From Actinomycetota bacterium (GTDB lineage: Bacteria > Actinomycetota > Acidimicrobiia > Acidimicrobiales > Ilumatobacteraceae), in NCBI GenBank assembly GCA_016870865.1, contig VGAC01000008.1, positions 1-64,000 on the forward strand: a stretch of DNA of 64,000 nucleotides, in the 5' to 3' direction. Below are positions 1 through 64,000 of this stretch, in pieces (the first letter of the stretch is position 1; the number at the start of each line of letters is the position of its first letter). The position numbers and the translations under genes were made by a program. The notes below the pieces were generated by a model. It ran no database searches. It saw only the letters and a list, made by a program, of their open reading frames with translations, and was not told where the DNA came from.

Positions 1-1996
1 CCGCAACTTCTGCCGGTGGTGCGGTGTAAACCTTCGTGTCGGTCACCGTGACACCGGGCTTCGCTGCTGCGTAAACGTTCGCGACAGTGGTTGTTGTTGC
101 AACCGTCGTGGTTGTTGCGGCAGCAGTAGTGGTGGGTGCCGCCGTAGTTGTGGTTGTTGTTTCCACAGTGACGACCAGGGGTACGAAATTCGGCGACAAT
201 GTGTTTCTTGCGGCCCACCCAGTCGGGTATCCGGCCATGATGTCGCCCGTGACCGCATATTGAATGTGGTACGACCCGTCGGCGATGAAGTTTTCATCGA
301 CCGGGGTCGATGGAACTCCATTTGTGTAGGACTGTTTGGTCATCTTGTCGACCGTGATGGTGAAGCTGTTGTTCGTCACGGTGGGCAGGCTGCTACCGGT
401 CAGCCTGACTGCCGTGTAGTCGGTGTACGACGCGCCGAATCGCGGTACCGATAGGTCGAATGACGTTGGTGCGATCCTCACGTAGACACTGTTCAGTGCC
501 GATGCGGGCAGGTCCGAAAAGGTAACTTCGACCTTCCCCCCCTTTAAGACTGCGGCGGCCTTGAATCCGGTAGCGAGCGTCTGTTGCGATCCCGATGACC
601 CACCACTACTGCCCCCACTGCTTCCGCCGCCACTGCTGCTCTGTTGTATGCGACCCGTCTTGATTACAACGGGAAGAGCCGAGTCAGTGGTGTCATTCTG
701 GGCCAACTGGCCTTTGGTGTTGCTTCCCCAGCACCACCTTAAAAAACAGGTGAAGCCGGTTGGCGACGACTTTGATACGGCGATTACTGGGTTACTGTGG
801 TTATCCCCCGGGTCAAAACTCGCGGCCGGATTCGCGGGAATTGCAACCGGCTTGGTTTCGCGGGGGTTGCTCGAGCCAGCAATCTTGCCACCGTTTTCGC
901 CCCAGCAATGGAGGAAGCGGGTGCTCGCACCGGTGTAGGTCCACGCGCACATGGTCTTGCCGCCGCCGCCGAGATAGCGGCCGGCGCTTGTCGAGGCGCC
1001 TTGGGTGTAGCTGTTCTCGAACGTTCCGTTTGCTGCAACCAATGTTGGCACGGTCTTGTCAACGAGCGTGCCGTCACCAACCTGGCCTTCGTCGTTGCGA
1101 CCCCAGCAGTACATGTTGCCGTATCCGCTGTTGCCCGCAATACATGTCGAGTGGGCGGTGCTGGCGAGAGACGATGCTTGTTGAGCCTCGCTTGCGCCCG
1201 CTGCGGCGCTGATGTTGGTGATCACCGGAGTCAGACTGCGCGCAGTCGAGCCATTGCCGAGTTGGCCGTACGTGTTATCGCCCCAGCAATACACCGTTCG
1301 CGGTGACATGTTGAAGTGAGTTGCACAAGTGTGGGATTGGCCCAGAGTTACCGCGTTACCAACATTGCCCGAGGCGAATACGCCGTCGGGCTTGACTGGA
1401 AGCGAGCGATCGGTGGTGCTGCCATCGCCAAGCTGCCCAGTCGTGTTGCGTCCCCAGCAGTACAGCTGGCCTGATTTGACGGCGCACGTGTGGTCGTAAC
1501 CCGCGAAGACTTGGTCGACGCCTGTGTTGGTGAAACCCTCTGCGGAGTTGTCGGCCACTCGCGTCGGAACGTTCTTTCCGCTCGTGGTGCCATCGCCCAG
1601 CTGGCCGTAATCATTGGCACCCCAGCAGTAGACGGCGCTGGGCGCAGAAGCGTTGGGCGCGGTGATGAAACATGAATGCCTCTCGCCGACCGTCGTGTAG
1701 AAAACGTTGGCGAAGAGCATGCCATTGTTGGCCTCACGGATTTGTTTGCCGTAGGGGAGGTCGGTGTATGCACCCGACCCCAATTGCCCGTAGCCGTTCC
1801 CACCTGCGCAGTGGTAGCCGCTCATCGAAACGAAACAAATGTGTTCGGCGCCGGCGTAAATGTTGTTCGCGCGGAACACGTTTTCAATGACGACGCTTGA
1901 TGTCGTCGCCGACGCAACGTTGGACGGGCTCGACGGGCTGATGATGCCGAGAAGTATCACGGCGAGAACAATCATTGATTTGGGTTTGAGCTTCAT
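1..1996 (-). CDS. Secreted RCC1-repeat protein (C-terminus beyond window)
   Basis: The frame runs from ATG at 1996 to the window edge without a stop (664 codons seen). Residues 1-30 are a signal peptide (MKLKPKS, then a hydrophobic core, ending SNVASA). About seven RCC1-type repeats follow, each with a CWG-x-N-x-x-GQLG-type motif. Each repeat also carries an upstream Cys (as in DHTCAV, SHTCAT), giving one Cys pair per blade. After the propeller come a Gly/Ser linker, a beta-rich region of about 150 residues, and a Thr/Ala-rich stretch near the edge. RCC1 repeats form seven-bladed propellers that mediate protein interaction; the ligand here is unknown. A related protein lies at 39373-41961. 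The start fits a leaderless transcript. Confidence 0.85.
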   Translation of the reverse strand, partial: MKLKPKSMIVLAVILLGIISPSSPSNVASATTSSVVIENVFRANNIYAGAEHICFVSMSGYHCAGGNGYGQLGSGAYTDLPYGKQIREANNGMLFANVFYTTVGERHSCFITAPNASAPSAVYCWGANDYGQLGDGTTSGKNVPTRVADNSAEGFTNTGVDQVFAGYDHTCAVKSGQLYCWGRNTTGQLGDGSTTDRSLPVKPDGVFASGNVGNAVTLGQSHTCATHFNMSPRTVYCWGDNTYGQLGNGSTARSLTPVITNISAAAGASEAQQASSLASTAHSTCIAGNSGYGNMYCWGRNDEGQVGDGTLVDKTVPTLVAANGTFENSYTQGASTSAGRYLGGGGKTMCAWTYTGASTRFLHCWGENGGKIAGSSNPRETKPVAIPANPAASFDPGDNHSNPVIAVSKSSPTGFTCFLRWCWGSNTKGQLAQNDTTDSALPVVIKTGRIQQSSSGGGSSGGSSGGSSGSQQTLATGFKAAAVLKGGKVEVTFSDLPASALNSVYVRIAPTSFDLSVPRFGASYTDYTAVRLTGSSLPTVTNNSFTITVDKMTKQSYTNGVPSTPVDENFIADGSYHIQYAVTGDIMAGYPTGWAARNTLSPNFVPLVVTVETTTTTTAAPTTTAAATTTTVATTTTVANVYAAAKPGVTVTDTKVYTAPPAEVA

Positions 1997-2002
1997 GAGT
2001 TT

Positions 2003-2008
2003 AATGTA
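2003..2008 (-). promoter_or_regulatory. -10 element of RCC1 gene, leaderless type
   Basis: TACATT on the minus strand, 6 nt before the ATG at 1996. It matches the TAnnnT pattern seen before many starts in this window. Confidence 0.5.
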
Positions 2009-2039
2009 CCATATGTCTGATAACCTATAAACTTATGGT
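2008..2039. promoter_or_regulatory. Imperfect 32-bp inverted repeat, possible TetR operator
   Basis: ACCATA at 2008-2013 is mirrored by TATGGT at 2034-2039, with further partial matches inside (9 of 16 positions per half by eye). It sits in an AT-rich gap between the divergent RCC1 and TetR genes and touches the RCC1 -10 element. TetR regulators often bind such sites in their own divergent promoter. The assignment is inferred. Confidence 0.35.
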
Positions 2040-2072
2040 CTTATAAATGTGCGGCGCACGAGGTGCAGACTG

Positions 2073-2684
2073 ATGGTGATGTTGACAAGTGCAAATGATC
2101 CGGTGCGGGAGCGGATTGTGGCTGCGTCGCTGCGGGCGATTGGTGAGTCGGGGACGGCGGGCCTGCGGGTGGTGGCGGTGGCCCATGAGGCCGGGGTGTC
2201 GCAGGGGATGATTCGGTATTACTTCGGGGATCGGCAGGGCTTGGTTGATGAGGCGTTGGCCCGCCGCTTTGGTGAGCGGTTCGGCCAGTTCATGGGAGTA
2301 TTCGCCGAGCGGACGAAGGAATGTTCGACGCCTGCCGAGTTCCGTTCGGTGATCCAGGGGGTGCTGGAAGCGGTGTTCGTGCCCGAGCGTGCGTCGATGC
2401 GTTTGGAACGCAACAGCGACCTGGGCGAGGCAGTTGCGCGGCCGGCGCTGGCAGCAAAGATTGCAGCCGAGCGCGACAAGTCGCTGGGTGAGTTGCGCGA
2501 CATTGTTTCCGACGCGCAGGCGCGAGGGTTGATGCGTGCCGATCTCGACCCGACGGCGGTGGCGGGCCTGCACTTGGCCATGGTGCACGGGTGTTCGATG
2601 TTCGAATTGGGTGCGAGTTCCGTTGGCGTTGAAGTCTTGCGTCAGGTGTACATGGACGCACTTTTTGCGTTGATTTTTGATTGA
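2073..2684 (+). CDS. TetR/AcrR family transcriptional regulator
   Basis: A 203-residue protein with an N-terminal TetR helix-turn-helix: RERIVAASLRAIGESG, then AGVSQGMIRYYFGDRQGL as the recognition region, followed by a helical ligand-binding domain. The ATG at 2073 is preferred over the GTG at 2049 because GAGGTG lies 7 nt upstream. A TATAAA sequence at 2042-2047 may be the -10 element, giving a short 5' UTR. It diverges from the RCC1 gene across a candidate operator and lies upstream of the NAD genes. The effector is unknown; the target could be the RCC1 gene, itself, or distant genes. Confidence 0.85.
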   Translation: MVMLTSANDPVRERIVAASLRAIGESGTAGLRVVAVAHEAGVSQGMIRYYFGDRQGLVDEALARRFGERFGQFMGVFAERTKECSTPAEFRSVIQGVLEAVFVPERASMRLERNSDLGEAVARPALAAKIAAERDKSLGELRDIVSDAQARGLMRADLDPTAVAGLHLAMVHGCSMFELGASSVGVEVLRQVYMDALFALIFD

Positions 2685-2717
2685 CGACATTTCAGTGTGT
2701 CGTGCACACATGGGAGC

Positions 2718-3191
2718 ATGACAGAAAAACAGACATCACATCCCGTTACACCCGCTGATCTTGCCACGATGGTGGAGGCACGAATCGATGACTCGCTTGG
2801 CGTGACTGCCAAGCCTTTCGACCTCGACCGTGCGCGTTTGTACGGCGTGAACTTCCGCGGTGACGACCTTCAGCTGTCCTTCGTGCTGGAGCATGGCGAC
2901 ATTTATCAGCTGCTCGAAGTTCCGGAGTCGGCATGTGCCCGGATGTTCGATGCGGCCGCGCTGGTGACGTGCGGCTGGGCGGCGCCCATTGCGCCGGGAA
3001 CGGGTGAGCCGGATGGTGCGCCGAGTGAACACCCACAGCGCCGGCGAGTACGGCTGGTCGTGGTGGTGGGCGATGCGGGGGTGGCATCGGTTCTGCGCTT
3101 TGCGGATGACGCGGCGTCGCCGATTCTCGACGCGGGTGAGGCCAAGGGCCCACTGGCCGATGCAGTGGCGGGGTATTGGACGGCTGATTGA
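2718..3191 (+). CDS. Hypothetical protein
   Basis: A 157-residue protein starting MTEKQTSH that I do not recognise. It has no signal peptide or membrane segment. It looks like one soluble alpha/beta domain: an acidic N-terminal half, a Pro/Arg-rich linker (EHPQRRR) around residue 110, and a hydrophobic strand [10 protein letters not shown] after it. GTG at 2697 is an alternative start; neither start has a convincing ribosome binding site. It lies between tetR and nadA on the same strand, and its stop abuts the nadA promoter region. Codon use matches the neighbours, so I take it as real. Confidence 0.6.
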
Positions 3192-3195
3192 GCCG

Positions 3196-3201
3196 TAGCC
3201 T
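3196..3201 (+). promoter_or_regulatory. -10 element of nadA, leaderless type
   Basis: TAGCCT, 7 nt before GTG 3209. The identical hexamer precedes leuB, greA and mca at similar spacing. It supports 3209 rather than TTG 3188 as the nadA start. Confidence 0.5.
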
Positions 3202-3208
3202 TGACGGC

Positions 3209-4198
3209 GTGACGGCCGTTCAAGGCGCTTTCGATGTTGCGGCATGGGCCGACGAGATTCGGGCATTAGCTACCCAACGCGATGCGGTGATTCTCGCCCA
3301 CAACTACCAGGTGCCCGAGATACAGGACGTGGCCCACCACGTGGGTGACTCACTCGCGTTGTCGCGCATCGCCGCCAAGGCCGATGCCTCGACCATCATC
3401 TTCTGCGGCGTTCATTTCATGGCCGAGACGGCGAAGATCCTGGCCTACGACAAGACGGTATTGATTCCCGACGAAAAGGCTGGTTGTTCGCTGGCCGAAA
3501 CCATCAACGGCGAACAGTTGCGCGCTTGGAAGGCGCAGCATCCCGGGGCCGTCGTAGTGAGCTACGTGAACACCACGGCCGAGGTGAAAGCCGAAACCGA
3601 CATCTGCTGCACGTCGTCGAATGCTGTTGAAGTGGTGGCCTCGATTCCGGCCGACCGCGAGATTCTCTTCTGTCCTGACCAGTTCCTGGGCGCACACGTT
3701 CAGCGCACGCTGGGTCGCGAGAACATGCACATTTGGATGGGCGAGTGTCACGTGCATGCGGGTATCAACGGCGCCGAATTGCGGCGGCGTGTGGAAGAAG
3801 AGCCGGATGCCGAGCTGTTCATTCACCCCGAGTGCGGTTGTGCGACGAGTGCGTTGTATCTCGTCGAGTCGGGTGTCGTGCCGAAAGAGCGGACGCGCAT
3901 TTTGTCGACCGGGGGCATGGGTGACGCGGCGGTGACAACCAAGGCGAAGAAAGTGTTGATCGCCACCGAGACGGGAATCATTCACCAGCTGCAGAAGTCG
4001 AACCCGCTGGTGATATTCGAACCCGTGAACCGTGCCGCGGTGTGCAAGTACATGAAGATGATCACGCCCGAGAAGTTGTCGGCATGTCTGAAGACCGGAC
4101 GCGACGAAGTGACGGTTCCGCGCGAGATCGCCGATCGGGCGCGGCAGTCGGTCGAGCGGATGATCGCACTCGGCACACCCTCGAAAACGGGGGAGTAG
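3209..4198 (+). CDS. nadA: Quinolinate synthase NadA
   Basis: This cytoplasmic [4Fe-4S] enzyme condenses iminoaspartate with dihydroxyacetone phosphate to make quinolinate, the second step of de novo NAD synthesis. The 329-residue protein carries [11 protein letters not shown] near its start. The expected cluster ligands are C93 (AGCSLAE), C180 ([10 protein letters not shown]) and C279 (VCKYMKMIT), with spacing close to known NadA proteins. Length is normal for the compact NadA type. GTG 3209 is chosen because a TAGCCT -10 lies 7 nt upstream; TTG 3188, overlapping the previous stop, is the alternative. nadB follows directly after the TAG stop. Confidence 0.95.
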
Positions 4199-5848
4199 GT
4201 GCACAGCGCACCCTTCGGCGTTGCGTTTCCCACGCAACTCGCGGCGCCCGCACCAACCTGGGAGCGCGACATCGACGTGGTGGTGCTGGGAAGCGGTGCC
4301 GCGGGCTTGGCCGCCGCATTGGCGATGCGTCCCGTGCGCGAAGTGGTGCTGGTCACGAAGGGTGAACTGGCCGCGGGTAGCACGCAATGGGCGCAGGGTG
4401 GTTTGGCCGCGGTGCTCGACCCGAAGGATTCGCTCGAGGCGCATGTTGCCGACACGCTGGCGGCCGGTGCGGGTCTCTGCGACGAGGCGAACGTGCGCAC
4501 GCTGGTGGCCGAGGCGCCGACCGCGATTCGCTATCTCATGAAGTTGGGTGCGGCGTTCGACCCGGGTGTGGATGGCGCCCCGGCTTTGACGCGCGAGGGC
4601 GGCCACTCGCACAGTCGCATCGTGCACGCCGGTGGCGACCAGTCAGGTGCCGAAGTGCAGCGCACGCTCGACCAGTCGGCGATGAACGCGGGTGTGCAGG
4701 TGATGGAGCACACGTTTGCTCTCGACCTGTTGGTCGGTTTCGACCGCAACGGTGTACGTCGAGCGGTGGGCGTGCGTGTCGCGCGACTGAACCCCGATGG
4801 TTCGGTTCTCGATGTGGGTCACATCACCGCGCGGGCCGTCGTTGTTGCGACGGGTGGTCTGGGACAGGTCTTCGCATCGACGTCGAACCCGCCCGCAGTG
4901 ACGGGTGACGGTCTGGCATTGGCGCTGCGTGCCGGTGTGGAAGTGGCCGACATGGAGTTCATTCAGTTCCACCCGACGGTGTTGTGGCAGGGTGCCGATG
5001 CCAAGGGGCAACTTGCCTTGATCAGCGAAGCCGTGCGCGGTGAGGGCGCCTCGTTGATCGATGGTTCCGGAGCGCGGGTGATGGAAGGTGTGCACCCCTT
5101 GGGAGATCTCGCGCCGCGCGACGTCGTGGCGGCGGCGATTTCGCGCCGCATGGCCGGGGCACCGGGAGGCGTCGACGACCACGTGTTTCTCGATGCCACG
5201 GCGATGGGCGAAGAGTTCGAGCGCCGCTTTCCTTCGATCACCGCATCGTGCAGGCACTTCGGTATCGAACCGTCGCGGGACCTCATTCCTGTCGCCCCGG
5301 CCGCCCACTATTTCTGTGGCGGCATCACTGCTGGTCTGAACGGGATGACGTCTCTCCCCGGGTTCTTCGCGGTGGGTGAAGTTGCCTGCACGGGTGTGCA
5401 CGGAGCAAACCGCCTCGCCTCGAATTCACTGACCGAAGGAGTCGTGGCGGGAACACGCGTTGGACGCGAACTGAGTTGGTTGTTGCCCGAGAAGTGTCCG
5501 CCCGTCGAGGTGGTTGGTGGTGCGCTTCTCGATCCGCAGGATCGTCGCGTGTTGCGCGAGACGATGAGCCGCAACGTTGGCGTGCTGCGGCGTCCCGAAG
5601 GGCTGGCCGTGGCACGCGAAATCGTCGACGATCTGGCATTTGGGGCAAACGTCAAAGTTCAGCCGTCACTCGAGGCATTCGAGGCGACAAATCTGCTGAC
5701 CGTCGCTGCGGCCGTCATCGGGTCGGCCGAACTGCGCAGCGAAAGTCGCGGGTGTCACCGACGCGTCGACCATCCCGAACCGCGCGACGAATGGGTTCGC
5801 CACATCACGGTGCAGTGCGAAGATGGCGTGATGAGGTTTTCATCGTGA
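4199..5848 (+). CDS. nadB: L-aspartate oxidase NadB
   Basis: This FAD enzyme oxidises L-aspartate to iminoaspartate, the substrate of NadA. The 549-residue protein has the N-terminal dinucleotide fold VVVLGSGAAGLAAAL, the flavoprotein motif STQWAQGGLAAVL, HSHSRIVHAGGDQSG, the FAD-binding segment GGITAGLNGMTSLPGFFAVG, and GVHGANRLASNSLTEGVV, followed by a shortened helical C-terminal domain. GTG at 4199 starts on the base after the nadA stop, so translation is probably coupled. The stop overlaps the nadC start by 3 nt (GTGA). All key regions of the succinate dehydrogenase/fumarate reductase flavoprotein family are present. Confidence 0.95.
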   Translation: MHSAPFGVAFPTQLAAPAPTWERDIDVVVLGSGAAGLAAALAMRPVREVVLVTKGELAAGSTQWAQGGLAAVLDPKDSLEAHVADTLAAGAGLCDEANVRTLVAEAPTAIRYLMKLGAAFDPGVDGAPALTREGGHSHSRIVHAGGDQSGAEVQRTLDQSAMNAGVQVMEHTFALDLLVGFDRNGVRRAVGVRVARLNPDGSVLDVGHITARAVVVATGGLGQVFASTSNPPAVTGDGLALALRAGVEVADMEFIQFHPTVLWQGADAKGQLALISEAVRGEGASLIDGSGARVMEGVHPLGDLAPRDVVAAAISRRMAGAPGGVDDHVFLDATAMGEEFERRFPSITASCRHFGIEPSRDLIPVAPAAHYFCGGITAGLNGMTSLPGFFAVGEVACTGVHGANRLASNSLTEGVVAGTRVGRELSWLLPEKCPPVEVVGGALLDPQDRRVLRETMSRNVGVLRRPEGLAVAREIVDDLAFGANVKVQPSLEAFEATNLLTVAAAVIGSAELRSESRGCHRRVDHPEPRDEWVRHITVQCEDGVMRFSS

Positions 5849-6783
5849 CTCCCAGACACGAGCAGCCGTTTTATCCACTGTCGCCACAGATCGACAGTCA
5901 CCTGCACGACGTTGGGCTGTCGCCGACGTACGTCGAGGCGCTGATCCGCAGCGCGATTCTTGAGGACCTGGACGACGGATACGACGTCACCACGCACTCC
6001 ACCGTTCCCGGCGACCACCGCAGCGAAGTGGTGTTCACTGCACGCAAGCCCGGATGCGTGGCGGGCGTGCCGGTCGTTGCGGCCGTGCTGGAGGTTGTTT
6101 GTGGGACGACGAACCTCCTCTACGAGCCACTTGTGCAAGACGGCGATGTCGTGTTGCGCGACGCGGCATTGCTGCGTGCCGAGGCTTCGACGCGCGACCT
6201 GTTGACATCCGAACGCACTGCGCTGAATCTGTTCTGTCACCTCAGTGGTATTGCCACAACCACCCGTGAATGGGCCGATCAACTGTCACGCACCGGTGCG
6301 GTGGTGCGCGATACGCGCAAGACAACACCGGGCTTGCGGAAGTTGGAGAAGTACGCGGTGCGCTGCGGTGGTGGCCAGAACCACCGTATGAGCCTGTCGG
6401 ACGCTGCTCTCGTGAAGGACAACCACATCGCCGCTGCGGGTGGAGTGGCTGCTGCGTTCCGCGCCGTTCGTGAACACGCGCCAAACATCACGGTGGAGAT
6501 CGAAGTCGACACACTCGATCAATTGCGCGAGGCCCTCTCTGCGGGCGCCGACCTTGTTCTCCTCGACAACATGCCGCCCAACGTTTTGCGCGAGGCAGTT
6601 GCAATTTCCCGGCAGCACTCCGCGGCCACCGGCCGAAAGGTGATCCTCGAGGCAAGTGGAGGCCTGACATTGGCCAACGCCGGCGCCGTTGGTGCAACTG
6701 GTGTCGACTACATCTCCGTTGGTGGCCTGACGCACTCGTCGTCGATTCTCGACATCGGCCTCGACTACGTCCGCACCCTGTAA
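5845..6783 (+). CDS. nadC: Nicotinate-nucleotide pyrophosphorylase (carboxylating) NadC
   Basis: This enzyme converts quinolinate and PRPP to nicotinate mononucleotide, CO2 and PPi, closing the nadABC module. The 312-residue protein has the expected motifs RDTRKTTPGLRKLEKYAV, GGGQNHRMSLSDAALVKDNH, VEIEVDTLDQ, LVLLDNMPP, LEASGGL and DYISVGGLTHS. The GTG start at 5845 lies within GTGA overlapping the nadB stop. The frame stays open upstream inside nadB, but those codons are not NadC-like. Confidence 0.95.
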   Translation: MTPRHEQPFYPLSPQIDSHLHDVGLSPTYVEALIRSAILEDLDDGYDVTTHSTVPGDHRSEVVFTARKPGCVAGVPVVAAVLEVVCGTTNLLYEPLVQDGDVVLRDAALLRAEASTRDLLTSERTALNLFCHLSGIATTTREWADQLSRTGAVVRDTRKTTPGLRKLEKYAVRCGGGQNHRMSLSDAALVKDNHIAAAGGVAAAFRAVREHAPNITVEIEVDTLDQLREALSAGADLVLLDNMPPNVLREAVAISRQHSAATGRKVILEASGGLTLANAGAVGATGVDYISVGGLTHSSSILDIGLDYVRTL

Positions 6784-6825
6784 GCGAGCTCCGACACGTC
6801 TCGGATTCAATCGTCCGGGCAGGGT

Positions 6826-6831
6826 TAGTGT
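6826..6831 (+). promoter_or_regulatory. Candidate -10 element before hydrolase cluster
   Basis: TAGTGT lies between nadC and the ATG at 6871. Transcription from it would give a leader of roughly 33 nt containing a strong hairpin and a ribosome binding site. Confidence 0.35.
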
Positions 6832-6838
6832 GCTCGCA

Positions 6839-6856
6839 GGCCCGCGCGGGCGGGCC
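6839..6856 (+). repeat. Perfect 7-bp hairpin in leader of hydrolase cluster
   Basis: GGCCCGC-GCGG-GCGGGCC forms a 7-bp stem with a 4-nt loop. It ends directly before the AAAGGTG ribosome binding site of the gene at 6871. With no T-run after it, it could end nadC transcription or influence access to the binding site. Confidence 0.45.
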
Positions 6857-6870
6857 GAAAGGTGGGGGCC

Positions 6871-8133
6871 ATGAACGATGGAGTTGTGGCGAAGGCGGTT
6901 GCTTTCGCAAATGCCGACGGTGAGTTCCAGTACAACGCAAGGTGGTGGACCGGTTCGATGACGATTCTCGTCGACGGTTCGGGTTGGCGCATCGACGTGA
7001 CGCGCGGAAACCTTGGCGCGGCCTCATCGGCGACGGGCGACGGTCTCTCCGGCTCGGGCAACGACTTCGTGGTGAACGCGAGCACCGAAACCTGGAACCA
7101 GCTTCTGGCTTCGGTTCCACCGTCGGGTTACGTCGACTACATCGCTGCAGCGGCGGTTGGCGGCTTGGTGTTGAGCCCTGCGCACCCTAATGCCGAGCGG
7201 CACCTGGCGACGCGTCGCTTTTGCGAGCTGCTGCGCGCTGCGGTGAACAGTTCGGATCCCGCTCCGAACCCGAGCGGTTACACACGGCCACACGGAACTT
7301 TCGACAAGGCGACCGGCCGATACGTACACCTGAACATCGGTGGTTACGACAACCGTGTCTACTTCGAAGAGGCTGGTTCGGGAGTCGGTCTGTTGTGTCA
7401 GCACACGGCCGGTGCCGACGGACGACAGTTTCGACACTTCTTGGAAGACGAACGCATCACGTCGAAGTATCGCGTGATCGTCTACGACATGCCGTTCCAC
7501 GGCAAGTCGCTTCCGCCAGTGGAAAAGGCATGGTGGGCCGAGCGCTACACGTTGACGCCCGAGAATGCGATGGCCCTGCCGGTGCAATTGGCGCAGGTGT
7601 TGGGCCTCGATAGACCGGTGTTCATCGGCTCGTCGGTCGGCGGAATGCTGGCGCTTGATCTAGCCCGATATCACGCCGACGATTTCCGCGCGGTTCTCGC
7701 ACTCGAGGGCGGGCTGCATGCAGACATTCCCGAAGGTGCATTGGAAGACTCACAAGACATTGACCCCGCGAAACATGCGGCAACGATGATGATGATCATG
7801 TCACCGACGGCGCCTGAGAGCTCGCGGCAGGAAACGAGGTTGCACTATGCGCAAGGGGCGCCTGGCGCATTTCCCGGCGACATCGACTACTACGCAGTGA
7901 CCCACGACCTGCGTGGTCAGGGGCATCTCATCGACACGCGCAAGTGCGCGGTGCATCTGTTGACGGGTGAGTACGACTTTCCGACGATTCCGTGGACGGA
8001 ACTGGCGGGCCGCGAGATTCCGGGGTCGACCATGCAGATCATGAAGGGTCTCGGACACTTTCCGATGTCGGAGGATCATGAGGGGCTGATGAGGTACGTG
8101 CTCCCTCTTCTCGACGAAATCGCGGCCAAGTGA
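6871..8133 (+). CDS. Alpha/beta hydrolase with extra N-terminal domain
   Basis: A 420-residue protein in two parts. Residues 1-125 are an N-terminal domain (QYNARWWTGSMTILVDG, WNQLLASVPP) that looks SCP2-like but is not firmly assigned. Residues 150-420 are an alpha/beta hydrolase with nucleophile S255 in GSSVGG, YDMPFHGKS before it, an acid probably in GEYDFPTIPW, and H401 in GLGHFPMSE. ATG 6871 is preferred over GTG 6862 because GAAAGGTG lies 6 nt upstream. Its stop overlaps the next start by 1 nt. Substrate unknown; the neighbours suggest breakdown of an ester, lactone or acyl-CoA-linked compound. Confidence 0.8.
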   Translation: MNDGVVAKAVAFANADGEFQYNARWWTGSMTILVDGSGWRIDVTRGNLGAASSATGDGLSGSGNDFVVNASTETWNQLLASVPPSGYVDYIAAAAVGGLVLSPAHPNAERHLATRRFCELLRAAVNSSDPAPNPSGYTRPHGTFDKATGRYVHLNIGGYDNRVYFEEAGSGVGLLCQHTAGADGRQFRHFLEDERITSKYRVIVYDMPFHGKSLPPVEKAWWAERYTLTPENAMALPVQLAQVLGLDRPVFIGSSVGGMLALDLARYHADDFRAVLALEGGLHADIPEGALEDSQDIDPAKHAATMMMIMSPTAPESSRQETRLHYAQGAPGAFPGDIDYYAVTHDLRGQGHLIDTRKCAVHLLTGEYDFPTIPWTELAGREIPGSTMQIMKGLGHFPMSEDHEGLMRYVLPLLDEIAAK

Positions 8134-8879
8134 TGGCATCACTGCACGGGTGTGTGGCAATTGTGACCGGCGCCTCGTCGGGAATCGGTGAGGCGACGGC
8201 GCGTGACCTGGCCGGACGCGGTGCGATCGTGGTGGCGGCTGCGCGCCGTGCCGACCGTCTGGCAAGCCTTGCCTCGATGGTCGCTAATGTGTACGCCTCT
8301 CAATGCGACGTCACCGACGTTTCCTCGGTGCAGCACATGGTCGACGGAACTGTTGCACGCTTCGGGCGCATCGACGTCCTGGTGAACAATGCCGGCATCG
8401 GTCTCACCGGCCCCGCCGTGCAAGTCGACCTCGACGACTGGCGTCAGATGGTTGATGTCAACGTGATGGGCGTGTTGAACTGCACGCACATTGCCCTGAA
8501 ACATCTCATCGATGCCGCGGCCGGTCCGAGAGGAGTGGCCGACATCGTGAACATCAGCTCGGTCGCGGGCCGCAAAGCCTTGCCGGGGAGTTCCGTCTAT
8601 GCGGCAACGAAATTCGCGGTGAACGCTTTCAGCGACGGGCTGCGGCAGGAACTGGCGGCGAAGCATGTGCGAGTGTCGATTGTCGCGCCGGGCTTCACCA
8701 AGTCCGAGTTCATCGAGCACATTCGCCCGGACCTGCTGGCCAAGATCCGCGCAAGTCTCGAGGCGATGCCGGCGATGACCTCGGAGGAAATTGCCGAAAC
8801 CGTCACCTTCTGTGTGACGCGGCCGGCGGGCGTATCGGTGAGCGACCTGTTGGTGCGGCCAACCGAACAGGAGCGCTGA
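8133..8879 (+). CDS. Short-chain dehydrogenase/reductase (SDR)
   Basis: A 248-residue classical SDR that oxidises or reduces an alcohol/ketone with NAD(P). It has the cofactor motif TGASSGIG (residues 12-19), NNAG near residue 86, catalytic Ser in NISSVAG (142-143) and YAATK giving Y156 and K160. RR after the second strand (AAARRADR) points towards NADP(H). ATG 8133 overlaps the upstream stop as TGATG, so it is co-translated with the hydrolase. Substrate unknown. Confidence 0.85.
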   Translation: MASLHGCVAIVTGASSGIGEATARDLAGRGAIVVAAARRADRLASLASMVANVYASQCDVTDVSSVQHMVDGTVARFGRIDVLVNNAGIGLTGPAVQVDLDDWRQMVDVNVMGVLNCTHIALKHLIDAAAGPRGVADIVNISSVAGRKALPGSSVYAATKFAVNAFSDGLRQELAAKHVRVSIVAPGFTKSEFIEHIRPDLLAKIRASLEAMPAMTSEEIAETVTFCVTRPAGVSVSDLLVRPTEQER

Positions 8880-8881
8880 CA

Positions 8882-9820
8882 ATGACCGTGCACACTTGGA
8901 TCGACGGGTTGAAGTTTCCCGAAGGACCGGTGCTGATGCCGGATGGGTCGGTGATGTTGAGCGAACTGTTGGGCAACAAGGTCGTGCAGGTGTGGCCCGA
9001 CGGCGCGAAGAAAGTGATCGCTGAACCTGAGGGCATGCCGAACGGTCTTGCGTTCGGGCCCGACGGCTTTCTGTACTGCGCAAACATGGGCGGTCTGCTG
9101 AAGCCGGGCATCCTCGGTTCGATGCCGGGGGTCGATGTGAAGCGGCTCGCGTATCGCGGGGGCAGCATTCAGCGCATCGACGTGGCGACGGGTGAGTGCA
9201 CCGACATCCTGACTGAGTGCGAGGGTCACGGACTGCGTGCCCCCGACGACCTGGTGTTCGATCATGCGGGTGGATTCTGGTTCACCGACATAGGTGTGTC
9301 CGACCACGACACGCGCAAGGCCGACGAGACGGGTATCTATTACGTTCCCGCCGACATGTCGAGTGTCAAGCGGGTAATCCGTTCGACCGTCCCGACGAAC
9401 GGTGTCGGGATTTCCCCCGACGGGTCGAAGCTCTACTGGACCGAGTATCTGACCGGTCGCTTGTTCATGCGTCGGATCACCGCACCCGGCGTGCTGGAAG
9501 AACCCGAGCTGCCATTTGGCGACTGCATCTTCACGCACCCGCTGCCCGTGACGTGGTTCGATTCTCTGACCGTCGGCGCGAACGGCGAGATCGCCGTGGC
9601 GGTGCACAACGGCACGCCACAGGGCCGAAGTGGTGTGATCACGTTCAGCCCTGCCGGCGACGAGGTCCACTACATGGGCTTCGACGATGCGTGGACGACC
9701 CACGTGCTGTTCTCATTCGAAGGCGACCCGACGGCATACGTCACATTGTCGGGAACGGGTCGGCTGGTGTCGCTGCCGTGGCACTACCACCAGATGCGTC
9801 CGCTGCATGGGCCGCGTTGA
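8882..9820 (+). CDS. SMP-30/gluconolactonase-like protein
   Basis: A 312-residue six-bladed propeller of the SMP-30/gluconolactonase/LRE family, metal-dependent lactone or ester hydrolases. Motifs include FPEGPVLMPDG near the N-terminus (the Glu is the usual metal ligand), PNGLAFGPDG, APDDLVFDHAGGFWFTD, PTNGVGISPDG and ADEVHYM-like C-terminal strands. The ATG has CAGGAG about 7 nt upstream and sits 2 nt after the SDR stop. With the hydrolase and SDR around it, a lactone intermediate is plausible, but the actual substrate cannot be read from sequence. Confidence 0.8.
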   Translation: MTVHTWIDGLKFPEGPVLMPDGSVMLSELLGNKVVQVWPDGAKKVIAEPEGMPNGLAFGPDGFLYCANMGGLLKPGILGSMPGVDVKRLAYRGGSIQRIDVATGECTDILTECEGHGLRAPDDLVFDHAGGFWFTDIGVSDHDTRKADETGIYYVPADMSSVKRVIRSTVPTNGVGISPDGSKLYWTEYLTGRLFMRRITAPGVLEEPELPFGDCIFTHPLPVTWFDSLTVGANGEIAVAVHNGTPQGRSGVITFSPAGDEVHYMGFDDAWTTHVLFSFEGDPTAYVTLSGTGRLVSLPWHYHQMRPLHGPR

Positions 9821-9835
9821 GGTGAGGTGACCAGC

Positions 9836-11026
9836 GTGGGCGTCGTCAACGAACTCGACAACGATCTTCGTTCGATCCTGCCAGGCGAATGGTTCACATT
9901 TGCCGAAGGTCGGGACTGGAATGCCCTGCGCGAGGTGCAACAGTCAGTCGGATCGCAGGCGATCGTTCGTGCGCTCGGTCGTTGCGGCTGGATCGCGCCG
10001 CATTGGGATGTCGAGCATGGCGGCCGCGGGCTGCCGGAATCCGACGCAGCCCTGGCGATCGCTCATCTCGATTCATTGGCAGTTCCGCGCATTCCGCGGG
10101 GGACCGGTTTTGTTCTGGCTGCACCCGCGATTCGCCAATTTGCCTCGGAGGAAACGAAGCGTCGGTTCCTGCCCAAGATCGTGACCGGCGAGGAGATGTG
10201 GGCGCAGTTGTTCAGCGAACCCGGTGCCGGCAGCGACCTTGCGTCACTTGCCTGCCGCGCGGTGCGCGATGGTGGCGAATGGGTCGCGTCAGGGCAAAAA
10301 GTGTGGACGACTTTGGGCCACGAAGCCGACATTGGAATGCTTCTCGCCCGCACCGACCCCGATGTACCAAAGAACAACGGCATTACCTATTTCGCAGTCG
10401 ACTTGCGCGCACCCGGTGTGGAGTTGCGGCCACTCATCCAGATGACCGGCGAGCACGAGTTCAACCAGGTCTTTCTGTCCGACGTGCGGATACCTGATTC
10501 CTGGCGAATCAGTCCGGTGAACGAGGGGTGGGCGGCATCGAATGCGTCGCTTGCAGCGGAACGGATCACGCTCTCGGGCCAGGGGGCCGGTGGTCCCCAA
10601 AAGCGCAGCATCCTCGGTGGCAAGACAACCGATGAGGTGTTGGCTCTTGCACACGATCGTGGCCTCACGCCTGTGCAACGCCAACGACTGGTCGAAGCGT
10701 GGATCAATGCAAAGACACTGGGGCTGACTGTCGGTCGGATGAGAGGGCCGGCAGGGTCGATCACCAAGGTGATGAAGGCGAAGTCAAATCAAGAACTGCA
10801 GTGTCTGGCCCTCGAGATTCTCGGGGCTGATGTGATCGGCTGGGATGGTGGCGTGAAGTCCGAGTATGCGAGGTACGTACGCGAGTTCCTGCGCACGAGA
10901 GCAAACTCGATCGAAGGCGGAACGAGCGAGATTCAACGCAACATCATCGGCGAGCAGGTGCTGGGACTTCCCCGTGAACCCAACCCATGGGCGGGTCAAC
11001 CATGGACGCAAGTGCCGCGAAACTAG
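9836..11026 (+). CDS. Acyl-CoA dehydrogenase
   Basis: A 396-residue FAD acyl-CoA dehydrogenase introducing an alpha,beta double bond into an acyl-CoA or related thioester. Motifs: LFSEPGAGSDLASL (FAD site), ASGQKVWTTLGH, ITYFAVDLRAPGVELRPL, and the C-terminal signature SIEGGTSEIQRNIIGEQVLGLP. GTG 9836 is preferred since GAGGTGA lies just upstream; GTG 9827 is the alternative. It is the last gene of the cluster beginning at 6871. It belongs to the branch common in actinobacterial catabolic clusters; the substrate is not predictable. Confidence 0.9.
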   Translation: MGVVNELDNDLRSILPGEWFTFAEGRDWNALREVQQSVGSQAIVRALGRCGWIAPHWDVEHGGRGLPESDAALAIAHLDSLAVPRIPRGTGFVLAAPAIRQFASEETKRRFLPKIVTGEEMWAQLFSEPGAGSDLASLACRAVRDGGEWVASGQKVWTTLGHEADIGMLLARTDPDVPKNNGITYFAVDLRAPGVELRPLIQMTGEHEFNQVFLSDVRIPDSWRISPVNEGWAASNASLAAERITLSGQGAGGPQKRSILGGKTTDEVLALAHDRGLTPVQRQRLVEAWINAKTLGLTVGRMRGPAGSITKVMKAKSNQELQCLALEILGADVIGWDGGVKSEYARYVREFLRTRANSIEGGTSEIQRNIIGEQVLGLPREPNPWAGQPWTQVPRN

Positions 11027-11115
11027 GCCCGGTCGTCCTTCACGGAGAAGCCGACGATGATCCGTTGGCTCTTCATGTTCGGGTCGGTTGAAGCTCGGGG
11101 AACACGACCAAAACA

Positions 11116-11145
11116 CTCGGGTGAACGCCCGGGTGAACGCCCGAG
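11116..11145. terminator. Hairpin with 12-bp tandem repeat, candidate terminator
   Basis: CTCGGG and CCCGAG bracket two copies of a GGGTGAACGCCC-type unit, so the element can fold as a hairpin. It lies between convergent genes, where a bidirectional terminator is expected. There is no T-run. Confidence 0.35.
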
Positions 11146-11149
11146 GCGT

Positions 11150-11163
11150 GCGGGACATCCCGC
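11150..11163. terminator. Short GC hairpin, candidate terminator
   Basis: GCGGGA-CA-TCCCGC, a perfect inverted repeat followed by GGCTTTGG, lies in the same convergent gap. It is weak as an intrinsic terminator. Confidence 0.3.
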
Positions 11164-11261
11164 GGCTTTGGCCGTATGCGGACGCTGAACCCGCAGACCC
11201 GACGTGCAACAACTGTCAAGGGCGCGAGTGTACGCGCACAGACGCCGTCTCTTGCGGTGCG

Positions 11262-12662
11262 TCAGTCGCGTGATGCAAGCCAGGCAGCTTCCGCCTGACC
11301 GAGGGGCGTGGACGGCGCGGCGTTGACCATCGGCCACAGCTCCTCGGCGATACGACGGTAATTGCCGTTCGCGCGCAGTTCGCCAAGCAGTGCGTAGAGA
11401 CCGAGATTGATGCGTTGGATGAAAACGAACGCGCGGGGAACCGACGCATAGTTGGCGATGGGGCTCGTGCGGTCGAAAGTATGCCGAACAATCGACGACG
11501 AGTACTCCGGTGTCCAATGCATCACGTGTGATTCGCGCACCGGAGCGTAGAACTGCGAGAAGTAGTCACCAATCTGATCGGTCGTTACGGGGGCATCGGG
11601 CTTCAAGAGTCCGGCATCCTCGATGATCCTGCGGAACGCGGCACCATCGTGGTTGATGGCGGCGGCCGAGATCATGTTCTTGAAGACGGTCATCTCCTCC
11701 TCGGAGAAGTGTTTGACGAGTCCGTAATCGAGGAATGTGATGCGAATACTCTTCGGGTCGTCGAGGTGGAAGATGTAGTTGCCGGGATGTGGGTCGCCGT
11801 TGAAGGCACGGAAGCGATAGAGAGACCGGAATACGTAGCGGAATATCGCTTCGGCGGCGCGGTCGCGAACGTCTTGTGGTTGTTGCATCAGTTCGGCCCA
11901 GGAACTGCCGGTAACAAGATCCGAAGTAATGACGCGGGCCGAGGAGAGGTGTGGGTGCACCCGTGGAACGTTCACGAAGGGGTGGCCGGTGTAGAAATCG
12001 GCGAATTCCTGCTGGTTTTTTGCCTCGCGCGTGTAGTCGAGTTCCTCGGAGAGACGTTCCCGTATTTCAGCCACCATTTCCTCGGGTTCGAAGGCCTTGA
12101 AGCCGAAGGCGAGGATCGCGCCGAGAAGGTCGGCATTCTTCAGATCGGCGGCTATCGCCTCGGCGACGCCCGGATACTGCACCTTCACCGCAACAGCCCG
12201 GTGTTCGCTGGTGGTGGGGTCGGCGATGATGGCGCGGTGCACCTGGCCGATGGACGCCGAGGCGATGGGTATGTCGTCCCACTCGACGAAAAGCTGCGAA
12301 ACCGGAGCGCCGAATTCTTCTTCGATGACGCGACGCGCAAGGTCACCACTCATTGGCGGGGCGTTGTTCTGTAGTTCGGCGAGCGCGAGACGCAACGGTT
12401 CGGGAAGGCCGTGGTCGAGGTAGCTGGCCATCTGGCCGAGCTTCATGAGCGCACCCTTCATGTTGCCGAGACGATCGGCGATTTCGGTGGCGTTCTTCAA
12501 TTCACGCGAGTGATCGAGGGCTTCCTTGCGTTGTGCGGATGCGAACAACTTCTTTGCGGCGGTCGTGGCGTAGTTGGTCCCGACCTTGACTCCGAGCCTT
12601 GCGATCTCGGCGTTGCGCCCGAGACGACGGCTGGACGAGAGAGGGGATGGGGGCCGTGGCAT
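11262..12662 (-). CDS. ABC1/UbiB/ADCK-family atypical kinase
   Basis: A 466-residue member of the UbiB/ADCK family, atypical ATPase/kinases linked to isoprenoid-quinone lipids. It has the family-specific KxGQ motif (K74-Q77, MKLGQMASYLD), the Ala-rich loop ASASIGQVHRA (134-144), K160 in AVKVQYPG, GDPHPGNY (289-296) and LDYG (311-314) in place of DFG. No C-terminal membrane helices are evident. ATG at 12662 is chosen; an open extension upstream overlaps the preceding hydrolase and looks non-coding. It begins 4 nt after that gene's stop, so the two are probably co-transcribed. Confidence 0.88.
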   Translation of the reverse strand: MPRPPSPLSSSRRLGRNAEIARLGVKVGTNYATTAAKKLFASAQRKEALDHSRELKNATEIADRLGNMKGALMKLGQMASYLDHGLPEPLRLALAELQNNAPPMSGDLARRVIEEEFGAPVSQLFVEWDDIPIASASIGQVHRAIIADPTTSEHRAVAVKVQYPGVAEAIAADLKNADLLGAILAFGFKAFEPEEMVAEIRERLSEELDYTREAKNQQEFADFYTGHPFVNVPRVHPHLSSARVITSDLVTGSSWAELMQQPQDVRDRAAEAIFRYVFRSLYRFRAFNGDPHPGNYIFHLDDPKSIRITFLDYGLVKHFSEEEMTVFKNMISAAAINHDGAAFRRIIEDAGLLKPDAPVTTDQIGDYFSQFYAPVRESHVMHWTPEYSSSIVRHTFDRTSPIANYASVPRAFVFIQRINLGLYALLGELRANGNYRRIAEELWPMVNAAPSTPLGQAEAAWLASRD

Positions 12663-12666
12663 GTGG

Positions 12667-13524
12667 TCAGGTCCCTGCTCGCTCGACCGCGGACCTGCAG
12701 GCACGCACGAGGGTGGGTACGAATTGATCGGCAGCGGCATAGACGGCATCGTGGTCGGCATCGACTCGGAAGGCCTCGGCACGGGGGAGTGCCTCGAAGA
12801 GTCGCAACTGACGCTTCACCGGAACGACCCGGTCGCGCATGGTGATCAGGACACTTGATGGAACATCGACCGTGCGAATCCAGTCGCGTGAATTGAACGA
12901 CCCGAGCGCACCACCGGCCTCAAGAATCGTGCGCCAATCATGCTGCTGCAACTGCGCGGCGGCCCAGGGTTCCCAGTTGCTCACCTTTCGCTGGAGGTAG
13001 ACACGTTCGGTGATTCGTTCGCGGGTACGCGATGGTGTGACGCGAGCGAGTACGCCGAGTCCGTGCAGTCCCAGAAACGACAGCCGCTCCTGGCGGGTGG
13101 AGGCAAAGTAGCCCGATGTTGCCGCCAGGACGAGGGCGCGGACGCGTGATTCGTGGCGTTTCCAGAGAAGTTGTGCGATCGACCCACCCATCGAATACCC
13201 GACGGGAATGAAGGTCGCAATGCCCAGATGGTCGGCGAGCGCAGCCACGTCATCGGCGCACGCGGCAAGAGTGAAGGGTTTGTTCGAACGAATTCCACGA
13301 CCGTGGCCGCGTTGGTCAGGTGCGACGACACGAAAGTGCTCACCCAACGCGCGGTAACACGTGAAGAAGTTGAGGTCGGCAGTGGCAGTCCACCCGTGCA
13401 ACAAGACGAGTGTCGGTGCATTCGGCGGGCCGGGGACCTCGCGGAAAAACATGGTTCCACGGCCGGGGAGCATGATCTCGCGGCCGGAGGGGAGCTGGGG
13501 GGTTCGCGGTTCGGTGTAGGTCAC
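12667..13524 (-). CDS. Alpha/beta hydrolase
   Basis: A 285-residue alpha/beta hydrolase with LLHGWTATADLNF (oxyanion region), PDQRGHGRGIRS, the nucleophile elbow GYSMGGSIAQ, an acid in ITMRDRVVPV, and a C-terminal His in ADHDAVYAA. The GTG start lies 3 nt from the greA stop and the gene ends 4 nt before the UbiB-like start, giving a greA-hydrolase-ubiB-like unit. Similar hydrolases act as esterases or lipases; nothing here fixes the substrate. Confidence 0.82.
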   Translation of the reverse strand: MTYTEPRTPQLPSGREIMLPGRGTMFFREVPGPPNAPTLVLLHGWTATADLNFFTCYRALGEHFRVVAPDQRGHGRGIRSNKPFTLAACADDVAALADHLGIATFIPVGYSMGGSIAQLLWKRHESRVRALVLAATSGYFASTRQERLSFLGLHGLGVLARVTPSRTRERITERVYLQRKVSNWEPWAAAQLQQHDWRTILEAGGALGSFNSRDWIRTVDVPSSVLITMRDRVVPVKRQLRLFEALPRAEAFRVDADHDAVYAAADQFVPTLVRACRSAVERAGT

Positions 13525-13527
13525 GGG

Positions 13528-14007
13528 TCAGTCGGGGTGTTCGACAGCCAGGATGCGCACACGCAACGTGCTGCCGTTCGGGGTCTGGTAGTCCACCCAG
13601 TCTTCAGCACGGCGTTCGAGGAGTGCTGCACCGAGGGGTGCCTTTGGGCTCATGATCTCGACCCCCTCCCGTCGCTCTTCGATGTGACCAATGAAATAAC
13701 GCTCGGCCATGTCGTCGTCGTCACCCTCGTAGACGATGGTGACGGTGCAGCCGATCGACACCTCACCGTCCTCGCCCGCCGCGATGATCTCGTGGTCCTC
13801 CAGGATTGCCTCGAGTGTTCGGATGCGGGCCTCCATGTGCCCCTGTTCATCCTTGGCGGCGTGGTAGTCGCCGTTTTCCGACAGGTCGCCCATTTCGCGC
13901 GCCCGTCCGATCTTCTCGGCCACCTGAATGCGGCCACGTGTGGTGAGGTCATCGAATTCGGCCTTCAATCGGTCGTGGGCGACCCGCGTGAGTTGGTGGC
14001 GTGCCAT
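13528..14007 (-). CDS. greA: GreA/GreB transcription elongation factor
   Basis: A 159-residue Gre factor that stimulates transcript cleavage in backtracked RNA polymerase. The N-terminal coiled coil carries the acidic-tip motif [16 protein letters not shown] near residues 40-55. The C-terminal FKBP-like domain includes [17 protein letters not shown] and ISPKAPLG-type [14 protein letters not shown] 14007 (MARHQLTRV) is chosen; an open extension upstream crosses the divergent leuB start. TAGCCT lies 7 nt upstream, implying a leaderless mRNA. It heads a three-gene minus-strand unit. Confidence 0.92.
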
Positions 14008-14014
14008 GGGAAAA

Positions 14015-14020
14015 AGGCTA
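14015..14020 (-). promoter_or_regulatory. -10 element of greA, leaderless type
   Basis: TAGCCT on the minus strand, 7 nt before ATG 14007. It is divergent from the leuB -10 element 17 bp away. Confidence 0.5.
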
Positions 14021-14036
14021 CCCACGGGCATGCCGT

Positions 14037-14042
14037 TAGCCT
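14037..14042 (+). promoter_or_regulatory. -10 element of leuB, leaderless type
   Basis: TAGCCT, 8 nt before ATG 14051, with no Shine-Dalgarno sequence in between. Confidence 0.5.
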
Positions 14043-14050
14043 GCGTGTCC

Positions 14051-15046
14051 ATGGCACATCGCATTGCAGTCATTGGTGGTGACGGAATCGGACCGGAGGT
14101 CACGACCGAAGCCCTGAGGGTGGTTCACGCGGCCGGAGTGGACGTCTCGGTGACGAACTTCGATCTTGGTGGGGCCCGCTACCTGCGCGACGGTGAGATT
14201 CTGTCCGACGCGACGCTCGATGAATTGCGCGGTTTTGATGCGATCCTTCTCGGTGCGGTGGGTACTCCCGACGTCCCACCCGGCGTCATCGAGCGGGGTT
14301 TGTTGCTAAAGATGCGGTTCGAGCTCGACCTCTACGTCAACCAGAGGCCCTTCGTCGGGAGGGCACCCGGTCACTCGAAGTCGCATGATTTCATCGTCAT
14401 ACGTGAAAACACCGAAGGCCCGTACGCGGGCGAGGGTGGGGTCCTGCGCAAGGGAACACCGAATGAAGTTGCCACCCAGGGCAGTGTGAACACACGCAGG
14501 GGAGTCGAACGCTGCGTTCGTTATGCATTCGAACTTGCCGCCAAGCGCGAGCGGAAGCACGTGACGTTGGTCCACAAGACGAACGTCCTCACGTTCGCCG
14601 GTGATCTGTGGCAGCGAACGTTCGACGTCGTCGCCAAGGAGTTCCCGAATGTGGGCACCGCCTACAACCATGTCGATGCCGCGTGCATCTACTTCGTGCA
14701 GGACCCCCATCGCTACGACGTCATCGTCACCGACAACCTCTTCGGTGACATCCTCACCGACCTTGGTGGTGCGATCAGTGGTGGCATCGGTCTTGCCTCG
14801 TCGGCCAACCTGAATCCGGCCCGCACCGGTCCCTCGATGTTCGAACCCGTGCACGGCTCTGCACCCGACATCGTCGGGACGGGCAAGGCGAACCCCACGG
14901 CAGCGATTCTCTCTGCAGCCCTCATGCTCGACTTTCTGGGTGAAAACGTCGCTGCGACACGTGTTCGCCTCGCATGTGCCGAGCCCTCGGCTGGTTCCAC
15001 CGTCGACATCGCCAATTCAATCGTTGCCCGCCTGGCCGGCAAGTAA
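14051..15046 (+). CDS. leuB: 3-isopropylmalate dehydrogenase
   Basis: LeuB oxidatively decarboxylates 3-isopropylmalate in leucine synthesis, and 3-methylmalate in the citramalate route to isoleucine. The 331-residue protein has [10 protein letters not shown] at the N-terminus, [27 protein letters not shown], the metal site [20 protein letters not shown] and [20 protein letters not shown], where GSAPDI is typical of LeuB-type NAD-dependent enzymes. A homologous tartrate- or homoisocitrate-type specificity is less likely given ilvE and cimA downstream. The mRNA is predicted leaderless. Confidence 0.9.
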
Positions 15047-15049
15047 TCT
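15044..15049 (+). promoter_or_regulatory. Candidate internal -10 element for ilvE
   Basis: TAATCT overlaps the leuB stop codon and lies 24 nt before the ilvE ATG. It would give a short leader containing the AAAGGA binding site. Confidence 0.35.
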
Positions 15050-15073
15050 GCGTAGACCCGAAAGGACTCACGG

Positions 15074-15994
15074 ATGCCCACGCTCGTTCCCACGCCGAAA
15101 ATCTGGATGAACGGAAAACTCGTCAATTGGGACGACGCCAAGGTCCACGTTCTGACGCACACCCTGCACTACGGCACGGGTGTCTTCGAGGGAATTCGCG
15201 CGTATGAGACCGCCGAGGGGCCCGCGGTTTTCCGCTTGACCGAGCACATCGAGCGTATGTTCCGTAGTGCACACATCCTGGGGATGGAGATTCCGTACAC
15301 CGTCCAACAGATCATCGACGCCACGAAGGAAACCGTGGTCTCCACCGGTCTTCCCGGTTGCTACATCCGCCCGATCGCGTATTACGGCTACGGCGAAATG
15401 GGCCTCAACACGCTCCCGTGCAGTGTCGACGTCGCGATTGCGTGCTGGCCGTGGGGCGCGTACCTGGGCGACGATGCAATGACCAAGGGTGTCCGGATGA
15501 AGATTTCATCGTGGAAGCGCCTCGACCACAACATGTTGCCGCCTGCCGCAAAGACGGTCGCGAACTATGCGAACTCGTCGCTTGCAAAAGTGGAAGCGTT
15601 GAAGGCCGGCTACGACGAGGCGATCCTCCTCAACAATGAAGGACTCGTCAGCGAGTGCACCGGCGAGAACCTGTTCGTCGTGCGCAACGGTGCGGTCATC
15701 ACGCCCCCGCTGTCGGCCGGTGCGCTCGAAGGCATCACGCAGGCAAGCGTCATCACCATTCTCGAGGACCTCGGTCACGCGGTTGACAAGGGCAACATCG
15801 CCAGGTCCGACCTCTACATCGCCGAAGAGATCTTTTGTGTGGGTACCGCCGCCGAGGTCAGCGCGATCAACTCGGTCGACGACCGAAAGGTGCCGTGTCC
15901 CGGGCCAATCGCGCGGCAGGTTGCCGAGACCTACAGCAAGGCGGTGCGCGGCCAGATCGCCAAGTACAAGCACTGGTGTGAAGCGGCAAAATGA
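15074..15994 (+). CDS. ilvE: Branched-chain amino acid aminotransferase
   Basis: IlvE is a PLP enzyme carrying out the last step of isoleucine, valine and leucine synthesis. The 306-residue fold-type IV protein shows [20 protein letters not shown] at its start, [20 protein letters not shown], the PLP-lysine region [15 protein letters not shown] (residues about 157-171), GYDEAILLN and [19 protein letters not shown] lies 8-9 nt before ATG 15074. It sits between leuB and cimA; a GC hairpin without a T-run follows its stop. Confidence 0.93.
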
Positions 15995-16045
15995 GCCCAC
16001 GCGGCTCGATTGTGCGCTCTGTGTGACAATCCCCAGTTTTGTCCA

Positions 16046-16067
16046 CAGGGGGCCTCGACGCCCCCTG
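16046..16067 (+). terminator. Strong hairpin after ilvE
   Basis: CAGGGGGC-CTCGAC-GCCCCCTG, a perfect 8-bp stem with a 6-nt loop, lies about 50 nt after the ilvE stop. There is no T-run, so it may act as a weak terminator or stabilise the 3' end. Confidence 0.45.
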
Positions 16068-16091
16068 ACACCCCTGTAATTGCCGTAAAAT
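16065..16091 (+). promoter_or_regulatory. Candidate promoter for the cimA leader
   Basis: CTGACA (16065-16070, close to TTGACA) and TAAAAT (16086-16091) are separated by 15 bp. Transcription would start near 16098 and include the whole leader-peptide and terminator region. The spacing is a little short. Confidence 0.4.
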
Positions 16092-16142
16092 CAAGGTCCT
16101 CATTGACGAAACGGGCGTTTCACGGGCAGACTGAGGGGCGTG

Positions 16143-16214
16143 ATGTCCACAGCCTGTCCCTCTTTGGCCCTCGGGTCGCTGCGCGCCGCTGTCGCCATCA
16201 TCATTATTCCGTAG
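16143..16214 (+). CDS. Isoleucine leader peptide of cimA
   Basis: A 23-codon open frame from ATG 16143 to TAG 16212-16214 with GAGGGG 4 nt upstream. The product is MSTACPSLALGSLRAAVA, then four consecutive Ile (ATC ATC ATT ATT, 16197-16208), then Pro. It ends exactly where a strong hairpin begins and lies 26 nt before an intrinsic terminator that precedes cimA. This is the classic layout of ribosome-mediated attenuation by a branched-chain amino acid; scarce Ile-tRNA would stall the ribosome on the Ile run. Function is inferred from layout. Confidence 0.75.
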   Translation: MSTACPSLALGSLRAAVAIIIIP

Positions 16215-16266
16215 CGCACGGTCCACCCCGTGCGCAGCCAGCCGCCCACCGGGCGGCTTTTGTTTT
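16214..16266 (+). promoter_or_regulatory. Attenuator: leader hairpin plus intrinsic terminator
   Basis: Hairpin one, 16214-16235, is GCGCACGG-tccacc-CCGTGCGC with a perfect 8-bp stem, starting at the last base of the leader stop codon. Hairpin two, 16240-16258, is AGCCGCCC-acc-GGGCGGCT followed by TTTGTTTT, a textbook intrinsic terminator 30 nt before cimA. An alternative pairing of 16179-16184 (CTGCGC) with 16232-16237 (GCGCAG), possibly extended, would compete with the first hairpin and reach the edge of the terminator. I could not settle the antiterminator fold by eye. Confidence 0.7.
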
Positions 16267-16296
16267 ACCCGAAACACCCCAGAAAGAGACGAACAG

Positions 16297-17886
16297 ATGA
16301 GCACGAAGAGCACCCAAGTGGCCGACAATTTCGTCGAGGTCTTCGACACGACGCTGCGTGACGGCATGCAGGTCGAGGGCGTGTCGGCGACGGTGGAGGA
16401 CAAGTTGCGCATCGCCGAGCAGCTCGACTTCCTCGGGGTGCACTTCATCGAGGGTGGCTGGCCGGGAGCGAACCCCAAGGACATCGAATTTTTCTCCCGT
16501 GCCCGCAGAGAACTAAAGCTTGCGAACTCGACGCTGGTTGCCTTCGGATCGACTCGTCGGCCGAAGGGAAAGGTGGACGACGACATCACGCTGCGCAACC
16601 TCATCGAGGCCGAGACGTCCGCGGTGTGCATCGTCGCGAAATGCTGGGATTACCACGTCGAGCACGCATTGCAGACGACCCTCGAGGAGGGTGTTGCCAT
16701 GGTTGCCGACTCCGTCGGATTTCTCAAGGGCAGCGGTCGTCGCGTGCTTGTCGACATGGAGCACTTCTTCGACGGCTACAAACGCAATCCTGAGTTCTCG
16801 CTGCGGGTGCTCGAGGCAGCCGTCATGAACGGTGCAAGTCACCTCGTTCTCTGTGACACGAACGGAGGGTCGTTGCCCCACGAAGTCGGTGACATCGTTG
16901 CCGCCGTGCGCAAGCACATTGGCTCCGACGCGACGCTCGGTATCCACTGTCACGATGACACCGGCTGTGCGGTGGCCAACTCGATAGCCGCAGTTGCGGC
17001 CGGGGTGCGTCATGTCCAGGGAACTTTGAACGGTCTTGGTGAGCGCACGGGCAACGCGAACCTCACCACGATCATTCCGAACCTGCAGTTGAAGATGGGC
17101 TACCACTGTCTGCCCGACGAGAACATGCCGCGCCTAACGACCGTCAGCCATCACGTCGCAGAGGTTCTCAACCGCCCGATGAACCCGCAGGCCCCGTACG
17201 TCGGGTCGTCAGCGTTCGCCCACAAGGCGGGTCTCCACGTGTCGGCGATCGCTCGCGCGAAGGATGCGTACGAGCACGTCGACCCCGAACTTGTCGGCAA
17301 TGGCACGAGGTTTGTCGTGTCGGAGATGGCCGGACGCGCGACGATCCAGATGAAGGCCGATGAAATCGGTCTTGCCATTGACGGGCCCGCGGTGAATCAG
17401 GTCATCGACGACCTCAAGCGTCTCGAGCACGAGGGCTACCACTTCGAGGCGGCCGACGCGTCGCTCGAATTGCTGATGCGCCGTGCCGCTGGCTGGGAAT
17501 CACCCTTCTTCACCGTCGAGTCGATGCGTGTCATCACCGATGAGGCCGCCGATGGGACATTCACCACCGAGGCCACCGTCAAAGTGTGGGTGGCCGAAGA
17601 GCGCTTCGTGCACACCGCCGAGGGCAACGGCCCGGTCAATGCGATCGACTCGGCGTTGCGTGCCGCACTCGTGCCACGGTTCCCGCAGCTCACGAAGATT
17701 CATCTCACCGACTACAAGGTGCGCATCCTCGACGGCGCAACGGCTACCGGTGCGGTGACGCGTGTCCTCATCGATGCGACGAACGGGGAACGTTCGTGGA
17801 CCACGATCGGTGTGTCGCCGAACATCATCCAGGCGTCGTGGCAGGCGCTCGAAGAGTCGCTCGTGTACGGCTTGCTCCACGCCTGA
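16297..17886 (+). CDS. cimA: (R)-citramalate synthase
   Basis: CimA condenses pyruvate with acetyl-CoA to citramalate, the entry to threonine-independent isoleucine synthesis. The 529-residue DRE-TIM metallolyase has FDTTLRDGMQVEGVS (catalytic Arg-Asp near residues 21-22), HFIEGGWPGANPKD, VLCDTNGGSLPHEV, GIHCHDDTGCAVANS (metal-binding His) and LNGLGERTGNANL, then a linker and a C-terminal LeuA-type dimerisation/regulatory domain. IEGGWPG and overall length fit the CimA rather than LeuA group; homocitrate synthase is a less likely alternative. The Ile leader upstream independently supports an isoleucine role. A weak AAAGAGA lies about 10 nt before the ATG. Confidence 0.9.
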   Translation: MSTKSTQVADNFVEVFDTTLRDGMQVEGVSATVEDKLRIAEQLDFLGVHFIEGGWPGANPKDIEFFSRARRELKLANSTLVAFGSTRRPKGKVDDDITLRNLIEAETSAVCIVAKCWDYHVEHALQTTLEEGVAMVADSVGFLKGSGRRVLVDMEHFFDGYKRNPEFSLRVLEAAVMNGASHLVLCDTNGGSLPHEVGDIVAAVRKHIGSDATLGIHCHDDTGCAVANSIAAVAAGVRHVQGTLNGLGERTGNANLTTIIPNLQLKMGYHCLPDENMPRLTTVSHHVAEVLNRPMNPQAPYVGSSAFAHKAGLHVSAIARAKDAYEHVDPELVGNGTRFVVSEMAGRATIQMKADEIGLAIDGPAVNQVIDDLKRLEHEGYHFEAADASLELLMRRAAGWESPFFTVESMRVITDEAADGTFTTEATVKVWVAEERFVHTAEGNGPVNAIDSALRAALVPRFPQLTKIHLTDYKVRILDGATATGAVTRVLIDATNGERSWTTIGVSPNIIQASWQALEESLVYGLLHA

Positions 17887-17890
17887 CGGC

Positions 17891-17896
17891 TACTCT
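17891..17896 (+). promoter_or_regulatory. -10 element of gene at 17904, leaderless type
   Basis: TACTCT, 7 nt before ATG 17904, just after the cimA stop. Confidence 0.4.
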
Positions 17897-17903
17897 CAAG
17901 GCC

Positions 17904-18428
17904 ATGGCCGCACCGCGTTACACCCCCGAGTTCACGGCGGGACAGACCTCTGCCTACGAGTCGCCCCAGCACGTGCCTGGGTCGTGGAAACCCGGCCGCA
18001 AGGGCGAAATCGACGGACGTCAACCCGCCGGCAGACGCCTGGGTTACCAGGGTCCCGACCAGGGTTTCGTTCTCAAGATCGCCTCTTCCCTGCGTGGTGA
18101 GATTCGCCTGCAGTCCGGTGAGAGCGTCGATGACGCCATTCGCGGCAGCATCAACATCGCCCTGCGTCGCGCGTCGCTCTACGGCCGTGCGCCCGTGGTC
18201 CACGACGTGCGTCTTGCGCTGACCATCTGGGGTTGGCTCGACCCGAGTCCGCCCACTGATCTGGTGGTGGCGCGCAAGGCGCTGTTTGCCGGTGTGTCGC
18301 ACGTGACCGCGCATTACGGCGAAGGCCGGCACATCGCGGATCTCGTTCCCGAGGCGACACTACGGATGACCCCTGAATCAGCAGGCAACGCGATGCCCGA
18401 CTCGTGGCGCGCCCTCACCGGCTCCTGA
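17904..18428 (+). CDS. Conserved-looking hypothetical protein
   Basis: A 174-residue protein I do not recognise. It begins MAAPRYTPEFTAGQTSAY; the first 50 residues are rich in Gly, Pro and Arg (GSWKPGRKGEIDGRQPAGRRLG) and look flexible. Residues 55-130 look like an alpha/beta domain (DQGFVLKIASSLRGEIRL, RGSINIALRRASLYGRAPVVHDVRLALTIWGWLD). No signal peptide or membrane segment. It follows cimA by 17 nt but has its own TACTCT -10 element. Codon use matches the neighbours. No link to isoleucine synthesis can be claimed. Confidence 0.65.
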   Translation: MAAPRYTPEFTAGQTSAYESPQHVPGSWKPGRKGEIDGRQPAGRRLGYQGPDQGFVLKIASSLRGEIRLQSGESVDDAIRGSINIALRRASLYGRAPVVHDVRLALTIWGWLDPSPPTDLVVARKALFAGVSHVTAHYGEGRHIADLVPEATLRMTPESAGNAMPDSWRALTGS

Positions 18429-18538
18429 GGATTCTCGGCACACGGAGGTGCAGGTTTTGCCAAGATCTGCGCCGAAAGACCTAGTTCCGGGTGTGGATTG
18501 GCCGGATCTGAGCGGCGCGTTGAACCGAGAACACCGAC

Positions 18539-19399
18539 CTAGCGCTCTTGTAGTGCGATGCCGGCGATGATGAGCGCGCCGCCGACGCAGTCCCACCCGG
18601 TCGGTGTTTGGTCAAAGACGACGAAACCGAAGATGCTCGACACGATCGGCAGCATCGCGAGGAGCACAGAGTAACGGCGGACCGTCACCGTTCGCAGGAT
18701 TTTTTGGTCGATGCCGTAGCTGGTGACGCTTGACAGCGTGCCAATCAGCACGCCGAGGGGTATCAACCACAGGTGTGAAGCAACGGCACCAGGGTCGCTC
18801 AGTCCGAACGGGACCGTCAAGAGCGTTCCGAAAACGAAGGACATCGCGAGCCCATCGATACCGGAGTGGCCGCGCGCGACTTTTGCACCTGAAACGATGT
18901 GAATCGCCCATGATGTTGCAGCGAGGAGAATGAAGAGGACGCCCAGGGGTTCGTCATCGATTTCGACACCGCTGAGGATTGCGACGCCGGAAACGGCAAG
19001 CACGAGTGCCACGGCATTGCGTCGCGAGCGCGTGAGAATCGCCGCAACCGTGATGGGTCCGATGAATTCGATGGCGACGCCCTTGCCGAGGGGCAGTCGG
19101 TCGATCGCGAGATAGAAAAACGTGCTGGTCAGGCCTGTCGACAATCCGAAGATCACCGCGGCACGCAACGAATCGCGCGACCAGTTGCGGTGTCGCATCT
19201 TGCGTGGTCCAGCGATGCAGACCGCCACGACCATCGCACCGAACATGCGCAGCCAAGCGAGTGCCGCCGGGTTTACGGTGTCGAATTGAGCCTTCGCGAT
19301 TGCGTTGCCCGAGTTCAACGCCACAGCCGAAATGAGAAAGAGAATCTCCGGCTCGAATGTTCGTTCCCCCGGCGTGTCGTGTTGAAAAAACCGACTCAA
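18539..19399 (-). CDS. EamA/DMT-family transporter (RhtA-like exporter)
   Basis: A 286-residue inner-membrane protein with about ten hydrophobic helices in two EamA repeats. Repeat one contains RLPLGKGVAIEFIGPITVAA, typical of the RhtA threonine/homoserine exporter branch; the second ends in TPTGWDCVGGALIIAGI. It probably exports small metabolites or amino acids. The apparent start is TTG at 19399, since a later GTG would remove the first helix. It is transcribed away from cimA and lies downstream of the aldolase gene (18 nt). Substrate unproven. Confidence 0.8.
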   Translation of the reverse strand: MSRFFQHDTPGERTFEPEILFLISAVALNSGNAIAKAQFDTVNPAALAWLRMFGAMVVAVCIAGPRKMRHRNWSRDSLRAAVIFGLSTGLTSTFFYLAIDRLPLGKGVAIEFIGPITVAAILTRSRRNAVALVLAVSGVAILSGVEIDDEPLGVLFILLAATSWAIHIVSGAKVARGHSGIDGLAMSFVFGTLLTVPFGLSDPGAVASHLWLIPLGVLIGTLSSVTSYGIDQKILRTVTVRRYSVLLAMLPIVSSIFGFVVFDQTPTGWDCVGGALIIAGIALQER

Positions 19400-19417
19400 T
19401 TGGCGCCGAGGACCCTC

Positions 19418-20236
19418 TCAGTCGAGGAGGTCGGGATCGGACTTGACAATGTCGTCCCACAAGGGCTGGAAGTTGAGCCACATCGCAGCCTGATGCGCGG
19501 TGTTGTTGCGGGTGTACTCGGCCCACTCGTGAGGAATGAGCTTGGGCTTACCTGCGGCTTCGGCCATCAACTGCGCCTGACATGTGCGTTCCATCGTGAC
19601 GAAGGCGTACGCGGCGGCATCGACGGTTTCGCCGGTGGTGAAGAGGCCGTGGTTCTGGTGAATGGCGGCCTTGTAGTTGCCGAAACAATCAGCGAAACGA
19701 ATGCCGTCTTCAATCTCAAACACGACCTTGCCACCAACGTCGTCAATGAGTACGTGGTCGTTGTAGAACGCGCACGAGTCCTGCGTGATCGGGTCGAGGA
19801 GCCGTCCGAGCGACGACCACGACTTGCCGTACACCGAGTGCGCGTGGGCCGCGGCGTTGATGTCGGGGCGCGCCTTGTGGACTGCTGCGTGCAGCACAAA
19901 TGCGGCGCGATTCACGGGACGTGAGCCGTAGACGACGTCACCGTCGTGGTTGACGAGAATCAAATCGCTGACACTGATCTGACGGAAGGACATCGCGAAC
20001 GGGTTCACCCAGAAGTGGTCGGTGAACTCGGGGTCGCGGACCGTGATGTGGCCCGCCACGCCTTCGGAGAACCCGAATCTGCCAAAAATCCGCAACGCGC
20101 CGGCGAGACGTTCCTTGCGGTGACGGCGTTCGTCTTCGAAGTTGTCGAACTTCGGAATGGAGACGAAGTCGAGAGGCTTGGGCGTGAGCGGGATACCGTC
20201 GATCGTCGGGACGGCGGGTGCATCGGTGACTGCCAT
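19418..20236 (-). CDS. Class II aldolase/adducin family protein
   Basis: A 272-residue protein of the class II aldolase/adducin (AraD/FucA) fold. The metal site is visible as [12 protein letters not shown] (HAH) and a later [24 protein letters not shown] and NHDGDVVYG are also family features. Known relatives are sugar-phosphate aldolases or epimerases, but many actinobacterial members have unknown substrates. ATG 20236 (MAVTDAP) is chosen; the open extension upstream runs into the divergent mutase promoter. TAGTGT lies 7 nt upstream. Confidence 0.85.
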
Positions 20237-20243
20237 GGCCTCA

Positions 20244-20249
20244 ACACTA
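20244..20249 (-). promoter_or_regulatory. -10 element of aldolase gene, leaderless type
   Basis: TAGTGT on the minus strand, 7 nt before ATG 20236. Confidence 0.45.
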
Positions 20250-20316
20250 CGCCTCTCGCCCGGGCGTTTTCGGCGCGAATCTTGACGCAGACTGCACCTC
20301 ACGGCGCCGAAAACCC

Positions 20317-20322
20317 TACGAT
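20317..20322 (+). promoter_or_regulatory. -10 element of mutase gene, leaderless type
   Basis: TACGAT, 9 nt before ATG 20332. Confidence 0.45.
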
Positions 20323-20331
20323 TTGGCAGGT

Positions 20332-21927
20332 ATGGCTGATTCCACCGCAGATGTTTCGACCTGGCCGAGAACCGATTCGGGGATTCCGATCGCACCGCTC
20401 TACACGGCGGAATCGCTGATCGGCTGGGACTCGGCCTCGCGGTTGGGTGAGCCCGGCACGGCCCCCTACACCCGAGGCGTCTATCCGACGATGTACCGCG
20501 GCAAGTTGTGGACGATGCGCCAGTACGCCGGCTTCGGCACCGCGGCGTCCACGAACGAGCGCTTCAAGTTCTTGTTGCAGGCCGGCCAGACCGGTCTTTC
20601 GTGTGCCTTTGACCTGCCGACCCAGATGGGCTACGACTCCGACCACCCGCGCGCGGAGGGCGAAGTCGGCAAGGTCGGCGTCGCCATCGACTCGATGGCC
20701 GACATGCGCATCTTGTTGTCGGGTCTGCCCCTCGACGAGGTGTCGACTTCGATGACGATCAACTCGACCGGCGCGATCCTGTTGTTGATGTACGAACTCG
20801 TGGCCGAAGAGCAAGGTGTGCCGGCCAGCGCCATCAGTGGCACGATCCAGAACGATCTGCTCAAGGAGTACATCGCCCGTGGTACCTACATCTACCCGCC
20901 ACGTCCGTCCATGCGCGTCATCACCGACATCTTCGAATACTGCTCGAAGCACGTGCCGAAGTGGAACACGATTTCGATCTCGGGCTACCACATCCGCGAA
21001 GCCGGCAGTACGGCAGTCCAGGAGATCGCCTTCACCATCGCCAACGCGATCGCCTACGTACAGGCGGCGGTCGACGCGGGTTTGAAGGTCGACGACTTCG
21101 CGCCGCGACTCAGTTTCTTCTGGAACGGCCACAACAACTTCTTCGAGGAAGTCGCCAAGTTCCGTGCTGCACGACGCATGTGGTACCGCATCATGACCGA
21201 GCGTTTCGGTGCGCAGAAGGAGTCCAGCAAGTTGCTGCGCTTCCACACCCAGACGGGTGGCAGCACGCTGACCGCGCAGCAGCCGTTGAACAACGTCGTT
21301 CGTGTCGCCATTCAGTCGATGGCCGCGGTTCTCGGCGGAACCCAGAGCCTGCACACGAACGGCTACGACGAAGCCATCAGCCTGCCCACCGAAGAGGCCG
21401 CTCGCATCGCGTTGCGGACGCAGCAGATCATCGGTTACGAGAGTGGTGTCGCCGACACACCCGATCCGCTGGCCGGTTCGTATTTCGTCGAGAAGCTGAC
21501 CGACGACGTCGAGGCGTTGGCGTGGCAGTACATCGAACGCATCGATGAAATGGGCGGAGCGGTTGCCGCAATCGAGCAGGGCTATCAGATGGACGAGATC
21601 GAGCAGGCGGCCTACGACTACACGAAGTCGATCGACGATGACGAGCGCGTGATCGTCGGTGTGAACAGGTTCAAGGTCGACGTGGAGCCCGAGCCGAAGG
21701 CGTTCCCGATCGACCCGCTGCTGCAGGTCGACCAGGTGGCAAGCCTCAAGAAGTTCAAGGCCGACCGTGACGCGGCGCTCGTGGGGGCGAAACTCGACGA
21801 TGTCACCGCCGCAGCACGTGGCACACAGAACCTTCTCTATCCGATGAAGGAGGCGCTGCGTGCCCACGCGACGCTGGGCGAAGTCAGCGACGCACTGCGC
21901 ACAGTGTTTGGCGTGTACCAGCCCTGA
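20332..21927 (+). CDS. Methylmalonyl-CoA mutase large (catalytic) subunit, no B12 domain
   Basis: A 531-residue acyl-CoA mutase TIM-barrel subunit for coenzyme-B12 carbon-skeleton rearrangement. Key residues are Y65 in [10 protein letters not shown]183 in [11 protein letters not shown] and H220 in SGYHIREAG, matching the Tyr/Arg/His set of methylmalonyl-CoA mutase. Isobutyryl- and 2-hydroxyisobutyryl-CoA mutases differ at the Tyr and Arg positions. The protein stops after the barrel: there is no DxHxxG cobalamin-binding domain, so it needs a separate small subunit, which is not in this window. A G3E-type chaperone is also absent here. Confidence 0.88.
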
Positions 21928-21933
21928 AGGAGG

Positions 21934-22485
21934 TCACAGCCAGTTGATGCTGGGCGCCGGGCGTTCGGGCGTCTCGACGGTTCCCGTGGGCCAACCCAGA
22001 TAGACGAGGGCGAGAACCTCGGTGTCGGGTTCGAAGCCACACACGTCGTTGATCGCCGCGTTAGCTCCGCGCATGGGTGAGCCCCACAGCGCTGCCAAGC
22101 CCCGCGCGTGGGCTGCGAGCAACAGGTTCTGCAGCCCCGCCGCGACCGCGTAGCGGTTCTCCGCGGTGCGCTGCGGGCTCTCGCCCGGTGCCGCACCGGC
22201 GGCAATGACGACCGGCGACCGCAGGTACTTGGTTCGTGTTTTTTCGACCTTCGGTGCGTCGTCTCCCTGGGCTGCCATCACGTCGGCAATCGACTCGCCG
22301 AGTGCGCGCCGCACATCGCCCGTGAGTACCGCGAGTCGCCAAGGCCACGTGCGTTTGTGGTTCGGAGCCCACGTGAGAAGTTCGAGCAGGTCTTCCACGA
22401 CGGCGCGCGGCACCTCGCGTTGCGCATCGATCAGCAGGCTGCTGCGACGTGAACGGATGAGGTTGGCGAGGTCATCGGGAGACAT
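21934..22485 (-). CDS. Nitroreductase family protein
   Basis: A 183-residue FMN-dependent nitroreductase-fold protein. Visible features are IRSRRSSL at the N-terminus (FMN phosphate contact), LLELLTWAPNHKRTWPWRLAVLTG, the central ENRYAVAAGLQNLLLAAHARGLAALWG segment and a C-terminal VYLGWPTGT. Such enzymes reduce quinones, nitro compounds or flavins. It is the third gene of a minus-strand unit with lysS and dapD; its ATG lies 1 nt after the dapD stop. It converges tail to tail on the mutase gene with a 6-nt gap. Substrate unknown. Confidence 0.85.
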   Translation of the reverse strand: MSPDDLANLIRSRRSSLLIDAQREVPRAVVEDLLELLTWAPNHKRTWPWRLAVLTGDVRRALGESIADVMAAQGDDAPKVEKTRTKYLRSPVVIAAGAAPGESPQRTAENRYAVAAGLQNLLLAAHARGLAALWGSPMRGANAAINDVCGFEPDTEVLALVYLGWPTGTVETPERPAPSINWL

Positions 22486-22486
22486 G

Positions 22487-23413
22487 TCAATTCCTGTGGA
22501 GTGCCGCGTTCAGGCCACCCCAGGTGCCCTGGCGTTGCACGGCTTCGACTGCGCCGTTGGTGCTGTTTCGCCGGAACAGCAGGTTGTTCGCGCCCGATAC
22601 CTCGCGTGCTTTCACCACGTCGCCGTCGGGCAGGCGGACGAGCGTGCCGGCGGTGACGTACAGCCCGGCTTCGACGATGCACTCGTCGCCCAGTGAAATG
22701 CCGAGTCCCGAGTTCGCACCGAGCAGGCAGCGTTGGCCGACGGTGATCATCTCTTTTCCACCGCCCGAGAGCGTGCCCATGATGCTGGCGCCGCCGCCGA
22801 TGTCACTGCCGTCGCCGACAACGACGCCGGCCGAGATGCGGCCCTCGACCATCGATGCACCGAGCGTGCCCGCGTTGAAGTTGCAGAAGCCCTCGTGCAT
22901 GACGGTGGTGCCGACAGCCAAGTGGGCGCCGAGACGAACGCGGCTCGCATCGGCAATACGTACCCCGGATGGCACCACATAGTCGGTCATACGGGGGAAC
23001 TTGTCGACACCGTTGACCACCAGGTGCTCGCCGCGCTGTGCGAAATTCCACGAGATGCTCTCGAGTTGATCGATTGCAACCGGTCCGCGACTGGTCCAAG
23101 CGACGTTTGCCAACAAGCCGAAGGTGCCGTCGAGATTCAGTGTGCGGGGCTGGGCGAGGCGGTGCGACAAGAGATGCAGGCGAAGGTAGACATCGCTCAC
23201 ACTTTGCGGCGCGACCGACGTATCGACCACGATCCGCACCGGCTCGAAGCAAACACCGCGATCAGGATCGCCGGACTTGGCGTGTTCGATGCTGCTGTGC
23301 GGCGCATCGCCGGGAACCGTGTCGCCCCAACCCAGGGCGCGGAAGCGGGTGTCGAGAACCGAACCGTCGGCGGCGACCGTTGCAAGGCCGACACCCCATG
23401 CGTTCTTGGTCAT
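22487..23413 (-). CDS. dapD: Tetrahydrodipicolinate N-succinyltransferase
   Basis: DapD transfers succinyl from succinyl-CoA to tetrahydrodipicolinate in the lysine/diaminopimelate pathway. The 308-residue protein is of the actinobacterial type: an N-terminal domain ([13 protein letters not shown]) followed by a left-handed beta-helix of hexapeptide repeats around residues 155-265, including [45 protein letters not shown] and [26 protein letters not shown]. It lies 32 nt after lysS and directly before the nitroreductase, so lysine synthesis and lysine charging are in one unit. Confidence 0.93.
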
Positions 23414-23445
23414 GTTGTGGCTCCTGTGTTGTTGACGGCGACCGG

Positions 23446-24963
23446 TCAGTCAAGAACCTCGGGTCGCAGGGTGGGGAAGAGAATCACGTCACGAATGGTC
23501 GGTACGTTCGCGATCAACATGGTGAGACGATCCATGCCGATGCCGAGGCCACCCGTGGGCGGCATGCCGAATTCGAGCGCGCGGAGGTAATCCTCGTCGA
23601 CCGTGCCGGCCTCCGCGTTGCCTGCTTCCTTGGCACGTTGTTCGTCCTCGAAGCGGAGGCGTTGTTCGACGGGGTCGTTCAACTCGCTGTAGCCGTTGGC
23701 AAGTTCACGTCCACCGACGAACAATTCGAAGCGCTCGGTCAGGTGCGGGTCGTTGCGGTCGACACGCGCGAGGGGACTCGTCTCGACAGGATGGCCGGTG
23801 ACGAACGTCGGTGCGATCAGTGCGTGCTCGGCCAAGGCCTCGAACAACTCCTCAATGATCTTGCCCGAACCCCACTGAGCCTCGGTGCGAACGTTGTGCT
23901 CGGCCGCGAGTGAGCGAAGTGCTTCGACGCTTTGCGATGGGTGTACCGCCACACCCGTCTTTTCTCGCACCAGGTCGATCATGCGCACGCGCCGGAACGG
24001 CTCGGCAAGGTCGACGCTCAGACCGTTCACGTCTATGACCGTCGTGCCGATCGCGTCGCGCGCCGCCGCGGCGAACAGTTCCTCGGTGATCGCCATTACG
24101 TCGCTGTAGTCGCCGAACGCCTGGTACAGCTCCATCATCGTGAATTCTGGGTTGTGGCGCGGTGAGATGCCCTCGTTGCGGAACACGCGACCGATTTCGT
24201 AGACGCGCTCCATGCCACCCACGACCAGGCGCTTGAGGTGCAACTCGAGGGCGATGCGCAGGTACAGACCCATATCGAGGGTCTTGTGGTGCGTGGTGAA
24301 CGGGCGGGCGTGTGCACCCCCGGCTTCGACGTGGAGAACCGGCGTCTCGACTTCGACGAAGTCCTTCGCGGCGAGGGTGCGTCGGAACGAGGCGATGATC
24401 GCGTGGCGAACGGCGAATACGCGGCGTGCATCGTCATTGGAGATGAGGTCGGCATAGCGCTGGCGGTAGCGGGTGTCGGTGTCGGCGAGGCCGTGCCACT
24501 TGTCGGGCAACGGACGCAGGGCCTTGGCGAGCAGTTCGAGGCCGGAAACCTTCACGGACAACTCACCCTTGCGCGTCGTCATCACAATGCCGTGGACTCC
24601 GACCCAGTCGCCGAGGTCGAGGTCATCGATGCGTGCGAAGAGATCGTCACCGACGACCGCCCTGGAGACGAACAACTGGATTTCGTCATCACGGTCGCGC
24701 AATGTCGCAAAAATCAACTTTCCCTGGTCGCGCTTCAAGAGAATGCGACCAGCGACCGCGACCGCCACCTCGGTTTCGGTGCCGGCTTGGAGCCCGCCGT
24801 GTGCAGAACGAATCTCCGCCAGTGTGTGTGACCTATCGAAGCGGTACGGATAGGGGTTTGTGCCGTCGTTACGCAACGCAGCAACATGATCGAGTCGACG
24901 CGCTCTCTCGGCTGCCAGTCCGTGCTCCGTTGTTGCGGCGGAGGTGTCGGGGGAGTCGGTCAC
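23446..24963 (-). CDS. lysS: Lysyl-tRNA synthetase (class II)
   Basis: A 505-residue class II LysRS. The N-terminal OB-fold anticodon-binding domain includes [19 protein letters not shown]. The catalytic domain shows motif 1 ([21 protein letters not shown]), motif 2 ([25 protein letters not shown]) and motif 3 ([14 protein letters not shown]). The GTG start has no ribosome binding site but TACCGT lies 8 nt upstream, predicting a leaderless mRNA. It leads the lysS-dapD-nitroreductase unit. Confidence 0.96.
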
Positions 24964-24971
24964 AGAGTCCC

Positions 24972-25000
24972 ACGGTAGTGCGTGGGCGCAGACCTACCGT
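24972..25000. promoter_or_regulatory. Inverted repeat overlapping lysS -10 element
   Basis: ACGGTAG (24972-24978) and CTACCGT (24994-25000) are perfect inverted copies, with an inner TGCG-TGGG-CGCA hairpin. On the minus strand TACCGT (24972-24977) is the likely lysS -10 element, 8 nt before the GTG. The symmetry could be an operator or simply two opposed -10 elements. Confidence 0.4.
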
Positions 25001-25403
25001 TGTCGATTGGTGGTTCACCTCCGGACCCGACAAATTGCGCCACCGCGAACACGTCATCCACTCCATCGGCTGTTTCGGCGACCATCGTGGCTCACATCGC
25101 GAATATTCCTCTCCCCGCGACACGCTCCAACCCGATCCGCGGCGCGACGACAGTCACGCGCGACGACGGTGACGGCCGAGCCAAGTCGGGTGCATCCGGA
25201 CATCACGGCAAGGTGGTTCTTCGGTGGCATCCGTGTCTGCCGGTCGCATGCCGGGCAAACCCGGTCGTGTTACACAAATGGGTATCCGCACGGAGCGGAA
25301 ACTTCAAGCCCGTCAGTAGTGAACACTTCGAATGCATCGGTGAATGTCGCCACAACGATGTGTATCCATTGCTTTTTGTCCGAACATGCCGGGTGGTGAC
25401 CGA

Positions 25404-25409
25404 TAACCT
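25404..25409 (+). promoter_or_regulatory. -10 element of LpdA-like gene, leaderless type
   Basis: TAACCT, 6 nt before GTG 25416. Confidence 0.5.
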
Positions 25410-25415
25410 TTCGCC

Positions 25416-26777
25416 GTGGCGTTGCGGTTCATCATCATCGGAGGGGGCCCCGCCGGAAACTCTGCGGCAACCTGGGCAGCCCGACTGGGTGCCGAAGTAG
25501 TGATGATCGAGCGTGAAATCGTCGGGGGAAGCGCCCATCTTCTGGACTGCATTCCCTCGAAGGCGATGATCGCCACGGGTGGTGCGATGAGTGCGACGAA
25601 GCGATTCGCCGGGATGGGCATCGAGCAGCACGACGTGGAAATCGACGTCGATTCGCTGGCTGAACGCATCGGTGGCATCGTCAACCGGCTGCAGGGCACC
25701 ACCACCCAACTGCTCGAAAGCCAGGGTGTCGCAATCATGCGTGGCGAGGCACGGTTCGTCGGCCCTAACGAAGTGATTGTGGGTACCACCGAAGGCGAAC
25801 AGAGCGTTCGTGGCGACGCATTCCTGATTGCAACGGGGTCGCGCCCCCGCATTCCCGACTGGTGCACACCGGACGGAAAGCGGATTCTCACGACACGCGA
25901 CTGCTACCCGCCGAAGATCTTCCCGAAAAGTATCGCTGTCGTGGGCTCGGGTGTCACCGGCGTGGAGTTCGTCCACATGTTCGCTTCCTTCGGTGCGCAG
26001 GTCACCCTCATCGTGAGTCGTCAACAGGTGCTTCCGGGGAAGGATCCCGAGGCGGCGGCAGCCCTCGAAGACTCGTTCCTCGCTCGCGGCGTGAAGCTGC
26101 TCAAGGGTGCCCGTGCGACGGCAATCGAATACGAAGGTGACGGAGTCTTGGTGTGCTGTGACGACGGACGTGAGGTGCGTGCATCGCATGCGGTTCTCGC
26201 AATCGGTTCCGAGCCCAACGTGGAAGGTCTGGGCCTGGGCGCTGCGGGGGTCGAGTTCGATTCGCGCGGCTACGTGAACATCGACCGTCACTGCGAAACC
26301 AACGTGAAGGGCATCTATGCCGCCGGTGACGTCAGCGGCAAGTTGCCGTTGTCGTCGGTGGCGGCGATGCAGGGACGCAAGATCGCAGAGCACGTGATGG
26401 GCTCCAACCGCGCGAACCATCGCCATCTCGACTACGACAAGGCCGCGGCCGCGATCTTCACCCAGCCGGAAATTGCCGACGTCGGTCTTGCCGAGGCCGA
26501 GGCATTCGCAAACGGCCGCAAGATCCGTGTCACCAAGGTGCCGTTCTCGTCAACTGCCAAGGCACTGATCCACAACGACCCCCGCGGTTTCGTGAAGTTG
26601 ATCTCCGACCCCAACACCGGCCAGGTACTCGGTGGCACCATCGTGGGTCGTCACGCCGGGGAACTGATCAGCGTCATCGCACTCGCGGTGACGGCACACT
26701 TGAGGGTCACCGACCTGCTCGACACCCTCTTCGTGCATCCCGCCCTCGCCGAGGCATTGCTCGACGCCGCCGAGTAA
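25416..26777 (+). CDS. LpdA-like pyridine nucleotide-disulfide oxidoreductase (NAD(P)H-quinone dehydrogenase type)
   Basis: A 453-residue FAD protein of the lipoamide dehydrogenase fold: FIIIGGGPAGNSAA (FAD), IAVVGSGVTGVEFVHMFASFG (NAD(P)), TNVKGIYAAGDVSG, and a C-terminal dimerisation domain. The redox motif is GGSAHLLDCIPSK: C45 is present but the first disulfide Cys is replaced by A40, so it cannot form the usual lipoamide-reducing disulfide. Mycobacterial LpdA (Rv3303c) is known to lack this Cys and to reduce quinones. The C-terminal HPALAE retains His and Glu at the canonical spacing (H441, E446). It is not next to 2-oxoacid dehydrogenase genes, which fits a non-lipoamide role. Confidence 0.85.
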   Translation: MALRFIIIGGGPAGNSAATWAARLGAEVVMIEREIVGGSAHLLDCIPSKAMIATGGAMSATKRFAGMGIEQHDVEIDVDSLAERIGGIVNRLQGTTTQLLESQGVAIMRGEARFVGPNEVIVGTTEGEQSVRGDAFLIATGSRPRIPDWCTPDGKRILTTRDCYPPKIFPKSIAVVGSGVTGVEFVHMFASFGAQVTLIVSRQQVLPGKDPEAAAALEDSFLARGVKLLKGARATAIEYEGDGVLVCCDDGREVRASHAVLAIGSEPNVEGLGLGAAGVEFDSRGYVNIDRHCETNVKGIYAAGDVSGKLPLSSVAAMQGRKIAEHVMGSNRANHRHLDYDKAAAAIFTQPEIADVGLAEAEAFANGRKIRVTKVPFSSTAKALIHNDPRGFVKLISDPNTGQVLGGTIVGRHAGELISVIALAVTAHLRVTDLLDTLFVHPALAEALLDAAE

Positions 26778-26780
26778 CGC

Positions 26781-28550
26781 CTATTCGATGACGGCGACGA
26801 TGTCGCCCGAACCGACGGTGTCGCCGGCCTTCACCCTGATTTCCTTCACCTTGCCCGACTTCTCGGCCTGGATCTGGTTCTCCATTTTCATGGCCTCGAG
26901 AACGACGACGGCCTGACCGACTTCGACGGCCTGACCGACTTCGACGAGAACCTTGACAATGGTCCCCTGCATCGGCACCACGACGTCGCCGCTGCCCGAG
27001 CCACCGGCGCCTCCAGCGGCGCCCGAGGCTGCGCGGGAGGGTTTCTTTGCCTTCGCGGATCCGGCCGATGCGACCATCTGGCCTTCGGGCACCCACATCT
27101 TTACTGCAAAGCGCTTGCCGTTGACCTCGACCGTCGTCTTGCGCTCAACGAGTGCTTCGGCTTCGTCACCCGCAGGCACAGGCACACTCGTGCCAACGCC
27201 CGACAGGTCAAGACGCTCTTCGACCCACTTCGTCGAGTGCTTGAAGGCCACGAAGTCGGGGTGCTCGAGTATCGCGATGTCGGCGGGGATCGTGGTGTGC
27301 ACACCCTCGACGACCATTTCGTTGAGTGCTCGGATCGTGCGCGCGATGGCGACGTTGCGGTCCTTGCCCCAGACGATGAGTTTGCCGACGAGATTGTCGT
27401 AGAACTGGCTGACGGTGTCACCCGACTCGTACCCGCCGTCGAAGCGCACACCGAATCCGTCGGGCGTGACGAGCTTGGTGATGGTCCCCGGCGAGGGGAG
27501 GAACTTTCCACCCGCGGGGTTCTCGGCATTGATACGGATTTCGATCGCGTGGCCGCGGCGTTGTGCGGCAACCTGCTTCTGCGTCATCGGTAATTTCTCG
27601 CCCGATGCGACACGGATCTGCCACTCGACGAGGTCGATACCGGTGATGGCCTCGGTAACGGGGTGCTCGACCTGCAGACGGGTGTTCATTTCGAGGAAGA
27701 AGAACTCCCCGTCCTGGTAGATGAACTCGACCGTTCCGGCGTTGTAGTAGCCGACGGCTTTGGCGGCCTTGACGGCGGCTTCGCCCATGGCCTCTTCGAG
27801 TCCTTCGGGCAGTGCGACGGCCGGGGCCTCCTCGATCAGTTTCTGGTGGCGGCGTTGCGCCGAGCAGTCACGGGTGCTGACCCACACGACGTTGCCATGC
27901 TTGTCACCGACCAACTGCACTTCGATGTGGCGCGGCCAAGTGAGGTACTTCTCGACGTACACCTCGTCGCGGCCGAAGAACGCCTTGGCCTCGCGCTGCG
28001 CGGAGTCCATTGCCTCCTTGACGTCGGCGGCCGAGTGCACGACCTTCATACCGCGCCCACCGCCCCCGAAAGCGGCCTTGATTGCGACGGGGAAGCCGAA
28101 CTTGTTGCCGAAGTCCTCGATCTCTTTTGCGGACTTGGCGAACTCGGTGGTTCCCGGAACGATCGGCGCACCACCGCGCTGAGCCGCGATACGGCTCGAC
28201 ACCTTGTCGCCCATTTCGATGATTGCCGCGGGCGGTGGCCCGATGAACTCGACTCCGAGTTCCGTGATGGCTTGCGCAAAGTCAGCATTCTCGCTGAAGA
28301 ACCCGTAGCCGGGGTGCACGCCATCGGCGCCGCTGGCTTTGATTGCCTCGAGGATCGTCCCGGTGTTCAGGTAACTCTCGGCCGCGGTCTGGCCACCCAG
28401 TGCATACGCCTCGTCAGCGAGTCGGACATGGAGCGAGTTTCGGTCGAGTTCCGAGTAGACCGCGACGGTCTTGATCCCCATCTCTCGTGCGGCCCGTATG
28501 ACACGCACGGCGATCTCTCCACGGTTTGCAATGAGGATTTTCTCCAGCAC
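26781..28550 (-). CDS. Acetyl/propionyl-CoA carboxylase alpha subunit (biotin carboxylase + BCCP)
   Basis: A 589-residue biotin-dependent acyl-CoA carboxylase alpha chain. The biotin carboxylase part starts VLEKILIANRGEIAVRVIRA and includes the ATP loop FGGGGRGMKVV, STRDCSAQRRHQKLIEEAP and EMNTRLQVEHPVTE. A linker rich in Ala/Gly/Lys leads to a C-terminal biotinyl domain with EAMKMENQ, whose Lys is biotinylated, and VKAGDTVGSGDIVAVIE. Start GTG 28550 is chosen; the frame is open further upstream but overlaps birA in antisense. It faces birA across 19 nt. The carboxyltransferase beta subunit is not in the window; substrate (acetyl- or propionyl-CoA) is unresolved. Confidence 0.9.
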   Translation of the reverse strand: MLEKILIANRGEIAVRVIRAAREMGIKTVAVYSELDRNSLHVRLADEAYALGGQTAAESYLNTGTILEAIKASGADGVHPGYGFFSENADFAQAITELGVEFIGPPPAAIIEMGDKVSSRIAAQRGGAPIVPGTTEFAKSAKEIEDFGNKFGFPVAIKAAFGGGGRGMKVVHSAADVKEAMDSAQREAKAFFGRDEVYVEKYLTWPRHIEVQLVGDKHGNVVWVSTRDCSAQRRHQKLIEEAPAVALPEGLEEAMGEAAVKAAKAVGYYNAGTVEFIYQDGEFFFLEMNTRLQVEHPVTEAITGIDLVEWQIRVASGEKLPMTQKQVAAQRRGHAIEIRINAENPAGGKFLPSPGTITKLVTPDGFGVRFDGGYESGDTVSQFYDNLVGKLIVWGKDRNVAIARTIRALNEMVVEGVHTTIPADIAILEHPDFVAFKHSTKWVEERLDLSGVGTSVPVPAGDEAEALVERKTTVEVNGKRFAVKMWVPEGQMVASAGSAKAKKPSRAASGAAGGAGGSGSGDVVVPMQGTIVKVLVEVGQAVEVGQAVVVLEAMKMENQIQAEKSGKVKEIRVKAGDTVGSGDIVAVIE

Positions 28551-28569
28551 AGGTGACAATGTTGGTGCG

Positions 28570-29373
28570 ATGGACGGGGTGAATGCGAACTGGCTCGAAA
28601 ACGCTGGGAAAAACGGGCCTCTTGCCCACGGTCGTTGGCAGGTGTGGGTGGTGTCAGAGACCGGATCGACGAACTCGGATCTACTCGCTGGGCTCGGGGC
28701 AGGGGTGCCCGACCGGGCCGTTCTGCGCACCGATCACCAGACCGCGGGCCGGGGTCGACTGGGCCGGACCTGGGAGGCGCCGCCGGGTGTGAACCTCCTC
28801 GTGTCGATTCTCTTCCGCGGTGTTGGTGAGCCCGTGCACCGAATGACACAGTTGCTCGGCACGGCCTGCGCCTTGGTCTTGCGTCGCGAGTTTGGTGTTG
28901 CCGCCGGCTTGAAGTGGCCGAATGACGTCGTGGCGTCGCGCAGCGACGGGGACCTGAAGATTGCGGGCATCCTGGCACAGGTTGCGGGTGCGTCGGCCGA
29001 TGGTCGTGTGGACGTCGTCGTTGGCATGGGGTTGAACGTCGGCTGGTCACCGCCACCCGAGGTTGTTCCGGCAACGTGCCTGGTCGATGAAATTCCCGGT
29101 GGCTCAACTGCGATCCCGCACGAAGTTCTGCTGAAGATTCTCGACACGTTCGATGAGCTCGAAGCCACGAACGCCGACGAAGCCTTTGCGACGTACGAAA
29201 GTCTGCTGACCACCACGGGCAAGCGCGTGCGCTGCGAGATGCCTGATGGAACCGACATCACCGGACATGCAATCGGCGTGGAACGGGATGGACGGTTGCG
29301 AATCGTCGATGAATGTGCGGTTACGCACCGCGTCGACACCGCGGATGTGGTGCATCTCCGCAGCGCCGACTAG
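28570..29373 (+). CDS. birA: Biotin-[acetyl-CoA-carboxylase] ligase
   Basis: A 267-residue biotin protein ligase that makes biotinyl-AMP and attaches biotin to the Lys of EAMKM domains. Core motifs are TGSTNSDLL, QTAGRGRLGRTWEAPPGVNL and GLKWPNDVV, plus KIAGILAQ. There is no N-terminal helix-turn-helix, so it is a class I ligase without repressor function. A small C-terminal domain (RVRCEMPDGTDITG...) closes the protein. It is divergent from the biotin-carrying carboxylase subunit next door. Confidence 0.93.
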   Translation: MDGVNANWLENAGKNGPLAHGRWQVWVVSETGSTNSDLLAGLGAGVPDRAVLRTDHQTAGRGRLGRTWEAPPGVNLLVSILFRGVGEPVHRMTQLLGTACALVLRREFGVAAGLKWPNDVVASRSDGDLKIAGILAQVAGASADGRVDVVVGMGLNVGWSPPPEVVPATCLVDEIPGGSTAIPHEVLLKILDTFDELEATNADEAFATYESLLTTTGKRVRCEMPDGTDITGHAIGVERDGRLRIVDECAVTHRVDTADVVHLRSAD

Positions 29374-29377
29374 CGAC

Positions 29378-29383
29378 TACGTT
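29378..29383 (+). promoter_or_regulatory. -10 element of LCP gene, leaderless type
   Basis: TACGTT, 8 nt before GTG 29392. Confidence 0.45.
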
Positions 29384-29391
29384 GGTTCGAC

Positions 29392-30378
29392 GTGAAGGCA
29401 ACGCGTTTGCTCATCGCCGCATGTCTCGCCGGAGCCGTTGCGTTGGCGGGTGCCGCTGGCCTGGTCTCGGGTGCCAGGGGTCAGATGAAAGACGTCAAGC
29501 GCAACATCGAGGTCGTCACCGACCTCGCCGCGGCGAATCCTGATTTCGAGAACTTTCTCCTCGTCGGCTCGGACAGTCGCGAGGGTATCGACCCCACCGA
29601 GTCCGACTTCAACGTCATCGGGTCGACCGGTGACGTCGGGGGCCAGCGCAGTGACACCATCATGGTTCTGCGCCATGACAAGAAGATGAGCACACTCTCG
29701 ATCACCTCGTTCCCGCGCGATCTGTGGGTGCGCATCGGCTACGGAGAAAAGTCGAATCGCATCAATGCTGCGTACAACCTCGGCGCGGCGATGTTGGTAC
29801 GTACCGTCACGTCGAACTTCGGTATCCCGATCCACCATTACATCGAAGTGAATTTCCAGGGATTCAAGGATCTGGTGAACGCGGTCGGTGGGGTGACGCT
29901 GTGTGCCCCGCACCATGCGCGCGACACACGCATCGGGCTGTGGGTCCGCAAGGGCTGTCACCGGCTCAGCGGAATCGGCGCCTTGCGCTACGCGCGCAGT
30001 CGCCACTATCAAGAGCGCATCAAGGGAAAGTGGGTGTCGGAGGGAAGTGGCGACATCGGCCGCTCGGCACGTCAACGCGAGTTCATCACGCTGATGCTCA
30101 AGCAGGCGGCGAAGTACGCAGCGGCCAACCCGTTCAGGGCCGGCGACGTCATCGAGTCGGTCACCTCGACGCTCACCGTCGATACCAACCTGGATATGCC
30201 GACGTTCCTCAAGAGCATGCGGCCCGCAGCCGAGGGCAACATCGCGAACTACGGCCTGGAGGTCTACCAGGACACCGAAGCGGACATGGCCGTGGTGAAA
30301 CTCGGCGGCAACTCGAAGGCGACACTCGACTTCTTTGCGGGGATCGCCGCGGCGCCGATACCCGCCCCTGCTGGTTGA
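29392..30378 (+). CDS. LytR-CpsA-Psr (LCP) family protein
   Basis: A 328-residue membrane-anchored LCP protein. Such proteins transfer undecaprenyl-linked glycopolymers to peptidoglycan outside the membrane; in actinobacteria the acceptor chain is often arabinogalactan-like. Residues 1-30 form a signal anchor (MKATRLLIAACLAGAVALAG). The LCP core has FLLVGSDSREGI, GGQRSDTIMVLRHD, SITSFPRDLWVRIG, RINAAYNLGAA, DLVNAVGGVTLC and ALRYARSRHY. A pair of Cys around VTLCAPHHARD and RKGCHRLSG may form a disulfide. It follows birA by 18 nt but has its own promoter-like TACGTT. Confidence 0.9.
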   Translation: MKATRLLIAACLAGAVALAGAAGLVSGARGQMKDVKRNIEVVTDLAAANPDFENFLLVGSDSREGIDPTESDFNVIGSTGDVGGQRSDTIMVLRHDKKMSTLSITSFPRDLWVRIGYGEKSNRINAAYNLGAAMLVRTVTSNFGIPIHHYIEVNFQGFKDLVNAVGGVTLCAPHHARDTRIGLWVRKGCHRLSGIGALRYARSRHYQERIKGKWVSEGSGDIGRSARQREFITLMLKQAAKYAAANPFRAGDVIESVTSTLTVDTNLDMPTFLKSMRPAAEGNIANYGLEVYQDTEADMAVVKLGGNSKATLDFFAGIAAAPIPAPAG

Positions 30379-30379
30379 G

Positions 30380-32341
30380 TCAGCGCACGCGGGCGAGGGT
30401 GCGTGCGAACTCGTCGGCAGTGACCGGCTCGCCGATGCGGTTGCCCTGCAGGTGATCACAGCCCAGGACCCGCAGGCGCTTGGCCTGCTCTTCGGTGCTC
30501 ACCCATTCGGCCACGACGGTCATGTCGAGGGAGTGTGCGAGTTGGATGATCGAGCGCACGATCGGGTCGTCATGACCCTGCTGGCCGATGTCGCGCACGA
30601 GCGAGCCGTCGAGTTTCAACAAGTCGGCGGGAAAGTTGCGCAGGGAAGACAATGACGAGAAGCCACTGCCGAAGTCGTCGATGGCGAGACGTATGCCTGC
30701 ACGCTTGAGGGCGTTGATGCTGCGACCGACGCTGGGGTTGTCGTCGAGCACGGTCTGTTCGATCACCTCGACGATCAACTGTCCCGCCTCGAGGCCGCTA
30801 TCGCGCAGGGTGGTGAGCGTGCGGTCGACGAATGACGGATCCGTGAGTTGCTTGGAAGACACGTTGATGTGGAGACCGAACGAGCGATCGACCAGGCCTG
30901 TCTCGATCCACCCGCGCATGTCGGCACAGGCCTTCGTGACGACGAAATCGCCCAGCGGGCCGATCATGCCCGACTCCTCGGCGACGGGAATGAAGGTCGC
31001 CGGGGTGAGTTCGCCGCGCTGGGGGTGGTCCCAACGCAGATAAGCCTCGACACCGGCGTTACGGCCGGTGTGCGCCGACACGATCGGCTGGTAGACGAGG
31101 CGCATCTGGCCGGTGGCGAGCGCCCGTTCGAGGGCATGACCGAGCGCAACACGGTCGCGTGCTTCGGCGCGCATCGCATCGCTGTAGACCTCGGCGCGGC
31201 CGCGGCCGCGTTGTTTGGCGCGGTACATCGCGGTGTCGGCATTGTTCAGCAGAATCTGGGCCGCATCGGCGGGAGAGTATTCGGCGAGCAACTGTTGGCT
31301 CGACATGGCAATGCCGATGCTCGCGCTGGTGAAGACCTCGGTTCCCTGCAACACCATCTGGCCGGTGACGGCCTGGAGGATGCGGTTGGCGATGTCGTGG
31401 GCGATGTCTTCGTGGGTGACGCCATCGCACAGCACGACGAACTCGTCACCGCCGTTGCGTGCAACCGTGTCGGACGGCCGCGTGGCATTGACGATGCGTT
31501 TGGCGATGTTCGAGATGAGTACGTCGCCGACGTCGTGGCCCATCGTGTCGTTCACGATTTTCAGACGATCAAGGTCGACGAACATCACCGCACAGCCCGA
31601 CTTGAGGGTGCGGTCCTTTTCGAGTGCCTCCGCGAGCCGACGCAGGAAGAGCACCCGGTTCGGCAGGCCGGTGCGCGCGTCGTGCGTCGCCTGACGCGTG
31701 AGCTCATCGTGGAGTTGCTTGGTTTCGGTGACATCACGGGCGATGGCACTGAAGTGCTGCACGACCCCGCTTGCATCGCGCACGACCTGGAGGGTCAGCG
31801 ACAGCGTGCGCACGATGCCATCGGGGCTGCGGAAACCGACTTCGCCCACCCATCGGTTCTCGGCGGGACTGGCCAGCGTGGCGGAGGCGTTGAGCACCTC
31901 ACGCGGCACCTGGTCGCGAACCGCGCGCAGGAAGGTGTCGGCGATGGTGTCGTGGTCGGCATCGCTGACACCGACAAGTTGTTTCGCACCGTCGTTGCAA
32001 AAGAGCAGTCGTCCCCCGCGATCGAACACGAGTACCGCATCAGCGCTGACGTCGAGGAGGCCGACCAACTGCTCCGAGAGCGTGCGTCGCGTGACCATGT
32101 CGGTGTGGTCGGCGGCGGTGCCGACGAAGCCCGTCAGGGCACCTGTTGCATCGCGCACCGGCTCGAGATGCATCGATATCCAGCGCACCCCGCCGTCGGC
32201 AGACATCAAGCGGAACTCATGGGTGAACGCGCCGGCAAGCGGCCGGGTTTCTTCCCATGCGCGCTCCGCGGCAGCGCGCTCAGATGCCGAGGCATTCACC
32301 CACGGTGCCGACCCGACCACCACGGGTGCGCCACCCAACAC
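30380..32341 (-). CDS. PAS-PAS-GGDEF-EAL cyclic-di-GMP signalling protein
   Basis: From GTG 32341 the protein has 653 residues: part of a PAS domain (1-80), a second PAS (90-205), GGDEF (215-380) and EAL (395-653). GGDEF is intact (297-301) with an RPSD inhibitory site five residues upstream, so diguanylate cyclase activity is possible. In the EAL domain the signature reads EAY (432-434) and the usual AEGVET reads AEWVST (611-616), while DDFG and KLDGSLV are kept; phosphodiesterase activity is therefore uncertain. No membrane helices. PAS-like coding continues upstream of the GTG (IDRVLASLPVAVCETDG...) as far as an in-frame TGA at 32438-32440, without ATG, GTG or TTG. Confidence 0.88.
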   Translation of the reverse strand: MLGGAPVVVGSAPWVNASASERAAAERAWEETRPLAGAFTHEFRLMSADGGVRWISMHLEPVRDATGALTGFVGTAADHTDMVTRRTLSEQLVGLLDVSADAVLVFDRGGRLLFCNDGAKQLVGVSDADHDTIADTFLRAVRDQVPREVLNASATLASPAENRWVGEVGFRSPDGIVRTLSLTLQVVRDASGVVQHFSAIARDVTETKQLHDELTRQATHDARTGLPNRVLFLRRLAEALEKDRTLKSGCAVMFVDLDRLKIVNDTMGHDVGDVLISNIAKRIVNATRPSDTVARNGGDEFVVLCDGVTHEDIAHDIANRILQAVTGQMVLQGTEVFTSASIGIAMSSQQLLAEYSPADAAQILLNNADTAMYRAKQRGRGRAEVYSDAMRAEARDRVALGHALERALATGQMRLVYQPIVSAHTGRNAGVEAYLRWDHPQRGELTPATFIPVAEESGMIGPLGDFVVTKACADMRGWIETGLVDRSFGLHINVSSKQLTDPSFVDRTLTTLRDSGLEAGQLIVEVIEQTVLDDNPSVGRSINALKRAGIRLAIDDFGSGFSSLSSLRNFPADLLKLDGSLVRDIGQQGHDDPIVRSIIQLAHSLDMTVVAEWVSTEEQAKRLRVLGCDHLQGNRIGEPVTADEFARTLARVR

Positions 32342-32473
32342 CAGCGAACGAAAAGCGTCGTTGACCGCGAGCAGTCGGCCGTCGCCGTCGGTCTCGCAGA
32401 CGGCGACGGGCAGGGAAGCGAGAACGCGATCGATGGGTCAAGTTTTGCACCCGTTTCATCGGAGGCCGGGGAT

Positions 32474-33118
32474 TCAGGCGGTAAAAGTCACGGCTGCAGC
32501 CTCGATGGCCGCGGCGTAGATGGCGTTCTGCATTGCGGCACCGTCGTCACCGTTTTGCACCTCGAGCACCTGGTCGAGCGCGTAGAGGGACAAGGAGTAG
32601 GCGTGGGTCTGGCCTTCGGGTGGGCAGGGGCCGGAGAATCCAATGGAACCGGCCGAGTTCCGGGCCTGCACCGCGTTGGGGTCGACGCTGCCGCCGAGCA
32701 GGGTGCTCGTCGCCGGGTCGATGTTGGCCACGACCCAGTGCGTGTAGTCGGGGGCATCTTCATCGACGAGCACGAGGGCCAGTGACTTTGCCTCGGCCGG
32801 CACGCCCGTCCAGGAGACCTCGGGCGAGGCCTCGGGTCCGGCGCAGCGGAACGCATCGGGAATCGTGTCACCGTCGGCCCACGGCGCGGTGACGGTGAGA
32901 ACCACGCTGCCGCCACCATCGACCGTCGTGTCGATCGGCGCACCGTCGAGGCCGCTGAGCGTGGTCTCAGCCGCGAACGTCGTGGTTGTCTGGGCCGATG
33001 CGATCTGTGCATCCGACGGCTGCTGCATCTCACGTCCATCGTCGGTGCCACACGCCGATGCCCCGATGCCAAGGACGACCACAAGAGCGACGATCGGGGT
33101 GAAACGAAGGCCACGCAT
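32474..33118 (-). CDS. YbhB/YbcL-type PEBP family lipoprotein
   Basis: A 214-residue phosphatidylethanolamine-binding-like protein. Residues 1-23 are a lipoprotein-type signal (MRGLRFTP, hydrophobic core, IGASACGTDD), so it is probably anchored outside the membrane via C23. A Thr/Ser-rich linker follows. The PEBP fold shows PDAFRCAGPEASPEVSWTG, LVLVDEDAPDYTHWVVANI and GPCPPEGQTHAYSLSLYALD, the usual ligand-site motifs. The ligand is unknown. TAGGCT lies 6 nt before the ATG. Confidence 0.87.
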   Translation of the reverse strand: MRGLRFTPIVALVVVLGIGASACGTDDGREMQQPSDAQIASAQTTTTFAAETTLSGLDGAPIDTTVDGGGSVVLTVTAPWADGDTIPDAFRCAGPEASPEVSWTGVPAEAKSLALVLVDEDAPDYTHWVVANIDPATSTLLGGSVDPNAVQARNSAGSIGFSGPCPPEGQTHAYSLSLYALDQVLEVQNGDDGAAMQNAIYAAAIEAAAVTFTA

Positions 33119-33124
33119 GGGCCG

Positions 33125-33130
33125 AGCCTA
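33125..33130 (-). promoter_or_regulatory. -10 element of PEBP gene, leaderless type
   Basis: TAGGCT on the minus strand, 6 nt before ATG 33118. Confidence 0.45.
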
Positions 33131-33143
33131 TGGGGGCCGCCAG

Positions 33144-33149
33144 TAGCCT
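33144..33149 (+). promoter_or_regulatory. -10 element of mca, leaderless type
   Basis: TAGCCT, 8 nt before ATG 33158; divergent from the PEBP promoter 13 bp away. Confidence 0.5.
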
Positions 33150-33157
33150 GACACGTC

Positions 33158-34096
33158 ATGGACGGTGAGCGACTGTGTCTCCTCACAGTGCACGCGCACC
33201 CCGACGACGAGGCCTCGAAGGGTGCCCCAACGCTGTCGAAGTACGCCGCCGAGGGCGTGCGCACGGTACTCGTCTGCTGCACCGGCGGCGAAGAGGGCGA
33301 TCTCATGAACCCGCGACTAAAAGAGCCCGGCCAACCCTTCCACGGTCTCGACCCCGCCGCGGAGAAGGCGCTGCTGGCCGAAATGCGGCCGCACGAACTG
33401 GCCCGATCGGCCAAGGTCATCGGTTTCAGCGCGGTGCACATGCTGGGCTACCGCGACTCGGGGATGGAGGGCAAGGAATCGAACAACCACCCCGATTGTT
33501 TTCACAGGGCACCGCTCGACGAGGCGACCAAACGGCTTGTGGCGATCATTCGCGCCGAGCGGCCCCAGGTCATCATCACGTACAACGATGACCAATCGAA
33601 CTACCCGCACCCCGATCATCTCAAGGTGCACGACATCTCGATCGCCGCGTTCCAGCGTGCCGGCGACCCGATGTGGTACCCCGATGCGGGCCCGCTGTGG
33701 CAGCCGTCGAAGATGTACTACACGCTGTGGTCGCGCATGCGATTGATGGCTCTCCACGAGGGGATGCTCAAGCACCGCGGTGAGTCGCCCTTCGACGAAA
33801 AATGGCTGTCCCGAGCCGACCAGGACTGGCGCATCACGACGCGGCTGCACATCGGCGACCACATACACGCGCGTTCAGGTGCATTGCTGGCCCACGCGAC
33901 GCAGGTCGATCCCGACGAGCCCTTTTGGTTCGGCTTGTCGGACCAACAGTTGGCCGAGACCTACCCGTGGGAGGACTGGGTGCTTGCACGCAGCACCGTC
34001 GCGGGACCCACGCCGGGAACCTACGAGGACGACCTCTTTGCCGGTGTGCGCGGTGGTAGTTCCAGCATCGACCTTGCACTGGAGAGGCTCCCGTGA
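33158..34096 (+). CDS. mca: Mycothiol S-conjugate amidase
   Basis: Mca cleaves mycothiol S-conjugates so that mercapturic acids can be exported, a detoxification step found in mycothiol-making actinobacteria. The 312-residue zinc deacetylase (LmbE/PIG-L fold) has AHPDDEASKG with metal ligands near residues 13-16, CCTGGEEGDLMNP typical of Mca, GYRDSGMEG and a later HPDH motif (NYPHPDHLKVHD). The related MshB deacetylase is a possible alternative but the length and GGEEGDLMNP fit Mca better. The stop overlaps the next start (GTGA). Confidence 0.88.
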   Translation: MDGERLCLLTVHAHPDDEASKGAPTLSKYAAEGVRTVLVCCTGGEEGDLMNPRLKEPGQPFHGLDPAAEKALLAEMRPHELARSAKVIGFSAVHMLGYRDSGMEGKESNNHPDCFHRAPLDEATKRLVAIIRAERPQVIITYNDDQSNYPHPDHLKVHDISIAAFQRAGDPMWYPDAGPLWQPSKMYYTLWSRMRLMALHEGMLKHRGESPFDEKWLSRADQDWRITTRLHIGDHIHARSGALLAHATQVDPDEPFWFGLSDQQLAETYPWEDWVLARSTVAGPTPGTYEDDLFAGVRGGSSSIDLALERLP

Positions 34097-34329
34097 CCGA
34101 CGCCCTCATCCAGTACCGCGTTGCCAAGGGCAAGAAGGAAGAAATCGTCGAGGGCCCCGACGATGCCGCCGTTGTCGTGGCAATCGCGGCCGGCGATCTT
34201 CCGCTGGGCGCGAACATCGCCTACATGCGCGGCAAGTTGAAGGCGACCGGCCATAGCGGGGTGCTTCTTCGTGCGTTGGCGAGTGGTGAAATCGACCGCG
34301 TCCTCAGCGCGATCGCATCGCGTCTCTGA
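34093..34329 (+). CDS. Small SCP2-like protein
   Basis: A 78-residue protein starting with GTG in a 4-nt overlap with the mca stop, so translation is coupled. Its second half (ANIAYMRGKLKATGHSGVLLRALASGE) resembles the C-terminal part of SCP2 sterol-carrier domains (x-AYM-x-GK-x-K-x-x-G). A full SCP2 domain is about 100 residues, so this is a short or trimmed version. Its 3' end overlaps the convergent YdjC-family gene by 26 nt. A lipid or hydrophobic-ligand role is possible but unproven. Confidence 0.7.
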   Translation: MTDALIQYRVAKGKKEEIVEGPDDAAVVVAIAAGDLPLGANIAYMRGKLKATGHSGVLLRALASGEIDRVLSAIASRL

Positions 34330-35155
34330 CGCCGCGGTATCCCACCAACACCGCACCCGACTGCTCGATCGCCTCGCGCAAGGTCGGATCATTGACCACG
34401 AAGTTGTGGTCTTCGATCCAGCCCAACGCCACGTCTCCGAGCGCCCGCACCTCGGCCGTGTCGATCGCCGGCTGCACGTGGATTTCGGTTATTCCCGGCC
34501 GCAGGTCGGCAAGATCGCCCAGAGCGCGTTCGCGGCTCCCCGCACGCCAGTCGTGGTTGAAGTAGTCGGGGAAAACGACACCTTCTTCGCGGGCCAGTTT
34601 GCGGAACGGGAACCCTGCATCGCGTTCGTCGATGGTCGAGGGCAGGCGAATGGGGAGACGGAACTCGACTGCGAGGTCGAGGTAGATGTCGAAGAACTCG
34701 GGGCGAAGTGTGATGGCCGTGAGGTGGGGCGCGAGGTGTGTGGCGTCGATACCCCACGCGATTGCCCGTTCGATCTGTGCCCGACACTCACGGCGCACCT
34801 CGGAAAGGTCGGCGTGGTCCCAGAGGTCTTCGATGCTGCTCGGAAAACCACCGTCACCCGACAGGAGCGACGGTGCGTGGGTGATCGGACCCCAGCGAAG
34901 ATTGTCGTGTTCGGCGTTGAGCGTGAGGTGAACACCGATGTCCTCGCCCCGGTACATGTTTGCTGCGTGACGCGCCCACGGGGCGGGAACCATGATCGAA
35001 GCGCACGTCGCCACACCCTTGCGCAACGCCTCGTACACGCCGATGTTCGCCGCGTGGCACGACCCCAGGTCGTCGCAGGAGAGGATGACGGCTCGTGCGT
35101 CTGCCGCAAGCCCCATCGCTTCGAGCAGACCCGCATCGTGGGTGTCGGCCGTCAT
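34304..35155 (-). CDS. YdjC/ChbG-type carbohydrate deacetylase
   Basis: A 283-residue YdjC-family protein. Family features are LSCDDLGSCHAANIGVYEAL (metal Asp-Asp near residues 27-28), IGVHLTLNAEHD (metal His) and THLAPHLTAITLRPEF, followed by PAIDT. Characterised members deacetylate acetylated sugars such as chito-oligosaccharides. Start ATG 35155 is chosen; upstream extension overlaps the nuclease gene. TAGTTT lies 7 nt upstream. Substrate unknown. Confidence 0.85.
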   Translation of the reverse strand: MTADTHDAGLLEAMGLAADARAVILSCDDLGSCHAANIGVYEALRKGVATCASIMVPAPWARHAANMYRGEDIGVHLTLNAEHDNLRWGPITHAPSLLSGDGGFPSSIEDLWDHADLSEVRRECRAQIERAIAWGIDATHLAPHLTAITLRPEFFDIYLDLAVEFRLPIRLPSTIDERDAGFPFRKLAREEGVVFPDYFNHDWRAGSRERALGDLADLRPGITEIHVQPAIDTAEVRALGDVALGWIEDHNFVVNDPTLREAIEQSGAVLVGYRGVRDAMRSR

Positions 35156-35162
35156 TGCCCAC

Positions 35163-35168
35163 AAACTA
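35163..35168 (-). promoter_or_regulatory. -10 element of YdjC-family gene, leaderless type
   Basis: TAGTTT on the minus strand, 7 nt before ATG 35155. Confidence 0.45.
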
Positions 35169-35174
35169 GCCGCG

Positions 35175-35675
35175 TCAGCACGCACTCCACAGTCCGCGCC
35201 GCGCGCCCTGCGCCTCCCACGCTGCGTCGGCAAAGGTCGCCTTGTGGATCGTGTTCGGCTCGAACGGATACGGCCGTGCAAAACCAAGCCGTATCAATTC
35301 ACGATTCACGAACACGTTGGTGTCGGCGAGGTACACGTAGGCGAGGAGACGTCCGTACCTGTCGCGTGCCTCGGCATCGCGCACCAGCCTGACGCGGGTA
35401 CCGGGCACGAGAAGTGATTTCGTGAAGTCCGACGCTTCGGGCCCCCAGCACTCCACGCCTTTGGTCGGGTGCTTGGTTTCGGGCGTGTCGAGCCCGATCA
35501 GGCGGACCGTCTCGCGCTCGCCCGCCATCTCCAGGTCGAACGTGTCGCCATCCGCAACGGAAACGACGACCCCGACGTTCACGAAGGTCGTCGTTTGCGG
35601 ATTTCCCGAAGTGTCGTTGCCGCCGCACCCCGTCGCCAGAAACACGACGCAAAAAAAGCGGTACGCGAGCCTCAG
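35175..35675 (-). CDS. Thermonuclease (SNase)-family lipoprotein
   Basis: A Staphylococcal-nuclease-like domain with the complete active site: VADGDTFDLEM (metal Asp), VRLIGLDTPETKHP (Arg, Asp and Glu) and RDRYGRLLAYVYL (second Arg). It probably cleaves nucleic acids outside the cell. The N-terminus LRLAYRFFCVVFLATGCGGND looks like a lipoprotein signal with Cys after LATG, but there is no canonical start before it. The options are CTG 35675 overlapping the thiolase stop, or GTG 35645, which would cut off most of the signal. A run of seven A lies at 35651-35657. Downstream of, and coupled to, the thiolase gene. Confidence 0.75.
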   Translation of the reverse strand: MRLAYRFFCVVFLATGCGGNDTSGNPQTTTFVNVGVVVSVADGDTFDLEMAGERETVRLIGLDTPETKHPTKGVECWGPEASDFTKSLLVPGTRVRLVRDAEARDRYGRLLAYVYLADTNVFVNRELIRLGFARPYPFEPNTIHKATFADAAWEAQGARRGLWSAC

Positions 35676-36859
35676 ATGCGCTCGATCAGCGTTCCCGTTC
35701 CGAGGCCGCCACCGCAGCACATCGAGATGAGGCCGTAGCGGCCACCCGTGCGCTCGAGTTCGTGCAGCGATTTCGTCATGAGGAATGCACCGGTTGCGCC
35801 GAGCGGATGGCCCAGTGCGATGGCCCCGCCGTTCGGATTGGTGGTCTCGGGGTTGGCACCGGTCGCCTTGGCCCATGCCAGCACCACCGAGGCGAAGGCC
35901 TCATTGATCTCGAAGTTGTCGATCTGGTCGATCGACAGACCGTTGCGCGAGAGAAGACGCTTGGTCGCATCGATGGGGCCTTCGAGCATCAGCACGGGGT
36001 CGACGCCCACGAGGCAGGTGTCGACGATACGAGCACGAGGCCTGAGGCCCAGGTCCCGGGCACGCGTCGCGGTCATCATCAACACTGCGGCTGCACCATC
36101 GGAGATCTGCGAGGAATTGCCCGCGGTGTGCACGCCGTTCTCGCGTGCGACGGGCTTGAGGCCCGCGAGGGCCTCGCGAGTGGTGTCGCGCATGCCCTCG
36201 TCACGGGTGACCCTGTGCGTCGAACCCGTCGGCTTGCCCTCTTCGTCGAGGTCGGGTGCGACGACTTCGACCCACTGGCCCGCAAAGCGGTCCTCGGCCC
36301 ACGCCCGCGCCGCGCGCTGCTGGCTCTGGAAACCGAATGCGTCGGTGTCGTCGCGGGTCAGGCCGAACTTGTCGGCGATGCGCTCGGCACCCTCGAACTG
36401 CGATGTCATTTCGTACTGGCCGAAATAGGTTTTCGGAATCGGAACACCGAGGCCGAGCTTCTTCGACGAGTTGATACCGATCGGGATGCGGCTCATGATC
36501 TCGACACCGCACGCCACGGCCACGTCGACCACGCCGCTGGCGACGAGCGAGGTCGCCATGTTCGTGGCCTGCTGCGAGGATCCGCACTGTGTGTCGACCG
36601 TGGTTGCCGCGGTGGTGAGTGGAAGACCCGCCGCCAGCCAGGCGGTGCGCGTGACGTTGAAGCTTTGCTCGCCGACCTGGCTGACGCAGCCGCCGACAAC
36701 CTGCTCGATCGCCGACGGATCGACACCCGAGCGATTCACGAGTGTCTTTTGGGCGACGCCGAGAAGATCGGCCGGGTGCATGCTGGACAATCCACCGCCA
36801 CGACGGCCGATGGGGGTACGCACTGCGTCGACAATGACGACGTCTTGTTTGCTGCTCAT
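35672..36859 (-). CDS. Acetyl-CoA C-acyltransferase (thiolase)
   Basis: A 395-residue thiolase that condenses or cleaves 3-ketoacyl-CoA. Catalytic residues are visible: Cys in DTQCGSSQQATNM (near residue 92), His in NGGAIALGHPLGATG, and Cys in MCCGGGLGTG. NEAFASV is also conserved. The overall sequence resembles actinobacterial FadA-type acetyl-CoA acetyltransferases; degradative versus biosynthetic use cannot be separated by eye. ATG 36859 has TAGGAT 6 nt upstream. Confidence 0.92.
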   Translation of the reverse strand: MSSKQDVVIVDAVRTPIGRRGGGLSSMHPADLLGVAQKTLVNRSGVDPSAIEQVVGGCVSQVGEQSFNVTRTAWLAAGLPLTTAATTVDTQCGSSQQATNMATSLVASGVVDVAVACGVEIMSRIPIGINSSKKLGLGVPIPKTYFGQYEMTSQFEGAERIADKFGLTRDDTDAFGFQSQQRAARAWAEDRFAGQWVEVVAPDLDEEGKPTGSTHRVTRDEGMRDTTREALAGLKPVARENGVHTAGNSSQISDGAAAVLMMTATRARDLGLRPRARIVDTCLVGVDPVLMLEGPIDATKRLLSRNGLSIDQIDNFEINEAFASVVLAWAKATGANPETTNPNGGAIALGHPLGATGAFLMTKSLHELERTGGRYGLISMCCGGGLGTGTLIERI

Positions 36860-36865
36860 GGCGTC

Positions 36866-36871
36866 ATCCTA
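36866..36871 (-). promoter_or_regulatory. -10 element of thiolase gene, leaderless type
   Basis: TAGGAT on the minus strand, 6 nt before ATG 36859. Confidence 0.5.
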
Positions 36872-36877
36872 CGCAGG

Positions 36878-36883
36878 TACCGT
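36878..36883 (+). promoter_or_regulatory. -10 element of nudC, leaderless type
   Basis: TACCGT, 9 nt before ATG 36893, divergent from the thiolase promoter. Confidence 0.45.
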
Positions 36884-36892
36884 TGGGACGCC

Positions 36893-37702
36893 ATGAGCCG
36901 TCAGTCCGATGTTCCGAGCCTCGTTCCCTCGATGAAACCAGCGGCAGGCGCGCGCGGGAACCGCTTTTTCCACGTCGTTGGTGGCAATGTCTGGGAGGCC
37001 GAGGAACCCGCGGCAAGTGACTGGCAGGTCCACTTCATTGGAATGATGGGCGATGTTGCGGTGTGGGCGGTCGACGTGCCCCACGGCCTCGACCCCGCCG
37101 ATGGTGCCTCGATCGACCTGTTTTCCTTTCATGGGCGAAGCCACGAGAACGACTGGTTGGCGGCAGGTCGCGCGGTGCAGTTGGTGGAGTGGGCGCGTAC
37201 GCACCGCTTCTGCGGTCGATGCGGTGAGCCCACCGAACGTCTCGACAATGAACGATCGATGAGGTGTCCCGCATGCGGGTTGTCGGCGTTTCCGAGGCTC
37301 GCTCCCGCGATCATCACGCTCGTCACGCGCGGTGCGGGTGACGCGCAAGAAGCCCTGCTGGCGCGTGGTGTGCAGTGGCAGCAGCCGATGTATTCGTGCC
37401 TTGCCGGTTTCGTCGAGCCGGGGGAGACCCTCGAAGGGGCAGTCGTCCGGGAAACGATGGAAGAAGTCGGCGTGGCAGTCGGCAACGTGCGCTACATCCG
37501 CAGCCAACCGTGGCCATTTCCGCATTCTTTGATGCTGGGGTTCCGTGCTGATTGGTTGCACGGTGAGATTGTGTGCGATCCCGCCGAAATTGCGGACGCC
37601 CGGTGGTTCCGCCGCGATCAGATTCCGATGATCCCGCCGGGAATTTCGATTGCGCGAAGGCTGATCGACCTGTGGCTGGAGGGCGGTAACGTCGGCCCAT
37701 GA
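36893..37702 (+). CDS. nudC: NADH pyrophosphatase / RNA deNADding Nudix hydrolase NudC
   Basis: NudC hydrolyses NAD(H) to NMN(H) and AMP and can remove NAD caps from RNA. The 269-residue protein has a zinc ribbon (FCGRCGEP...RCPACG, residues about 107-130), the Nudix box GFVEPGETLEGAVVRETMEEVGV, and the NudC-specific SQPWPFPHSLM motif after it. ATG 36893 is preceded by TACCGT. Its stop overlaps the next start in ATGA, placing it in a nudC-LLM-MDMPI unit. Confidence 0.93.
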   Translation: MSRQSDVPSLVPSMKPAAGARGNRFFHVVGGNVWEAEEPAASDWQVHFIGMMGDVAVWAVDVPHGLDPADGASIDLFSFHGRSHENDWLAAGRAVQLVEWARTHRFCGRCGEPTERLDNERSMRCPACGLSAFPRLAPAIITLVTRGAGDAQEALLARGVQWQQPMYSCLAGFVEPGETLEGAVVRETMEEVGVAVGNVRYIRSQPWPFPHSLMLGFRADWLHGEIVCDPAEIADARWFRRDQIPMIPPGISIARRLIDLWLEGGNVGP

Positions 37703-38610
37703 GCGACGACAAGGCCCCACAGACGCACCCGAAACCCGATCTTGGTCGCATTGGCCTGTGGAGTGGATCGCTTGACGGTGTGCCGGGCTCGCAGGTCCGT
37801 GACGTCGTGCAGGAGATCGAGGCTCTGGGCTTTGGTACCTACTGGTATCCCGAGACCGTGGGGCGCGAGGCGTTCGTCAACGCGACGATGATTCTTTCCT
37901 CGTCGACGAAGTTGAAGGCGGCCACAGGTATCGCCAGCATCGCGGCACGCACCGCCATGGCGATGCAGGCCGGCTGGAAGGCGCTCTCAGAGGCCTATCC
38001 CGAACGCTTCATCCTGGGCATGGGTGTGAGTCACGGTCACATGGTGACGAAGCTGCACAAGTCGCCGTACGAAAAGCCGTACTCGACGATGGTCGAGTAT
38101 CTCGACAACATGGACAGTGTCCCGTACTTCGGTGTCGCGCCGACCGGTCCGCTGTACCGCGTCCTTGCGGCACTCGGGCCGAAGATGTTGGAGCTGTCGC
38201 GTGACCGCACGATGGGGGCGCACCCGTACTTCACCACGCCGGCACACACCGCCGAGGCGCGTGCGATTCTCGGTCCCGACAAGCTGCTCGCACCCGAACA
38301 GATGGTGATCTTCGAAACCGATTCCGCCAGGGCCCGCGAGACGGCCCGCAAGAACATGTCGGTGTACACACGTCTGCCGAACTACGCAAACAACCTGATG
38401 CGCCTCGGCTTCTCGGCCGACGAGATCAAGGAACAGTCCGACCGTCTCGTCGACGAGATCGTGTGTTGGGGAACGCTCGACAAGATCGCCGCGCGCATCG
38501 GGGAGCACCACGACGCGGGTGCCGACCATGTGTGCGTCCAGGTGCTGATGCACGAGGGTGCGGCACTTCCCATGGCGCAGTGGCGCGAACTCGCGCAGCT
38601 CTTGCGGTAG
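37699..38610 (+). CDS. LLM-class F420-dependent oxidoreductase
   Basis: A 303-residue luciferase-like monooxygenase-fold protein, probably using F420 given the actinobacterial family (it resembles the TIGR03620 group). It begins LGRIGLWSGSLDGVPGS after a short charged tail; the barrel shows GFGTYWYPETVGREAF, ATGIASIAARTAMAMQAGW and RFILGMGVSH. Start ATG 37699 overlaps the nudC stop (ATGA). Substrate unknown. Confidence 0.87.
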   Translation: MSDDKAPQTHPKPDLGRIGLWSGSLDGVPGSQVRDVVQEIEALGFGTYWYPETVGREAFVNATMILSSSTKLKAATGIASIAARTAMAMQAGWKALSEAYPERFILGMGVSHGHMVTKLHKSPYEKPYSTMVEYLDNMDSVPYFGVAPTGPLYRVLAALGPKMLELSRDRTMGAHPYFTTPAHTAEARAILGPDKLLAPEQMVIFETDSARARETARKNMSVYTRLPNYANNLMRLGFSADEIKEQSDRLVDEIVCWGTLDKIAARIGEHHDAGADHVCVQVLMHEGAALPMAQWRELAQLLR

Positions 38611-38617
38611 GCCCGAA

Positions 38618-39376
38618 GTGACCCTGTCGTACACCGACTTGCGCGGCCGCAATCATCTCCATGTCTTGGCCGAAGAGAACGATCGTTTCATCATGGCGGC
38701 ACGTGCGGCCGGCTGGTCGAGCGAGGTTGCGGCATGTCCAGGTTGGAACGCGGCTGATCTGGCGTTCCACATGTGCAAGGTGCAGTCGATGTTCTTAGGC
38801 ATGCTCACCACCGAGGCGATTAGTCCGAAAGACCTCCCTCGCCTCGAGCGCCCCGAATCCGATGAGGGGCTCGTCGATCTCTTCATTGCCGGCGCCACCC
38901 AACTCGAGCGTGTTCTCGAAAACACCTCCGACGACGCACCCGTGTGGACCTTCACGGGGTCGCAGCCCGCATCGTGGGTGAAGCGACGCATGGCGCAGGA
39001 GGCCTTGATGCACAGGTTCGATGCGGAAATTGCCGCGGGCGATTTGTCGCAGACAGACGAGTTGATATGCGCCGACGGTATCGACGAGAAATTGGCCGTG
39101 TTCCTGCCGTGGTTCGGCGACAAAGTGCACTTGGCGCACACCCTCCATCTGCACTGCAGCGACACCGACGGAGAGTGGATGCTCGGCCCCCGAGCGGGTG
39201 GCGTCGCGGTTGCGCGTGAGCACGGCAAGGGTGACGCTGCTCTTCGGGGCCCCGCTCAGTTGCTGTTGTTGGCGCTGTGGCGCCGCATCACGGTCGATGA
39301 AGCGATCGCCGCGGGCGCCGAAGCCTTCGGCGACCGCGCAGCCCTCGACGGCTTTGTGACGGCGTTCGGCATCTAG
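38618..39376 (+). CDS. Maleylpyruvate isomerase-family mycothiol-dependent protein
   Basis: A 252-residue protein with an N-terminal DinB/MDMPI four-helix domain (HLHVLAEENDRFIMAARAAG, VAACPGWNAADLAFHM) and a C-terminal MDMPI domain. His residues in WNAADLAFHM and MAQEALMHRFDAE match the metal-binding positions of this superfamily. Such proteins often use mycothiol as cofactor, fitting mca nearby. GTG 38618 is chosen (VTLSYTDLRG). It ends 4 nt into the convergent RCC1 gene. The actual reaction is unknown. Confidence 0.8.
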   Translation: MTLSYTDLRGRNHLHVLAEENDRFIMAARAAGWSSEVAACPGWNAADLAFHMCKVQSMFLGMLTTEAISPKDLPRLERPESDEGLVDLFIAGATQLERVLENTSDDAPVWTFTGSQPASWVKRRMAQEALMHRFDAEIAAGDLSQTDELICADGIDEKLAVFLPWFGDKVHLAHTLHLHCSDTDGEWMLGPRAGGVAVAREHGKGDAALRGPAQLLLLALWRRITVDEAIAAGAEAFGDRAALDGFVTAFGI

Positions 39377-41961
39377 CGCACACCCGACCGCTTCTTCACC
39401 GACGACTTCACGGGTTTTTTCTCCGCGGTCCTCTTGGTGGCCTTGGATGCAGAAGTCTTCATCATGATCTTCGCCGCAAAGCGCTGCTTCGTTGTCGGGG
39501 TGGTCAGGACGTCGACGGGGGGCGGGGTTGGGCTGGTCGGTGGTGTGGGGGCGACGACGGGTTCGGGGACGACGGGGTCGAGGCGACGCCGCAGAAGTTT
39601 TCCGACCGGAGTCGTGGTATTGAAAGTGATGACGTCACTCGTTGTCGTGCCCTTTTGGTTCACCGCAACGAAACGGGCATGGTAGACGCTGGAGTCGACG
39701 AGTTCGCTCACGTCGAGAGAGATCTGCGATGTGGAACCCGCAACGGTGCTGCCTGCGAACCACTCGTCGTAGTTCGAGAAGTCGTCATCGTCGTCGATCT
39801 GAAGTGTGATTCGGGTGGTGAACTCGTTGCTGTCCACCAACGAGCGCAGGGTGACGGTGGTGTGGGAGACATCGTGTGCCGTGGGGGCGGCCACGATCGG
39901 TGCGCCGCCGGCGGTTGTGAAGGAAAGACCATCGAGCCTGTCGAAACCGACGGCGTTGGTCACCGTCACGTTGACGTCGTATTTCGTGGCTGGTTGCAGG
40001 GCCATGAGCGGCACCACAACGGTGGTGCAAGATGCGTCGACCCTGCGCTCCTCTGCGGTCCAGGCCCGTGTCGTTCCCGAGGGTCGGTATTCGACGATGA
40101 TGCGGGTACCCAACAGACCCGGGTCGAGCGCAAGCGAGATGCTGGCCGACTTGCGACCGCCGGTCGCAGTCGCACTTCCGATCGACGGGGCGTCGCCGAT
40201 CGTGGTGAAGGAGATCGTGGTGGGAGTGGCATCACCGACCTCGTTTGATGCGCTGAGGCGCACGAAGTAGGTGGTGCGGGGGGAAAGTGAGGTGAGCCCC
40301 GTGCTGAGGTGGGTGTCGCCGTCGCCCCGTGCCGTGCCGAGGCTTGCCGTGCCGACATCGCGGGTGAATGCCTCGTCGGTGGCGTAGGTGGCGGAGACCG
40401 CGGTGTCGAGCAGATTCGCATCGACAATCACACGCAGCGACGCAAAATCACCGCCGATGTCGGTTGCGGTGATGGCGGTGAGCGTTGGTGCTGCGCCCAG
40501 CGTGACGAACGACGAGGCGGTGGAGTCGGTGGCCCCGAACATGTTCGTTGCACGAATCTTGACGTGGTATTCGGTGGCGGGACGCAGGCCCGGAACCGGA
40601 ACCGAAAAAGTGACCGGAGCGAAGAGTTGCGCGAGGGTGGACTGTTGGGTGCGACGCAGCAGAACGTTGAGCGTTCGTGCGCCGTCGAAGGACGGTGTGG
40701 TCGAGACGAGTACCACGACGCTCGATGTCGCTCCGTTGGGCACGATGGACCCGGAAATGGTGGCTTGGTGCGTGCCCATGGAGTCGAGCGTCGGTTGCCC
40801 TGCGTCGGGCGTACCGACACGCAACACCTCGGTGGGTGAGTGCGTGGGCGCCTTGGTGCCGTTGCCGACACTGCCGTGCAGGTTCGAACCCCAACAGAAG
40901 ATTCGACTGTTGGTCGAGGTGATGCACGTGCCCGCAAGACCGACCTGGAGCCCCTTGGCACGCACGTCGTCGGGAAGGGCCGCGGTACGGATGGTCTTGC
41001 CGCCGTACGACTGACCCCAGCCGAGCGCACCACCGTCGTTGCTGCCCCAACACAACGTCATGCCGGCGTTCGTGATTGCGCACGTGTGGTACCAACCGGT
41101 TCGGATGTCGGTGAGGATCGTTCCCGCCGACAGTGCCACGGGCCGCGGTGTGCGGCTGTGCGCATAAGTGCCGTCGCCGAGCGCGCCGTCGTAGTTCCGG
41201 CCCCAGCACCATCCACCTCCGACGGTGTCGACGGCACATGCGCGCTCGAGCCCCGCGCTGATGGAACTGAATTGGGCTCCTTCAGGCATGGCAACGCGGG
41301 CGAAGACCTTCGACGTGCCTGAACCTCCGTTTCCCAGTTGCCCGGCAGTGTTGACGCCGCTGCAATAAGCGGTGCCGGTGGTCGCCACGACGCAGGTGAA
41401 GCCGATTCCCGCGGATACGTAGGCGGGGACGGCCGAGTCGGGCAAATGAACACGCACGGGCAGGTGTGTGTATTCCATGTCGCCGGTGCCGAGCTCGCCC
41501 GAACTCCAGTCACCGCGGCAGTAGAGGTGACGCTCGGAGGTGAGCGCGCAGACCTGTGACGCGCCGACACTGAACTGCGTCACGACGCTGCCCGTGGGAA
41601 GCCGCAGACGCCCGGGTGCGCCCGACTCACCCCAGCAATAAACGATGCCCGTCTCGGTGAGTCCGCACGAAGAGAACGACGAACCCGCCTCGATATGACG
41701 GAATCGTTCGCCCGTGGGAAGTGTGACGGGTGATGGTGCCAGGACGGTGGGTGCGCCGTCCGCCGTACCCAGGCTGGCGTAGAGATTCCATCCCCAGCAC
41801 AGCCCGTGGCCCTCGGTGGTGACCGCACACGTGCGGTGGTAACCGGTGGAGACCGAGGTGTAACTGAACGGTGCGGCGCCGGTGGGCGAGGCATCGAGGG
41901 TAACCGTGAGGCAGGAAGTGGCCAGGATGGTGCCGACGGCGGCAAACAAACGAAGTCGCAT
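39373..41961 (-). CDS. Secreted RCC1 propeller with four FN3-like domains and basic tail
   Basis: An 862-residue exported protein. Residues 1-30 are a signal peptide (MRLRLFAAVGTILATSC...SPTGAAP). Residues about 33-385 hold seven RCC1 repeats, each with an upstream Cys (RTCAV, SSCGL, QVCAL, FTCVV, RACAV, HTCAI, GTCIT) and a CWG-like Cys (CWG, CWG, CRG, CSG, CWG, CWG, CWG). About 393-795 are four FN3-like beta domains (repeated PATEYHVKIRATN/RTTYFVRLSASNEVG patterns). Then comes a Pro/Thr linker and a Lys/Arg-rich C-terminus that could bind the cell wall or another polyanion. TACGGT lies 7 nt before the ATG. Ligand unknown. Confidence 0.88.
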   Translation of the reverse strand: MRLRLFAAVGTILATSCLTVTLDASPTGAAPFSYTSVSTGYHRTCAVTTEGHGLCWGWNLYASLGTADGAPTVLAPSPVTLPTGERFRHIEAGSSFSSCGLTETGIVYCWGESGAPGRLRLPTGSVVTQFSVGASQVCALTSERHLYCRGDWSSGELGTGDMEYTHLPVRVHLPDSAVPAYVSAGIGFTCVVATTGTAYCSGVNTAGQLGNGGSGTSKVFARVAMPEGAQFSSISAGLERACAVDTVGGGWCWGRNYDGALGDGTYAHSRTPRPVALSAGTILTDIRTGWYHTCAITNAGMTLCWGSNDGGALGWGQSYGGKTIRTAALPDDVRAKGLQVGLAGTCITSTNSRIFCWGSNLHGSVGNGTKAPTHSPTEVLRVGTPDAGQPTLDSMGTHQATISGSIVPNGATSSVVVLVSTTPSFDGARTLNVLLRRTQQSTLAQLFAPVTFSVPVPGLRPATEYHVKIRATNMFGATDSTASSFVTLGAAPTLTAITATDIGGDFASLRVIVDANLLDTAVSATYATDEAFTRDVGTASLGTARGDGDTHLSTGLTSLSPRTTYFVRLSASNEVGDATPTTISFTTIGDAPSIGSATATGGRKSASISLALDPGLLGTRIIVEYRPSGTTRAWTAEERRVDASCTTVVVPLMALQPATKYDVNVTVTNAVGFDRLDGLSFTTAGGAPIVAAPTAHDVSHTTVTLRSLVDSNEFTTRITLQIDDDDDFSNYDEWFAGSTVAGSTSQISLDVSELVDSSVYHARFVAVNQKGTTTSDVITFNTTTPVGKLLRRRLDPVVPEPVVAPTPPTSPTPPPVDVLTTPTTKQRFAAKIMMKTSASKATKRTAEKKPVKSSVKKRSGVR

Positions 41962-41968
41962 GACCCCA

Positions 41969-41974
41969 ACCGTA
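41969..41974 (-). promoter_or_regulatory. -10 element of second RCC1 gene, leaderless type
   Basis: TACGGT on the minus strand, 7 nt before ATG 41961. Confidence 0.45.
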
Positions 41975-41997
41975 GGGTCGGGGTGCGACAGCGGTCT

Positions 41998-42819
41998 CTA
42001 GGCCCCGAACACGCGGGCTTGCAGCTTGCGCATGCCCCCCAGCCAGCGGGCATGCTGCGACGCACGGGTGGTCATGTAGCCCTCGACTTCGGGATGCGGA
42101 AGGATGAGGAAGCGTTCGGCGCGGATGGCGTCGAGGGCCATGGACGCGACGTCGTCGGGTTCGAGAACCGCGCCCGCGGCCTTGACCACGTCACCTGCCG
42201 ACGCAAAGCCAGTGTCGCGGGCGGACTTGTCGGGGTTCAGCATGTTCGTATTCACACCCTGGGGGCAGAGGCAACTCACACGCAGGCCGCGCTCGTGATA
42301 CGTGATCGACAACCACTCGGCGAATGCAACCGCGGCGTGCTTCGTCACCGAGTACGGGGCCGAGCCGATTTGAGCAAGCAGACCGGCAGCCGAAGCGGTC
42401 GAACAGAAATATCCACGCTTCCGGGCGAGCCACTCGGGTACCAACATCTCGGCGGCATAGCGGTGTGCGTGCACATTGACCGCGAAACTCACGTCCCAGT
42501 CGTGGTCGCTGGCGTGTTCGAGGTCGGTTCCCAGTCCGACACCCGCGTTCGCAAAGAAGAGATCGATCGCACCGAATCGTGCGCGCGCATGGTCGATCAC
42601 GGCGGCGTTTCCGGTGCGCGTCGCGATGTCGGCGGCGACGGCCGTTGCCGAGTCGGGCCGCGCGGCGTTGAGATTGTTGCAGACCGCAAAAAGACCGTCT
42701 TCGTCGACGTCGGTGAGCGTCACACGGGCGCCAACCGCGTGGAAAGCGCGAGCCAGTGAACCACCGATACCGCCGGCAGCGCCGGTCACGACAACGTGGG
42801 AGGCGGGGGATATGTCCAT
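41998..42819 (-). CDS. Short-chain dehydrogenase/reductase (SDR)
   Basis: A 273-residue classical SDR. The cofactor site is VVVTGAAGGIGGSLA, with D in TLTDVDEDG favouring NAD(H); NAGVGLG, catalytic Ser in STASAAGLL, and YSVTK (Tyr/Lys) follow. The C-terminal part contains CPQGVNTNML, frequent in actinobacterial SDRs next to lipid genes. ATG 42819 is chosen; TACGCT lies 9 nt upstream. Substrate unknown. Confidence 0.87.
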   Translation of the reverse strand: MDISPASHVVVTGAAGGIGGSLARAFHAVGARVTLTDVDEDGLFAVCNNLNAARPDSATAVAADIATRTGNAAVIDHARARFGAIDLFFANAGVGLGTDLEHASDHDWDVSFAVNVHAHRYAAEMLVPEWLARKRGYFCSTASAAGLLAQIGSAPYSVTKHAAVAFAEWLSITYHERGLRVSCLCPQGVNTNMLNPDKSARDTGFASAGDVVKAAGAVLEPDDVASMALDAIRAERFLILPHPEVEGYMTTRASQHARWLGGMRKLQARVFGA

Positions 42820-42828
42820 GGTGGACCG

Positions 42829-42834
42829 AGCGTA
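42829..42834 (-). promoter_or_regulatory. -10 element of SDR gene, leaderless type
   Basis: TACGCT on the minus strand, 9 nt before ATG 42819. Confidence 0.4.
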
Positions 42835-42931
42835 GATCGCCCCACCATTGACGCTGATCACGACCGACCTGTGGGTAATGTCACGGTAGGTCGGTAGTGG
42901 GGTATCTCGTACCTGCTGCTAAACCGTAGAC

Positions 42932-43162
42932 ATGAGGCACGCATTGACCGGAACCATTCTCGAACCGACCGAAGGCCACCAAGCCGACGGAACCGCACAT
43001 GCGGTAGCCGAAGCGTTGGCAATCGTGGACAAGGCCCTTGCCGAAATGCTGCGTCGCGAACTCGTGTCGAGTGGTGAAGTTGCCGACCTTTTGCTGGACT
43101 TGAGGTCGCTGCTCACTGTGGCGTCAAAGTACGCCGACGCCGCAACCAGCGCGGCTTCCTGA
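42932..43162 (+). CDS. Small helical hypothetical protein
   Basis: A 76-residue acidic, helix-rich protein with no Cys, no signal and no membrane segment: HAVAEALAIVDKALAEMLRRELVSSGEVADLLLDLRSLL. The long amphipathic helices suggest an oligomerising or partner-binding protein. I do not recognise the family. Its last 50 nt overlap the convergent WS/DGAT gene. Codon choice looks coding. It stands alone on the plus strand between an SDR and the lipid operon. Confidence 0.55.
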   Translation: MRHALTGTILEPTEGHQADGTAHAVAEALAIVDKALAEMLRRELVSSGEVADLLLDLRSLLTVASKYADAATSAAS

Positions 43163-44600
43163 CGGTCGTCGGGCCGCGCGGCGTCTCTTCGTCTCGCACG
43201 TGCGTCTGACCGGTGGGTGCAGGCGCACCGGGGTTCGGCGCGAATCGAGCGATCTTGGCGAAAGAATCCTCGATGCACGTGCGCAAAAGACCGGGGTCAG
43301 CCACCGCTGCGGTGTCGATGTGCAGTCCCATGTCGAGGTTCCCGTCGTTGCCCAAAAGTGTGAGGTTGAAGGCGACTCCACCCAGCGGGCCAATCGGGTG
43401 ATTGGCAAGAAGCCGTGCGCCCCCGATGTAGAGGGGAATCCCCGCCCCACGCACGTTCGATGTGGCGAAATCGACGGTTTGGCTCTGGGCCCGGGCAAGG
43501 CGCGTGAGCACCGAAATCGGGAGCGCCTGGGCGATGCCGGCGAGCGTGTCGAGGCTGGCCTCGCCGGAGCCTGAGCGCACCGATGTTGCCATTTCGTTGA
43601 TTGCGGCGAATCGTTCCTCAATCGGCATTTCGCCCGTCGGCACGACAAGACGCACCAACGTAAAGGCATTCGATACCGATTCATCGGCGCGGGTACTCAC
43701 GGCCATGGACGTCCGCAGTGATTCGACGGGCGAGCCCAGGCGGCGGTGGTATTCACCCGCGGCATCGGCGGCTGCGGTCACGAAGGCGCTGTTCAACTTG
43801 CCCCCCAACACCTTCGACGCCTCACGCATCGTGTGGTACGAAACCGACAGAGCTTCGAGGCGACGCCCGAGCGAGCGCTTCGTCCACAGCGGGCTACGCG
43901 CGGGGTCGGTGTCGCTGAGTTGTCTCACGACCGCACGCACGTTCGCGGCCGTTGCTGCCCCGGTCGACGGCAGACTCGTGGGGTCACCCAGGGCGTCGCG
44001 AACCTGCTTCACGAACGACAGGGGGATGCGCATCGCGTCACCGAGTGCGGCGCGCAGAACGTCCGTCGCTTCGTCGTCGGGGTGAACGGCTTCGAGGTCC
44101 GGTTCGGGTAGATCAGGTGGCTCGGGTGCATCACGTTCGAGGTCGATGAACTGCATCGAGAGGAGAACACCCCCTTCGCCGTCGGTGATGGTGTGGTGGA
44201 TCTTGCTGATCAGGGCGCTGCGGCCACCGGTGAGGTTGTCGACGATGAGGAATTGCCACGGCGGGCGCGCGCGGTCGAAAGGGTCGGCGGTATAGAGGGT
44301 CGCGAGGTCGAGGAGCTGGCGCATCGTGCCGTCGCCCGGGAGCGCGATGTGTCGCACGTGCTGGGCAAGACTGAAATGCGGGTCGGGCTGCCAGAACGGT
44401 GCGCCAAGGTTCGCAGGTGCCGGCTGTACCCGTTGGCGCAGCCGCGGGATCGCAATCGTGGCGCGATGCATGCGGCGCATGAAGGCCGCAACGTTGAGCG
44501 GTCGATCGAGAATCGAAATGTTGGAGAAGGTCGAGGACAGGAACGGGTCTTTTTCGAGACGCCACAGCAAACCCTCGGCGTCGGTCATTCGCTCGGTCAT
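43113..44600 (-). CDS. Wax ester synthase/diacylglycerol acyltransferase (WS/DGAT)
   Basis: A 495-residue WS/DGAT that esterifies acyl-CoA to diacylglycerol or fatty alcohol, making storage triacylglycerol or wax ester. The catalytic HHTITDG (HHxxxDG, residues 135-141) is intact, as are the N-terminal DAEGLLWRLE, PPWQFLIVDNL before it, and the C-terminal NVRGAGIPLYIGGARL and LLGNDGNLDMGLHID regions. A basic tail ends the protein. ATG 44600 is preferred because GAGGGA lies 6 nt upstream. It is the last gene of a tightly packed minus-strand operon running from 50335. Confidence 0.92.
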   Translation of the reverse strand: MTERMTDAEGLLWRLEKDPFLSSTFSNISILDRPLNVAAFMRRMHRATIAIPRLRQRVQPAPANLGAPFWQPDPHFSLAQHVRHIALPGDGTMRQLLDLATLYTADPFDRARPPWQFLIVDNLTGGRSALISKIHHTITDGEGGVLLSMQFIDLERDAPEPPDLPEPDLEAVHPDDEATDVLRAALGDAMRIPLSFVKQVRDALGDPTSLPSTGAATAANVRAVVRQLSDTDPARSPLWTKRSLGRRLEALSVSYHTMREASKVLGGKLNSAFVTAAADAAGEYHRRLGSPVESLRTSMAVSTRADESVSNAFTLVRLVVPTGEMPIEERFAAINEMATSVRSGSGEASLDTLAGIAQALPISVLTRLARAQSQTVDFATSNVRGAGIPLYIGGARLLANHPIGPLGGVAFNLTLLGNDGNLDMGLHIDTAAVADPGLLRTCIEDSFAKIARFAPNPGAPAPTGQTHVRDEETPRGPTTVRKPRWLRRRRTLTPQ

Positions 44601-44610
44601 CGCCAATCCC

Positions 44611-45210
44611 TCACTGCGGCACGCTCGTGTGCTTGAACTCGTTCAGTATCGGCCAGGCAATGTCGTCGAGGATTCGCTCGATGGTGGCAGTTGCGGTGCC
44701 GGCGTCGCCCTGGGCAGTGCGCAATAGGCGTACGAAGACGGCCTTGTCGTCGACGACGAACGTCGGTACACCCCACACCTCGTGACTGTTCACGTACTGC
44801 ATGTGCTCGCGGGCGATGGTGCGTAGGGGTTCGCCACCTTCGACGACGCCCAGGACGCTGTCCGGGTCGAATCCTGCGCCGACGAGGAGCGCGGCAATTG
44901 CGGCGCGGTCGTTGAGATTTCCCGCCCGTGTGTGGCGGTACTCGTACACGGCGTGGTGAAACGCGGGAAACCGGGCCGGGTCGGCGTCGCGTGCGGCCAC
45001 TCCGACCTGCAGTGCAAAGAGACCCGAGTCGGCCCGCGGTGTCTCCCAGATCGGAGGAAGGTCGGGATCGCGGTTCGATTGGCCGAGGCAGTAGGGGAGG
45101 AAAGTGACGTTCCAGTCGGCACCCGCGAGCAGACCGGTGACGACGTGGTCATGAACGATGCGCCCGTAGGGGCACCGGTAATCCCAAGTCACGGCAAATG
45201 AACGAGCCAT
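44611..45210 (-). CDS. DsbA/HCCA isomerase-family thioredoxin-fold protein
   Basis: A 199-residue thioredoxin-fold protein of the DsbA/2-hydroxychromene-2-carboxylate isomerase family. The active-site region reads DYRCPYGRIVHDH: only one Cys in the C-x-x-x motif, so it is not a classic dithiol oxidase. The cis-Pro loop WGVPTFVVDDKAVFV is conserved. A large helical insertion lies between them. No signal peptide, so it is cytoplasmic. It lies 4 nt after the PAP2 gene and 10 nt before WS/DGAT. It may act as a glutathione/mycothiol-type transferase or isomerase; the role in the operon is unknown. Confidence 0.8.
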   Translation of the reverse strand: MARSFAVTWDYRCPYGRIVHDHVVTGLLAGADWNVTFLPYCLGQSNRDPDLPPIWETPRADSGLFALQVGVAARDADPARFPAFHHAVYEYRHTRAGNLNDRAAIAALLVGAGFDPDSVLGVVEGGEPLRTIAREHMQYVNSHEVWGVPTFVVDDKAVFVRLLRTAQGDAGTATATIERILDDIAWPILNEFKHTSVPQ

Positions 45211-45214
45211 ATCC

Positions 45215-45730
45215 TCAACCTACAAGTGGCGCCGCGAGAAGGCCAAGGGCAGCCCCGACGGCGGCCCCGCCGAGAATGTCGGAAAAGTGGTGCAGCCGTA
45301 CCATGACGCGGCTGAGCGCCACGCCGACGGCCAGCACGAAAATCAGCCCCGACCATGCGCCACTGACGAGGGTCGCAAGCAAGGTCGCGGCGAAAAATGC
45401 CGACGATGAATGTCCACTCGGGAACGAGGATGTCATCGGGGTGCGAACGGTGAACCTGTCGTCGCCGCCCGTTTTCGGCCGACTGCGTTTGAAGAGACGC
45501 TTTATTCCCTGGTTCACGACCAGACCCTCGGCACCGAGGAGAAGGGAGAACACGAGCGCGTCGGCCGCGCGCGAGGTACTGCCGCTCGCGCGCAACCAGA
45601 TGATGCCGTGCCACACGAGGCCGAATTCGCCGGCCCAACTCAGGAGCGAGAACAGACCCCGCGAGACCGCGTTGCGGCGCACGGGTTCGAGTCGTGTATC
45701 GACCCACCCGTCGATGCGATGGATGTTCAT
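45215..45730 (-). CDS. PAP2-superfamily phosphatase
   Basis: A 171-residue integral membrane phosphatase with all three PAP2 motifs: KRLFKRSRP (K-x6-RP), SFPSGHSSS (PSGH) and SRVMVRLHHFSD (SR-x5-H-x3-D). About four hydrophobic helices. Such enzymes dephosphorylate phosphatidate or prenyl pyrophosphates. ATG 45730 overlaps the hydrolase stop (ATGA). Since WS/DGAT lies two genes downstream in the same operon, phosphatidate to diacylglycerol is an attractive role, though prenyl-PP phosphatase activity is possible. Confidence 0.9.
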   Translation of the reverse strand: MNIHRIDGWVDTRLEPVRRNAVSRGLFSLLSWAGEFGLVWHGIIWLRASGSTSRAADALVFSLLLGAEGLVVNQGIKRLFKRSRPKTGGDDRFTVRTPMTSSFPSGHSSSAFFAATLLATLVSGAWSGLIFVLAVGVALSRVMVRLHHFSDILGGAAVGAALGLLAAPLVG

Positions 45731-46608
45731 CGTCGTGTGACGGTTTGCGCGCACATCGCGATGAAGTTCGCGAGGCGGTCGGGGTCTTCCATCGGGCCGA
45801 AGTGGGACACGTCGCTCCACGCCTCGTAACGAGCACCGGGGACCTGTTCGGCGATACGCGGCGCGATGGCGGATGGTTGGTACTGCTGTTCGGGGCTGCC
45901 GACCACCCACAACGGAACCGTGAGCGACGTGAGGGAATTCCACGTCTCATGGCTCCCACCCGTTTCGTACGTGCGCGCCTCGTGCTCGGGGCTGCACTTG
46001 AGCGCCACGCCGTTCGCGGTGTGACGAAAGCCGTGGACAACGTACGCCTCGAGTGCGTCGCTGTGGAATGACGACATGGGCGGCTTGGAGGCGAAGTTCT
46101 CCCGAGCCTCGTCGAGGGAGGCAAAGACCGCACGCCGGCGGCGCGTGAGAGCGGCCAGCGGATTCGGCGGCATGTCGTCGGGTCGAAAGCCCGACGGCGG
46201 GAAAATGATCGGCTCGAAGGTGACGATGCCCCCGAACAGGGCGGGTTCGCGTAGCGCCGCCATGACGAGGGTCGCGCCGCCCATCGAGTGACCCGCCGCG
46301 ATGATCGGGCCGTTGTTCACATTCGTCGCGACGTACCGCGCCGCGGCGAGCGCGTCGTCACCGAACGCCGCCCAACGCACGGTCCAGTCGTCGGGCACCG
46401 TTGAGTCGCCGTAGCCGCGGTGGTCGTGGGCCCAGACGTCGAATCGTCCCTCGAGGCGTTTGGCGACCGGGATCCAACACCGTCCGTGGAAACCGGTGGC
46501 GTGCGAGAGAAGAACGGCGGGGAGCGAACCGGGCTCGCAATCGGAAAGATGGTGGACTGCGAGTGAGATGCCGTCGGTGGATTCGACGCTCACCGTTTCA
46601 TGCGTCAT
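45727..46608 (-). CDS. Alpha/beta hydrolase
   Basis: A 293-residue alpha/beta hydrolase with LLSHATGFHGRCW (oxyanion region), AHDHRGYGDST, nucleophile Ser in AGHSMGGATLV, acid region VVGSPEQQYQ and His in SDVSHFGPMEDP. No signal peptide. It overlaps both neighbours by 4 nt (ATGA), so it is co-translated with the acyl-CoA dehydrogenase and PAP2 genes. A lipase or thioesterase role fits the lipid setting but is inferred. Confidence 0.85.
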   Translation of the reverse strand: MTHETVSVESTDGISLAVHHLSDCEPGSLPAVLLSHATGFHGRCWIPVAKRLEGRFDVWAHDHRGYGDSTVPDDWTVRWAAFGDDALAAARYVATNVNNGPIIAAGHSMGGATLVMAALREPALFGGIVTFEPIIFPPSGFRPDDMPPNPLAALTRRRRAVFASLDEARENFASKPPMSSFHSDALEAYVVHGFRHTANGVALKCSPEHEARTYETGGSHETWNSLTSLTVPLWVVGSPEQQYQPSAIAPRIAEQVPGARYEAWSDVSHFGPMEDPDRLANFIAMCAQTVTRR

Positions 46609-47720
46609 TTCGCCTTGGGCTCTCTCGCAAGGCCCAGAAGTCGCTCGCCGATGATGTTGCGCTGCACCTGGCTCGTGCCGCCTGCTATGCGCCCACCCGG
46701 CGCTGCGAGCATGCCCGTTGCGTCGCTGCCCTCGAGAATCGACGCCGCACCGGCGATGTCGCCTTTCAGCATTGCGGTGTCGAACATCATCTCGGTGATG
46801 CCGAGTTTCATGAGCGAGGCGGCCGTCGAGGCTTCGGGGCCCTGACGTTGACCCATGGCCTTGAATGCGTGACCGCGTGAGAGCAACTGCGCGAGACGAT
46901 CTCGTGACGGCGCGTCGAGTTCGCGGCTGGAGCCGAGTTGTGCCATCGACTCGAGACGACGCTCGAGGCCGATGACGCTGGCGCCAATGTGCCCCCGTTC
47001 GCTGGTGAGCACCGCCATGCCGACACCCCAGCCGCCGTGGAGGGGACCCAGGAGACAGTCAGCGGGCAGTTCGACGTCCGTGAAGAACACCTCATCGAAC
47101 TCGGCTTCGCCTGTCATCTGGCGCAGCGGGCGAATCTCGATGCCGGGCGTGTTCATCGGACACAGGAAGAACGAGATGCCCTCGTGTTTCGGGGCGTCGG
47201 TGTCCGTGCGTGCCATGAGAATGCCCCAGTTGCTGTAGCGACCGCCGCTGCACCACACCTTCTGGCCGTTCACGATGAAGCGCTCGCCGTCGCGAACAGC
47301 CTTGGTCGACAAACCCCCGAGGTCACTGCCCGCACCCGGTTCGCTGAACAGCTGGCACCACACGTGGTCGGCCGCGAGAGTCGAGCCGAGGTGCAGCGAC
47401 TGTTGCGCGGGGGTACCGAAACGCAGGATCGACCCTCCCGCGAGAACAAGGCCGACCATGTTCAGCATCGGTGGAACGCCGTGTCGCGCGCACAGTTCGA
47501 TCCAAGTCGCCGTGTGCGCCACTGAGAGACCCTGCCCGCCGTGCTCGACGGGCCAGTGGATGCCCGTGAAGCCCGCCTCGTTGAGACGGATCTGCCATGT
47601 GCGACCCTCGCTGATGAGATCGGGAGGGCAAATGGCGCCGTAGTCGCGCGGCGCCGTCGAGGCGTTCGCCGCGAGCCACGTCTCGGCGCGTGCGCGAAAC
47701 ACCTCGGTCGTCTCCGTCAT
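46605..47720 (-). CDS. Acyl-CoA dehydrogenase
   Basis: A 371-residue acyl-CoA dehydrogenase, catalysing the first oxidation of acyl-CoA with FAD. Motifs: GFTGIHWPVEHGGQGLS, QLFSEPGAGSDLGGLSTKA, VNGQKVWCSGGRYS, ISFFLCPMNTPGIEIRPL and the C-terminal IAGGTSQVQRNIIGERLLGL. It lies 4 nt after the SDR stop and overlaps the hydrolase start by 4 nt. Acyl-chain preference cannot be read from the sequence. Confidence 0.92.
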   Translation of the reverse strand: MTETTEVFRARAETWLAANASTAPRDYGAICPPDLISEGRTWQIRLNEAGFTGIHWPVEHGGQGLSVAHTATWIELCARHGVPPMLNMVGLVLAGGSILRFGTPAQQSLHLGSTLAADHVWCQLFSEPGAGSDLGGLSTKAVRDGERFIVNGQKVWCSGGRYSNWGILMARTDTDAPKHEGISFFLCPMNTPGIEIRPLRQMTGEAEFDEVFFTDVELPADCLLGPLHGGWGVGMAVLTSERGHIGASVIGLERRLESMAQLGSSRELDAPSRDRLAQLLSRGHAFKAMGQRQGPEASTAASLMKLGITEMMFDTAMLKGDIAGAASILEGSDATGMLAAPGGRIAGGTSQVQRNIIGERLLGLAREPKAK

Positions 47721-47724
47721 CAGA

Positions 47725-48618
47725 TCACTTCAACTCGTTGAAGAACGCGGCCGTTTCCTCGGCGAGATTCTGCGGAACGAAGTAGTCCGTCTGGCTCATG
47801 ATTGCCTCCCAGTTGTCGCGGACATCTTCGAGGCCGTGGCCGGGCTTGGTGTAGCCCTTCGTCTCACCGAAGAAGACATTCGCGATGCGGCCACCGCCGA
47901 CGCTGTACACCTGGCCCGAGACGGGGCAGTCCTCGTGGGCCAGCCACGCGACGATCGGTGATACCTGCGACGGGTCGAGTTTGTCGGCGAGGGCTCCCAT
48001 CAGGTCCTCGGTCATTCGCGTGAGTGCGAGCGGTGCGATGGCGTTGGCCTTGATGTTGTACTTCGCGCCTTCGACGGCGAGCACGCGCGTGAATCCGACG
48101 AGGCCGAGCTTTGCCGCGCCGTAGTTCGTCTGGCCGAAGTTGCCGAAAATGCCGGCGGCCGACGAAGTGGACACGATGCGGCCGTAGCCCTGTTCGCGCA
48201 TCAGCACCCACGCGGGCTGCGTGACGTGGAAGGCACCCTTCAGGTGGACGTCGAAGACCGGATTCATGAGATCGGGTGACATGTTGTGGAAGGACTTGTC
48301 ACGCAGGATGCCGGCATTGTTGACGACGATGTCGACGCGACCGAAGCTGTCGATTGCCGTCTTGACGATTGCCGCGCCACCCTCGGGTGTTGCGACGGAG
48401 TTGTGGTCAGAAACTGCCTCGCCGCCCGCCGCCTTGATTTCGTCGACGACCCTTTGTGCGGCAGATGCATCTCCACCCGTGCCGTCGATGTTGCCGCCGA
48501 GGTCGTTCACGACGACGAGAGCGCCACGCTTGGCGAGGAGAAGGGCGTGTTGACGGCCGAGACCGCCGCCCGCGCCGGTGATGATCGCAACCTTGCCGTC
48601 GTAACCGAGATCTGCCAT
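47725..48618 (-). CDS. SDR, 3-hydroxyacyl-CoA dehydrogenase-like
   Basis: A 297-residue SDR resembling the (3R)-hydroxyacyl-CoA dehydrogenase domain of multifunctional beta-oxidation enzymes. It shows VAIITGAGGGLGRQHALLLAKRGA, VVVNDLGGNIDGTGGD (D gives NAD preference), NNAGILRDKSF, Ser in STSSAAGIFGN and YGAAK. The GILRDKSF segment and long C-terminus fit that subgroup. GAAAGGG precedes the ATG by about 9 nt. With the acyl-CoA dehydrogenase downstream it could supply the third beta-oxidation step. Confidence 0.88.
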   Translation of the reverse strand: MADLGYDGKVAIITGAGGGLGRQHALLLAKRGALVVVNDLGGNIDGTGGDASAAQRVVDEIKAAGGEAVSDHNSVATPEGGAAIVKTAIDSFGRVDIVVNNAGILRDKSFHNMSPDLMNPVFDVHLKGAFHVTQPAWVLMREQGYGRIVSTSSAAGIFGNFGQTNYGAAKLGLVGFTRVLAVEGAKYNIKANAIAPLALTRMTEDLMGALADKLDPSQVSPIVAWLAHEDCPVSGQVYSVGGGRIANVFFGETKGYTKPGHGLEDVRDNWEAIMSQTDYFVPQNLAEETAAFFNELK

Positions 48619-48639
48619 CGCGGACCCTTTCTATTCCCA

Positions 48640-48655
48640 CCGCACAGCGGTGCGG
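48640..48655 (-). terminator. Hairpin between acyl-CoA synthetase and SDR
   Basis: CCGCAC-AGCG-GTGCGG, a 6-bp stem in the 85-nt gap. It could partly terminate the synthetase transcript or stabilise the SDR leader; there is no clear T-run. Confidence 0.35.
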
Positions 48656-48703
48656 GAAATTCGTTCGCACCGTAGGGAGGTGTGGGTGAAGACTACTTGT
48701 GGG

Positions 48704-50335
48704 TCACTTGGACAAGCCAAGTGCGTCGAGGGCTTCCTGCTTGAGACGCTTGTAGTCGAGTTTGCCGTTCGGCGCCCGGCCAACGGAGGCCACCGTGATC
48801 ACATTTTTCGGCGACTTGTACGCGGCGAGAGTCGAACGCACGTGGGCGACGAGCACCCCCGAATCGATCGCCTGGCCCGGACGGGGCTCGACCAGGGCGG
48901 TGATTGCCTCGCCGAAGCGCTCGTCAGGTACGCCCACGCATGCCGCATCGAGCACGCTCGGGTGCATCTTTAGCACCTCTTCGACCTCTTCGGGGTACAC
49001 CTTTTCCCCACCGGTGTTGATGCACTGGCTGCCGCGGCCGAGCAGTTTCACCGTGCCGTGCACGTCGACCTCGGCGAAGTCGCCGGGGATCGAATAGCGC
49101 AGGCCGTCGATGACGACGAATGTCGATGCCGACTTGGCCTCGTCCTTGTAGTAACCGATCGGCGTGCGACCGCGCATCGCGATGCGTCCGCGCTCGCCAC
49201 TGCCCGGTACGACATCATGGCCCTCTTCGTCGATGACTCGGGTGTTCGGTCCCAACTTGAACGTCGCGGTGCTGCTCGAGCCGCCAGCCGTCGTGGTCGA
49301 AGACGCCATGCCGATCGCCTCGGACGAACCCAGGCTGTCGATGAGCAACATCTTCGGGTGATGGCGCAACAGCCCCGCCTTGGTTTCCGCCGACCACATG
49401 ACGCCACTCGAGGTGATGAATTTGATCGAAGAAATGTCGTACTTGCCGGGATGCTCGTCGAGCGCGCGCAGAATCGGTTTTGCGAACGCATCGCCAACGA
49501 TCGCGATGCTGTTCACGCGCGCCGACTGCACGACCTCGAGCAGTTCCTCGGCATCGAAGGTGCGGCCCGTCATCGTTGCAACAGCCCCGCCGAGCGCGAG
49601 CGCCCACATCGCGTTCATTGCGCCCGTGCCGTGCATCAACGGTGCGGCCGGCATGTTGATCGGGCCGGGTTTGCCCACGCGCGCCTGGAGGGCCCCCATG
49701 TCTTTGTACACGGGCAGGGGGATCTTCGAAGGCGCATCGAGGCTCCCGACCATGTCGTCTTGTCGCCACATCACCCCCTTGGGCATGCCCGTGGTGCCAC
49801 CCGTGTAGAGGAAGTAGAGATCATCACCGCTGCGCGCCCACGCCGGTGTGGGCCGTGCCGTGTTCGTGGCCGTGGCCGTTTCGTACGACACCGCCCATTC
49901 GGGGCACGGGTGCGTGCCGTCGTCGACCCAGATCCACGTCCTGACGTTCGGCACACGCGGGCGCACCGCCGCACACCGCTCGGTGTAGGTCGCATGGAAG
50001 ATCACCGCAACGGAATCAGAATTGTCCCACAGATAGGTCAGTTCGTCCTCGGTGTAGCGGTAGTTCGTGTTGACGGGAACGAGGCTCACCTTGAAGAGAC
50101 CGAACATCGACTCCATGTACTCGGGGCAGTTGTGCATGTACTGGGCGACCTTGTCCTGGTGTTTGGCGCCGGCGGCAAGCAGAGCGTTGGCGACGCCGTT
50201 CGCACGTGCATCAAAGTCGCGCCATGCGCGGGTCTGGCCCCCGTGGATTGCTGCGGGCGCGTCGGGGAACCGCTTCGCGTGCTGTTCCCACATGTCGGCA
50301 AAGTTCCACCCGGAGTTCGTCGTCGGACTCGTCAC
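48704..50335 (-). CDS. Acyl-CoA synthetase (AMP-binding, FadD-like)
   Basis: A 543-residue ANL-superfamily ligase that activates a fatty or other carboxylic acid to its CoA thioester via an acyl-adenylate. The P-loop is LYTGGTTGMPKGVMW; further motifs are MHGTGAMNAMWALALGG, SLGSSEAIG, RGRTPIGYYKDE, GDFAEVDVHG and GGEKVYPEEVEEVL, with the C-terminal Lys in APNGKLDYKRLK. Start GTG 50335 has TAGTCT 8 nt upstream; an open extension upstream runs antisense into the divergent gene. It is the first gene of the lipid operon ending at WS/DGAT. Confidence 0.92.
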   Translation of the reverse strand: MTSPTTNSGWNFADMWEQHAKRFPDAPAAIHGGQTRAWRDFDARANGVANALLAAGAKHQDKVAQYMHNCPEYMESMFGLFKVSLVPVNTNYRYTEDELTYLWDNSDSVAVIFHATYTERCAAVRPRVPNVRTWIWVDDGTHPCPEWAVSYETATATNTARPTPAWARSGDDLYFLYTGGTTGMPKGVMWRQDDMVGSLDAPSKIPLPVYKDMGALQARVGKPGPINMPAAPLMHGTGAMNAMWALALGGAVATMTGRTFDAEELLEVVQSARVNSIAIVGDAFAKPILRALDEHPGKYDISSIKFITSSGVMWSAETKAGLLRHHPKMLLIDSLGSSEAIGMASSTTTAGGSSSTATFKLGPNTRVIDEEGHDVVPGSGERGRIAMRGRTPIGYYKDEAKSASTFVVIDGLRYSIPGDFAEVDVHGTVKLLGRGSQCINTGGEKVYPEEVEEVLKMHPSVLDAACVGVPDERFGEAITALVEPRPGQAIDSGVLVAHVRSTLAAYKSPKNVITVASVGRAPNGKLDYKRLKQEALDALGLSK

Positions 50336-50343
50336 AAGCGGCA

Positions 50344-50353
50344 AGACTATTCT
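50344..50353. promoter_or_regulatory. Overlapping divergent -10 elements
   Basis: AGACTATTCT contains TAGTCT for the minus-strand synthetase (50344-50349, 8 nt before GTG 50335) and TATTCT for the plus-strand acyl-CoA dehydrogenase (50348-50353, 7 nt before GTG 50361). The two share two base pairs, so the promoters should exclude each other. Confidence 0.5.
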
Positions 50354-50360
50354 CGGGAGG

Positions 50361-51479
50361 GTGGAACACCTGTTGCCCGGCGACGAAGACGAACGCAGAA
50401 TCGAGGTGCGGCGCTGGCTCGCCGACAATCCGCGGCCGTCAGGTCGGCAACTGGCCGAAGCGGGCTACGTGGCGCCGCATCTTCCCGTGCCGTGGGGCCT
50501 GGGTGCGGACCCGATCCACCAACTCATCATCGATGACGAGTTGAAACGTGCGGGCGTGTCGCGGCCGTCGAATGCGATCGGCATCGGGTGGGCTGGGCCG
50601 ACCATCGTCCATGCCGGGTCGGAGGACCAGAAGCATCGTTATGTGCCCAAGATCCTCTCGGGCGAGGAGATCTGGTGTCAGTTGTTCAGCGAGCCCGAAG
50701 CGGGAAGTGATCTGGCCGGTCTCCGCACGCGCGCGATTCTCGATGGCGACGAATGGGTGGTGAACGGTCAGAAAATCTGGACCAGCGGCGCGCAGCATTC
50801 GAAGTTCGGGATCCTGCTCGCCCGCACCGATCCCGACGCGCCAAAACATCGCGGCATCACATATTTCATCTGTCCGATGGACCTGCCCGGTGTCGAGGTA
50901 CGCCCGATTCGCGAAATGACGGGTGGTGAAACGTTCAACGAAGTCTTCCTCACTGACGTGCGACTTCCACACGATGCCGTGGTCGGCGAGGTCAACGACG
51001 GCTGGCGACTGGCCAAGGTGACCCTCGGAAACGAACGCGTCTCGTTGTCGACGGGGGGCATTTTGTGGGGGCATGGTCCGACGGCGATCGACCTCATCGA
51101 CCAGATTCGTCTCAAAGGCGGTGTGACCGACCCCGTGATGCGGCGCAGGGTCGTCGGGGTGTGGATCGAGCACCAGATTCTCGAGCTCATTCGCATGCGC
51201 ACGCTCGTCGCGCGGTTGCGCGGTGAACAGCCGGGCCCCGAGGCGAGCATCCGCAAGATCCTCGCCGACGAACACGGCCAACACGTGGCGGCCCTGGCTG
51301 TCGACATGATGGGCACCGAGGGGGTGCTCGGGGCGAACGTCGACATCGACCACGCGGTGTGGACGGGCGCATTCCTGTTTTCCCAGGCACTCACCGTCGG
51401 CGGGGGAACCGGCAATGTGCAGCGCAACATCGTGGGTGAGCGGGTGCTGCAATTGCCCCACGAGCCCGGCATCGTCTGA
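50361..51479 (+). CDS. Acyl-CoA dehydrogenase
   Basis: A 372-residue acyl-CoA dehydrogenase with a short N-terminal domain (GYVAPHLPVPWGLGADP), LFSEPEAGSDLAGLRTRA, VNGQKIWTSGAQHS, ITYFICPMDLPGVEVRPI and a C-terminal VGGGTGNVQRNIVGERVLQLP. GTG 50361 directly follows GGGAGG, too close for a Shine-Dalgarno sequence, but TATTCT ends 7 nt upstream, so a leaderless start is favoured. It heads a plus-strand unit with an LLM protein and an acyl-CoA synthetase. Substrate unknown. Confidence 0.9.
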   Translation: MEHLLPGDEDERRIEVRRWLADNPRPSGRQLAEAGYVAPHLPVPWGLGADPIHQLIIDDELKRAGVSRPSNAIGIGWAGPTIVHAGSEDQKHRYVPKILSGEEIWCQLFSEPEAGSDLAGLRTRAILDGDEWVVNGQKIWTSGAQHSKFGILLARTDPDAPKHRGITYFICPMDLPGVEVRPIREMTGGETFNEVFLTDVRLPHDAVVGEVNDGWRLAKVTLGNERVSLSTGGILWGHGPTAIDLIDQIRLKGGVTDPVMRRRVVGVWIEHQILELIRMRTLVARLRGEQPGPEASIRKILADEHGQHVAALAVDMMGTEGVLGANVDIDHAVWTGAFLFSQALTVGGGTGNVQRNIVGERVLQLPHEPGIV

Positions 51480-51495
51480 CCCTGCTGGTTTTCGC

Positions 51496-51501
51496 TAGTT
51501 T
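51496..51501 (+). promoter_or_regulatory. Candidate -10 element for LLM gene
   Basis: TAGTTT, 27 nt before ATG 51529. This would give a short leader containing the CAGGGGG binding site. Confidence 0.4.
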
Positions 51502-51528
51502 GCGTTCACTCGTCAGTCAGGGGGATCC

Positions 51529-52506
51529 ATGAAGCCGTTCCGTTTCGGAGTGCAGTCTTACAACGCAGAGACGCCGCAGGCGTGGCGTGACAAGGTGAAA
51601 AAAGCCGAGGACCTCGGATACTCCGCCTTCCACCTCGCCGATCACCTGCTCGGGCCCGGGCCCGCGCTCAAGAAATGCAACCACCCGGTGCAGGGTCTGG
51701 CCGCGGTGCCCGCGATGGCCGTTGCCGCCGAGGCGACATCCACGATCAAGGTTGGTTGCCGCGTTTTTTGCATCGACTACCGCCCTGCCGCGGTGTTGAT
51801 CAAGGAAGCCGCGACCCTCGACTTTTTTTCGGGCGGTCGCCTCGAGTTCGGACTCGGCGCCGGTTGGTTGGAAGCCGAATACGAAGCCCTCGGCATCAAG
51901 ATGGATCCGGCAGGGGAGCGCGTGACACGCATGGAGGAATGCGTGAAGGCGGCAAAGGTCGCCTTCGCCGGCGGTGAGGTGCACTACGACGGCAAGTACG
52001 TCAAACTCCACGACTACGAGTCGCTGCCCGCGCCCGCCAATCCGAACGGCATCCAAATCATGATCGGTGGGGGCAGCAAGCGCGTGCTCACGATTGCGGG
52101 CCGTGAGGCGAACATTGTCTCCTACAACTTCGACAACTCAAGTGGCAAGATCGGCCCCTACGGCGCACAGAGCAGCACCGCGGAACTCACGGCGCAGAAG
52201 GTGGCGTGGGTCAAGGCGGGTGCCGAATCGGCGGGCCGCAAGATGTCCGAACTCGAGTTCGAGATCGGCGCGTACTTCACCGTGGTCACGCCCGACCCCG
52301 ACAGTGTCAATGCTAATTTCGCGAAAATGTTCGGCATCACGCCCGAGGCGATGGCCGATCATCCCCACGCCTACATCGGCACCGCCGACCAGATCTGCGA
52401 CATCATCCAGGATCGCCGCGAAAAGTACGGCATCAGCTACTTCACCGTGAGTGAAGGCAACCTCGAGGCCTTTGCTCCGGTCGTCAGCCGTCTCACGGGA
52501 AAGTAG
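51529..52506 (+). CDS. LLM-class F420-dependent oxidoreductase
   Basis: A 325-residue luciferase-like F420-type oxidoreductase resembling the TIGR03621 group. It starts FRFGVQSYNAETPQAWRDKV, then GYSAFHLADHLLGPGPAL, KVGCRVFCIDYRPAAVLIKEAATLDFFSGGRLEFGLGAGW (quoted in part as ATLDFFSGGRLEFGLGAGW) and IMIGGGSKRVL. A good CAGGGGG binding site precedes the ATG. It is flanked by acyl-CoA dehydrogenase and acyl-CoA synthetase genes, suggesting an acyl-CoA-linked or aromatic/steroid-type pathway, but this is inference. Confidence 0.88.
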   Translation: MKPFRFGVQSYNAETPQAWRDKVKKAEDLGYSAFHLADHLLGPGPALKKCNHPVQGLAAVPAMAVAAEATSTIKVGCRVFCIDYRPAAVLIKEAATLDFFSGGRLEFGLGAGWLEAEYEALGIKMDPAGERVTRMEECVKAAKVAFAGGEVHYDGKYVKLHDYESLPAPANPNGIQIMIGGGSKRVLTIAGREANIVSYNFDNSSGKIGPYGAQSSTAELTAQKVAWVKAGAESAGRKMSELEFEIGAYFTVVTPDPDSVNANFAKMFGITPEAMADHPHAYIGTADQICDIIQDRREKYGISYFTVSEGNLEAFAPVVSRLTGK

Positions 52507-52509
52507 GAT
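52504..52509 (+). promoter_or_regulatory. -10 element of acyl-CoA synthetase gene, leaderless type
   Basis: TAGGAT overlaps the LLM stop codon and ends 8 nt before ATG 52518. It would give this gene its own leaderless transcript. Confidence 0.45.
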
Positions 52510-52517
52510 CAAACTCC

Positions 52518-54104
52518 ATGTCACAGAACATTTCATCGGTCGGGGACATCATCAGGGTGCACGGTGCCGAGCGCGCCGGGCAGACCGCGGTCATTCAGGG
52601 TGACCGTTCACTCACCTGGGGCGAGCTCTACGCGCGGTCGAAGAAACTTTCCCAGGCGCTTGCGGGAGTCGGCGTCGGGTCGGAAACGCGCGTGTCCTTT
52701 CTCGACAAGAACTCCGTCGAACACTTCGAAGTCTTCTTCGCCTGCAGCCTTTTGAATGCGGTGTCGGTCGACGTCAACTGGCGTTTGGCACCACCCGAGG
52801 TCGCCTACATCGTGAACGACGCCGAGTCGCGCGTCTTCATCGCGCACAACGACTTCCGTGCGGTACTCGATGCGATCGCGGGCGAACTGCATCCCGATTC
52901 GCTCGTCGTGATCATCGGTGGCGACGCTGCACCCGTCGGCGAGTTGCGCACCGTCGCCTACGAGGACTTCCTCGCCGGTGGCACCGAGACCGACCCCGGC
53001 GTTCAGGGTGGGGCGGACGATGTTGCGTTCCAACTGTATTCCAGCGGCACCACGGGTCGGCCCAAGGGCGTCATGTTGACGAACAACAACTTCTTCGCAC
53101 TCATGCCTCTTGCCAAGGACATGTGGGAACTCGATGCCGACTCGGTGAACATGATCGCGATGCCGCTCTTCCACATCGGTGGCGGCGGCTGGGCGGTCGC
53201 GGGCATGTACTGCGGCTGCAAGTCGATCATCGTCCGCGACCTCGACCCGTCGGCCATCGTCAAGTTGATCCCGTCCCAGAAGGTGACCCACGCCTTCCTC
53301 GTGCCGGCCGTATTCCAGTTCATGTTGATGGTCCCCGATGTCGACAAGGGCGACTTTGCCAGTCTCAAGGTGTTCGTATACGGCGCATCACCGATCTCCG
53401 AAGACGTGCTGGCCCGTTCGGTCAAGACGTTTAAGTGCAAGTTCTGGCAGGCCTACGGCCTCACCGAAACCACCGGAGCCGTGGTCAACCTCGCGCCCGA
53501 GGACCACGATCCCGACGGTCCGAACAAGCACCGTCTGCGTTCGTGCGGCAAGCCCGGCCCCGGCGTCGGGGTTCGTGTCGTGGACTCGTCAACCGGCAAC
53601 GACGTGAAGGTGGGCGAAGTCGGTGAGATTTGGTTGAACGGCCCGCAAATCATGAAGGGCTACTGGAAGATGCCCGAAGCGACGGCCGACTCGATCGTGG
53701 CGGGCGGGTGGTTCAGAAGTGGGGACGCAGGCTACTTCGACGCCGATGGCTATCTGTACATCCACGACCGCGTCAAGGACATGATCGTGTCAGGCGGCGA
53801 GAATGTTTATCCGGCCGAGGTGGAAAACGTGTTGATGGCGCATCCCGCGATCGCCGACGTCGCCGTCATCGGAGTCCCGCACGAAAAGTGGGGTGAAACC
53901 GCAAAGGCGATCGTGGTGCGCAAGCCGAATGTCGAGGTGACCGAGCAGGAGATCATCGACTTCAGCCGTGAGCGCCTGGCCAAGTTCAAGTGTCCGACGA
54001 GCGTGGATTGGGTCGACGCGCTACCACGAAACCCCAGCGGCAAGGTCCTCAAGAAAGACCTGCGGGCACCGTACTGGGCCGGTCGTTCGCGCAACGTGAA
54101 CTGA
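52518..54104 (+). CDS. Acyl-CoA synthetase (AMP-binding, long-chain type)
   Basis: A 528-residue ANL ligase activating a carboxylic acid to acyl-CoA. Motifs: P-loop YSSGTTGRPKGVMLTN, PLFHIGGGGWAVAGMYCG, YGLTETTGAVV, GEIWLNGPQIMKGYWK, GWFRSGDAGYFDADGYLYIHDRVKDMI (key part SGDAGYFDADGYLYIHDR), SGGENVYPAEVENVL and the C-terminal catalytic Lys in NPSGKVLKKDLR. It is the last gene of the unit starting at 50361. Chain length or aromatic preference is not clear. Confidence 0.92.
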   Translation: MSQNISSVGDIIRVHGAERAGQTAVIQGDRSLTWGELYARSKKLSQALAGVGVGSETRVSFLDKNSVEHFEVFFACSLLNAVSVDVNWRLAPPEVAYIVNDAESRVFIAHNDFRAVLDAIAGELHPDSLVVIIGGDAAPVGELRTVAYEDFLAGGTETDPGVQGGADDVAFQLYSSGTTGRPKGVMLTNNNFFALMPLAKDMWELDADSVNMIAMPLFHIGGGGWAVAGMYCGCKSIIVRDLDPSAIVKLIPSQKVTHAFLVPAVFQFMLMVPDVDKGDFASLKVFVYGASPISEDVLARSVKTFKCKFWQAYGLTETTGAVVNLAPEDHDPDGPNKHRLRSCGKPGPGVGVRVVDSSTGNDVKVGEVGEIWLNGPQIMKGYWKMPEATADSIVAGGWFRSGDAGYFDADGYLYIHDRVKDMIVSGGENVYPAEVENVLMAHPAIADVAVIGVPHEKWGETAKAIVVRKPNVEVTEQEIIDFSRERLAKFKCPTSVDWVDALPRNPSGKVLKKDLRAPYWAGRSRNVN

Positions 54105-54248
54105 TCTGCACGAAACTTTTTCGGAAACAGACTTCTGCTCTGCCCCGTAATGAAAATGCAAAGGAGCCTCGGGTTCCGGCAAACTCAGCGTTTCCGACCG
54201 GTTCGAGCACTCGCGTGAAGCGTTTCGGGAACATTTTGGGAACACCAG

Positions 54249-54401
54249 ATGTTGTTCGGCGTCATGTTGGGCACGGGTTTATGGGTGTTGCTTGCGACCA
54301 TTTTCAATCTGATCACCGATCTGGTCGGCGGCGTGCGGGTCACGGTGCTCGAAGAAGAGGTTCGCATCGTCTCGGTTGAGGCTGACGAAACAGCGCTTTA
54401 G
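54249..54401 (+). CDS. Small single-pass membrane protein
   Basis: A 50-residue open frame, MLFGVMLGTGLWVLLATIFN as a transmembrane helix, then NLITDLVGG and an acidic C-terminal tail (VLEEEVRIVSVEADETAL). It lies in a 350-bp stretch after the acyl-CoA synthetase that is less GC-rich than its surroundings. The only ribosome-binding candidate is a weak GGGAAC about 8 nt upstream. I do not recognise it; the helix-plus-acidic-tail design is common for small membrane regulators. The remaining 144 bp upstream (54105-54248) contain no feature I can support. Confidence 0.45.
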   Translation: MLFGVMLGTGLWVLLATIFNLITDLVGGVRVTVLEEEVRIVSVEADETAL

Positions 54402-54461
54402 CTTTTGAGAGGTTTGGCATCAAGAGGTGCTAAAAATTGGCGCATCCAGAAAGAAGAACCA

Positions 54462-54911
54462 GTGACCAACCGAAATCTCGAAACCTTCGACAATCCGCCA
54501 ATCCCCCTGCAGGCCAAGCTTGCTGCCGCGTGGACCAGCTTCATGTTTTTCTATGTCTACGTCGACTATTTCAATCTCTTCAAGCCTGGCGTCATCGACG
54601 ATTTACGGGCCGGTGTCGTTTTCGAGTTCGACATCACACCGATATTGTTGACCGTGTTTCTCGCTCTGATAGGGATCCCAGCTCTGATGGTTGTGCTATC
54701 AATGGTGCTTCCCGCTCGGGTGAACCGTGCCATCAACATCTCCGTCGCATCTCTGTACATTCCCGTCACGGTGTTCAACGCGGTCGGGGAGTCCAGCAAC
54801 TGGGCCCCCTTCTACGGTCTTTCCATCGGAACCGAGGTAGTGCTCCTGGTCTTTATTCTGCGCTCGGCCTGGACATGGCCTCGTACGCAATCACGGTCTT
54901 TGCCGGTTTGA
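54462..54911 (+). CDS. DUF6326-like four-helix membrane protein
   Basis: A 149-residue membrane protein with four predicted helices: LAAAWTSFMFFYVYVDYF, ITPILLTVFLALIGIPALMV, AINISVASLYIPVTVFN and GTEVVLLVFILRSAWTWP. The pattern AAWTSFMFFYVYVDYFNLFKPG with PALMVVLSMVLPARVNRAIN resembles the DUF6326 family as I remember it. Function is unknown. GTG 54462 is chosen (VTNRNLETFDN). It stands between a small membrane protein and the metal transporter. Confidence 0.7.
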   Translation: MTNRNLETFDNPPIPLQAKLAAAWTSFMFFYVYVDYFNLFKPGVIDDLRAGVVFEFDITPILLTVFLALIGIPALMVVLSMVLPARVNRAINISVASLYIPVTVFNAVGESSNWAPFYGLSIGTEVVLLVFILRSAWTWPRTQSRSLPV

Positions 54912-54976
54912 CACCAGAGGAAAAAAAATTGTCTGTCGAAGAGCACGAACGTCATTGCTCGCGATAGAAAGAGGAA

Positions 54977-56032
54977 ATGACCCAGAAAACCAACTTCATT
55001 CTTGCGATTGGCCTTTTGTTCACTTCTTCGATGCTCGTGTCCTGCGGGGATGATTCGAGTTCAGCCGACGGTGACTCGGACGGAGCAGTGTCGTGTTCCG
55101 GCGGCGCGGTCGTCGACGGCCGTTCGATCCGCATCGCCACGACCGTGGCGCCGATCACGAACATCGTCGCCAACATTGCGGCCGACACGGATGCCGTGAT
55201 CGAGGGACTCGTACCCGAGGGCACCAACTCCCATACGTTCGAGCCACCACCGAGTGCCGCAGAGACTCTGGAGACAGCCGACATTGTCTTCATCAATGGT
55301 CTCGTGCTCGAAGAGCCGACCAAGGATCTCGCCCTCGCCAACCTCGCCGCTGGTGCAACCGTTTGCGAGCTCGGCACGCAGATCCTCCCCGAGAGCGAAT
55401 GGATCTTCGATTTCTCCTTTCCCGAAGAAGGGGGAAAGCCGAACCCTCACTTGTGGACCAATCCCCCGATGGTGAAGGAGTACGCCCAACTCGTCGCCGA
55501 CGCGTTGTCGGAACGTGACCCGGCCAACGCCGACACCTATTCCTCGAATCTCGAGCGGTTCAGTGCGAAGGTCGATGCACTCGATGTGGCCGTTCGCACG
55601 GCCAGCGAAACTGTCGACACCGAATCACGCAAGCTCGTCACCTACCACGATGCCTATGCTTATTTCGCGAAGGAATACGACTGGACCGTCGTCGGAGCGA
55701 TTCAGCCCTCGTCGTTCGAAGAGCCGACCCCCAAGGAGATTGCCGATCTCATTTTGCAGGTCAAGGAAGAGGGCGTGAAGGCCGTCTTCGGCAGCGAGGT
55801 TTTTCCATCGCCGGTTCTCGAACAGATCGGTAAGGAAGCCGGCGTCTCCTACATCGACGTGTTGCGCGACGACGATCTACTGGGTGAACCCGGCGATGCC
55901 GAACACACATGGATGGGCCTCATGAGATTCAACTACGTGACGATGATCGAGGCACTGGGCGGAGACGCATCGGCACTCAAGGCACTTGACGTCTCGGACG
56001 TCTCGACGGACAGGGCAAATTACCCACAATGA
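54977..56032 (+). CDS. Zn/Mn ABC transporter substrate-binding lipoprotein
   Basis: A 351-residue cluster A-I metal-binding lipoprotein. The signal ends in a clear lipobox (SSMLVSC, lipidated Cys), followed by a Ser/Asp-rich linker. Metal ligands are visible as His in NSHTFEP, His in GKPNPHLW, His in LVTYHDAYAYF and Asp in VLRDDDLLG. His-His-His-Asp matches ZnuA/TroA rather than the Glu-containing Mn-only type. No His-rich loop. It heads a three-gene transporter and overlaps the ATPase start (ATGA). Confidence 0.9.
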   Translation: MTQKTNFILAIGLLFTSSMLVSCGDDSSSADGDSDGAVSCSGGAVVDGRSIRIATTVAPITNIVANIAADTDAVIEGLVPEGTNSHTFEPPPSAAETLETADIVFINGLVLEEPTKDLALANLAAGATVCELGTQILPESEWIFDFSFPEEGGKPNPHLWTNPPMVKEYAQLVADALSERDPANADTYSSNLERFSAKVDALDVAVRTASETVDTESRKLVTYHDAYAYFAKEYDWTVVGAIQPSSFEEPTPKEIADLILQVKEEGVKAVFGSEVFPSPVLEQIGKEAGVSYIDVLRDDDLLGEPGDAEHTWMGLMRFNYVTMIEALGGDASALKALDVSDVSTDRANYPQ

Positions 56033-56826
56033 ACCTCAGGCCCGTTACCGACGACCGGTTGGTGTCGTGTCACCACCTCTCGTGCGCGTATGGCGACAAC
56101 GTGGTGGTCAGCGATGTCACCTTCGACGTCGAGCGGGGTGAGTTCGTCGGCATCGTCGGTCCATCGGGCTCCGGCAAGACCACGTTGCTGCGGGCGATTC
56201 TCGGAATGGCCAAGCCCGCACACGGCGAGGTCACCACGCGGAAGGATGTCCGTCTGGGATATGTGCCGCAGGTTGAGTCGGTGGACTGGAATTTCCCGGT
56301 CAAGGTCCTTGAGGTGATTGTGATGACCCGCGCCCAACGCCGCGTCCTTCCGCGCATCACCCCTGCCGAGCGTCGCGACGCAAACGACATGCTCGAGCGC
56401 ATCGGCCTCGGGGGGCTGGGTGACCGCCACATTCGCGAACTGTCGGGTGGGCAACAGCAGCGCGTCTTTATCGCGCGCGCTCTCTTCCACAACCCGGACC
56501 TTCTCGTCCTCGACGAACCAACGACGGGTGTCGACGTCCGCACGCGTCACGAGGTGTTGCACCTCCTCGCCGATCTGCACCGGGAGGGTATCTCGGTGCT
56601 GCTCACCACGCACGACCTCAACGGTCTCGCCGCCCACCTGCCGCGCCTGGTGTGTCTGAACCGCGAGATCATCGCCGATGGGAGTCCTCGTGAGGTTCTC
56701 GTGCCCGATGTGCTCGAGCGCCTCTATGGCGCGCCGATGTACGTGCTCGAGCACGGTGGTATGCCGGTGGTGCTCGACCACACCGAGGGTGTGGTCGTCG
56801 AGCCTTTGCGCCCGCGAGCGGTGTAG
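56029..56826 (+). CDS. Zn/Mn ABC transporter ATP-binding protein
   Basis: A 265-residue ABC ATPase: Walker A GPSGSGKTTLL, Q-loop GYVPQVESVDWNFPVKV, signature LSGGQQQR, Walker B LLVLDEPTTGVD and H-loop TTHDLNG. The VDWNFPV segment after the Q-loop is typical of manganese/iron (MntA/SitB-type) ATPases, in slight tension with the Zn-like ligands of the binding protein. ATG 56029 overlaps the upstream stop. Confidence 0.93.
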   Translation: MNLRPVTDDRLVSCHHLSCAYGDNVVVSDVTFDVERGEFVGIVGPSGSGKTTLLRAILGMAKPAHGEVTTRKDVRLGYVPQVESVDWNFPVKVLEVIVMTRAQRRVLPRITPAERRDANDMLERIGLGGLGDRHIRELSGGQQQRVFIARALFHNPDLLVLDEPTTGVDVRTRHEVLHLLADLHREGISVLLTTHDLNGLAAHLPRLVCLNREIIADGSPREVLVPDVLERLYGAPMYVLEHGGMPVVLDHTEGVVVEPLRPRAV

Positions 56827-56828
56827 AA

Positions 56829-57686
56829 GTGTCGGGAGGTCTCGCGGCAGATCTTTTCGAGCCGTATGGTTTCGAATTCTTCCGTAACGGCACGGTCGTC
56901 GCCGTCGTCGCCGGTGCGCTGTGTGGTCTGCTGGGCGTTTTCGTCATTCTGCGGGGCATGTCGTACATCGGTCATGGCTTGTCGCACGCAGTGTTCGGTG
57001 GCGCGGCGGCTTCCGCAGTGATGAATTTCAACTACTTCATCGGTGCTGGCTTGTGGGGTGTCGTGTCGGGCGTCCTCATCGGCCGTATCGCGCGCCGGCG
57101 AATCCTCGGTGCCGACGCCGCGATCGGTGTGGTGACCACAGCGTCGTTCGCCATCGGTCTCGCCTTGCTGAACCGCTACGGTCAGGCCAAGCGGAGCATC
57201 GAAGCAGTGCTGTTCGGCAGCGTGCTCGGCGTGAAGACAGGTGACATCGTCGCTGTTGCCATCGTGAGTTTGCTCGCGGTGGGTGTGATCGTCGTGGGGT
57301 ACCGGCACCTTCTGTTCTCCACGTTCGACCCCGAGGTCGCATCGGTTTCCGGTGTCCGGGTGTCGGTCATGGAGGTGACGCTCATGGTGATGCTGTCCTT
57401 GACGATCCTCGTCACGATGCGCGTCATCGGCACCTTGCTCATCTCCGCATTGCTCGTCATTCCGGCGGCGACCACGCGCATGCTGACCAGCCGTTTCTCC
57501 CGCATGTTGTGGCTGTCGCCCGTCATCGGCGCAAGCGGGGCATTTCTTGGCATGAACCTCGCCTACCACACCGACACATCAGCAGCGGCAATGATCATCA
57601 TCGTGTGTGCCACCGCGTTCACCGGTGTGTATTTCGCGTCAGGTGTGCGCGGCAAACGTCGCAGCGCTGCGCTAGGGCACCTGTAG
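56829..57686 (+). CDS. Zn/Mn ABC transporter permease (ABC-3 family)
   Basis: A 285-residue ABC-3 permease with about eight transmembrane helices. FFRNGTVVAVVAGALCGLLGVFVILRGMSYIGHGLSHAVFGG (key part LRGMSYIGHGLSHAVFGG) and VIGTLLISALLVIPAATTRMLT are characteristic of this family. GTG 56829 begins 2 nt after the ATPase stop. It completes a binding protein-ATPase-permease transporter. Its 3' end overlaps the convergent S51-like gene by 15 nt. Confidence 0.92.
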   Translation: MSGGLAADLFEPYGFEFFRNGTVVAVVAGALCGLLGVFVILRGMSYIGHGLSHAVFGGAAASAVMNFNYFIGAGLWGVVSGVLIGRIARRRILGADAAIGVVTTASFAIGLALLNRYGQAKRSIEAVLFGSVLGVKTGDIVAVAIVSLLAVGVIVVGYRHLLFSTFDPEVASVSGVRVSVMEVTLMVMLSLTILVTMRVIGTLLISALLVIPAATTRMLTSRFSRMLWLSPVIGASGAFLGMNLAYHTDTSAAAMIIIVCATAFTGVYFASGVRGKRRSAALGHL

Positions 57687-58937
57687 GACCCACTCGACGC
57701 CGGCGGGTGTGTCACGTACCTCGACCTTCGCGCCCGCCAAAGCATCGCGAATCACGTCGGAAAGGTCGTAACGCTTCTCGGCCCGTACGACCCGACGAAT
57801 CTCGAGGATCGCCTCGACGTAGGGAGCGACGGTGGCGTGCGGGTCGGCGAGACCCGACGATGCGGCCTCGCCCAACTTCAGGATCATTCCACGGAGCGTG
57901 TCGCGGGCGAAGTCCCCGTCGGTGCCCGTCAAGGTGTCGGCCAACCATTGGCGAATGTCGGCTTCGAGGTCGAGGACCGCGCGCGTGGCCGCAGAAGAGT
58001 CACGGGCAGCGAGTGCGGCGTCGAATTCCGCTTTGCGGGCTTGGGCCACGCCACGCAGCGACGCGGCTGCCGTCTCGTGCGTGTCGGGGGCTTGATTCGT
58101 TGTTCGCGGGGCGGGCACGGTGGGCACCACAGCGGTCGATTTGTCGCGGGGGTCTTGGAGAAGGGCAAGTGGAATCGTCTCGCCGGTAGCAAAGGTGCGT
58201 GAAGCACCCCTGATGCGAAGGGTCACGACACCGTTGCCGACGACGCGCGAAAAGCCCGCATCGAAGTCGATGACAAGCCCGGTGTGTTCGTCAACGCCGA
58301 GAACGTATTCGTGTTCGTCGAGTTCTTCTTCCAGTGCCGCGAGCCGACGTTCGCCGAGGTAGCAAAAGCGTGTGTCGTGATGTCCGCCCTCGGCGTTGTT
58401 GTAGTGGGGAATCACGACTGCCGGAATGCCGAGGTCACCGAGCAGGTTCAAGCCCTCGAGCCAGTAGGGCTCTTCACCGCACTTGTAGATTTCGTACACG
58501 GGAACTGTGCGTGAACCAAGGGTGAGCGCGGCCGCCGATGCGAATGTTACGACGCCCCCGGTACGGATCTTGGTGTGCAAGAGGTCGGGGATCGTCGTGC
58601 CTCTCCACTGTCGCAATGCATAGGTTGGAGATCCGGGTCCGGCGAACACGTAGTTCGCGTCGGTCAAGAGGTTGAGTCCGTGTTGGAGCGTCACGGGATC
58701 TGCCCCGCTGATACGGCCGAGTCCCGCCGGGGTGATCGTTGTGTTCACGCTGGTCCTGAAGTACTCCACGGCGCGAGTGGCTAGTTCGGGGGCGTTCTCC
58801 TGGAAGCCGTAGGGCGTGTCGAGAAGCACCGCCAAGGTTTGCCCGAGGCGGCCGACGAGTTCGCGGTGCACCTTGACCATCGTCGGGGCCGTTTCACCCG
58901 AGCCCATGACCGTGAGTACGCGTGGGAGTGAAGTCAT
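57672..58937 (-). CDS. Peptidase S51-like domain fused to CysRS-like C-terminal domain
   Basis: A 421-residue two-domain protein. Residues 1-270 resemble the cyanophycinase/peptidase E (S51) class I glutamine-amidotransferase-like fold: VLTVMGSGETAPTM, AGPGSPTYALRQW, a candidate nucleophile S134 in TFASAAALTL, and VIPHYNN. After a Pro/Thr linker (271-290), residues 300-421 resemble the anticodon-binding C-terminal part of cysteinyl-tRNA synthetases: EFDAALAARDSSAATRAVL, AILEIRRVVRAEKRYDLSDV and IRDALAGAKVEVRDTPAGVEW. There is no CysRS catalytic domain. ATG 58937 overlaps the hydrolase stop. Function unknown; a peptidase or thiol/cysteine-linked role is speculation. Confidence 0.75.
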   Translation of the reverse strand: MTSLPRVLTVMGSGETAPTMVKVHRELVGRLGQTLAVLLDTPYGFQENAPELATRAVEYFRTSVNTTITPAGLGRISGADPVTLQHGLNLLTDANYVFAGPGSPTYALRQWRGTTIPDLLHTKIRTGGVVTFASAAALTLGSRTVPVYEIYKCGEEPYWLEGLNLLGDLGIPAVVIPHYNNAEGGHHDTRFCYLGERRLAALEEELDEHEYVLGVDEHTGLVIDFDAGFSRVVGNGVVTLRIRGASRTFATGETIPLALLQDPRDKSTAVVPTVPAPRTTNQAPDTHETAAASLRGVAQARKAEFDAALAARDSSAATRAVLDLEADIRQWLADTLTGTDGDFARDTLRGMILKLGEAASSGLADPHATVAPYVEAILEIRRVVRAEKRYDLSDVIRDALAGAKVEVRDTPAGVEWVLQVP

Positions 58938-59815
58938 GAAAACAGGCCACCTTGTGTTTCCGCGTTCAATTCTTGTGCGACACGCAACGGGTGTTGCGCG
59001 TGCAGATCGTGGTCGGCACCGCGGTACCACGACACACCACCACGCCGCAGCAAACGCAGGGCGCGCTCGACGGCTTGGCGTTTGTCGGCGGCCCATCCGC
59101 GGACGTGTTGGTCGTCGTCGGCGACGGCGGGCATGAAGAGCACCGGCACCTCGATGTCGGGAAAGAGCGACTCCGGGTCGTGTTCCCACAGACCGCGGAG
59201 GATCTTCATGTGTCGGTCGCGCGACAACCACGGTCGGATGGTTCCATCGGCGAGGACCTCCATGTTCGCGAGTGACCCGGCTATTCCCTCCTCGGGCCAG
59301 TCGGGGTGGCCCGAGCGCATCGCAGATTCGAGTCTGCTCGCGGCCATGCCCAGAAGGTGGGGTGGCGCAAGTTGTGCCGCGCAGTCACCCCAATCGGGGT
59401 AGTGGCGGCGCAGGTGGATCGTGCCACCATCCACGGCCACGACCCCGCACACCGAGGCCGGCGAGCGGTACGCAAGTTCGACCACGACGTTCGCGCCCCA
59501 CGACTGGCCGGCGACGACGGGGCGTTCCAGACCCAGTGCGGCGATGAGAAGTTCGAGATCATGGGCCACGGTGACCATGTCGAATCCGTCATCAGGTTTG
59601 GTGCTGCGGCCGTGGCCACGCTGGTCGATGGCAACCACGGGGTGTCCCATTTCCGAAAGATGTCGCGCGACGCCGTCCCACAGCCTCGCGTTCGAAGCAA
59701 GGCCGTGGACCAAGACGAAGGGCCTGGCATCGGAGGCAGCGTTTTCTCCCCAAAAGACGCAGTGCAAGTCGAGACCGGCACGCACGGAGACCATTTCGCT
59801 GCGCGGTGCAACCAT
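58934..59815 (-). CDS. Alpha/beta hydrolase
   Basis: A 293-residue alpha/beta hydrolase with VLVHGLASNARLWDGV, IDQRGHGRSTKPDDGFD, nucleophile Ser in AGQSWGANVVVELA, acid region MPAVADDDQH and His in YRGADHDLHAQHP. The GQSWG elbow is found in many actinobacterial members. ATG 59815 is chosen; it overlaps the S51-like gene's start region by 4 nt, so the two are translated together. Substrate unknown. Confidence 0.85.
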   Translation of the reverse strand: MVAPRSEMVSVRAGLDLHCVFWGENAASDARPFVLVHGLASNARLWDGVARHLSEMGHPVVAIDQRGHGRSTKPDDGFDMVTVAHDLELLIAALGLERPVVAGQSWGANVVVELAYRSPASVCGVVAVDGGTIHLRRHYPDWGDCAAQLAPPHLLGMAASRLESAMRSGHPDWPEEGIAGSLANMEVLADGTIRPWLSRDRHMKILRGLWEHDPESLFPDIEVPVLFMPAVADDDQHVRGWAADKRQAVERALRLLRRGGVSWYRGADHDLHAQHPLRVAQELNAETQGGLFS

Positions 59816-59862
59816 TCCCCTAGTTTCGCACGGCACGGGATGAATGGCACGATGGAAGCACG

Positions 59863-60693
59863 ATGAACGGTTCCGACGCGGGCACTGCGCTCGACGACAT
59901 CCTGGTGCGCCTCGCTCGTGTCGTGGTCGCATTCAGCGGGGGAGCAGATTCCGCCTTTCTCGCGGCGAGGGCCAACCGGCTGCTCGGCCGGGACAACGTC
60001 CTGTGCGTGACGGCGGTGTCTGCCTCACTTGCAGCATCAGAAGAGCGTGACTGCACCGAGATCGCCCGCGAGTGGGGTCTGGACTGGCGCGCGGTGGGCA
60101 CCCATGAAACTTCACGGCCGGCATACATCGCAAACGAAGGTGACAGGTGTTTCCACTGCAAGGACGAGTTGATGGACGCGCTACTGCCGATCGCCATGGA
60201 GCGCGGCGCGACGATCGTGCTCGGCGTGAACGTCGATGACCTTGGCGATCACCGACCAGGCCAGCGCGCAGCCCAGGAAAAAGGGGCGCGATTCCCGATG
60301 GTCGAGGCCGGACTGTCCAAGGCCGACGTTCGCGAGTTGTCACGGGCCATGGGCCTGCGAACATGGGACAAGCCGGCAGCCGCTTGTCTTGCGAGTCGCG
60401 TGCCATACGGAACGCCCGTCACGGTCGGTTTGTTGGGTCGCATCGAGCGCGCCGAGGCCGCGCTGCGCGAGGTGTTGTCGGGCGCGGGTGTCGCGCCGGG
60501 GAATCTTCGCCTGCGCCATGCCGGCGACACGGTACGTATCGAAATTGACCCGGTCGTCTTTCCGGTCATTGCTGCACACCACGAACGGGTCGTCGCCGTT
60601 CTCGAGGCAGTGGGTTACCGCTACGTGACCCTCGACCTCGCAGGTTTCCGTTCGGGAAACCTGAATTGGGCACTCCGCTCGGAGTCACCGTAG
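59863..60693 (+). CDS. larE: LarE-type ATP-dependent sacrificial sulfur transferase
   Basis: LarE adenylates the pyridinium dithiocarboxylate precursor of the nickel-pincer nucleotide cofactor and donates sulfur from its own Cys. The 276-residue PP-loop protein has SGGADSAF (ATP), GDRCFHCKDELMDAL, GVNVDDLGDHRPGQRAA and DKPAAACLASRVPYG; C175 lies where the known sacrificial Cys (176 in L. plantarum) is expected. LarB, LarC and lactate racemase LarA are absent from this window. It is divergent from the hydrolase and precedes an LLM gene. Confidence 0.87.
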   Translation: MNGSDAGTALDDILVRLARVVVAFSGGADSAFLAARANRLLGRDNVLCVTAVSASLAASEERDCTEIAREWGLDWRAVGTHETSRPAYIANEGDRCFHCKDELMDALLPIAMERGATIVLGVNVDDLGDHRPGQRAAQEKGARFPMVEAGLSKADVRELSRAMGLRTWDKPAAACLASRVPYGTPVTVGLLGRIERAEAALREVLSGAGVAPGNLRLRHAGDTVRIEIDPVVFPVIAAHHERVVAVLEAVGYRYVTLDLAGFRSGNLNWALRSESP

Positions 60694-60696
60694 GGT
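60691..60696 (+). promoter_or_regulatory. Candidate -10 element for LLM gene
   Basis: TAGGGT overlaps the larE stop codon and lies 33 nt before ATG 60730. It would give a short leader with a GGGGGAA binding site. Confidence 0.35.
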
Positions 60697-60729
60697 TGGC
60701 GTGTTGGCCAGAGGGTTTTGGGGGAAATC

Positions 60730-61782
60730 ATGAAGTTGTCGATGATGATCAACTACGCCGGTGGTTTCAAGGAAGCCGCACAGCGCGTGGTCGAGTACGA
60801 AAAAGCCGGCCTCGACCAAGTGTGGATTGCAGAGGCATACAGCTTCGATGCGATCTCGCAGGTCGGTTACCTCGCCGCCATCACGAACCGCGTCGAAATC
60901 GGCACGGGCATCGTCAACGTCTACTCGCGTTCAGCGGCCCTCATGGCCATGACCGCCGCAGGGTGTGACTACGTCAGCGACGGCCGATTCATTCTCGGCC
61001 TCGGCGCATCGGGTCCGCAGGTCGTCGAAGGTTTCCACGGCATCCCATACGAAAAGCCGATGCAACGAATCAAGGAATACATCGAGGTGTGTCGCACGGT
61101 GTGGAAGCGTGAACCACTCAACTATCAGGGCCAGACGGTGCAGGCTCCCTTGCCTGCGGGTGTAGGCACGGGCCTCGGCAAGCCGCTGAAGTTGATCAAT
61201 CATCCCAAGCGCGCCGACATCCCGGTGTGGTGGGCAAGCCTGAAGGGTCTCAGCGTCGAGGCAACAGCCGAGCTTGCCGATGGCTGGTTGCCGATCATGT
61301 TCGTTCCCGAGAAGTTCGACCGCGTGTGGGGCAAGCAACTCAAGGCGGGTCTTGCCAAGCGGAGCCCCGAACTCGGCACGTTGGACATCGGGGCCGGTGG
61401 CATGCTGGCGATCGGCGACGACAACGTCGGTGACAAGAAGTCGAAGATTCTCGACATGGTTCGGCCCAACAGCGCGTTGTACATCGGTGGCATGGGTGCA
61501 CGCGGCAAGAACTTCTACAACGACATCTGCCGTGCGTACGGCTACGAGGACGAAGCGAAGATCATTCAGGATCTCTACCTCGACGGCAAGAAGGACGAAG
61601 CCGCCGCGAACGTGCCGACCGAAATGCTCGAACTGACGAACCTCATCGGTCCGAGGGGTTTCATCGCCGAGCGCGTGGCGGCATTCAAGGATGCCGGCGT
61701 AACGGTGTTGAGCGTCAACCCCGTGGGCCCCGACGCCGTGAACCAGATCGAAACTCTGCGCGACATCGTCGACAGCATCTGA
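60730..61782 (+). CDS. LLM-class F420-dependent oxidoreductase
   Basis: A 350-residue LLM protein resembling the Rv3520c (TIGR03559) group. It begins MKLSMMINYAGGFKEAAQRV; the barrel has GLDQVWIAEAYSFDAIS, EIGTGIVNVYSRSAALMAMTA, GRFILGLGASGPQVVEGFHG and IPVWWASLKGLSVEATAELADGW (key part VEATAELADGWLPIMF). GGGGGAA lies just before the ATG. It lies between larE and a serine hydrolase on the same strand. Substrate unknown. Confidence 0.88.
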   Translation: MKLSMMINYAGGFKEAAQRVVEYEKAGLDQVWIAEAYSFDAISQVGYLAAITNRVEIGTGIVNVYSRSAALMAMTAAGCDYVSDGRFILGLGASGPQVVEGFHGIPYEKPMQRIKEYIEVCRTVWKREPLNYQGQTVQAPLPAGVGTGLGKPLKLINHPKRADIPVWWASLKGLSVEATAELADGWLPIMFVPEKFDRVWGKQLKAGLAKRSPELGTLDIGAGGMLAIGDDNVGDKKSKILDMVRPNSALYIGGMGARGKNFYNDICRAYGYEDEAKIIQDLYLDGKKDEAAANVPTEMLELTNLIGPRGFIAERVAAFKDAGVTVLSVNPVGPDAVNQIETLRDIVDSI

Positions 61783-61793
61783 GACGGAACGAC

Positions 61794-62990
61794 ATGGCGA
61801 GCGCAGTTCCCGTGTCGGGCGTTTGTGAACCGGGTTGGGAGGCCGTTCGGGGCGCAATCGAGGCGAACTTCGCCGCGAGCGGAGAAACCGGCTGCAGCGT
61901 CGCGGTCTACCACCATGGTCGGCTCGTGGTCGATCTTGTTGCGGGTTGGGTCGACCCGGACCGCACCGTTGCGTACACGGCCGACAATCTCCAGGTGGTC
62001 TTCAGCACGACAAAGGGCATCGCGGCAACCGCGCTGGCAATGTGCGTCGATCGGGGACTCGTCGACTACCAGCGGCCCGTGTCGCACTACTGGCCCGAGT
62101 TCGGCGCGAACGGCAAGAAGAACGTGACCGTTGCACAGATGGTGTCGCATCGAGCCGGTCTCTACACGATCGATGAAACCCTCGAGTTCGGGGAAATTCT
62201 CGACGACGTGCGCATTGCCCGGGTTCTTGCCGATGGGACGCCGCGTTGGGAGCCCGGAACCGCGCACGGCTACCACGCAATCACCTACGGGTGGTTGGTG
62301 GGCGAACTCGTGCGCCGTGTGGACGGCCGTGACATAGGTCGGTTCGTGAACGAGGAAATCGCCTCACCGCTGGGTGCCGACCTGCACATCGGCTTGCCCG
62401 ATCGACTGCACCATCGGGTTGCGCCGTTGATACAAGAGCGGCCCGCACCCTCGAGTGGACCCGAATCGGCGGAGGCAAAGGCGGTGCGCGAACTGATGGA
62501 GCAAATGCTCGGCCCCGACACTCCCGGCGGTCAGGCTCTGTCGCTTTCGGGTATGTGGACCGGCGAAGGTCTCTTCAACCGTCCCGAGGTGCTGCGGGCT
62601 CAGATACCTGCTGCCGGCGGGGCAACCAATGCCCGCTCGCTTGCCGCAATGTACGCCGCGTTACAAAAGCCGATCGGTGGTGTGCGCCTCTTGTCCGACG
62701 ACGCGTTGGCAGCAGCGACGGAGAATCAGACGCCGGCGAACGAGGGCGACAAGTGCCTGATCGTGCCGACCGTTTTTTCGATGGGGTTCATGATGCACAG
62801 CATCTTCACGCAGTACGCGGGGCCGGGAAGTTTCGGCCACCCCGGGTTCGGGGGATCCGTGGCGTTCCTACAGCCATCGCGGGAATTGTCCTTCGCCTAT
62901 GCGATGAACACGCTTGCCGCCAACCTGGCCGGTGACACGCGTGCGCAGGCCCTCATCGATTCGGCTGTTCGCTGCGCAGACGCCGCCTGA
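61794..62990 (+). CDS. Serine hydrolase, beta-lactamase/esterase EstB type
   Basis: A 398-residue class C beta-lactamase-fold serine hydrolase without a signal peptide, so it is cytoplasmic and more likely an esterase than a lactamase. The catalytic S71-x-x-K74 is in FSTTKGIAA, the Tyr is Y160 in HGYHAITYGWLVGELVRR, and FGHPGFGGSVAF near the C-terminus supplies the HxG-type third motif. Known relatives are EstB-like esterases. It lies 12 nt after the LLM stop. Its end overlaps the convergent MFS gene by 38 nt. Confidence 0.87.
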   Translation: MASAVPVSGVCEPGWEAVRGAIEANFAASGETGCSVAVYHHGRLVVDLVAGWVDPDRTVAYTADNLQVVFSTTKGIAATALAMCVDRGLVDYQRPVSHYWPEFGANGKKNVTVAQMVSHRAGLYTIDETLEFGEILDDVRIARVLADGTPRWEPGTAHGYHAITYGWLVGELVRRVDGRDIGRFVNEEIASPLGADLHIGLPDRLHHRVAPLIQERPAPSSGPESAEAKAVRELMEQMLGPDTPGGQALSLSGMWTGEGLFNRPEVLRAQIPAAGGATNARSLAAMYAALQKPIGGVRLLSDDALAAATENQTPANEGDKCLIVPTVFSMGFMMHSIFTQYAGPGSFGHPGFGGSVAFLQPSRELSFAYAMNTLAANLAGDTRAQALIDSAVRCADAA

Positions 62991-64000
62991 TGGGGGTCGT
63001 CAGGATCAGATAGATCGTTCCGGCGAGGGCGGCCATCACGGCGAAAACTGCAATCGTGGCGCGCACTCCGATTGCGTCGGAGACGACACCCGAGAGCGCG
63101 CTCGTGATCGACAGCGTGAGGGTGACGATTGCAAAATCCCCGGCGAGGACACGTCCCCGCACTTCATCGGGGGCGCGCATCTGTAGGCCGTATGAACTCA
63201 GCACCCACTGCGCCCCGCCCCCGAAGTGGGCCAGCGCAACGAGCACCGCAGCGACCGCAATATGCGGGCTGACTGAGGTACCCAGATAGAAGCCCGAGAA
63301 CAACAGGCCAGCGACTCCGCACGTGAGCAGGAGTCGTTCGAGGTTGCCCCCGACGAGACGCGCCGCAACCAGCGGCCCGAGTCCGGATCCGATTCCACGT
63401 GCGCCGATGAGTAGACCGCGTCCCGAATCGCCGGTCTTGAATGCGTCGGACGCCAGGACGGCGAGTTGGCTGACGATGCCCGCACCGATGGCAAACGTCA
63501 TCTTCGATGCGACCAGAGCGAGGATGACGCTGTCGCGGCGTGCGAGTTGCAGTGCCTCGTGCATGTCGGCCAAGGGCCGCACCCCTCGGCCGGCGGCACG
63601 CTTAGAGCGTTCCTCCTGCATCGGGGTACGGATCGCCGCGAAGAGAGCGCCGGCGACGACAAAACTCACTGCATCCGCGATGAAAGCGGCCTCACGACCG
63701 AACGTCTGTGAGAACACACCGCCCAGACCCGCACCGACCGCCAGCATCACGCCCCACGTCGCGCCGAGGAGCGAGTTCGCCTTGCTCAGTTCCTCCGCAT
63801 TGCGGGCGAGATTCGGGATCGCGGCACCACTGGCAGGACCGATGAACGAGGCGAATGCGGCAATCAGCGCTTGGCACACCAGAGCGATCCAGATGCGTCC
63901 TGCCGCCGATCCGAGCAAACCGAGAGCGCACACTGCCTGGGCGATGGACACCGCAACGAGAAGTTTTCGGCGGTCGTAGCGGTCGGCTGCGGGTCCGGCG
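62953..64000 (-). CDS. MFS transporter (N-terminus beyond window)
   Basis: The last 349 or so residues of an MFS transporter; the frame is open to the window edge, where PAADRYDRRKLLVAV is the loop 2-3 motif A. About nine hydrophobic helices follow, with IPNLARNAEELSKANSLLG after the fourth helix, a pattern of the EntS/MFS_3 drug or siderophore exporter type. The C-terminus is Arg-rich. Substrate unknown. It converges on the serine hydrolase gene. Confidence 0.85.
   Translation of the reverse strand, partial: AGPAADRYDRRKLLVAVSIAQAVCALGLLGSAAGRIWIALVCQALIAAFASFIGPASGAAIPNLARNAEELSKANSLLGATWGVMLAVGAGLGGVFSQTFGREAAFIADAVSFVVAGALFAAIRTPMQEERSKRAAGRGVRPLADMHEALQLARRDSVILALVASKMTFAIGAGIVSQLAVLASDAFKTGDSGRGLLIGARGIGSGLGPLVAARLVGGNLERLLLTCGVAGLLFSGFYLGTSVSPHIAVAAVLVALAHFGGGAQWVLSSYGLQMRAPDEVRGRVLAGDFAIVTLTLSITSALSGVVSDAIGVRATIAVFAVMAALAGTIYLILTTPIRRRLRSEQPNR

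Follow-up and report, generated by a model that had tools for sequence, protein, structure and literature searches.

The window, that is, the whole 64,000-nt stretch of DNA that was analysed, carries a compact array of signals between ilvE and cimA, extending from a promoter-like pair of hexamers to an intrinsic terminator. The features of the locus are the following:

14051..15994, + strand: leuB (to 15046) and ilvE (15074-15994), upstream of cimA, with which they share an operon in relatives from outside the family
16103..16132, + strand: predicted promoter, with -35 TTGACG (16103-16108), an 18-nt spacer and -10-like CAGACT (16127-16132); similar pairs stand before the leaders of relatives
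16140..16214, + strand: leader ORF, Val/Met-MSTACPSLALGSLRAAVAIIIIP-stop, starting at GTG 16140 (preferred, as leaderless, from the -10 spacing) or at ATG 16143
16197..16208, + strand: four regulatory Ile codons, ATC ATC ATT ATT, read in the sequence
16212..16214, + strand: leader stop codon TAG, read in the sequence
16214..16235, + strand: hairpin A, 8 bp, starting at the stop codon (sequence, fold and covariation)
16240..16266, + strand: intrinsic terminator, AGCCGCCC(ACC)GGGCGGCT plus TTTGTTTT (sequence, consensus scan and fold)
16297..17886, + strand: cimA, citramalate synthase, the putatively controlled gene (TIGR00977 equivalog, 700 bits against a cut-off of 450)

Read from ATG 16143, the leader is a 23-codon ORF ending in ATC ATC ATT ATT CCG TAG. 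An earlier note on this DNA had described four consecutive Ile codons directly before the stop of a 23-codon leader; the four codons are there, but one Pro codon separates them from the stop (16143-16214). Hairpin A, GCGCACGG(TCCACC)CCGTGCGC, has eight perfect pairs, the G of TAG being its first base, so that the perfect 8-bp hairpin at the stop codon is confirmed at 16214-16235. A 4-nt linker leads to the terminator stem-loop (16240-16258), followed by TTTGTTTT up to 16266, and the ATG of cimA (16297) lies 30 nt downstream; the 8-bp-stem terminator announced at that distance was recovered both in the sequence and by a consensus scan. Models of 2-isopropylmalate synthase scored far under their own cut-offs with the cimA product and, judged by these protein models, the assignment of cimA is firm. 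Proteins 81-95% identical to it occur in metagenome-assembled genome records titled Bifidobacterium breve or Acidobacteria (L319, L351, L389 and L317), titles that look mislabelled.

The Ile4-X-TAG pattern (ATYATYATYATYNNNTAG) occurs once in the 1.95-Mb genome (reversed control, 0), the terminator pattern GCCGCCCN{3,5}GGGCGGCNTTT likewise has a single occurrence, and no other run of four Ile was found in the 19,637 codons of the 55 ORF proxies of the window, where Ile makes up 4.2% of codons. The arrangement is therefore not attributable to chance. That the terminator is a generic sequence of this genome was rejected, since its pattern was found only once. The consensus scan of 15900-16400 returned one site, the terminator itself, versus a mean of 0.4 in shuffles, and the segment 16197-16266 folds at -32.3 kcal/mol (z -5.88), with 0 of 200 shuffles as good.

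Conservation and distribution of the element

Of 150 genomes of the family (Ilumatobacteraceae-like), 146 matched in a protein search for cimA, a few with weak matches only, and upstream DNA was available for 130 loci. Conservation upstream of cimA in relatives had been set beforehand as a test of the attenuator claim, and the claim passed it: Ile-X-TAG plus the terminator is kept in 99 of the 130 regions, which represent at least 21 of the 27 sampled genera (our own count from locus labels). The terminator was present in 100 regions, 99 of which could be anchored; the remaining one (L013) is cut by the contig end and was left out. All 99 anchored leaders stop with TAG, with TAA and TGA allowed, versus 19 of the 55 ORF proxies in the window. 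The last codon of the run, two codons upstream of the stop, is Ile in 99/99 (98 ATT and 1 ATC), as the anchor required, and the complete IIII run is found in 68/99. The less common of the Ile codons still outnumbers all non-Ile codons combined at run codon 2 (16/99 versus 5/99) and at run codon 3 (26/99 versus 10/99), which is what translation of the run would lead one to expect. In 21/99 leaders, run codon 1 does not encode Ile. The leader before cimA of Desertimonas flava reads IIIIT at its end.

Hairpin A covaries freely in the 99-locus alignment, with changes on both sides in 8 of 9 pairs, whereas the terminator stem GCCGCC/GGCGGC (alignment columns 69-87) is nearly invariant. For the 16-pair structure as a whole, none of 500 shuffles equals it in any of the five measures used, and sliding destroys the signal.

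The 30 of 130 family cimA loci without the terminator belong to four genera, g3, g9, g11 and g12 (10, 11, 1 and 8 genomes, respectively); by eye, cimA follows close behind the end of ilvE in those of g3, g9 and g11. In the g12 loci L069, L080 and L130 cimA starts about 7 nt after a -10-like box, perhaps giving a leaderless cimA mRNA. Twenty of the 30 family genomes without the cimA attenuator match model R1 (below) elsewhere at E ≤ 0.05: 14 before ilvB, 2 before leuA (L246 and L248, the latter leuA by NCBIfam) and 4 others. Among these 20 loci the script gave no site for L241 and L245 and misplaced the stop in the ilvB loci L237, L239, L242 and L244, and L247 looks spurious; 11 ilvB loci, one of them (L229) holding the first 16 residues of the gene only, and 2 leuA loci were added to the codon table.

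Model R1 was built from the 99-locus family alignment and includes the Ile run. At E ≤ 0.01 it matched in 189 of 298 genomes from the order, its matches being biased to Ile-like runs because it was trained on them. Eighty R1 loci were inspected: 48 precede leuB, 21 ilvB and 2 cimA, 6 have no assigned gene and 3 were not anchorable. The ilvB site of the window's own genome is among the 80 although its R1 E value is 0.06. Mis-anchored loci (L149, L207 and L219) and those without an assigned gene (L160, L171, L185, L191, L197 and L218) stay outside the codon table. Model R2, built from 91 mixed sites, had matches at E ≤ 0.001 in 80 of 396 genomes from the phylum, those of the own order among them, and in the own genome returned the elements before cimA (8.6e-16) and ilvB (8.2e-8). 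Of 20 phylum loci hand-picked from R2 matches, 11 precede ilvB, 2 precede cimA (by motif) and 7 were unassigned by the script (L282, L287, L293, L294, L295, L296 and L300); L296 later proved to be leuB, and L293, L294 and L300 look like false matches.

Beyond the order, leaders before cimA read IIIIA in another order of the class (L278) and TTVIIT (L288) and ARIIGS (L289) in other classes, and the genes of all three score above the TIGR00977 cut-off. L288 and L289 combine an Ile-containing leader, a hairpin and a terminator before cimA in single-contig genomes of 3.1 and 7.0 Mb. Fifteen longer loci from outside the family show the order leuB-ilvE-cimA in 12, leuB-cimA in 2 and none of the three genes in 1. 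Since leuB leaders head leuB-ilvE-cimA operons outside the family, we propose that the attenuator moved from leuB to cimA within it, where its run seems to have become nearly pure Ile.

Codon runs and downstream genes

The four run positions were tabulated by downstream gene, counting identical sequences once and leaving out L181, L195 and L200 (TAA or TGA stops). Leaders before family cimA (96) have Ile 348, Val 8, Leu 4 and other 24 of 384 codons, and the two other cimA leaders have Ile in 8/8. Those before leuB (47) have Ile 108, Val 47, Leu 2 and other 31 of 188, those before ilvB (30) have Val 71, Leu 29, Ile 20 and other 0 of 120, and the two before leuA have Leu in 8/8. The ilvB and leuA runs were recovered despite the Ile bias of R1.

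The same exchange is found within the window's own genome, with Ile4-P before cimA, Val4-L before ilvB and Leu3-T before leuA. The ilvB leader (L163, 1472-1582) ends V-V-V-V-L-TAG, with a hairpin at the stop codon and an abutting terminator; by this arrangement it would be a Val sensor of the same layout as the cimA element. The fold of its two hairpins stands out less (z -2.21, equalled by 6 of 200 shuffles). The leuA leader (L002, minus strand, 3200-3298) reads M-K-F-S-L-N-L-L-L-T-TAA and is followed by a 10-bp hairpin and an abutting terminator, the pair folding at -39.3 kcal/mol (z -7.17). It was missed by both R1 and R2 and read by eye upstream of leuA; by codons and layout it would be a Leu sensor. 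Elsewhere, too, the layout with product-matched codons precedes leuB-ilvE-cimA, ilvB and leuA. That the codons track the downstream product across cimA, leuB, ilvB and leuA supports the sensing of charged tRNA; it also supports the proposal that the DRE-TIM enzyme encoded here serves isoleucine synthesis.

Within the runs, some synonymous codons stand out. GTA is rare in the ORFs of the window (93 of 1,723 Val codons) yet favoured in the runs, being found at run position 2 in 22 of 30 ilvB leaders and at position 1 in 21 of 47 leuB leaders. The last Ile of the cimA leaders is ATT in 95/96, though ATC is the common Ile codon.

Leader start and the switch step

A generic sigma-70 scan reported no promoter at 16103-16132. 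A -10-like hexamer, its pattern chosen after inspection of family leaders, ends 6-8 nt before the leader start in 64/96 cimA, 30/47 leuB and 24/29 ilvB leaders, and a Shine-Dalgarno (SD) core is rare in them (6/96, 5/47 and 1/29, respectively). Leaders of the own genus keep GTGATG, with the -10-like box 7 nt before the GTG where checked (L003, L004, L005 and L083), while the bases between the box and GTGATG vary. These include the SD-like GAGGGG, previously taken for a good ribosome binding site: it is not kept in L003, L004 and L005, which have AACCCTT, ACGCCCC and GTTCTCT, and is probably a coincidence. Because the -10 spacing and GTGATG are kept and SD cores are rare, the leader is likely to be leaderless and to start from GTG 16140.

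We regard Ile-responsive, ribosome-sensed transcription attenuation of cimA, whatever its switch step, as highly probable. The sequences themselves show the parts, how these are spaced and conserved, that the pairs of hairpin A covary and that the run codons agree with the product for all four gene targets; from these we infer a leaderless start, translation of the leader and the direction of the response. Transcription would begin at or near the leader start codon, and a ribosome would translate the leader. When Ile-tRNA is ample, the ribosome would clear the Ile codons and leave at UAG, and the polymerase would stop at the terminator, 25 nt beyond it; under a shortage of Ile-tRNA, the ribosome would halt within the Ile run, where hairpin A has its foot, and the polymerase would continue into cimA. 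Because hairpin A and the terminator occupy separate segments and the terminator 5' arm showed no competing partner, this sequence of events does not by itself account for the way in which a stalled ribosome would prevent termination.

Under equilibrium folding with a ribosome block, nearly every sequence formed the terminator in each of the ribosome states, and the E. coli thr, trp and leu attenuators did the same; since these controls behave alike, the method is uninformative and was discarded as evidence against a switch. The test that replaced it asks whether, for each ribosome position, the terminator 5' arm is paired before the 3' arm is made. In the E. coli controls the arm was paired at 0.62-1.0 at most regulatory-codon stalls (exceptions: thr T16, 0.61; leu L18, 0.11) and at 0.01 once the ribosome had reached the stop. 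With the ribosome on run codons 1-3 it was free in the cimA, leuB and ilvB groups (means 0.08-0.20).

These measurements bear on the reading that the element is a classical attenuator, itself one form of the explanation favoured here, in which the 3' arm of hairpin A or another stretch is an antiterminator missed by our folds. In some loci the hairpin A 3' arm can pair weakly, as GUG-C-GC / GC-C-CAC, with the terminator 5' arm plus loop, the whole stretch reaching -3 to -10 kcal/mol in example loci, and actinobacterial ilvB examples have been modelled with competing hairpins in the accounts given in PMC11857589, PMC10272879 and PMC13236596. With the ribosome at the stop, occupancy of the arm is slightly above that of shuffles for cimA (0.51 versus 0.47) and leuB (0.54 versus 0.45; at least 0.5 in 28/48 versus 17/48). 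This small excess goes against a reading without antiterminator, but its order is opposite to that of the E. coli controls, and for ilvB the value lies below shuffles (0.28 versus 0.37). At run codon 4 occupancy is below shuffles in all three groups (cimA 0.48 versus 0.53, leuB 0.38 versus 0.43, ilvB 0.21 versus 0.36). The stretch joining the hairpin A 3' arm and the terminator 5' arm is, moreover, weaker than with a shuffled 3' arm and linker (mean z +0.41 for 99 cimA, +0.50 for 48 leuB and +1.21 for 21 ilvB loci), so that this pairing, with its mixed occupancies, was rejected as a candidate. Linkers between hairpin A and terminator measure 0-6 nt and the stems do not overlap; the folds of the own ilvB and leuA leaders place one hairpin directly against the other, without any linker.

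Because the 5' arm is free at run codons 1-3, the energies are weaker than those of shuffles and the stems do not overlap, the fold-energy and arm-pairing tests of the cimA, leuB and ilvB groups give no antiterminator that excludes the terminator by base pairing, and we consider the classical form rather unlikely. The element had been said to bear the hallmark of ribosome-mediated attenuation: the leader, the pathway codons and the terminator stand, but a mutually exclusive antiterminator is not detectable. Two further candidates were set aside. Frameshifting or stop read-through into the terminator was dropped, as each of the three frames runs on beyond the terminator in 62-66 of 71 sequences, a count that is uninformative because the DNA is GC-rich; pairing of the hairpin A 3' arm with the cimA start region, examined by eye, is not general.

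It is improbable that two independent elements are present, a small-ORF peptide with its own role and a fixed terminator, with no response to Ile. Formation of the terminator in every ribosome state would agree with this, but that folding has no power, as the controls show; the peptides vary across genera outside the branched-chain amino-acid (BCAA) run and in length (11 to 39 codons), yet the run codons follow the gene, and stop codon, hairpin and terminator hold one layout. A riboswitch, T-box or protein-binding element with incidental Ile codons is most improbable, for although hairpin A and the terminator stem are partly conserved in their letters, codon identity tracks the downstream gene and Rfam gave no family in the window (15000-18000, E ≤ 1) except a weak snoRNA match inside cimA, and, at E ≤ 0.05, nothing in 20 related loci apart from a single match of that snoRNA model, T-box and amino-acid riboswitch models being among those with no match in either. 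To our knowledge, leaders as short as that of cimA cannot hold a T-box. Nor did the element match an ilvB-II or ilvB-OMG motif in Rfam, in a library that may not include them.

Returning to Ile-responsive attenuation, the geometry of the ribosome narrows how the switch might work. In 84 of 86 loci the terminator lies 22-32 nt from the stop; in the other two the script mistook hairpin A for the terminator. This distance is near the 27-nt limit beyond which, as given in PMC4824070, an E. coli terminator is no longer repressed by the ribosome, which according to the same source covers about 10 nt beyond the A site. A ribosome with run codon 1 or 2 in its A site would thus leave hairpin A free, one at codon 4 would cover five of the eight bases of its 5' arm, and one at the stop would cover all. 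Given that Ile is kept at codon 4, either hairpin A would hinder termination after an early stall or it would aid termination and be blocked by a stall at codon 4. In the first form, a stall early in the run would let hairpin A fold and A itself would hinder the adjacent terminator; in the second, hairpin A would help termination, and a ribosome on the last, invariant Ile codon would keep it unfolded. Direct action of the hairpin might take place through contact with RNA polymerase, jamming of ribosome and polymerase, or stacking on the terminator. We tentatively suggest, as a possibility somewhat short of even, a class of actinomycetotal attenuators that switch without competing base pairing: a stop-anchored hairpin beside or abutting the terminator, formed or blocked according to ribosome position, would act directly on termination, and only the codon run would be exchanged, so that a single genome has Ile, Val and Leu sensors before cimA, ilvB and leuA.

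Relation to known attenuators

The E. coli thr, trp and leu attenuators resemble the cimA element in having leader regulatory codons that match the product and an intrinsic terminator more than 20 nt after the leader stop. They differ in that their terminator 5' arm is sequestered at most regulatory-codon stalls, which was not seen in the cimA element; here, by contrast, a single residue separates the run from the stop, and the first hairpin sets in at the stop codon itself.

Among Actinobacteria, Corynebacterium ilvBNC (ilvB-II motif, PMC10272879; three-hairpin model, PMC11857589) shares BCAA codons, a terminator and a Val GUA control codon, and in C. glutamicum translation is described as starting one nucleotide away, taken as from the transcript start (PMC11857589). 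Unlike in the cimA element, the antiterminator of those accounts overlaps the terminator, and the target is ilvB (PMC10272879, PMC11857589). Mycobacterium tuberculosis ilvB1NC has LVVI regulatory codons and a terminator, with a response demonstrated there by reporters, but a 166-nt leader, a UGA stop, a modelled antiterminator and ilvB1 as its target, as presented in PMC13236596. The ilvB leaders of the present set often read L-V-V-I-T-stop. Several leaderless leaders precede leuA, ilvB, trpE and tRNA ligase genes in Streptomyces lividans; cimA is not among the targets in the accessible text of PMC8079986, and ilvL, MRTRILVLGKRVG followed by its stop, has no run beside the stop.

The LEU element, with its Leu-run ORF upstream of leuA, resembles the leuA leader found here. 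As described in PMC1262725, it forms a pseudoknot, has no obvious terminator and pairs its Leu run with the SD sequence of leuA, whereas leuA here has a Leu run, a hairpin and a terminator. According to the same source, changing the candidate ilvB leader codons of S. coelicolor had no effect, and changes in the leuA leader codons had effects inconsistent with classical attenuation (PMC1262725). These ilvB and leuA results would count against the reading of Ile attenuation. The actinobacterial elements named in the text available of PMC1262725 concern trp, cys, ilvB, leuA, leuS, trpS and ileS, with cimA and leuB not among them. A search of the open-access literature by titles and abstract starts, with subscription papers largely outside its scope, found no report of an attenuator before cimA, and in open-access literature none of leader-peptide attenuation in Acidimicrobiia was found. 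By layout and codons, the element is a member of a wider set of BCAA sensors built on one plan, and it differs from the classical kind in having no detectable antiterminator.

The citramalate route to isoleucine would thereby gain its own end-product sensor in Acidimicrobiia. Within one genome the codon run tells which amino acid is served, Ile for cimA, Val for ilvB and Leu for leuA, and so offers a natural aid to annotation where DRE-TIM synthases are easily confused. If the antiterminator is truly missing, these leaders would represent a simple control of termination through the position of the ribosome.
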